From Sycon ciliatum (Eukaryota; Porifera; Calcarea; Leucosolenida; Sycettidae), in assembly GCF_964019385.1 (NCBI RefSeq), contig NC_088643.1:81392699-81456698 (forward strand): a DNA stretch of 64,000 nt. Reading direction: 5' to 3'. The notes under the pieces were generated by a model, which saw only the letters and a list, made by a program, of their open reading frames with translations, was not told the origin of the DNA and searched no databases. Position numbers and translations under genes: made by a program. This document shows, piece after piece, positions 1 to 64,000 of the stretch (its first letter is position 1; the number at the start of each line of letters is the position of its first letter).

Positions 1-2330
1 AGAAATTATCATACATCGTGCGGTAAAATCGAAGTTCTACCAAAACGAGCAGATGTGCATTCGTAAACTACCATCTACCGGCTCAACATCCGCTCACTCT
101 ACTCTAAGTAGACATAGCGACATCACATGCCATATCTCTGGCTTTTCACCATCAAAACGTGTGCGATTCAGAGTTCTGGACAATTCAAAGTTTAATACGG
201 ACATTTCAAATAGTCATGGGCAGTGCCCAGTTCCGGACTGCCCGGATAATAGGTACGAGTACGAGTGTAGTACATTTTCCACCATCATCTACATTCTCTT
301 GTACATTCCCCTGGATTATGTATGCGGGTTCAGGCAAATTTTCCTGAAAACACGGGTGCAAGCCAAGAACGCGGAATTTTGCGGGTCCGCGGGAGTTGGG
401 TTGTCCTGTGGGGACAGCACAATGCGAATAACAGTTACTAGTATTAACCAACGCGAAATCAAACGTCAACAGTGGGTATGTGCGTGGCCACCGTGCTCTG
501 CGAACATTTGCCATCGTGAACTGTAGAGCAAGCCGTGGGAAATAGTGTTGAGGCCGCCTTTGGTCACAATCATAGCATGGTGAAGCTGCATGCATGATAC
601 AGGAGTACTAGTACATGACTGTACACAATACCATGCAACTACAGACACACAGCTATCACAGCTATCACAGCTATACGAAACCCAAGAACAAAACAGCTTC
701 ATAGCCCGAGCTTCGAATCATAACCTCTTTGTCCAGAGGCTCCTACCAACGAAATAAGTTATAGATAAGCTTGCATCATGAAGAAGAAATGCCATGAATG
801 GGTTATTGTTCTGATCCTATGGGCAATGACCAGCGGCTAAGTAGAGTGAAAAGCCTGATTACAGTCAGCCTTGTTTGAGCAATATTGTAGACATTTTCCG
901 AAACAATCTCCGCCTAAAAAAAGCAAGATTAGAAGTGAACTCTGCAACATTCCATGGCTAAATGCCTGGAGGTATACAGCAGGACAACTAGGGGCAGCAG
1001 GCACCAGCTGCCTACACAGAGCTCAACTTTCCCACTAGACATGGAGGTCAGTTTCTAGCAGGTCGAGGAGAGCCTGGATTCAATTAAATAAATTGTCAAC
1101 TGGCAAGCAGCCAGATACCGCCATAGACAGATCCGTTTAACTGTCAAAAATTTGTAGCCATAGAATCTGGCCGGTCTCGGACCTGTCTCCTCATTATCTA
1201 GCATCAACAGCATATGCTTGATGCACTTCATCCGCCTCGAGTTGAGAAATTGGAAGACTCAAAAAAGCAAGTGGCCATTGAAGGAGCCACGATCTCATAT
1301 CTCATTCTTCATTAGTTTTCGGCGGAAGTTTGATCCCCAGAAGTTTGTCAGATTGCCGTTTCTTCTTTGCCGCCGCTTCATCAGTAAGCTGCTTCACGTT
1401 ATGTAGGCGCTGCAGAAAAGAATATGAGAAAAGATTTGTTTAGAGAAATGACCGCTTCTCACAGCATTCATCACAGCTGTGATGAGCGCACCTGGGCTGC
1501 AAGACCACCATTCTTTGGTGCTACTTTTTTGGTACATGTATTGGATGTGCAAAGTGCAGCCTGGTTTCAGAGACTACCTGTGATCAGAGACTGTGATATT
1601 CTTTTTCTCACGTCCTGAGAAGTACTCAGCGAAAAAAACAAAACAATTCACGGGTGGCTTGAGCATGGGGCGAGGCACACGCTGCCCACGGAAATCAGTG
1701 CCGTGTCCTCTCCTAGGTCTATACAACTCCCTGCTCGGCACCAATTCTCACCAGCATTCATACTTGTACTCGTACACGGAACCACTCAGCAGCGGGTCTT
1801 TTTCATGAACATGCCGGTGTTCCAAAGCATTCTAAGTATAACCAAAAGATAAGCATAAAACCAGTACTAGAAAACCCATGTTCGGACTCATTTTCTCTGT
1901 GCTGCGCTGACAAGTCCACAAAGGACGAAACAGTTCTGTTCGCAGATTGAGTACTACTTGAGTAGAAACCCCGTATGTGCTTTAATTAAATCAGGTTTCG
2001 CAGGAACTAGTTCGCACGAAAGACATCCCCCAATTCAAGCCCTTCAAGATGCCATCTTCTGAGTAGAGAAACGGCATTAAGAAGGCGCTGCTGCTTGTGC
2101 TGCTGTCGGAGAACCAGCTGTACATGTAGATGAGGATTGTGTGGACAAAGCAATAGCAGCAACACTAGAAGAGAACTGAAATACTACCTACTGTTAAACG
2201 GCTAGCGTAAGCGCCGGTGATAGTTTGGCGACTTTATCGAGATCGAGAGGAGTGTTTTCGCTAAAGTTATGCCGCGCCAATCGCAATTTTACATGTACAG
2301 TGCAGTAGTGCCAGTCATCTTTCTAAAACT
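1..2330. other. gene-free stretch
   Basis: I see no recognisable gene here. Open frames are short, lack splice-linked partners and resemble no family I know. A short triplicated CTATCACAG-type repeat lies near 655-675. Confidence 0.5.
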
Positions 2331-2370
2331 CTGAAATTCAGATATCTGCAAATAATCGACGCGGAGACAA

Positions 2371-3229
2371 CAATTTTAAAATAGCAATAAAGAGAACAAA
2401 TTCTGCTGTCATCGCCACACAAGAACGAAGTCATGAAAGTTTTCCAAAATCGATTTTCATGTCACATTCATCAGTGGAATGTCGTGACTGAAGAATACCC
2501 ATGGTGAACAATGATTAAGCATACATTCAAACATATCACCACCCTAGATATTCACATTATGTGAGGACTGTCAACACTACTTTGATCATGTAGTTGTTGT
2601 CGTTTTTCCCACTTGAGAGTGCCCCCCCCCCCCCCCCCGCCGTATTCCACAAATTGTACATATCACCACCCTAGTCTCTCACCTGATGTGAGGACTATCA
2701 CCCGTGACTATTGTGATCATGTGGCATGTGGCATTTTTCGCTTGGGAGTTGTAGTTTTTTTCTTCTCTTCCCCCCCCCCCCCCCCCCCCCCCGCTGTATT
2801 CCGCACCCACCTAGCCAGCTTGTTGTTTTAAAGTCTGCCTTGCTTCCTTGTCTACTTCATCCTGAAGATGGTCAGAGTGACCGAAACGTTGAGAAGAAAG
2901 AAGAATTGTTCAACTGTGTGAAGAAGCAGTGCATCTGAGTGTTGGCCAGTGTTGCCACAATACACGTTGTTTCAATAATGTGTTACGAGAACAAAATAAA
3001 GTGCTAAAATAGAATGAAGAAAGGTGAGACAATAGAATTGAAGTGAGAACTGAGTGCAAAGGTGTTGAGACACTAATAGTAACACGAGAACTATGCAGTG
3101 AGACAAACGATCATGCTCACCTGATGAATGTGACATGAAAACCGATTTTGGAAAACTTTCATGACTTCGTTCTTGTGTGGCGATGACAGCAGAATTTGTT
3201 CTTTTTACTGCTATTTTAAAACTAAGATC
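2371..3229. repeat. inverted-repeat element with ~108-bp arms
   Basis: The segment at about 2371-2478 recurs as its reverse complement at about 3122-3229 with only a few differences; both arms carry the string TTCTGCTGTCATCGCCACAC on opposite strands. The arms enclose a 132-bp tandem duplication and a CTGAAGA...GAAAC motif. It is probably a non-autonomous foldback transposon; no clear target duplication was found. Confidence 0.6.
2525..2793. repeat. diverged ~132-bp tandem duplication with poly-C tracts
   Basis: Two units share ACATATCACCACCCTAG, then TGTGAGGACT, GATCATGT and a closing poly-C run (2623-2638 and 2771-2792). They are the internal part of the inverted-repeat element. Confidence 0.6.
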
Positions 3230-3596
3230 GCTAAAATATCTCATCGCGAATTGGTCCAGATTCAGAAAGCGCTAAAAAACTCACCCACTAAAACTAGACG
3301 TTCTACAGTATGTTGAACCTATTCCCCTAAACTATCTGCACACTACAGTCGACTCACTTATAACGAACTCACATAATTATAGCGAATTTCGTGGTATAGC
3401 GAACCATTGTCCATGTCCCTGTTTGAAGCCATAACAAATTGACCCTTTATAGAGCTTGATAGTGATGACGTCAAAACGGCCAGGGAGTAGTAAGTTCACA
3501 TCAGATTTCTACTTTTGGATCCACCAAGGTGTGACTTTGCTATTGACTCAGTGTGCGCGTGCATAGCAACCCACTCATGTCGTATGCAGGTGTGAC

Positions 3597-3887
3597 TCAC
3601 AATACAACTTTCTGCGACGCGACACGCGATTTGCGACAGTTGCGACAAGAAACTGCCTGTCGCGAACTGTCGCAAGGCACCTGTCGCAGAAGTTGAAGAA
3701 AGTTCAACTTTTGCGACATGCGACGCGCGACATACACAAATGGAGTACAGTTTCTACCCTGGGTGCAAGTACAGTGAGCGTGCATAGTACTACTAGTGCA
3801 TAAGGATGTCGCAAACGTGCAAAACGATTGTGAACCGTGTGTCACTGTCGCAGCTTGTCGCAGGTGTCGCAAGAAGTTGTATTGTGA
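3597..3887. repeat. inverted repeat rich in TGCGAC motifs
   Basis: The ends are TCACAATACAACTT and AAGTTGTATTGTGA. The interior has repeated GTCGCA/TGCGAC on both strands, giving a long imperfect hairpin. It is probably a small MITE nested in the larger TA element. Confidence 0.5.
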
Positions 3888-3931
3888 ATCGGCCTTTACT
3901 TCGCCACCAGTTGTCACCCCACCCCTATTAA

Positions 3932-4315
3932 GGTGGCTGGGGCGGTACAACTTTTTTGGGAAAATTTTGACTGCATTTTTGAGTTTATCAGCAAGGCAGA
4001 GGTGAAATTTGAAAATGTTTTCTGGTGAATCTCTGGAGAATAGCCTTCTCTAGCTTCCTATATTTTTTTTACTTTTGGACAAAATTTGAAAACGTTTTAT
4101 GAAAGGTTCGTGTTATTTTTCACGGACCTTTCATAAAACTTTTTCAAATTTTGTCCAAAAGTAAAAGTAAAACTATAGGAGGCTAGAGAAGGCTCTTCTC
4201 CAGAGATTCACCAGAAAACATTTTCAAATTTCATCTCCACCTTGCCAATAAACTCAAAAATGCAGTCAAAATGTGATCAAAATGACCCCTAAAAAGTTGT
4301 ATCGCCCCAGCCACC
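3932..4315. mobile_element. 384-bp near-perfect palindromic MITE with TTAA target
   Basis: TTAA at 3928-3931 and 4316-4319 flank ends GGTGGCTGGGGC and GCCCCAGCCACC. Almost the whole length is self-complementary around 4110. A TTAA duplication is typical of piggyBac and Kolobok superfamilies. No ORF. Confidence 0.7.
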
Positions 4316-4829
4316 TTAACCAAATCAGTCAATTTCACCGGCTATATCACCTTGCTGTGAGTAAAACGGCTTGAAATGTGCTTGAATCCATACAAAAACT
4401 GGATCCATGAGGATCCAGTTTTTGAATTTTTGAAATTGTTGCTATGCTGTGACGTAGCACTTTCAAGCCCTATAGCGAACAGTTTTCGTTTTTAACGAAC
4501 CAAATCTTCTAGGGTCGCATGTAAACCACGTGCCGTCATACTGTCATGAGCCACATGTTAGGCATGACTTGCTGCTTGTACATGTATAGTGTAAGTGCAT
4601 TTCTGCTATAGCGAGCTTCGGCTATAAGGAACTAATTCTCTTGAACAATCGTGTTCCCTATATCAGGAGTCGACTGTATGTTTAACCTTACGTAACAGCA
4701 AACTGAAACAAACTAAACCTAACACGACCGCCGTCCAAGAAAGGAAACCCTCAATCAAACTACACTGTCAAAAAGAACACACACACATGCATGCACACAG
4801 AATTGTGACAAATACACACCCGTGCATAT

Positions 4830-4830
<1 letters not shown>

Positions 4831-4876
<46 letters not shown>
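4831..4876. repeat. (CA)n microsatellite
   Basis: Uninterrupted CA dinucleotides; the cysteine/valine-rich frames across it are artefacts. Confidence 0.95.
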
Positions 4877-4878
<2 letters not shown>

Positions 4879-5262
4879 AAAGCAGCAGCAAACGGCTTCA
4901 TAATAACGACACTCACCACTCGTTTCAGACAATATTCAGACGCTGCCCTTAAGCGCGAGCAGTATAGGTCAGATGTGAGGTAAAATCTCTGCATAGAGAA
5001 ACCAGAAAAACGTGGACAAAAACAGTACGTGTGTACAGTACTGCACATGTACTGAATTGTACGTGTTCGTTTTTAAGCCTGGCTTGAATCCGAGCCTGCT
5101 ATTGAACAGTTGGCGCCTCACCCCGGTTCTTGCGCTACACAGTTACGGCGTACTGTACAAGGAAAAACCTGCGTTGAATACGACCATCGCTCTCACATCA
5201 GCTTGTGGAAAAAGAAGTCTGGTGTCGATGCGCTGGTCTACACTGTGTAGGTTCTACGCATA

Positions 5263-5476
5263 CAGTCGTCCCTCTTTAGTCCAGCACCCTCTATAAACCA
5301 GCATAGTTTTCAGCAGCCAAAACGTCCTATTCATGCCTGCATCCATAATAAATCAGATTTGCTAATCCAGCACCCTCCCTAATCCAGCACCCTCCCTTAT
5401 CCAGCACCCTCCCTAATCCAGCAGAATTTCCGTAGCTCAAACAGTCAAACAGTGCCGGGTTATAAAGGGACCACTG
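5263..5476. mobile_element. Tigger/pogo-like MITE, copy 1
   Basis: It starts CAGTCGTCCCTC and ends GAGGGACCACTG-like sequence (GGGACCACTG), flanked by TA. The interior has repeated TAATCCAGCACCCTCCC. A 186-bp sister copy lies at 23371-23556. Confidence 0.7.
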
Positions 5477-6341
5477 TATGTGCAAGAGGACAGACTGAAA
5501 GGGATGTGCAAACCTGTGAATCCTTATTCAATTTCAGGTCTACCTCGATTATCCAAACACTCTCGAGCAAGAAATCACAGTGAAGTATTCTGAAAAGCCA
5601 AATTTTACTGATAAGTGATGGTCCCTTTCAGTCTTGGTGTTGGCATGTGTGAGTTGACTTTCTCTAAAACATGGAGTGTTTGTCCATAATAATAATATGA
5701 CCATAACACTCGATGTCAATGTAAGTTGTTGTCAGGAACTTCTAGATCTCCTTACCGCGGCAACGCATCTTTCGTGTATATCTGTGGCTTTGAGGCAGGC
5801 CTCGATATAGTCTTCGTCCACAGCCCTCTTGTGAAAATTGAAATCTAACTTCTCTGGGTCTGACATTTCGGCAGCTCACTGTCCTACGTGAAATTAGCAA
5901 AATGAATAGAGTGCAGACAATCAGCCCAAACTGACCGTCGTCCACAAAGGCACAAGTTAGTTGGGGTGTTGGTCCTGCTGATCACTAGCACTCAGTCTGT
6001 ATGTTTGCGAGAGCTCAAGCTGAGCTAACTACTATTAATCATTATGTGTACATAATCATTGCATAATATTAATTTTAGTTTAATATTATTAATTTTTCAA
6101 AAAACATAGCACGTGATTCCTACGTAGAGATGTACATGTACTATATGTACGTGGATCTGCATGTACGTACCACGTACAACTACATCGGCGCGGTGTGGAC
6201 GATACGAAAAGCTATGACCATGATGACTGTGAGCAAGAGTTACCATGGTTACAGAATGGCTCAGACCACGCAGTGGTTGCCAGCTATTCTGGATTATGAA
6301 GAATGTGATGTCGAACATATCAATGTGTTTGGCCTAGTTTC

Positions 6342-6479
6342 TTAACTCTTGATAGCTTTTTTGTAGTGAAAATTCATGAATTTTGTGATTTTATTTGAAT
6401 CCTTGGTGTTAACGCATGCGTGGAACACCAGGCTTCGTTGATAAAAGCCCTTGTTCCCTCTATGTTCTTCGGCCTTTTG
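6342..6479. repeat. DIRS right inverted terminal repeat
   Basis: About 138 bp, from AACTCTTGATAGC to TTCTTCGGCCTTTTG, repeated in reverse complement at 10598-10735. The repeat continues outward past the TTAA insertion (11602 on), where the AAACTAGGCCAAACACATTG string matches 6318-6341. Confidence 0.85.
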
Positions 6480-6534
6480 AATAGCGAGCCTCGGAACAAG
6501 CATATTATGTGCATTATAACACAGGGAGGGTCAG

Positions 6535-6660
6535 GGTTGGGACATTGATATGTTCGACATCACATTCTTCATATAATCCAGAATAGCTGGCAACCACTGC
6601 GTGGTCTGAGCCATTCTGTAATTATACTTCAGAATGCTCTGTCTCCATATCAATGTGATT
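6535..6660. repeat. DIRS internal complementary region
   Basis: 6541-6620 is the reverse complement of the low-coordinate outer end (about 6249-6325); 6621-6657 is the reverse complement of the high-coordinate outer end (about 11621-11664). The two halves meet at about 6619-6622, reproducing the junction of a circularised copy. Confidence 0.85.
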
Positions 6661-6730
6661 TTGTAGCTCTCTGCCAGTGGTCGACAGCTTCGAGAGAACT
6701 GCCTGAGCATATTTCTCATCATGCTGGGGT

Positions 6731-7160
6731 CTAATAATAGAGCTTCTGAAAGACCGACTGGCTGCTCCAGTCTGCTGCTTTCAAGATATCATTCGTAGTA
6801 GTACCAGCATCCGCTGTTGCGGATGCAGAAGCACTCTGCACAGAGTGTGCTTTGAAGATACTAGTATCGATACCCGCACGAGATACCATTGGGTGTTGAC
6901 CAGTGTCATACCTGTCAGTTTTTTTCCTGGACGGAAGGAATTGCTGATCTGTAATTATTGTCAATATTGATAGAGCGGTATTGATAACCAGCTTTGTACA
7001 ATGATGCCAGGAAGTTGACAATCGTGGCTATATCACTTGAAAAGGGATCATTGTTCCGTTCACGACACCAGCCCATCCATTTCTTGAATAGGGAGTCGTA
7101 CGTCTTCGTAGATTTCTGCCTCCATGATCCAAGGAGGAGTTCTGAAGCTTCCTCAGAAAC
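6731..7160 (-). pseudogene. tyrosine recombinase remnant of the DIRS element
   Basis: The N-terminal core-binding part is present in the frame ending near 6915 (SWRQKSTKTYDSLFKKWMGW, then YRSAI). After a frameshift the protein resumes with TGQHPMVSR joined directly to AGIDTSIFKAHS; relatives have a long catalytic stretch between these, so that core, including the first catalytic Arg, is deleted. The H-x-x-R box reads AHSVQ, with Q where Arg is expected. The last motif keeps Tyr in FQKLYY, but a one-base insertion gives a stop just after it. The enzyme would have joined the circular element to the chromosome. Confidence 0.8.
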
Positions 7161-7164
7161 ATTC

Positions 7165-9404
7165 TGACTGGTGTACTTTCTCCTGAGATATTCCACGCGG
7201 CTAGACGAGGGACTATCTCCGGTTCGTTTACGCTGTGCGTCGGCTGAATCAGATCTGGAGTGCTGGGAAGCAACAGGGGCTCCTCTACCAGCAGGTCCAG
7301 GAGGGCTGGATACCACGGTTGACTCAGCCATACCGGTGCAACAAGCACTATCCGAGATTTCTGAGGGCAGACCTGTGCTACTACTCTGCTTATCAGGTTC
7401 CAAGGTGGGTTGGCATAACCCTGACACTTTGTCCAGTCCAACGAGAAGGCATCCATGTCTATCGCATTTGGATCGGGACGCCGGCTCACATACGTCGGCA
7501 GGAGATGTGTCAGCCGAGAGGCAAACAGGTCTACATTCATGGGACCCATTCGAGCAAAGATCTCCTGGACTACATCTGGATGCAACATCCAGTCCGATCG
7601 ATCTTTCATCACGCGAGACTCGTCGTCTGTAACTGTGTTCAGTGATCCTGCTAAGTGAGTGGCCTGGAGAGTTATCTGTCTTGCCATGCACCATGTCCAC
7701 ACCTCTTTGGTGAGGCGATTGAGGTCGGGAGACACAGTGCCTCCGAACTTGTTGATATGCGTCAAGGCTGTGGTGTTCACGGTCCATCTTCAGGTGAACC
7801 AGAAGATTTCGACTTGACTTCAGAAATGGTTTTACAGCCAGGAAGGCTGCTAACGGCTCCAAGCAGTTTATATGCATCTCTCGTTCCTGACAACTCCACG
7901 GACCGCCTGTTTGGGAGTTCTGGCAAGATGATCCCCAGCCCACTGTCGAGGCATCCGTCTCTATCACCAGGTCTGGTTTCGGCGTGAGAAGACGACGACC
8001 GTTCCAGTCTGTCAGGTGATCGATCCACCAGTCCAATTCCTCCAGAGCTTCGCTGCTCAAGAGACAAGGATGATCGTAATTCTAAGATCTCTCCTCTAGG
8101 GCTTTCTGCAAACAGCCCTGAAGGTTTCGATAGAACAAAGGACCTGGTGGAATCGCATGTGCAGCATGGCTCAGTTTGCCCAACAGGTGAGTTACAGAAA
8201 TTGCTGAGTGTGTTTTTTCCTCTCGCAATTTTTTGCATCTGGTCGTGTTTTCTCCACGGTAAATTTATCTCCCGGCAATCTGATCGTCAGATTTTCGGAG
8301 TTCACCGGTATTAAGCCGAGAAAATCTATCTCCTTGGTGGAGTTCGGTTGTGGTTTCTGGTAATTCACAATGAACCCTAGATTCTCCAGGAGGAAAATCA
8401 GACCGGCCGTGTGGTCGTTTGTCTCGTTCTCCGCCATGCTCAGGATATCGTCGATATGAATGATCACCCTCAGTCCTGAGTGTGATTATCACCGCCCTTG
8501 AGGTCTTGGTAAAAACCCGCGGGGCTGACGATAGTCCGAACGGCAGACAGTTGAACTGATACATCTTTCCCTGCCATGCAAAACGCAGCAACTTTCGCTG
8601 GTCTGCGGCAATATTCCCTGGCAATGGGAATCATGAAGTGCGCATCTTTCAGGTCGACTTTCGTCATGAAATCGCCTGGTCTCAGCAGATCTTTCAACAT
8701 GTGTATACCCTCCGTTTTGAAATGGGACACTTCCACAAATGGTTCGGAGCTTTCAGATTGATAATCGGTCTTATCGCTCTGTCTTTCTTCGGGACAGCGA
8801 AGAGTTGAGACACAAACTGATTGTTCGTTTGATCTGCAGGCATTACTTCGGAAATCGCATGTTTGCTTTGTATTGCGACAACTTCTGAGGAGATCTTTTT
8901 CGTTTCCTCCTCTTGAAATACAATCTCCCTTGGGGAAACGGTTTGAAAGGGTTCTTGAACAAAGTGAATTTTGTAACCCTGAACACCCCGCAACCATGCA
9001 TTGGGTCGAGACACTTTGTGTCAGGTCTCTGACACCCATTTCCAAGCTCGGGTATTGAAACTTCTGAAATGGCCTGTTTGTTCGCCATCAAAGTTATTTC
9101 GAGGGAGATTTTGATTTCTCCTCCTCCCGAAACACTATCTCTCTTGGAGAGTGAGATTGAAAGGGCTTCTGAAGCCACTGAATTGTGTAACCTCGAATAC
9201 ATTTCAAGACCCACTGGTCTGAGCTGATTGCATTCCAGTTTTGTGCAAGCATTGCTACACTTCCCGCAATCGGGAACTGGTGAAATACGACACTTTCTGT
9301 CATGTCTTTTTCACCCATCTGCTGGAGAGCACTCACAACAGAAGACATTGAGTAGTTTTGAAAACTCTTTATTTCCTTTAGAGGAAGGGGTAAAGGCGCA
9401 TGGC
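7165..9404 (-). pseudogene. DIRS reverse transcriptase / RNase H / Dam-like methylase, frameshifted
   Basis: Reading down the minus strand: RT pieces QLFAVPKKDRAIRPIINLKA (~8800-8740), VDLKDAHFMIPIA (~8660), FNCLPFGLSSAPRVF (~8550) and an active-site variant IIHIDDIL (~8460; usually YxDD). RNase H follows with LVIETDASTVGWGSS (~7960) and, after a frameshift near 7790, HLAGSLNTVTDDESR (~7650). Then VDLFASRL and YANPPWNLISRVV, the NPPW box typical of the methylase-like domain of DIRS polyproteins. The N-terminal region preceding RT is present twice (see finding). At least three frame changes make it a pseudogene. Confidence 0.85.
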
Positions 9405-10436
9405 TCACTTTGCTGACTCCTGACGACTTCTGTCGTTGGGCTTCCTGTTGAACTGGGGATTGTACTGGTTTCCGCTGTAAGGTCGGAACCGGTTGCCGTT
9501 CTGATTGAAACTGCCCCGATTTGAATGGCCTCCCCGTGGGGCATGGTTGGCTCGGCCTCCTCGAACAAACGATCCGGTGGAAGCCTTGCCACCTCGCGAG
9601 GACGCCGCCTGCGACAAACATTTGAGCTCTTCGCTCCGTTCCTTCGCTTTTCTGGAGAAGCCATCTCCAAACAGCTGGGGTGCAGACGTTTTGAACGTAT
9701 CGTCATCTTCTGCCATTTCGGCAAGGTCGCGATTCATACAAAGAATGGCATTTCGCCGCCTTTCTCTATTCAAATGCATATTTGCATTGCCAATAAAAGC
9801 CAACGCCTGTTGGCATGCTTCGACCGTGGCTTGTACGGTGAGAGTCTCTTTCCCAGCTTCCTCTAGTACGTAGGTCAAAGGACCTACGGCGTCCAAAAGC
9901 AAGGCCTGTTGTTTCGACAGGGCCTTGTCTCGCGACTTGGTCGCAGGGTGTAATCGGGACTTCACCATCTTGTCCATGATGGGCGCAGAGGCCACATCTA
10001 CTTTGGGGCGCCCAAAACGACTACGCCATTGGCGCCGAACTTCGTTCGAGGTAGTTGTTGTAAATTTCTCCCGAAAGAATTCCAAAGTATCCGAGGACAC
10101 TTTGAAATCCTGAGACGATTTGTCAAGCAAGCTTGACTCGTCCATTTCCTCTTCTGACTCACAGTCCGAGGGGTTGAGGATCTCACGGGTTTTACCCGGT
10201 GTTGAAGAAGCTCTTGGCGCCAGAGCGGAAAACGAAATAGAGGCACTTCGTGCCGGGTCAGGGCGGGATTGAGCCGCTTCCAGAGCAGACACTCGTTCCG
10301 CAATACTTGAAACGTCTGAGCCGATTTGCTCCATCACCTGCGAGACCTTTCCAAACTGGCTCATCATGTCCGCCATGATCCTCGATGACTGACCAGCAGC
10401 ATCGGGAGAGGTAAAGGAGCTTGCAGACGAGTCCAT
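9405..10436 (-). CDS. DIRS Gag-like protein
   Basis: Open frame of about 344 codons from MDSSASSFTSPDAAGQSSRI. An upstream in-frame ATG exists at 10520, but the chosen start precedes the conserved region. Visible parts: an N-terminal segment with helical heptads (MADMMSQFGKVSQVMEQIGS), a Ser/Pro/Glu-rich linker, a helical core around AVGPLTYVLEEAGKE and NREERRNAILCMNRDLA-like sequence, and a C-terminal RGG/asparagine-rich tail (GRANHAPRGGHSNRG) that probably binds RNA. It has no CCHC knuckle, as is usual for DIRS Gag. It is the only intact ORF of the element and lies directly upstream of the RT region. Confidence 0.75.
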   Translation of the reverse strand: MDSSASSFTSPDAAGQSSRIMADMMSQFGKVSQVMEQIGSDVSSIAERVSALEAAQSRPDPARSASISFSALAPRASSTPGKTREILNPSDCESEEEMDESSLLDKSSQDFKVSSDTLEFFREKFTTTTSNEVRRQWRSRFGRPKVDVASAPIMDKMVKSRLHPATKSRDKALSKQQALLLDAVGPLTYVLEEAGKETLTVQATVEACQQALAFIGNANMHLNRERRRNAILCMNRDLAEMAEDDDTFKTSAPQLFGDGFSRKAKERSEELKCLSQAASSRGGKASTGSFVRGGRANHAPRGGHSNRGSFNQNGNRFRPYSGNQYNPQFNRKPNDRSRQESAK

Positions 10437-10597
10437 CCTTGAGAGTGGACTTGACAGTTTGACGATTGAAAGGCGGTCTACAGTAAGCACAGAGACACAC
10501 CAAGTTAGAAATACAACCAAGAGGAAGTACTGTACAAGACAACAGTCGATAACGAGATCGAACAGCTTGCCAAGAAACTTACTTCGAGCGAGCTAGA

Positions 10598-10735
10598 AAA
10601 AAGGCCGAAGAACATAGAGGGAACAAGGGCTTTTATCAACGAAGCCTGGTGTTCCACGCATGCGTTAACACCAAGGATTCAAATAAAATCACAAAATTCA
10701 TGAATTTTCACTACAAAAAAGCTATCAAGAGTTTA
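10598..10735. repeat. DIRS left inverted terminal repeat, inner part
   Basis: Reverse complement of 6342-6479. It is cut at its outer side by the TTAA element at 10737-11597 and continues at 11602-11664. Confidence 0.85.
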
Positions 10736-10736
10736 A

Positions 10737-11597
10737 AGGGGAAGTATACCCTAAAATCAAATTTTCACCAGTTGTAGTCTTCTGGGTGCTGAGTCGAATG
10801 GTCTTGGTCCGAGGAAGCTGCGACGCTCCCTTCCTACTTGAATCCCAATCGAACTCGCGCACTTCCACCGAAACTGGGTGACTGCGCCCTACGAGATGGG
10901 GATTTGTATGCAAAATGTCACTAAAAGCGCCATTTCGTTCTTATAAAAGCACGGATGACCGCGATTGGCCCATATGTTGTAGTCTTTTGGACGCCGAGTC
11001 GACTGGTTTTGGTCCGAAAAGACTGCGATGCAGCGTTCCTCCTTTATTCCCAATCGAACATGGTTGAACAAGCGGTCACGTGCTCCTGGGTGCCCAAATC
11101 ACCTGGTCACCGCGCCAGCAGGCGACAACTTTCACACCAAGGTTCAACTCGGGTTCAACTCGAGTGACAGGACTGTACCCAAAAAAGGTCAAACAGGCTA
11201 GTAAGTTGTACCCTGCAGGCACGGTGACCAGCTGACTGGTGTACGCAGGAGCACGTGACCGCTTGTTCAACCATGTTCGATTGGGAATAAAGGAGGAACG
11301 CTGCATCGCAGCCTTTTCGGACCAAAACCAGTCGACTCAGCGTCCAAAAGACTACAACATATGGGCCAATCGCGGTGATCCGTGCTTTTATAAGAACGAA
11401 ATGGCGCTTTTAGTGACATTTTGCATACAAATCCCCATCTCGTAGGGCGCAGTCACCCAGTTTCGGTGGAAGTGCGCGAGTTCGATTGGGATTCAAGTAG
11501 GAAGGGAGCGTCGCAGCTTCCTCGGACCAAGACCATTCGACTCAGCACCCAGAAGACTACAACTGGTGAAAATTTGATTTTAGGGTATACTTCCCCT
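10737..11597. mobile_element. 861-bp TTAA-flanked foldback element nested in the DIRS repeat
   Basis: TTAA at 10733-10736 and 11598-11601. The ends are AGGGGAAGTATACCC and GGGTATACTTCCCCT. The arms of about 350 bp (10737-11090 and 11245-11597) are near-perfect inverted copies with a short loop. The other DIRS terminal repeat keeps the uninterrupted site, AGAGTTAAGAAACTAGG in reverse complement near 6335-6349. The TTAA target suggests a piggyBac-type mobiliser. The ORFs on both strands are mirror images and not genes. Confidence 0.85.
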
Positions 11598-12176
11598 TTA
11601 ATAGGAAACTAGGCCAAACACATTGATATGGGGGATATGGAGACAGAGCATTCTGAAGTATAATCCATATGGACTCTTGCTGTGAGTGTGACACTGACAG
11701 CACGTCAGCAGGATCAGGATGCCTTTTTCAGGAAACATCATCACTTTATCAGTCATCACCAGGGAGTGCAGGGAGTCGTACTCAAACTAGGGAGGTGACA
11801 CGGCACAGAAATCCGTGTCACATGGGTTGACTCGCACCCGTGACCCCTCGACCTCGTTGTTATTTTTGGAATAGTTCAGTCCAGTCCAGTCCGAAAGGTC
11901 ATACTCGGATTGACTCGCCTTCTGTACTTCACCTCCAAGCGTGCCGCATGGGTGTCTAGTTTTTGTTATTGAGGCAGCACATTTCGTTTACAGCCCATCA
12001 CTCGCCAGTATTCTTTGAAAGACTACCAGCAATTTTGTTAGCTCCTGCCATGTCCGAACTACTTGATAGCAGTGATGGCAATAGCAGCAGTTATGAAACG
12101 GCGTGTAGTGTTGCGGTAACTGTTCAGAACTTTTCAGAGTCGTATCCGAGGTTAATCCGAATACTAAAAATTGACC

Positions 12177-12700
12177 CAAATTGCACATAACACGAAGCTG
12201 GTTTTTGACAATTGTAAGTCGTGTATCTGCCCCATTTCTTCTTTATGACTTGCACAATACACCAGTCTTCCTAAACAACACATTTATAGCAGGGGTTAAG
12301 TACCATATAAGAGAAGTACAGCCAGTGATATTGTCATGTTGAAATACTACAATTTTGACACAAATTACACATAACACGAAGCCAGGTTTTGAAAATTGTA
12401 AGTCGTGTATCTGCCCAATTTCTTCTTTATGACTTGCACAATGGTCCAGTCTGCCTAAACAACACATTTATAGCAGTGGTTATGTACCATATTAGAGAAG
12501 TACAGCCAGTGATATTGTCATGTTGAAATACTACAATTTTGACACAAATTACACATAACACGAAGCCAGGTTTTGAAAATTGAAAGTCGTGTATCTGCCC
12601 CATTTCTTCTTTATGACTTGCACAATACACCAGTCTTCCTAAATAACACATTTATAGCAGGGGTTAATTAAGTACCATACAAGGGAGCTACATTGTACAT
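12177..12700. repeat. 184-bp tandem repeat, about 2.8 copies
   Basis: The word ACATAACACGAAG recurs at 12185, 12369 and 12553, exactly 184 bp apart, and the units are nearly identical. It lies inside the TIR element. Confidence 0.9.
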
Positions 12701-13028
12701 CTAGTCATACTGTCATAAACAGCCAGCATTTTTCCTGCAGCAGTCACACCACCATCGTCATTATTTCCAGGGAAATCCTCTTACATTGTCAGCTCCTATG
12801 TCGTTAGATACAATGTAGGGGGCTGTAGGACCGGCTCGTCAAAAATAGAGAACGTGAACAAGCGTGCTCGGGACGTCTCAGCAATCGTAGTATGCCTGAG
12901 CACTCCAATAAAAACTTGATCAATGGCAAAATCGTTCCCCACAGAAAAATCATACTTTGCGTTGCGGGTCTTGCGTTGCACGCTTGGAGGTGAAGTACAG
13001 AAGGCGAGTCGATCCGAGTACTGTATGA

Positions 13029-13061
<33 letters not shown>

Positions 13062-13340
13062 GTATAGACTTGATTGATTGGAGAATTCGTCGAATGATGT
13101 TCAAACCAGAGGTTATAAAGCAAAAGAAAGGTGAGAACCGCAGGAGTGAGAATAGTAGGAACACAAGGTGTTACCATAAGACAAGCAAGAAGTGTCAAGG
13201 TAAAACTATTACAGGCACCCATTTTGATAATCCAGGGGATGGCCCACGCCTGGTAAAAAGAATAAAATAGAAAAGAATCATGACAAGTACATGACTAGAC
13301 CTCTAGACAAAAATGTACATGTCTGACTTTACTCTTTAGT

Positions 13341-15019
13341 TCAACAGTCCTGCAAGGAAACACGTGCCTCGGCTACCACTACAGACGCGGGGTCCCTGGT
13401 GACACGGTGTGCGGATGATCTTGCCCCACGAAGGCACATCACGCTAGCTCGGACTAATGCAAAGCTTAGCTTGCAGCGAAGCCATGCCATCGTCACGGAG
13501 TACGGCTCCTTCAGCTTGTCAGATAGCATGCTGGCAAGACGCTTGAACAGGGCCGATGCACACTTGCTAGTGCCACCAGTGGCTGACAGCACTACTGGCA
13601 CGAACGTGGCGCGGTCAACCTCAAGCAGACGCTGCTCATATCTCCGGCGTTTCTCCTTTTCATGACGTGCATACACTGAGGAAACTGAGGCAGCGCGATT
13701 TGAGGCAGCGTAGGGGTTGAAAACCCTTATATCAAGAAAGGTGCGCTCAAATCGGCCACCCCAGATTCCGTTGGCGGCAACATCAAGACGAGCCTGATCA
13801 GCGGTCGTTGTGGACAGAAGCCGGAATTTCTCTCCGGTGACTGGCTGCAGCATCGGTTCTGTGCACACACCATGCGTGACCTGACGCAGAACATCAGCCG
13901 TGAGGTCTCGAATTTCATTGTGTCGAATACTGGGGAATCCCCCAGTACTGCAGGACAAGGCATGGGTGACGTCAAAGTTACCGTGGCCACAGACGCATCC
14001 TGATGGCAGGCGTGCTGGTGTCCACCCGTACCGGAGACAGAGGGCATCGCGAAACTCCGCCTTGGACAAACGAAATCCATGGATGGCTAGAGGGCGGCAA
14101 GTCAGCCAGCTGGAGGCCCCCTTCTCCGAAGCTAGGGTCAATTGCAGCTCAAGCTCTGCTCCAGCACCATCCTTGAAAGACTTCACGGCTGCCAGGAGGT
14201 TGGTTCGCAAAGTCGTACGTACCTCTGCCTTCATGCGGAGAACTTGCGCCGCGGTGCCATCTAGGGAGGAATCTTGGGCGATTAGTTTCTCCCACAGGGA
14301 TGTCGTGATCTTGCGTGAATTGCGGTAGTTGCCGCCCATAGATGTCGGGTCGGTGATGCCAAGACCACCATGGCGACATGGGAAGGCCAGCAGTGCACGC
14401 TCCTGAGAAGACGGTGGCGCGTGGCCTGTCAGAGCTGGGATCAGGATGTCCCGAATCACGTCTTCAAGACGACCAAACAGTGCAGGAGCATCCTCAAGGG
14501 TTCTTGAGAGAAAGGACCACCGCGGCTGTAGTCCCTGAATGAAGGCACTGTAGGCTGCCTGAGGTTGAGTCGATGCAAATTCAGCTAGACGACGAATCTG
14601 CTGGACCCAGTCGGTGACCTTATTAGCAACGTACTCTTCCACAAAGGACGGCGTGCCAAGGGCTGCTCCTAGATGACGACAACCATCCTTCTCAATACGC
14701 ACACCAGTACCAGCAAAAATCACAGTGGCTTCCTCGTACGCCTCGGGTTTCACGAGCAGGATCGACTTTGTTGCATTCAGGAAGTACCCATAATCCGACC
14801 CTTTTGCATTCAGGTCATCCCACCATCGCCGTAGCGGGCGTAGGCGGCCGCCAGCTGAAGAATCATCCGCGTACCATTCCTGTACCACGTCGGCAGAAGC
14901 AACATCAGCGATAAGCGGGGTGACACCCAAGGCATACGTAGGCATGGCAATGGGGTCACCCTGGGTGGTGCCTTCACACGATAGAATACTTTCTCCGTCG
15001 ACATAGAGACGAGCAGGGG
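13341..15019 (-). pseudogene. RT-zinc knuckle-restriction-like endonuclease ORF (RLE-type LINE), 5' truncated
   Basis: One open frame with no in-frame start: it begins inside the RT domain with ESILSCEGTTQGDPIAM, then the catalytic box VVQEWYADDSSAGG, and a thumb-like region (LRRWWDDLNAKGSDYGYFLN). Downstream are a candidate zinc site CVCGHGNFDVTHALSC (CxC...HxxxC) and a nuclease-like segment with HNEIRDLT, ARLDVAANG and TFLDIRVF. This order matches R2/NeSL-type non-LTR elements that cut DNA with a PD-(D/E)XK enzyme. Similar proteins are common in cnidarian and other invertebrate genomes; that is from memory. The fingers domain and the 5' part are missing, exactly where the terminal inverted repeat begins. 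Probably not mobile alone. Confidence 0.75.
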
Positions 15020-15241
15020 ATCGGACTGGACTGGGCTGAACTATTCCAAAAATAACAACGAGGGGTCACGGGTGCGAGTCAACCCCTAGGCCCTGTGACA
15101 CGGATTTCTGTGCATTGTCACCTCCCTGGTCATCACTCAGCTCGACATCATGGTATTACAATGTAGGTCAGGCGAAGGATCAGGTTTTCATGTACTCAGT
15201 CTTGGTACATGTAACTAATTAATAAGTAATTATTTTGTTTA

Positions 15242-16314
15242 GGGACCATCGCAAAAGTTCGCAGAAGCCCCTGAAACGAAGAGCATACGTTTGGGGGGGG
15301 GGGGGGGGGGGGGGAGGGAGTCGGTGCGAAAATCGCAAACCGGGCTTCAATTCAAAAAAGTATTGACGACATAATTATAGGAGCTGTAGGATTAGCATGC
15401 CATCACAGCCGGCGTAGATCGCTTGAATGTGAAAGCAATATACACCAATCAACGTTCATTGTAATGCTCAAACAGGGGCGTGCTCGGCCCCCCAACTAGG
15501 GGGTGCACGGGAGCCGAGGGGAGCCCCCCCCCCGGCAATTTTCGGCAACTTGTTTGCAACCTTTCTTGAATTTTAGAGCATATTTGCATACATTACAATT
15601 GCAATTACCCAGATTGAAAATTTTTGGGGGGTGCACGTGCTCCCCGTGCCCATCGCCGAGCACGCGCCTGTCAAAGGATACAACTGCATAGCTCTAGCTG
15701 TTCTCGTTCTTAGATCACCCACTGCAAGGTGATATCATCGTTGCATTTATAAAGTGCTGTACATTGTAACACACTGATACAACAATGCTTGTGTAGTATA
15801 TTATAATAATTATTACTGTATAACACCTTTATTTCGGTGTAATTTAAATTTCGGTAACTAACTTCGGTCCTGGATCACCTAATTTAACATTACACCTAAA
15901 TTTTCCGAAATACCAAAAATATGTAAAAATCATGAAAATCAGTGTCAAATTTAAAAAAATCAACTTGTATATGTACTGGTATACCGGTAGTACATTGTAC
16001 ATACATAACATGTACCGGTATTATGTGGAGCCTTTTGGCCTTGGCGGAGATAGTAGTGCAAGAGCGTTTTTTTTTTTTTTTTTTTGGTGCCATGCATACT
16101 GAATTTATCCTTACACCGAAAGGTCAGGGGTTGGCTTTTACCGAAATTTTACAACACCGAAAATAAGGTGATATACAGTATGTGTGAGCATCGAAGTGAA
16201 AAAATGAAGCCCATATTGTGACTGTCGTTTCGTTTGAGGGGGGAGGGAGGGGGGTCAGGCCCGAAACTCACGGTCTTCGTTTCGGGGGCTTCTGCGAACT
16301 TTTGCGATGGTCCC
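15242..16314. mobile_element. PIF/Harbinger-like MITE, 1.07 kb, with a nested insertion
   Basis: TTA at 15239-15241 and 16315-16317. The ends are GGGACCATCGCAAAAGTTCG and its reverse complement, with inverted similarity of about 45 bp. Three-base TTA duplications and GGG/GGC ends fit PIF/Harbinger. A poly-G run (15292-15314), a poly-T run (16070-16085) and a smaller element (15473-15670) lie inside. No ORF. Confidence 0.7.
15473..15670. mobile_element. 198-bp CAG-ended MITE with 5-bp target duplication
   Basis: TCAAA at 15468-15472 and 15671-15675. The ends are CAGGGGCGTGCTCGG and CCGAGCACGCGCCTG. It has the same CAG...CTG / 5-bp pattern as 39726-40047 and 46295-46493, compatible with hAT-like elements. 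Confidence 0.75.
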
Positions 16315-16360
16315 TTACCATGCTTACAGAAGCCTTGGACTCTGCCAAGCGTTGTTATGT

Positions 16361-16762
16361 AGTCAGGAGCACTACGCGTCCTCGCCTTGTAACATGCTGT
16401 CAAAATCGAAAATACATGTAAACTTGTAAGCTACTGTCGTAACTGCATGATATGAGTCGCCAACAATTATTGTTATTGTTACATCATTGCTGGCATACTA
16501 CTACTAGTACTACAGGTATATACAGAAGCCTTGCTTGGTAGTTAACATGTTTTTCGATTTTGACAGCATGTTACAAGGCGAGGACGCGTAGTGCTCCTGA
16601 CTACAACCATAAACCGGGTAGAGTAACGAGGGTCCGAACCTGGGTTTTCCCAATACGGTTCAAATGGTCGCAAGACCGGGACTCTGCCAACCGGTTTATG
16701 CCGGTTGTAGTCAGGAGCACTACGCGTCCTCGCCTTGTAACATGCTGTCAAAATCGAAAATA
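16361..16762. repeat. three copies of a ~50-bp terminal sequence, two in a hairpin
   Basis: GGAGCACTACGCGTCCTCGC recurs at about 16366, inverted near 16580 and direct near 16712. The pair at 16556-16605/16705-16762 encloses a central palindrome around GGTTTATGCCGG. They probably mark a small MITE plus a solo or broken copy. Confidence 0.6.
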
Positions 16763-17099
16763 CTAGTACTACAGTACTGCAGTTGGTAGATCTACGGCAG
16801 TGCACTACATAGTCATTGTAGTGCCACTAGTATAGTGCACTAGTGTCGTCAGTGACGTCTGCTGATCTGACGCGCATATCATATCCATCCACAGATTCCA
16901 CACACATCCGCGCACGTAGAGTCTACGATCTACGTAGACTACATCGACGTCATGCACATCACAGTCAGTTGCATAGACTACAAAAAAAAAAAATTGTAGC
17001 ATTACTATTAGTACTCGTGTTTATGCACTCTTGCTATCAATCTTGGATTCTTGTTCTAGTTTTTGTTGTCTGTAGTGTAATGGTGCAGCAAAGCTAAGA

Positions 17100-20000
17100 A
17101 TGGATTCTCAGAAAGTCAACAGGGTAATATTACCTGGAGATGTTCTTGGTGAAGTGACTGAAAAGGTAAAATTGCGATTTGGTCCTGGAATTCGCCGTGG
17201 AGGTGATGAGATAATTGCTACGAAAAGTGGAATACTTCGTCACCGACGACCCGTGACATATTGGATTGACAACAACCAACGACGAGTAAGTACAATATAA
17301 CAGTACGTTATTAGGGAGAATACATGCTACAAGAAAGAGTGTATAACGAAAAAAAACTCTTTTTACGGGCAAAATAAACAGTATAAATGCAACACGAAAC
17401 TGGTAAGGAGACATACAATTCTACAAATCAGAATGTAGATGGAATTATAATTGAAACGAGACTGAATGTAGGGTCACTCAAGTGGAAGTTATTCTTTCAC
17501 AGTGATACGATCAGCTATTACTGTTGGCTTCAAAAACACGTACAAATACAATGTGCTGCAGAAGTGTTGATGATGTACTTTAGAACTGCTCTTTTGAAAG
17601 TCTTATCCAGGCGCCTCGAAGGGTACCCGTATCTCAGAATCGTCTGTACCTCAGAAAACACTACCGCCACGATGGATTTGACACATCAGCCTCTTCAAAT
17701 AGACTCACTCAACGACTATTGATACAATCCACATGCCTTCACAATAGGATCTGCGGGTTCTGACCTTTGATATGTGCTGAAATGGTTTACTGTAAGACAT
17801 GTTATTATAACGAGTCGCAAATTTAACGATTGTCCAAAATTCATAGGTTCACAAGAAGATACGTTAACGATCTTGCAGTCTTCAGACATATCTGCACACA
17901 ACACATATGAGGCATTAGAGCCTCAACAGAACTTATTATAACGAAAAAATCGCACCTGTTAAAACGTTAGATTTACTTCCTCGTTATAATTACATGTCTT
18001 ACAGTAGTTGACGGACATGAAAAGGAAGACTTTCTAGAGTCGAATGCAGGTTTATACCTGCAAGGTGTCTAGGTACACATCTCTTATGTGTGTAGCAAGG
18101 CGAAGCTTAGCCTGGTCCATGTCTTGGCCATGATGGAGGAATGCTTCTTGGGTCTTCAGTCTCGGATAGCAAGCACCTGTCCCCGGGGAAAATTGCGATT
18201 CCGCGGCCGCGTTTTTTTCCGCGTTTTTTGCGATTTTTTAAAAGACCGCGTTTTCCGCGATTTTCCCGCGTTTTTTGAACTTTTTTGTTGCACTACACGT
18301 ACACACAGTGCACTGTTCGGTCAGCAACGTCTCATCGTGGCGGCTTTTTACTCAAATATGACGAGTTCTTACACCAGAGACTTGTAACTGATTGATTTCA
18401 CTACATACTCACTGAAAATTGCCGCACATCAATAATATTCACCGCATATTCACCGCATATTTACCGCAAATTCACCGCAAATTATGCCATAATATGCCGC
18501 GTTTCCCCCCGCGTTTTTTGCGATTTTTTTCCGCAATTTTCCCCGGGGACAGAAGCACTTGTACAGGGAAGTGACTGAACAAACCATGTCATCATGTGCC
18601 CCAGAACACCACGGGGATATAGCTTGCTCATTATGCATGCCAGATGTTCATAGACTCAATGCTTATCCTGTTCATGATGCCTATACTATAGCATGTTGCT
18701 GTGGTAGAAAAAGCTCAGCTGGTGGGAGCGTGGGAATTACTGTAAAGCGACAAACTTTCGCGGCGCGCAAATTTAGCGTTTTCATCAATCGGGCTGGTTC
18801 ACGATGAGAAACTTTTGCGATTCTATCTCCAGTCGGATCTTGTACTGTCTACAATCAATGTACGGAGAGGTTTGCGGCGATTTATATTCGCGAATGTGTG
18901 GTGGTCGCGAAAATAGCGAAATTTAATCTCTCGCGAAAGTTTCTCACTTTACAGTAAAGACTGGCATGTTGAAGTACAGCTGCAAATGGAACACCTCATT
19001 GTGAACTGGTGGAAGTCTTCTACATGTGGGAGGGATTATAACATACGAATGCCTGCAAACCCAGTGCCTGTCGTAGTTTTGGGCACTGATTGCTTTATTC
19101 CCAAGATTTGCTAGATATAGTACGTCAGGCAAAGGGAGGGTGCTGCTGCACAACCAAATAAACAACGTTTGTGCATGCTAGTGATGTTTGCTCATACCAT
19201 GTGACCAAAAAAAAAAGATCACACTGGTCATCAATATCCATTGTAATTATGCCGAGAAACATTGTGCAGATTCCATAGAGATTTCATGTACAGCCACCAA
19301 CGTGAGGGCCTGTGGGGAAAAGTTCTCTCATAAGTGCTTTTGTGTTGTCGCCCTTTTCTTGCTCATGTGCCGCTGTCCAGTATGTACCAGTTGTGGATGA
19401 ATTCGTGATCGGTGTGGTGACTGGAAAGCCATCCATGGACGTTTATCGAGTTGATATTGGCGGCAGCATGCCCGCCTCATTGTCATACCTGAACTTTGAA
19501 GGTGCGACGAAACGCAATCGGCCCGCTGTACAGGTACAGTGCTGCAATTGTTTGATTGTACTCTTGTAATTGTTATGTTACGACATGTACTGTGAAGTAG
19601 GGCAAGAGCGCCCCAACAACTTGACCCCTTCTTGGTCCTGTTTTGGAGCTGAGCAGATGAACGCATCCTGATTGTAGGTCTAGGTCATGCAGAACAACAA
19701 GGACAATCTAGGCCTGATTGGCCTTGTTGTTCTGTATTACGCTCTGCCTCCGCGGTGTTGAGCACTGCCAGCACGCTGGGTACATCCTCCGGTCTAGGTC
19801 CTGCAACAGAAGCAGTGTACGCACAGTTCACATGCTGCCGTCTATCTGTGCTTGTTCCACTTCTGAGCAGTAGTGATCTCCAAACCAGACCGGTGAAGCG
19901 AGACCATGATTCATGTTAACACCGTATTCATTTACACTGGGCCGGTTCTTTGGTTATGAATCAAGGTGGGACACTGTACCAGAATCAAAAGTTCCATTTC

Positions 20001-21587
20001 ATTCATTCAAAACCGTCTTTTTTTTAATTATTGCCTCAGCTTCAGGAAGCTTTTGATTCTTGCAGTAAGAGTGGGAGAGAGAGAGAGAGATGATTTAGTT
20101 TAGAGCCAGCACATGTTTATCCTATGCACTATACTTTAACTGGCTGTGTTGGCTATAGGTTGGTGACACCATCTACGGTCAGTTGATCGTTGCCAGCAAG
20201 GATATGGAGCCCGAGATGACATGTGTCAGCGTGGCAGGAAAAGCCAATGGAATGGGTGTCCTGGAAGGTGGTCTCATGTTCCAGTGCTCGCTTGGCTTAA
20301 GTCGCAAGTAAGTTGACTTAGTATTTGTGGGGTGGTGACGTTCCACGGAGGTGCAACGGTGGTTCTTGACCTCCCTGGTACGCAGTTCCGGAATGAAGTA
20401 GTTGTAATAGGATGTGTACTTCTTCACTAAACCAAGTGGCTGGACTCCCATAATGAGGAATGTGTGTCAGTAGGTGTAATGTGCACTGCAACATGGCTGT
20501 AGCCTGGACAGAAACCTAACCTATCCATAGCGTAAAATCCTCTTGAGCCACCTGTGTAATGTAGTACATTTGCTGCAATGTCCCGCTGTGCTAGTGGCGG
20601 TGTTCGTTCAGAGCTAGATGATTTCCACTACGGTTGCTTGCTGGTTGCTTACTCAGGGAAGTCAGAATAGCAACAATGATGTACTAGTTACCGTATTTCC
20701 ACAAATAGTAAGCCGGTCTACTATTTTTTCAACCTCGTCCTAACCCGGCCTTATAATCGAGGACGGTCTTGTATTCGAGGACGGTCTTTTATTCTTTCAT
20801 CCCAGTTTGACCCCGGTCTTCTATTTCTCGCCACACAGCTTTACCCCTGTTCTTCCATTTTCTTCTACACAGTTTGAGCACGGTCTTCTATTTTTTCCCA
20901 CAGTTTGAGCACGGTCTTCTATTTTTAACACAAGAACAAAGACTCATTTAGTAGGCCCGGTCTTCTAATCGGAGGCAGTCTTTTATTTTTTCAATTGCCC
21001 CCTGCCCCGGCCTTGTATACGAGGAAGGCGTTGTATACGAGGACGGCCTTTTATTTGCGGAAATACGGTACCTGGACTATTGTTCTGACTGAAAGTGACA
21101 CGGCTCCACTCTGGTCATTGTGGTTGGGGCTTTGCGTAGGCGAAGGTTTTCACTTGATTTGTGCCCCATATATTGGTGAAATCATATTGAATCAAATGAA
21201 TTTCCAAAGTGTCACCACTTTTTTTCAAATAGAGGTCCCTTCTACAGTGGGGCTCTGTTTTTTATTGCTGCAGTTACGCCTTGTTGACCACATAGAACCA
21301 TACAGTAAGCAGCCTAGGGACTTTAGACAACTGTCTAGAACCATACAGAAATATCTTTGTCTGTGTCTTGTTGCAGGCTTCTAGTTACCAACTCTCCGAT
21401 TCTGGCTGCGTTCGGCAAGCGCTTCCGCTTTGAGATAACAGTGGGGACAAACGGTCGCGTATGGGTGAAGTCCCCTTCGATTGGTCAGACAATTGCTCTT
21501 TGTAACAGCTTGGATGCGGCAAGTCAGATGACAATGGAGCAGATCGAAGCTATGCTCTCGAAATTGGAGAAAGCTGCTCACAACTGA
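17100..21587 (+). CDS. EXOSC3: exosome complex component Rrp40 (EXOSC3), 4 exons
   Basis: A cap subunit of the RNA exosome: it binds RNA through S1 and KH domains and guides substrates to the 3'-5' nuclease in nucleus and cytoplasm. Exons: 17100-17285, 19381-19533, 20159-20307, 21377-21587, all with GT-AG introns and matching phases, giving 232 residues. The N-terminal part has [20 protein letters not shown]; the S1 region has [20 protein letters not shown] and [13 protein letters not shown]; then [20 protein letters not shown] and [11 protein letters not shown]; the KH region has [14 protein letters not shown], the family's divergent GxNGxxW loop. All align with animal Rrp40, whose vertebrate forms are longer at the N terminus. 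The start is the first ATG before VILPGDVL. The introns hold four MITEs. Confidence 0.95.
17790..18004. mobile_element. TA-flanked MITE in EXOSC3 intron 1
   Basis: The ends CTGTAAGACATG and CATGTCTTACAG, then TTATAACGAG-type sequence on both sides, are flanked by TA (17788-17789, 18005-18006). Tc1/mariner-pogo style. Confidence 0.7.
18177..18552. mobile_element. CTGTCCC-family MITE, copy 1 (6-bp target duplication)
   Basis: AAGCAC at 18171-18176 and 18553-18558. The ends are CTGTCCCCGGGGAAAATTGC and its reverse complement, followed by CCGCGGCCGCG and many GCGTTTTTTGCG words on both strands. It lies in EXOSC3 intron 1. Relatives are at 24320-24970 and 25469-25918. Confidence 0.85.
18740..18954. 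mobile_element. TA-flanked MITE in EXOSC3 intron 1
   Basis: The ends CTGTAAAGCGACAAACTTTC and GAAAGTTTCTCACTTTACAG are flanked by TA. Partial relatives occur near 32660-32930 and 43915-43995. Confidence 0.65.
20691..21068. mobile_element. TA-flanked CCGTATTTCC MITE in EXOSC3 intron 3
   Basis: The ends CCGTATTTCC and GGAAATACGG are flanked by TA. The interior holds repeated CGGTCTTCTATTTTT-type words. Its terminal sequence is shared with 35383-35565. Confidence 0.65.
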
Positions 21588-21989
21588 TTGTCTGTGTCAT
21601 GAGTGCTTGTATTATTCTCATTCCATTTTGAACCCCTTCTTACCAGCCAGTACATGTACATTTTTAAATCTGGGCTTGGCTAGTATTCTGGTTCCTTGTA
21701 CATACTTTTTACCTGTACGAAGTTAAGGAGTCGTACCATTTTTGCTTTTTTGATTTGGATTGGCTAGTAGTAGCCTGATTCCTTGTACATACTTTTACCT
21801 GTACAAAGTTAAGGAGTTGTACAAATACCTTTTTAATGTTTCCTCTTCAAGTGTATGAAGATACTCAGTTTAACTTGTACATTTTGTATATACTTTTGAG
21901 CTTCAATCTCATTATCCTAATGCTTACTTTAGTCTGCTGTAACAAGTTACATGACGCTTGCAGTATAGTGTATAGAAAATGGTGTGCAT

Positions 21990-21995
21990 AATAAA
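21990..21995 (+). promoter_or_regulatory. EXOSC3 polyadenylation signal
   Basis: AATAAA about 400 bp after the stop, followed by a T-rich tract. Likely the 3' end of the EXOSC3 transcript. Confidence 0.55.
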
Positions 21996-22202
21996 CAATC
22001 TTTTTTTTGACATTCTAAGTCACAGTGACTACTTGAGGCTATTATTCTCTCTGCGTGGATGAGTCGGTGCTATCCTTGTTTTGAGTAGAGGGCAGGGACG
22101 GCTACAGGACTTCCTGGCAGAAGGTACGAGCAAGAGTGCATACACCTTTTACGTATCCTTGGTATGTACCCAACTTTCATTGGTCTGTTTCAGTTCATAT
22201 AC

Positions 22203-22320
22203 AGTACAACCTGTAACTAAAGACCACCGTGACTAGCGGCCAGCCTGGTACTACAGACCACTTCGCCAGGCACGTACGGTCTCACATTATGGTTGTGCGG
22301 TGCAAACCTCTAATTTGAAG
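22203..22320. mobile_element. fragment of a Tigger-like element
   Basis: CAGTACAACCTGTAACTAAAGACCACCGTGACTAGCGG-type sequence matches the starts of 33044-33233 and of the element at 63271. The right end is not recognisable, so the copy is truncated. Confidence 0.55.
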
Positions 22321-22967
22321 TATGAAAGGTTGAAATTTCTTCTCCTCAGCCCCTCAAATAATACCTCTTGCATGACACCATACATATCCAATATTATTTC
22401 ATGGTACGGCATGGAGGTCGGAAGGTCTGTTCCCAGCAAATCGGAGCTCTTTGAACTGGGATATTTACAACAGCCGTGAATCACTTGTAAACAAAGGCGC
22501 AGCATGATTGTAGAATTGTGTTGTACTTGTACTAGGCTGTAGTTGGTGAATGCATCCACTATCATCCAGGGCTCCCAAGAGGATCTCCAAGAATCCATAG
22601 ATTTACCTAGGCTACAATCAAGAGTACATAACCCCTTGTAGTAGATTGATATCCAGTACAATCATGTAGGCAAGTAAGTAGTTATCACCCTCGCCTCGCA
22701 CTGGGTAATACCCTGTACGACTACTTATCGTCAAGAGTACGTGTTATGTACACTGCGCATGTGCTCTTGTCACGAGTATAGTTGTGGTATTCACAGTCTC
22801 GTTCTACAAAAGAGCTTTGAATTGAAGTACAAAAAGCATTTTCTTTTAACCCCCCCCCCCCCCCCCAAATATTACCTTGTGTAAATTGAAATTGTTGAGT
22901 AAAAAATCTAAATAATATTGAGTGATAGACATGCCCATTAAATCATGATATCAGGGTACTAGTATTA

Positions 22968-23262
22968 CCGTAAAGTACCGTTGATCCGCCCCCACGCCAT
23001 GTCGCTTCCCAGCTGGGTTTTCGGCAGGGGGCGGGAATTAGATCAAGGCTGTCAAGTGCAGTACGATGTACAACAACGTAGAGGATCAGACTCAATGTGC
23101 TGGATTGTGCACATTTTGATCCTGGATTGGCAAGTATTGTGTACAGCAGTGCATGCGTCGGTTCAACATCGTATTTCGTTGTATACGCCGAAGTCGCTTC
23201 ACAAGGAGAAAATCGACAGGGGGCGGGAATTAGAGAGGGGGCGGATCAACGGTACTTTACGG
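22968..23262. mobile_element. TA-flanked MITE with CCGTAAAG ends
   Basis: The ends CCGTAAAGTACCGTTGATCC and GGATCAACGGTACTTTACGG are flanked by TA. A second internal match is GGGGGCGG on both sides. It abuts the next element by 5 bp. Confidence 0.7.
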
Positions 23263-23267
23263 TAGTA

Positions 23268-24002
23268 CAGTCAAATCTGTCGTAAGCGACCGCCCCTTGG
23301 TGCAAGAAAAAGCGGTCGCTTACGGCAGATGTATGGTAAATCCGGCATACCAGGTATATGCTTCCATGTACAGTCGTCCCTCTCTAATCCGGCACTTTAT
23401 AATCCAGCACCCTCGATAAACCAGCACAATTTTCAGTAGCCAAAATGTCCTCTTCATGCACATTGCAGCAGTAAATCAGATTTGTTAATCCAGCACCCTC
23501 CCTAATCCAGCAGATTTTCGTGGCACAAATGGTGCCGGATTATAGAGGGACCACTGTACTCAAATCGACGAGAATAATGTGATTTTTAATATCATTTTAT
23601 TGGATATTCAACGACGACCATACCCGTATTACGCGTATGCGACACGGCAGTAGATCGACACTGCCTAGCGCCTGGACTTGAGAGCTACAGCACAGCCTCA
23701 GTACAGCCTACAGCCAGTACAGGCCAGGCGCCAGTCGATCGCACTTGCAAGACAACGCATTTTCACACTTTGCAGTTGACAGCGCACTGGCAAGTACAGT
23801 TTCGCACCTGAACCTGGGTCGCGGTCGCTTACAGCAGATTTGAATGCAGCCACCGTGCATGAAATCGCGGTCGCTGGTCGCGCACAGCAGATGGTCGCTC
23901 TGGACAGATCAGTTTGTATGTGAAACCGTCGGTGCACGGAAAATCGGTCGCTAACGGTAGATGGTCGCCTACAGCAGAGGTTGCTAACGGCAGATTTGAC
24001 TG
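23268..24002. mobile_element. TA-flanked CAGTCAAATCTG element carrying a nested Tigger-like MITE
   Basis: The ends CAGTCAAATCTG and CAGATTTGACTG are flanked by TA. Repeated GCGGTCGCT...CAGAT words occur inside. The 186-bp element at 23371-23556 interrupts it. Confidence 0.7.
23371..23556. mobile_element. Tigger/pogo-like MITE, copy 2, nested
   Basis: The ends CAGTCGTCCCTCTC and GAGGGACCACTG are flanked by TA; it matches 5263-5476 over its length (AATCCAGCACCCTC, CAGTAGCCAAAATGTCC). Confidence 0.75.
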
Positions 24003-24319
24003 TAGTAAATTATTTCGTTGGATCAAAGGAGCAAAAAGGACCATAATTATATTTAATAAAGGTCATCCAGAAGAAAATTGAAACTGACAGCGACAGTCAG
24101 TACACCGTGACTAAGTTGGTTGACCAGGGAGTAGAAACAATACTGTATAGTATTGTTGAGTTTTCTCCTACACTAACGTCTACTGTAGTTCTAGTGTACA
24201 GTACTCGCTGGTAATTCAAATATTGGAAACACAGCTTTCATGTGCCATCAAGAGTCCATGTTTATGCACTCTTGGTGCCATGAATGATGATGTACAGTGT
24301 AGTGGTACCAAGACTGAGT

Positions 24320-24970
24320 CTGTCCCCAGGGAAAATTGCGATTCCGCGGCCGCGGTTTTTGCGATTTTTTTAAAGACCGCGTTTTCCGCGATTTTCCCGC
24401 GTTTTTGAACTTTTCTGTTGCACTACACGTACACACAGTGTACTGTTCGGTCAGCAACGTCTCATCGTGGCGGCTTTGTACTCAAATATGACGAGTGCTT
24501 ACACCAGAGACTTGTAACTGATTGATTTCACTACATACTCACTGAAAATTGCCTCATATCAACTGCAAACTTGCCGCCGCGAGATGATATCAATAATATC
24601 AAGAGTACATAACCCCAAGAGTGTGCAACTGCCTGCACAACCTCTATGCTGTGCTACGACGGCAGAACTTCACATCACGTGACATGGTTCAAAAGGTTAT
24701 GCTGGCAAACAGTGCAAAGTGACCACAAGAGAGTTGTACCCAAAGCTGGGCTGCGTACAACCCAGTATCTATCATGCACAGATTGCACGGGTTCATCACG
24801 TGATGTGAAGTTCTGCCGTCGCAGACCCCATAGCTGGAGTTGCACACTCTTGGGGTTATGTACTCTTGATAATAATATTCACCGCATATTTACCGCAAAT
24901 TCACCGCAAATTATGCCATATTATGCCGCGTTTTTTTGCGATTTTTTTCCGCAATTTTCCCCGGGGACAG
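24320..24970. mobile_element. CTGTCCC-family MITE, copy 2, with nested insertion
   Basis: CTGAGT at 24314-24319 and 24971-24976. It matches copy 1 (18177-18552) closely, apart from a 273-bp insertion at 24598-24870. Confidence 0.85.
24598..24870. mobile_element. 273-bp palindromic MITE nested in CTGTCCC copy 2
   Basis: AATAAT at 24592-24597 and 24871-24876. The ends are ATCAAGAGTACATAACCCC and GGGGTTATGTACTCTTGAT; the interior is a longer palindrome with GACGGCAGAACTTCACATCA. A diverged relative lies at about 61324-61474. Confidence 0.8.
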
Positions 24971-25040
24971 CTGAGTACAAGTCATGAACATAACCAACCA
25001 GGGGGGGGGGGGGGGGTTTAATACTTTTGGCAAGTCTTGG

Positions 25041-25444
25041 GGCATGTTCGATTGGTAAGGATCGGGATCGGGATCCAGATCTCAGATCCCTCGGATCCTT
25101 CAGATTCAACTGAACACTTTATTTTGGACCTTGACTGTTGCCATGTTGAAAATGGCGCTCACAAGGCACCCTAAAGGGTGAACGTCGTACTCATCGCGTG
25201 CGTCGTACAAAAAGTCAACAAGCTCTATCTCCATCCACGTGTGCGTACCACAATGTGTACAAAAATGATTTTTACCCGCCATATACGCACAAAGGTCACA
25301 TTTGGATCCGATCAACCCTGCTCCCCGAGGAGGGTTGACCAGATCCAAATCCGAAGGATCCGGATCCGGATTCGACCAATCGAAAGGGTGCGAATCCAGT
25401 GGATCCGGTGGATCGGGATCCCGATCCTACCAATCGAACATGCC
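25041..25444. mobile_element. MITE with GGCATGTTCGATTGGTA ends
   Basis: CTTGG at 25036-25040 and 25445-25449. The ends GGCATGTTCGATTGGTA and TACCAATCGAACATGCC are followed by runs of GGATC words on both arms. Confidence 0.7.
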
Positions 25445-25468
25445 CTTGGTGGTACAGTTATTGATCAT

Positions 25469-25918
25469 CTGTCCCCTTGGAAAAACGCGATTCCGCGGCC
25501 GCGGCAAATTTCGCAGAAGTTGCCATTATCCGCGGAAATCACGGAATCCACACTTTTGCCCGCGGAATCTGAATTTTTTAGGGTAAATTACTAAAATTAT
25601 CACTCAGAAAGCAGCAGAAAAACTACTTTGCGATCTGTTTGAGCACATTTCTCTTGCCAGTGCAGGTCTCTCCAAGATTCTTCACTCTTATTCAGTTTGT
25701 GACTGCAAAGGATAGTATGAAAAGTGCTCTTTCATGCGACTAGTTGTCATATCCTCTACGAGGAGATGTCATATCCTCTACGAGGAGGGTGAAAAACTTG
25801 CAGAAAGTGCCGCAGATTTTTGATTTTACAGCAGAAAATGCCGCAGAAAACCCCTCTTTACCCCGCGGAATTTGCCGCAGAATTTTGAATTCTTGGCCGC
25901 GTTTTTCCAAAGGGACAG
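25469..25918. mobile_element. CTGTCCC-family MITE, subfamily 2
   Basis: GATCAT at 25463-25468 and 25919-25924. The ends CTGTCCCCTTGGAAAAACGC and GTTTTTCCAAAGGGACAG are followed by GATTCCGCGGCCGCGG, shared with copies 1 and 2; the interior differs (GCCGCAGAA words). Confidence 0.8.
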
Positions 25919-25924
25919 GATCAT

Positions 25925-26795
25925 GTATCGTGCGTACTATTGTGATATCCTACCCGTCCTCGCCTTAGTACATCATGTACGTGTATACTACTATACATTG
26001 TAGTTGAAGTGAACAATATTTTAGAGGCAACAATGTCTAGTTGAAGTGAACAATATTTATATGTTTACTTGTACAAAGGACAAGTAAGTACTTAGCTATA
26101 GGAGTTGATGTACACACGAGTACATGTATATCCTCCCATGATCATGATGATGATGGGGCTTCAACGTCACTTGCGAGGGACTCGACAGACATGTCACTAC
26201 ATGATGTAGCCTAAAATTGAAGATAGAAATTAATTATTCAAATAACTGCTGCTTTTGGAGACTCCGTCTAAAAGTAAAACTTTGACGAAGACACATTTTG
26301 AAGATTCCTCTGTACAGCTTATTATAAATGAAGACATCTCCATGATCCACTGGCACTGCACTACTACTCTGATCTGCCTTGTACAGTACTAGACTAGAGT
26401 CTACACTACGTCTATTAGTCTAGACTCTGCAGTGACCTGCACCATGCATGCACGTTCTTCCTTCCACCACTGGCCTCGCACATAATAAATTATGTACATA
26501 CATGATGACTGCACGTCATCACAATGGGGCCCCACTGGCGTAGATCTACAAGTACATGTACAACGCCAATGCCACGGATCGAGCTAGCTCGCAAGCTGCC
26601 AAGCAGCTGAAGACTGCCGATGAAGTGAGTCAAGACTCGACAAGAGTGATGAAAAGATCCTGGCCTGATATTGATAATGATCTGAACAAAGCAACCACCA
26701 CACACTACACGTAGCAGCACTTTTTTATGATTCTCCTTGTCCTTGATCGATCACTTTTCGATCAACGTTTTTATCAAGAAAAGTAAACATAAATA
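25925..26795. other. intergenic, RPS7 upstream region
   Basis: AT-rich sequence with many short palindromes such as TACATGTA and no ORF of interest. Confidence 0.4.
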
Positions 26796-26851
26796 AAAAA
26801 TGGCGACCAACAAGAAATCCTTTCGCTTTGAACTCCTTCTCAAGACCAGCC
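26796..26851 (+). promoter_or_regulatory. RPS7 core promoter: YY1-like motif and TOP-like start
   Basis: AAAATGGCGACC at 26797-26808 matches the YY1 consensus often found at ribosomal-protein starts, and TCCTTTC at 26818-26824 resembles a polypyrimidine (TOP) initiator. If transcription starts there, the 5' UTR is about 30 nt and the ATG at 26800 is not transcribed. Motif match only. Confidence 0.45.
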
Positions 26852-29800
26852 ATGGCTGATATGTTGTCCTCTGTGAACGAGGTTTGTGGACCTTTTTGGT
26901 GATAGAATCCATCCAGATGCAGGGAAATTAATCATTAGTGTGTGTGTTATGTAGGCTCTCATCGAGCTGGACAGTAAGTCCGACTTGAAAGGATCTCTCC
27001 GTGAGATTACTATCACCGGAGCTAGGGTAAGTTTTGGTCTCCTTGATCACATCGAGTCAACCGAACAGAGTCAGCCAATGCGATCCTTCTTGGAATCCAT
27101 TCCTTGTTCAGGAATTCGAGCTCGGTAGTAGAAAGCCTCTGGTGATCTTCGTTCCCGTGCCTTTGTGGAGAACTCTTCAACGTGTTCATGTAAGTATTTT
27201 GTCTGCATTTTTCTCAACGGAGCCTCAATTTTTTCGTCATAAGTAGAGGTATTGTATATTATTTCTTGACCAGTGTATAGTAAAGACTACCTATACTGAC
27301 TGTCTGTCCTTGTGGCTTTTGCGCCCGTGTGTTCACACTATGTGGGAATTATCAGATCAATGAGATTGAGAATTATCGCCTCACAATGGCATGATCAAAC
27401 ATTCACTCGTTCATGAAAATCATTGGCCCCGAGCCCCAAGTCAGGATTGTGATGGCATCGTTGCACTCCTGGGTCACTCCCAATGTTATAATTCTGGTCG
27501 ACGGGGTTGAGGGGATTAAAGTTTGTTTCTCAACCTCAAGAATGATTATTAATTTTTGGCTTTAGCTCTTTTGAAATCAGGCATTGCGTCAATTTTTATT
27601 CATTTTTATGAAGACAGCCATAGTTACTATTTGAAGTATTTCGTCGTACATGTATTTATCACATGTGCAATTACTTTCGCTATCATATTAAGTTGCCAGA
27701 GGGAGTAAATCAAGTGATTTTGTTGTGGTTTTGTTTGCTTCTGCTTAATGCTCCCATAGACCAGACTGGTCCGCGAGTTGGAAAAGAAATTCAGCCGCCA
27801 TGTCATCTTCCTTGCCCAGGTAAATTTGTTTGGTTTATGTGCATTATTAACGCAAAATAAGGAACTGTGTATGCAGTTCGCTGGATTACATATTGTTGGT
27901 GACTGCCGATTTTTCCTGTTGCAACCATTTTGCCAATGCCTGAGTGTATGCCTCCATGTTTGTGTCGTTGTCGTTGCCCTTTTCCAGCGGAGGATTTTGG
28001 CTAAGCCTACCCGCCGATCCCGTCAGAAGCAGCTCCGGCCACGCAGGTGAGAGCTCTTTAATGTTTCGATGCTCTTCAGACTATGAACATCTAGTACCCT
28101 GTACAAGATACTTAAACGCGAACGGGAAGACTCTGAAGGAAAAAATTGACTTTCACCACCAGGACTCGAACCAGGGACCCTCGCTTGAGGCCAGCGATGC
28201 TCTAACCACTGAGCCATGGTGTAGTCGTTATCCCAGCAGAGACTGTTCAGCATTCTCCCCAGACTTCGTAACTCACTTCCTGTGAATCCACATAGGCGGG
28301 TGGGACACAGCCCTCACTGTAACCCACACACTTCACGTACTAACTAGCACGCGGGGAGCCCCAAGTCATAAGATATTCACTGGTTTAAGGGAAAGACGCG
28401 AACGGGAAAAGTCTGAAGAAAAAATTGACTGTCACGAACAGGACTCGAACCAGGGACCCTCGCTTGAGGCCAGCGATGCTCTAACCACTGAGCCATGGTG
28501 TTAAAAATACAGCTTTTCCCAAGACTGCATTCAGACTACATTTTCCATGCAACATACAGGCAAAGTTCTACCTTGCATGCGTGTGTGTAAGCAGGGAGTC
28601 CTAAAAGTTGGTACGACTGCCTGGTGAAAGGAAATGCAAGGAAGTTGCCTTGTATATTAGTCCACACACGAAAGAATTGGGCAACTGGTTATGCTTCCCG
28701 TCACATTCTGTAGTTGGCAAGTAACGTCTATGCATTGCTGTGGGTTTGACTCCTTCCTTTAGCCGCACCCTGACCCATGTCCACGACTCCATCCTGGAGG
28801 ATCTGGTGTACCCCGCTGAGATTGTCGGACGCCGCACTCGTGTCAAGCTGGATGGTAGCCATCTTATCAAAGTGTAAGAGTTACTTTACTCTGTGTGTAT
28901 GTGTGCGTGCGTGTGTGTGTGTTGGTGCCCATCACTGAAGGTATGCTCCTGGAACCTAGATGAAGGGTAGTCTGTTCCAGATGATATGTGTGGGATACTC
29001 TACCCGTTAGACTGTTCCAGATGATGTGGCTTGGATACTCTACCCGTAGATCATTGAACATGAATGGGTGGGATACTGTACTGCCACCTGTCTTCTGCTA
29101 TGGTTGAGCTGTATCAGAGATAATCCTTGCTTGAAAACAGGAGTGTACTTGTCTGTTTCTGAGCGATAGAAGCGTTCGCTTAACGGCCTCAAGTAAACCC
29201 CTGACAGTCATATTGGCTGTTGTGGATTTTACGCAATGTATAGCGGAAGATAGTAGAAGATAACATCTCGGTGAACAGTTATTTAAACCTCTGTGTGAAT
29301 TTCTTGGCCCATTTGATGTTATTGTGCTTGGTGATATGGTGAAAACTCTCTTTTTTGCCTACATGCAGTCACCTTGACAAGGCCCAGCAGACCAACATCG
29401 AGCACAAGGTCAGTTGTGTTGGCTTGTAGTGGGGATTGGTATCCCGGTGTTGGTATTTCGCGGAAGGGGTCAACGTTTTGATTCTCAGTTCTCGAGTTTG
29501 ATATTCACTGTAACGTTACACGTACGGCTGACTTGAGCCTCTGGTACTTCTAAGGATCTAAAACTTGCATTCAGGGAGCCAAGTATAGATTTGGAAGTCT
29601 AAGGATTTCCCTTTGAAAATACATGTTTTGTAGTTAATATAGAAGGAGTTTTCTATGGCTGTTTCCTGCATTGGGTGAGTTAGTTTTCTAGAGTACTGTC
29701 CTCTATTGTTACATACTCGAAACGTGCAGATAATACCCTTCCTGCACAGCTTTGCCCCTTGCGATGCGGAATAGCTTTGAGATGATGTTTGGGGGCCAGT

Positions 29801-29949
29801 GTTTAAATTATATCCACTTGCTTGTCATGAGAATGTAACATGTGTTTTATGTTGTTGCTGTGTGTTGTGTGCAGCTGGAGACCTTCACCGGCGTCTACAA
29901 GAGGCTCACTGGCAAGGATGTTACCTTTGAGTTCCCTGCTCTAGAATAG
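26852..29949 (+). CDS. RPS7: small ribosomal subunit protein eS7 (RPS7), 8 exons
   Basis: A structural protein of the 40S subunit, needed for rRNA maturation and translation in the cytoplasm. Exons: 26852-26881, 26955-27026, 27112-27189, 27760-27819, 27988-28046, 28763-28873, 29369-29408, 29875-29949. All introns are GT-AG and all phases agree, giving 174 residues. Signature pieces: [109 protein letters not shown] and [14 protein letters not shown], colinear with animal eS7. The N terminus is about 15 residues shorter than the vertebrate protein ([10 protein letters not shown] before ALIEL). Intron 5 holds two tRNA-derived SINE copies. Confidence 0.96.
28115..28221 (-). mobile_element. tRNA-derived SINE, copy 1, in RPS7 intron 5
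   Basis: The minus strand has an A box (TGGCTCAGTGGTTAGAGC) and a B box (GGTTCGAGTCC). A cloverleaf can be drawn: TCGCT/AGCGA anticodon stem, CCTGG/CCAGG T stem, CACCA/TGGTG acceptor. A shared tail ends TCCCGTTCGCG. Confidence 0.75.
28396..28501 (-). mobile_element. tRNA-derived SINE, copy 2, in RPS7 intron 5
   Basis: Nearly identical to copy 1 over the tRNA-like head and tail, in the same orientation about 280 bp downstream. The acceptor stem is damaged (TGTTCGTGA instead of TGGTGGTGA). Confidence 0.75.
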
Positions 29950-31592
29950 AGAGTTCATACTAAACATCACCGCAAGGCTTTTATTCTCTTCTCTCTCATC
30001 ACCATCATTGGGAAATACAACGGCTGTTGTGCGAATATGGATTTCAGTTGGTGTGTGTGTCTTTGGGGTGTGTTGTTGTTGCTTCCTCCTGTGGAAGTAC
30101 ATGTAGATACAACGGCCAGTGTGATGCCTGTGTGCGAAACCATTGGCTAATGCCATTTCATGTACACTGGAATTTGGTTCTCAGGTACAATTAATAGTCG
30201 TTCATATCACTGTCCATCAGGGAGTCATACCCAACAATGGTTTGGGTATGACTCCCTGATGTACATATACTTGCCAATACACGATTCTGTCTGAATGGCA
30301 GGGATACTACTAATATTTCACTGATCGACATCTGAAGTACATGATTTCAGTACATGAAGCTAGCGGGGCTTATTTTACTCTTGATAATTAATCAGTAGAG
30401 TTGCGAGCGCCCAAGAAGCCTCTTATCAACGTCTGCGTTCTCAGTGATGCTCTACGTAACGTTACGGGAACGCAAAGCGAAGAATCCCGGGAACACTCTT
30501 CGCGTTACCTGGTTACGTAGACCAAACCTGTTCTGCTCTACGTTCGTGCAATTTGTGTTGAGAATTTCCCGTTTCGAATTTGGCAGTTTTCAGCCTGATC
30601 TGAATGATAACCAGCAGATCCGTAGTCTACGTATTTATTTTGTGAGCGCCACAGTGTAGAGAACCTCATCTCCGCGTGGAAATCTGGACCAGGGAGTCGT
30701 CAAATATGGTACTCCTGGACCCTGCCAGACCTTTTTGTAAACACTCGGAGCCGTAGAGTAACCCATACACCTGTTCTCCACATGATTTCTCGCAAAGCAG
30801 AACTACTCTTATTACATTCTTAGAAACAATTCATACCGGATCGTATGCACACACTACTAACGTTACATACATACCGTAGCACGGTACAGAAGCTGCCAGA
30901 ACACGAACATCGACATTCTTGATCTTAGAATTTCAGCCTGGACGGTCTTGGGCTCCATGTTCCTTGGTGGGCGACTCTACTGTGCATGTAGCGGTCGACT
31001 TAAAGAGAGGGAAAAAACTCAACGTGAATTCGAAGTAGTCCATGGTGGAAACCAAGAGAATAATATTACGATTATGGGTAGACTCGGCTGTTTGTTAATC
31101 GTTGGAATAATTATGGGAGCTGAATAGATCTGTGGACAACTGATAAATACGGAGCAATAGGGATTCAAGGCTTCAAATAATATTCAAGATAAATAATCTA
31201 TGTTCACAGCCTGTGAATGACAGTACGCTCTGGTTAGTGTGGATCTTGACACAAAGCTGGCTATTGGAGATAATAGCACAAACCTAACAATGTAGGGATT
31301 GTATGCACTGTTTTTACTGTGCTGGCACTGTTAGTACCAGCTGCGGTAAGTCAATTCCGCAATGGACCAATGGACACTTACAGCGCAACAACGGCCACTC
31401 GGCCTGCATGTCCTGAGCGCTCTCGCCACAGTAGCACAGGTTGATCAGAGGTTGTCAAGTTTGCCTCCGGCTCTGAAAGTAGGCACACGTCTGAATGACA
31501 CTTACCACAACTGTAGTAGCATGGGAACACGCACGTACAAGTACAGGCTAACAGCAGTTCCTGATTACCTCAAGTAATCATTCCTCTGCAGG
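29950..31592. other. RPS7/SFI1 convergent intergenic region
   Basis: No clear gene. There is a short perfect hairpin at 30217-30261 (AGGGAGTCATACCCAA and its complement). Two exon-like segments with good splice signals lie on the minus strand, 31472-31382 and 30957-30880, but neither could be tied to a known protein. Confidence 0.45.
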
Positions 31593-58108
<26,516 letters not shown>

Positions 58109-59376
58109 CTCGATGTCGAGCAGGCAAAAAATAACTGACGCTCAACACACTTCTTTGGTCTGCCATCCACAGCATGTTATGACGCGATCCCCTCCTGTAT
58201 GAAAGTTCCTTGCAAGCAGTAGGCAGACTAAAAGGCAAGGGTGCTCCTGCAGCTGCTGTGATTATCAAAGGAACAGAAAGTAAACTGCAACGTATGTCTT
58301 TACACAATAATTTTGAGTTCGGTTTTGAATTTGAAGTCACATGTTGCATTGCATTGATTGGTTTCGCGGGGAAAACGAAAAAATAGAAGATCACGTCGTT
58401 TTCAGCATGCGTGCGAATTCAAGTCGGTGAGGCGGTACACGGTGGGTAGTAGATCTCTTGGCTCTATCATTATCAATGTCTATGCACAGATATGCAGGCC
58501 AATTTTTACGACTCCTATCCCTGATTATGATCTGAGCCGATATTATCGCGATCGCGATCTACAACGATCTGCGCTGCACATGTATATCATGCATAATTAT
58601 AATATGCACAGATCATGAAAACAGAAAAATGAAAAACATCAGTGGCACAAAACAACACCAAGGCTTGTCGATGTCGATATCGCGCGATGATCGCCTGTCG
58701 ATTTTCGTTGGCTTGGGTGAAGAAACTGGACTACAACAAGTAAAAAGTACACAGTGGCCGGCTGACCTGCATGCTAGGCTCCGTACTGTCCAAATAAAAC
58801 CAGACAGCTAGCTTGGCTCGCGCATACTACTACCTGTAATTTTTATCTAGACAAAGTGTTTTATTTACGACGTTACTTCTTGGATCAAGCCAAGCACCCC
58901 AAAACGGCCAAAGGCAGAGAGCTCTTTTGGACCTTGACTTTGTGTGTTGCTGTGCAAACGCCGTTTACAGAGCAGGCCATGTGAGTACCGGTACATGTGT
59001 GTCCGATTCCTTGGCTCTCGAGCATCTCGCCCACACCCTTGGCCTTTACTTCGAAAAGACAATTGTGGATCTACGACTACGGTAGTGCACTTATGTCTTT
59101 CGAAGGTAGCTACGACAGCTGGTTTGGAGAAGTCGCTTTTGCTGCACTGATAATTATTCAACTGCAAAATCAATGTACTCTTGTTATTGATTATGTTTAC
59201 TACTGTACTAAATAAATGGTAGCAGTTAGTAACATTCAGAATATCCTCACTCATCACGTCTCGACTTGGGGAAAGCAACATCGAGAGGTGTGTGAAGCTC
59301 TGAAGGTAGTTTTCGGATACGGTGACGACTGAGGATTTCCGCCTCCTGTCCACCCTCTGAATTCGGATTTTGAACC
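58109..59376. promoter_or_regulatory. SFI1/TBC1D12-like divergent intergenic region
   Basis: About 1.27 kb between the two outward-facing start codons. No TATA box or CpG-rich core stands out. 58955-59150 contains an inverted pair, GCAAACGCC...GGCC style, of uncertain meaning. A shared or bidirectional promoter is an inference from spacing only. Confidence 0.35.
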
Positions 59377-61925
59377 ATGGAGATTGAAAATGACGAGACC
59401 TGTGCGGTGAATTCTGGGAGTCAAAGTGATGCTGAGCCGAATGTTCCAGGTGATGAGGAACCAACTGTCGACATCTCAAACGACGAAACGCCGAATGTCC
59501 CAGCAGGTGGTGAGCCAAGTATGCATGTTGATGTTGAGCAGAGTAAACCAGATGACCCCAAACCTAACGTTCAGCCACACGTTCAGCCACCAGAACCACG
59601 AAACCAGCTTCTACAGGCAGCTGAAAGTGTGGCTGAAGAGGCCAGCGAGCTAATGCTGACAGATGTTGTCTTCACGTCGCGTAAATCTATGGACGTCCAA
59701 TCCAATGGTGCAGATCCATTGCAACAGTCCAACAGCCAAGACAGTGATGCTACACGTGGACCATCCCCAAATAAATCACTCTCAACTCAGAACAGCACTG
59801 ACTCGGGCAAGAAAACTGCTGGTACCCTCTCCAATTTGCTTGGCAGGTATGTACATCTACAGTGTAGGCAGGTACAAGTAGTCAATTGTTGTTGCTGATG
59901 CCTTTTCTAGCACAGTTCCTTGTGAGTTTCAAAATTATTTGTGGACTATTCCTCTGCAGAAAGAATTCTGTATGTTCCTCAGTATAGTACTAAGTACGTA
60001 CTTTGCATGCACAGACAGAAGAACGAGCAGTTGCGGTGTCGTAACTCTGACTTTCACGAACTGAATCGATCATCAGACGAAAATTGATGCTGACCCTGCC
60101 CTGAGAGTACTGCTATATACCATGAATGTGGCAAGCCCAGCATAACAATTACTACTAGTATGTGACATGTAGCGCGATATGGAGTGTGTGAGAAAGCGTT
60201 AGTTGTCTGTGCATTGTTACGGGATATTCTCGTGGAATCAGGTGGCAACGCTTGGCAAGAGTTGTTATTTCGCCTAGCTGCAGAGAGAAAGTGTTATTTT
60301 CTGTGTATAATTTAACTAAGCGATATTCTGCTAGAATCAGGTGACAAAATTTGACAAGTAGTATTACATTTTGTTCTCATGGCGGCACTTCGACACAAGC
60401 TCGGATTGCTTGTTGAGGCATCTTGCCTTGTCTGCTTGGGCGATGAAAAGCTTCTCCATGGGGCAGAGATAACACTTCTTGCTTGAGCTGGAGTAAGCCC
60501 TTGCAGACCGTGCGGTCGACCATGCAATTGGGTGCGGCTTGCCTGCCCTCTTCAACTTCCACACATGCTTAGAGAGCTCCGTGTTACTTTGGATGCACGA
60601 TTGTAGGCTCTAATCCTGGGTATACTTGTGTGGGTACGGACGAATAGTCTGCATCTATCCAATGTACCTTGAATGGTCAACAATGTGGCTGAATATGAGG
60701 TGGGGACATTCTACTCCATACTCAGGGGCATCCAAACCACCCCCTCAAATTGTTTGATCTTGGTTCAAGAAAGACCGCTGGCCACATGTGTGACTCTGCA
60801 GAACGCACCGTGTAGCTATCCACGATATTCCCACTAATTTCCCAGTTTATCCACGTGTTTTCATAATCTGAAAGCGAACTAAAGAAGTTCCCTTCATGTC
60901 TTCCAAGTGCACGTACACTAATAGCAGTAGCCGAGAAGTAAAAGTTGAAGAGCAGCGTATGGTTCTTCAGGGAAAAATTAGTAGGTGATCAACACTGCCT
61001 TTGCTGTACTATCGTGCAAGACGAAGAGAAAATGGGTCAAGACATCCGACTTTGAGTGCGATGGAGAGTGTGATACTTGTGGAGAAAGTAGCACCAAGGA
61101 TTTGGCGCATCACTAGTTAGAAGTCTACCATTCATGTTCGATCTTCAGTGTCTACTGTGGTGGGCGCTTCTGTTTCTTTTACTTTCTCTGCCCGTACACA
61201 TCACGGATCGATGGCATATCTAAGCATCTTTGCGGATAAAACATGGGCATGGAAGGGCTGAAGACATGTATTTTTTTGCAGGAAAGTTGTGGCACGCCCT
61301 TCCCCTGATCATGATGTCTGCTACCAAGAGTGTGCATTTCCCTGCATAGCCTCTATACACTGCTGCGACGGCAGAAATTCACATCACATGACATAGTTAT
61401 AAAAAACCGTGATGTGAAGTTCTGCCTTCGCGTCGCAGACCCCATAGATGGAGTCTCTTGGGGTTATGTACTCTTGCTGATACTTATAACATTATAAGGC
61501 TAAACAAGTGTGTGTATGTGTGTGTGTGTGTGTGTGTGTGCCTGTGCATGCGCATGTGGATAGGTTGCGAGGAGCGCCTGTTGCCACAAAGTCTGCTGGC
61601 TCTCCATCATCGACTACTGGCCTCATTTTTGAGAACCGTCCTTCGTAAGTAGTTACAGTGTTTATGCCTGCATTTGTGTTTTCACTCTGTGGCTGCTGGC
61701 AGGCTTGGCGGGATTGTGTTTTGCCAATATTTGCTAAGCTTCCCCCCACCCTCTTTCTGTCGGGCACTGTCTCTTTCCGTGCTCTGCATCGTGTCCTCAT
61801 GTCTACCGTGTGTCTGTATGTATTGTGTTTCGATGCACATAGAAACCTCCCAGCGAAATCTGAAGCTGAAGAAAAAAAGCATCGAAGGCAGTATGAGGCA
61901 ATGCTGGCGGCAGCTGGACAAAAAA
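59377..61925 (+). CDS. TBC1D12: TBC1D12/TBC1D14-type RabGAP, first three exons (partial, continues beyond window)
   Basis: Members of this family carry a C-terminal TBC domain and act on Rab GTPases in recycling endosomes and autophagy. Exons: 59377-59846 (156 codons, acidic, Pro/Ser-rich, start MEIENDETCAVNSGSQ), 61564-61644 and 61843-61925; the joins keep phase through GT-AG introns. The joined reading gives LIFENRPSNLPAKSEAEEKK then HRRQYEAMLAAAGQ, which matches the FENRPxNLPAKS...HRQQYEEM segment just before the TBC domain in TBC1D12/14. The catalytic TBC domain is not in this window; either its exons lie past 64000 or the gene is cut by the transposon at 63271. Choice between 12 and 14 is open. 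Confidence 0.7.
60364..60594 (-). pseudogene. GIY-YIG-type retroelement C-terminal fragment
   Basis: An open frame reading SNTELSKHVWKLKRAGKPHP, then IAWSTARSARAYSSSSKKC and NKQSELVSKCRHENK. This is the C-terminal half of the GIY-YIG nuclease-like domain seen in Penelope-like and related retroelement proteins (TELSKxVWxLK ... LNKRSELVSKCRH). The catalytic GIY-YIG start is missing. It lies antisense in intron 1 of the RabGAP gene. Confidence 0.6.
61324..61474. mobile_element. diverged relative of the 24598-24870 MITE
   Basis: Shares AAGAGTGTGCA, GACGGCAGAA.TTCACATCAC, GATGTGAAGTTCTGCC and TTGGGGTTATGTACTCTTG in the same order. The left end is partly lost. Confidence 0.6.
61508..61541. repeat. 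(TG)n microsatellite
   Basis: TG run in RabGAP intron 1, 22 bp before the acceptor of exon 2. Confidence 0.9.
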
Positions 61926-62038
61926 GTGAGTGACATGTTTTGGCATTGATCTCTTACTTCTTGGATAGTTTGTTATTATTCTCTCTCTTCTTTTTCTCTC
62001 TCTCTCTCTCATGTGCGAGCGCTCCCTCTCGCTCTTCC

Positions 62039-62062
62039 CCCCCCCCCCCCCCCCCCCCCCCC
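62039..62062. repeat. poly-C tract
   Basis: About 24 C residues following a (CT)n stretch at 61980-62010. Confidence 0.9.
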
Positions 62063-62728
62063 TCTCAGCTTTAGCTATGTGCACCATTCTAACACTGGCT
62101 TTTCCTTATTCCGAGAATTTGCTGGGTCGCTGGAAATCCAAGATTAACCGGCCAGTTGACCCTTTCACTACTGACTTGATTCTGGCAAATGCATGCACTA
62201 CTTATGTTTCCTGTTTGGATCATGACCTTGGTTTCCTTTCATGAATTTTGACAATCTTGGGCTTCCTGGAAAGCTCTTGGCAAGAGGAGCACACAGTGTA
62301 AATTCCACCAGCCTCAGTTCAGCGACACTGGTGATTGCCATGGGAGTACATATGAAACACGGGACTGAGCCAATTTGCTAAAACCCCTGGTATCATCGTA
62401 ATGTTTTCCATAGAGCGCTGCTTGTATTGTAGCTGACAGCTAAAGATCCGAGCCTGACGTCACACTGGTCTGTGGCTTCCTGGATTGTAATTCAACGGAG
62501 GGAAATCCCTTGAATGACACTATGCGCTGAAGTAAAAGTTTGCTGCAGGGCGTAAAATACCTGTCGAGTGCCGTAACTCTACTATTCGACCTCGGATCAA
62601 CTTCGGACTTGCTTGAGCCGACAACTGAGAACTTTTTAATGCGACTAGACCTTTCGATTGCTCAATTCGGTCCAAGGAAAGCCGAGTTATGGATCGGAGT
62701 GTCTTCCGTCTGCACTGCACAGTCATGA

Positions 62729-63092
62729 TGGATAGATCCATCACTCTTTTACTCTGCCAATCTGTATTGCATGGATAGATCCGTCACTCTTTTACTCTGC
62801 CAATCTGTATTGCATGGATAGATCCATCACTCTTTTACTCTGCCAATCTGTATTGCATGGATAGATCCGTCACTCTTTTACTCACTTACCTGCCAATCTG
62901 TATTGCATGGATAGATCCATCACTCTTTTACTCTGCCAATCTGTATTGCATGGATAGATCCGTCACTCTTTTACTCACTTACCTGCCAATCTGTATTGCA
63001 TGGATAGATCCATCACTCTTTTACTCTGCCAATCTGTATTGCATGGATAGATCCATCACTCTTTTACTCTGCCAATCTGTATTGCATGGAGT
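62729..63092. repeat. 43-bp tandem array, about 8 copies
   Basis: The unit contains GGATAGATCCATCACTCTTT and GCCAATCTGTATTGCAT. Two units carry a 9-bp CACTTACCT-type insertion, and CCATCAC/CCGTCAC variants alternate. The open frame across it is repeat-derived. Confidence 0.9.
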
Positions 63093-63270
63093 AACTACAG
63101 TAGTTAGTTTTGGTGTTTGTCTAGTGCATGACATGTGTGTCTCCCTGACTGTTAGTTTAATGCCTGTGTACATTCTTCATGTACGCCGCCGGGGGATTTT
63201 AGTTGTGGTTTGCCCGTGGACCTAGATGACATGTTGGTGTCGAGTCTGTCGACCTGATTGACTTTTGATA

Positions 63271-64000
63271 CAGTAAAAACCTGTAACTAAAGACCACCGT
63301 GACTAGCGACCAGCCTGGTTCTACCGACCACTTCGCCAGGCATGGACGGTCTCATACTCAAAATGCACTGTGACTAGCGACTACCTGCTGAACACAACCA
63401 GCGACCGCCTTTTCTTGCCCCAAAGACGATTATTGACCCGTAACTAGCGACCGCGATGTTTGAAGTCAAATGTTGCTCGAAGCTCCTTCTTGAAAATTTG
63501 CTGATTTTCCATGGTCCTGAAAGGACTCTTTCGATACTACAGCTGAACAAATGAACACAGGTCATTTTGACTGTGGAATCGGTGTGGACTGCACTACACC
63601 TGTCCAAATTTCACTCTCTGTCAAGAATAAACACGATAGGAACCGTCTTGGAGAGCGCACCGAAAGCGCCCTCTGATCGATGTTACTACTCGGAGGAGAA
63701 ACGAAGACAGAGCGGCTCTGCCACCCCAGTCATACAGACGAATCGACGATGGCATCAAAGAATCCAGAAACAAAGCAGCACCGCAAGGTCCTGATGCTGA
63801 AGGATCGCGTTCAAGCAATCGAGAAGTTACAACAAGGACAGTCGGTACGATTGATCACATGAACAAATTTGAAGCCCAGCGTAAAACGAAACTTCTACAG
63901 GGACCGTTTGACTCCTGGTTTCAGAGGTAGCAGCTGAATTTGATGTCTGCAAAAAGTAGTCTTCTTCCTCGGTCTCTCTCCGTCTCTCTCTCTCCAAGTG
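63271..64000 (+). mobile_element. Tigger/pogo-type transposon, left part, runs off the window
   Basis: Starts TA-CAGTAAAAACCTGTAAC, the same terminal sequence as the MITEs at 22203 and 33044. It encodes the N terminus of a CENP-B-type transposase at 63749. The right end is outside the window. Confidence 0.7.
63749..63862 (+). pseudogene. Tigger/pogo transposase N terminus, early stop
   Basis: The frame reads MASKNPETKQHRKVLMLKDR then VQAIEKLQQGQSVRLIT and stops. HRKVLMLKDRVQAIEKLQQG matches helix 1-2 of the CENP-B N-terminal DNA-binding domain (KRKxLTLxxKVxIIxxxExG). The stop and following frame loss suggest a dead copy; the rest is beyond the window or decayed. Confidence 0.6.

Follow-up and report, generated by a model that had tools for sequence, protein, structure and literature searches.

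Three short elements with a common end layout were found on the forward strand of the analyzed window, the whole stretch of 64,000 nucleotides studied here. Copy 1 (18177-18552, 376 bp) is flanked by AAGCAC at 18171-18176 and 18553-18558. Copy 2 (24320-24970, 651 bp, with a nested insert) is flanked by CTGAGT at 24314-24319 and 24971-24976, and copy 3 (25469-25918, 450 bp) by GATCAT at 25463-25468 and 25919-25924. All three copies begin with CTGTCCCC and terminate in GGGACAG, and their flanking 6-bp duplications are exact; the positions, CTGTCCC ends, and duplications given for them in a first-pass annotation were thus confirmed. The end-pair type of these elements is CTGTCCCNNNGGAAANNNNGCG. 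CTGTCCC/GGGACAG pairs no more than 1 kb apart and having an exact 6-bp duplication were found in the window at copies 1-3 only. A generic scan of the window for 12-bp exact inverted ends with a 6-bp duplication returned 7 pairs, one of them copy 1, and a total of 0 pairs was obtained in 10 mononucleotide shuffles. The three copies had been assigned to a single family. Instead, the window holds two MITE families with a common end layout, herein referred to as A (copies 1 and 2) and B (copy 3). Copy 2 is longer than copy 1 because it contains a second inverted-repeat element, located at 24598-24870, together with a short additional stretch preceding this nested element.

Copies of both families were fetched from the host genome (538 Mb), and all counts refer to the full-length copies fetched. 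A duplication of exactly 6 bp was found in 25 of 29 copies of family A and in 24 of 27 copies of family B, the latter count leaving out two additional partial matches. The exceptions in family A include a 7-bp duplication in the first copy at L027, an 8-bp duplication at L004, and two copies without an exact duplication (L008 and L015); those in family B (L042, L053, and L055) all lack an exact duplication. In a third family, C, the 6-bp duplication was found in 17 of 18 copies, being absent from L120. The MITE assignment was borne out, and duplication of 6 bp is a stable feature of families A, B, and C. Copies with 8 bp, named beforehand as evidence against such a group, do exist and are rare (1/29 in family A). 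Three copy pairs (L011/L018, L014/L022, and L121/L124) each share one flank and are probably non-independent insertions. The sole feature common to 47 distinct insertion sites is a weak palindrome, TnC|AnTAnT|GnA.

Transposase genes were found between ends of the same type elsewhere in the host genome. Six transposase loci (L107-L112) were read at length; two of them gave both ends and an exact duplication, and the other four (L108, L110, L111, and L112) gave one end each. The first complete element (L107:2718-5577) is 2860 bp long; it has CTGTCCC ends, is flanked by an exact duplication of CGTCAT, and encodes a 614-aa hAT transposase in one uninterrupted frame. The second (L109:695-3312) is 2618 bp long, with an exact GTGACT duplication. 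These lengths, together with the short TIRs, fit the 2.5-5 kb and short TIRs described for hAT elements (PMC3942097), whereas the 8-bp target duplication typical of hATs is replaced by 6 bp in both. The L107 transposase contains the hAT C-terminal dimerisation region (Pfam: PF05699; E 1.7e-10; score 41 bits, cut-off 21.4), and its best solved relative is Hermes (E 7e-5). A DDE core with C..H and RW motifs is predicted in this protein. Residues E575, C269, H272, and TRW 331-333 are invariant across 7 sequences in the alignment alone, and the candidate catalytic residues D176 and D244 were read off the alignment, with reference to the Hermes numbering. A putative C2H2 finger with BED-like spacing (C41, C44, H59, and H65) was assigned by eye; no Pfam BED-finger match was found in the protein at E 1, and zf-U1 was matched at E 0.005, under its own cut-off.

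The search for autonomous elements covered 150 listed of 422 candidate hAT-domain matches, and 50 of these 150 were checked for exact CTGTCCC, 30 of them with 1.5-kb flanks and another 20 with about 1.2 kb of 3' flank. The repeat sought was located at the end of one of the 50 loci (L102), and several others contained CTGTCCC words by chance or in tandem. A search for an autonomous element with the same ends, as proposed in the first-pass annotation, gave a CTGTCCC-ended hAT relative in L107, and no element whose ends are exactly those of A or B among the 50 loci checked of the 150 listed. No convincing transposase remnant was found in A or B by tblastn (best E 0.59), and none was found in the window at E 1.

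The MITEs are linked to these transposase genes through their ends. Family A and L107 can be aligned in register at both ends, with 73% identity over 88 bp and 71% over 90 bp. Family C has the same ends, is 84% identical to family A over the first 51 bp, and matches the start of a transposase gene in 17 of 18 copies. Family B shares CTGTCCC with the 5' end of L108, as well as 29 bp at 90% identity, in register. Its best autonomous 3'-end match, L110 (76% over 86 bp), is about 21 bp out of register and therefore falls inside the word array described below. Families A and B very probably belong, as non-autonomous members, to a 6-bp-duplicating lineage of the hAT superfamily and were probably mobilised by a related transposase, and a hAT-like mobiliser, as already suggested in the first-pass annotation, is most likely and fits the sequences best. 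The hAT-like label is right because a hAT-encoding relative, L107, has the same ends and 6-bp duplication; the gene starts in family C agree with it. An L107-type transposase lineage may have moved A and B and may be active at present.

According to the proposed mechanism, the short gene-less elements A and B would be moved by a hAT-type transposase encoded elsewhere in the host genome. An autonomous relative would supply this protein, in which a C2H2 finger and an N-terminal region resembling CGGBP1 are combined with a DDE core and the hAT dimerisation region. The N-terminal part is predicted to bind a CCGCGG box close to the 5' end, together with terminal CCGC words. The core would cut at CTGTCCC/GGGACAG and would join the ends to the weakly palindromic target sites, using a stagger of 6 bp.

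The elements fall within an established group of mobile DNA, the hATs. The first-pass annotation suggested that they do not fit the usual superfamilies and may mark a little-described group; a place outside the known groups proved wrong because hATs with 6-bp duplications are already in print as hAT6, a name given with reference to Kapitonov and Jurka 2007 (PMC12730594). In the same source, hAT5, hAT6, and hAT7 are known exceptions to the 8-bp duplication, and the hAT6 lineage includes Blackjack and other animal hATs. The elements studied here resemble hAT6, compared by its description only, in both the type of transposase (hAT) and the 6-bp target duplication. The genome also contains sister hATs (L115, L117, L118, and probably L113), which have a similar C2H2 finger and 22-24% identity to transposase P0001, but differ in their TAG..CTA ends and 8-bp duplications. 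The target duplications of Hermes are 8 bp as well. Shared with Hermes (6dww, 8edg) is the C-terminal dimerisation region, including the ERxFSL block of the catalytic glutamate, although significant sequence similarity is confined to this region. The 6-bp and 8-bp hATs of one genome form a natural pair for studying what sets the stagger in a hAT transposase. The MITE signature of CTGTCCC ends and 6-bp duplication is linked here to a lineage of hATs whose transposase can be read, and therefore similar MITEs elsewhere become classifiable.

A 17-base box, GCGATTCCGCGGCCGCG, was found on the forward strand near the 5' end of copy 1 (18195-18211, element positions 19-35), and L107, L108, and family C carry the identical 17 bases at their 5' ends. 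The box is located on the forward strand at 24338-24354 in copy 2 and at 25487-25503 in copy 3. The 3' part of copy 1 (18422-18534, forward strand) contains eight CCGC words and no GCGG, and is the proposed transposase binding array; the distances of the words to the 3' tip are 131, 111, 100, 89, 78, 56, 44, and 22 bp. The first-pass annotation described stuttering GCG words at the ends. These words are oriented, lying on the same strand, and in A and L107 their spacing at the 3' end is about 11 bp.

The elements could also be hAT MITEs whose CCGC words arose by simple-sequence slippage in GC/T-rich ends and are not binding sites. This is considered unlikely, although copy 1 is distinguished from copy 2 by gains or losses of 12 and 11 bp with one word in each, the outcome expected of slippage, and TTTT is likewise periodic at the 3' end of family A (R 0.86). 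Phasing alone also falls short of significance at two 3' ends (B, 0.068; L110, 0.38) and at four 5' ends (A, B, L108, and L109; 0.25-0.77). Slippage is opposed by the strand bias: CCGC outnumbers GCGG by 14:2 in A, 25:7 in L107, and 14:1 in L109, each difference being reached in 0/500 dinucleotide shuffles. In B the ratio is 9:5, a difference reached in 19/500 shuffles. It is opposed as well by the word positions at 22, 44, and 78 bp from the 3' tip, kept in A, B, L107, and 3/4 C copies and absent from L109, L110, and L120, and by the pooled period of 10.9, reached in 0/5000 random placements, with the pooled families being related.

Residues 1-162 of the transposase match human CGGBP1 (128 bits, 41% over 164 aligned columns), the alignment spanning nearly all of the human sequence. 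The N-terminal domain is CGGBP1-like, as in hAT19/CGGBP1-type hATs. The likeness to the latter concerns this domain and the CCG/CGC words in subterminal DNA. The reported motifs of four hAT-encoded proteins contain CCG/CGC words, whereas some hAT motifs reported there are AT-rich (PMC8097297, PMC9004415) and binding in our case is predicted. We tentatively suggest, giving it somewhat less than even weight, that the CTGTCCC-ended 6-bp lineage is the kind of transposon that gave CGGBP1. Its ends would then show the original job of CGGBP1, recognition of an array in which one-strand CCG(C)/CGG words recur at roughly every helical turn, beside a CCGCGGCCGCG box. If so, CGG-repeat binding by CGGBP1 would be a relic of array-type transposon-end recognition, and the 6-bp stagger would mark a CGGBP1-related hAT branch. 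The CGGBP1-like N-terminus next to oriented CCGC words offers natural DNA for probing this CGG-repeat binding.

Mobilisation by an IS3EU/GingerRoot-type transposase is very improbable: duplications in these groups are usually 6 bp, but the ends are TA..TA in IS3EU and mostly TA..TA, at times TG..CA, in GingerRoot (PMC10045372), versus CT..AG here. These groups were set aside on their ends; moreover, the gene located between CTGTCCC ends is a hAT gene. Dada elements duplicate 6-7 bp. Membership in Dada, which agrees in duplication length only, is the least credible alternative: Dada is described as site-specific for multicopy small RNA genes, whereas the 47 distinct sites here have just the weak palindrome in common, and the gene found is hAT. 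A coral MITE suspected of kinship was set aside; it has TTAA duplications (PMC2872659). CTGTCCC was absent among the matches listed in literature on MITEs and terminal inverted repeats; papers pairing it with transposon and TSD concern, by title, mouse VL30 and maize waxy. In the host genome, L109 carries an additional CTGTCCC end from another, old family, with 31 genome matches.

The three CTGTCCC...GGGACAG elements proposed in the first-pass annotation, at 18177–18552, 24320–24970, and 25469–25918 (herein copies 1, 2, and 3), were recovered exactly in the window sequence, with the expected ends and 6-bp target duplications. Their assignment to a single MITE family was not upheld: copies 1 and 2 are alike over most of their length (family A), while copy 3 has the same end layout but an interior of its own (family B). 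All three copies lie in the + orientation, as given by the gene and by a 17-bp box, GCGATTCCGCGGCCGCG, which is confined to one element end. Copy 2 contains a nested inverted-repeat element at 24598–24870, with ends ATCAAGAGTACA unlike the CTGTCCC type. AATAAT is present on either side of this insert and only once in copy 1; the insert appears to be another type of MITE, apparently also with a 6-bp duplication. Sequence similar to it was found in two loci of the host genome, L109 and L111. Further inverted-repeat pairs of other kinds are packed into the same 8 kb (20686–21073, 22962–23268, 23368–23559, and 25058–25428), and some of them are possibly other MITEs. Between copies 1 and 2, the frame at 21378–21584 resembles the C-terminal part of the exosome component RRP40 (E = 1.5e-9 against solved RRP40), which marks the window as eukaryotic, and the MITEs thus flank an exon of a housekeeping gene.

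The host genome comprises 538 Mb in 313 contigs, with the window at G000:C1:81392699–81456698. For family A, 917 first-look candidates (40 scored) gave 43 listed matches, and 41 of these are full length. Among 29 full-length copies in 28 fetched loci, the duplication was exactly 6 bp in 25, 7 bp in one, and 8 bp in one; two had no exact duplication. Family B yielded 40 matches from 224 candidates, and exactly 6 bp were duplicated in 24 of the 27 full-length copies fetched and none in three, a count that leaves out two further partial matches. Duplications of 8 bp or none, which the first-pass annotation had set against its own proposal, therefore do occur, but rarely, and 6 bp is dominant. In locus L028, a family A element is inserted into another A copy, and the 6 bp at positions 128–133 of the outer copy are found on both sides. 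The 47 distinct empty sites of families A and B at which 6 bp are repeated exactly give a weakly palindromic target, TnC|AnTAnT|GnA. Mean pairwise identity was 98.8% for family A (n = 29), 95.8% for family B (n = 27), and 97.2% for a third MITE family, C (n = 18), values that overstate the youth of the whole families because the copies were drawn from the top of the score lists. Family A copies with common flanks and duplication, L014/L022 on contig C5 (L023–L024 region) and L011/L018 on C12, point to duplicated host-genome segments.

A genome search for the hAT dimerisation domain gave 150 listed hits from 422 candidates, and CTGTCCC was sought beside 50 of these. One of the 50, on contig C14, ended in CTGTCCCTCCGGAAACTTGCGG. 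The complete element in L107 (L107:2718–5577, 2860 bp) starts with CTGTCCCTCCAGGAACTTGCGATTCCGCGGCCGCG at its 5' end and is flanked by exact CGTCAT copies; its single uninterrupted frame encodes 614 aa counted from the first Met (P0001). A hAT dimerisation region is recognised in P0001 (E = 1.7e-10); among solved structures, the protein is closest to chains of the Hermes transposase (E = 7e-5). The suggested hAT-like mobiliser is thus the likeliest one, with families A and B joined to the L107 lineage by end similarity. The search for an autonomous element with the same ends succeeded in part: L107 has a readable transposase, but none whose ends match those of A or B exactly was found beside the 50 hits inspected. 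The 74 listed matches to P0001 (from 320 candidates, 72 scored) include pieces at 34–94% identity, mostly from broken copies, and longer frames at 21–29% identity, many of them stop-free. A second complete element, L109:695–3312 (2618 bp, duplication GTGACT), has transposase pieces 52% and 50% identical to P0001, with two stops within. A single end of the L107 type was found in each of L108, L110, L111, and L112. In L111, a broken L107-family copy, numerous tandem repeats of a 31-bp unit lie upstream of the transposase gene (L111:1–837).

The first 150 bp of L107 gave 40 scored matches among 216 candidates, L107 itself included, and 34 of the 40 tie at 196 bits and 90% identity. Lengths in the 18 fetched copies of family C range from 517 to 915 bp. 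An exact 6-bp duplication flanks 17 of them, and in 17 tblastn detects the opening codons of the transposase gene at E ≤ 0.01, L128 being the one miss. Four copies were tested against L107 and match it at both ends. Since it retains these ends and the start of the gene, the best reading of family C is a set of internal-deletion derivatives from a close relative of L107. The first 51 bp of family A are 84% identical to the four compared copies of family C. Family A also matches the two L107 ends, in register with the tips, at 73% over 88 bp and 71% over 90 bp. Family B appears less closely tied to the autonomous elements. It has CTGTCCC and the box in common with the L108 5' end, plus a 29-bp stretch in register at 90% identity; its match to the L110 3' end (76% over 86 bp) is about 21 bp out of register and so reflects a similar word array, not a common tip. 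Families A and B gave no convincing transposase remnant (best E = 0.59).

Other hATs of this genome, 22–24% identical to P0001, carry TAG..CTA termini and duplicate 8 bp of target: TTCACAGA in L115 (ends coinciding with the similarity limits between L115 and L116), ATCGTCAT in L117 and CCTGGAGA in L118 (ends coinciding with those between L117 and L118), and probably GACCATGG in L113, where two other registrations fit too. An end-pair scan of L114, L116, and L119 gave no pair with a duplication. Since these sister hATs duplicate 8 bp, 6 bp is a trait of the CTGTCCC lineage and not of every hAT in the genome. Placement outside known superfamilies does not hold, as 6-bp hATs are already described, under the name hAT6, in PMC12730594. 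There is good support for a real group of MITEs whose copies look young and whose kind is known (hATs with 6-bp duplications).

The element ends carry repeated CCGC words in a preferred orientation. CCGC outnumbers its complement GCGG by 14:2 in family A, 25:7 in L107, and 14:1 in L109, differences each reached by 0 of 500 dinucleotide shuffles; the excess in family B is weaker (9:5; 19 of 500). In the family A 3' end, eight CCGC words lie 131, 111, 100, 89, 78, 56, 44, and 22 bp from the tip, with a period of 11.0 (R 0.92, p = 0.0003 against random placement; 12 of 5000 placements without the outermost word). Only three 4-mers occur at least six times there, and each is periodic: CCGC with R 0.92, CGCA, which overlaps it, with 0.91, and TTTT with 0.86. 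Among single ends with at least four words, phasing was also found in the L107 3' (p = 0.011) and 5' (p = 0.044) ends; taken alone, neither the 3' ends of B (0.068) and L110 (0.38) nor any of the 5' ends in A, B, L108, and L109 (0.25 to 0.77) reached significance. Six 3' ends pooled (33 words), which are not independent because the families are related, gave a period of 10.9 (R 0.73), a fit equalled by 0 of 5000 random placements.

P0001 and human CGGBP1 align over residues 1–162 of each protein, at 41% identity and 128 bits, against 32–51 bits for five other hAT frames from this genome. According to Yellan and colleagues (PMC8097297), hATs are the source of CGGBP1 and of many proteins like it, and the CGGBP1 domain model detects 29 of 824 hATs, chiefly hAT-19. 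The motifs described there contain CGG in most cases, GCGC is preferred by several, and AT-rich motifs also occur, including those of two insect hATs; for four hAT-encoded proteins, the motifs are present in the subterminal regions of their own elements. The P0001 N-terminus and the end words are consistent with this picture. The element anatomy and the duplications are observed directly in the sequence. Most likely, the finger and N-terminal region of P0001 would recognise the CCGCGG box together with several CCGC words along one DNA face, and the hAT core, which may still be active, would then cut at CTGTCCC and insert with a 6-bp stagger. What makes the system interesting is this connection of a CGGBP1-like transposase with CCGC words that are oriented and partly phased. 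The 8-bp hAT elements L117:802–3684 and L118:808–3690 are 99.97% identical, and their TIR, TAGGCATCGGCGGC, includes CGGCGG, given as the human CGGBP1 motif in PMC8097297.
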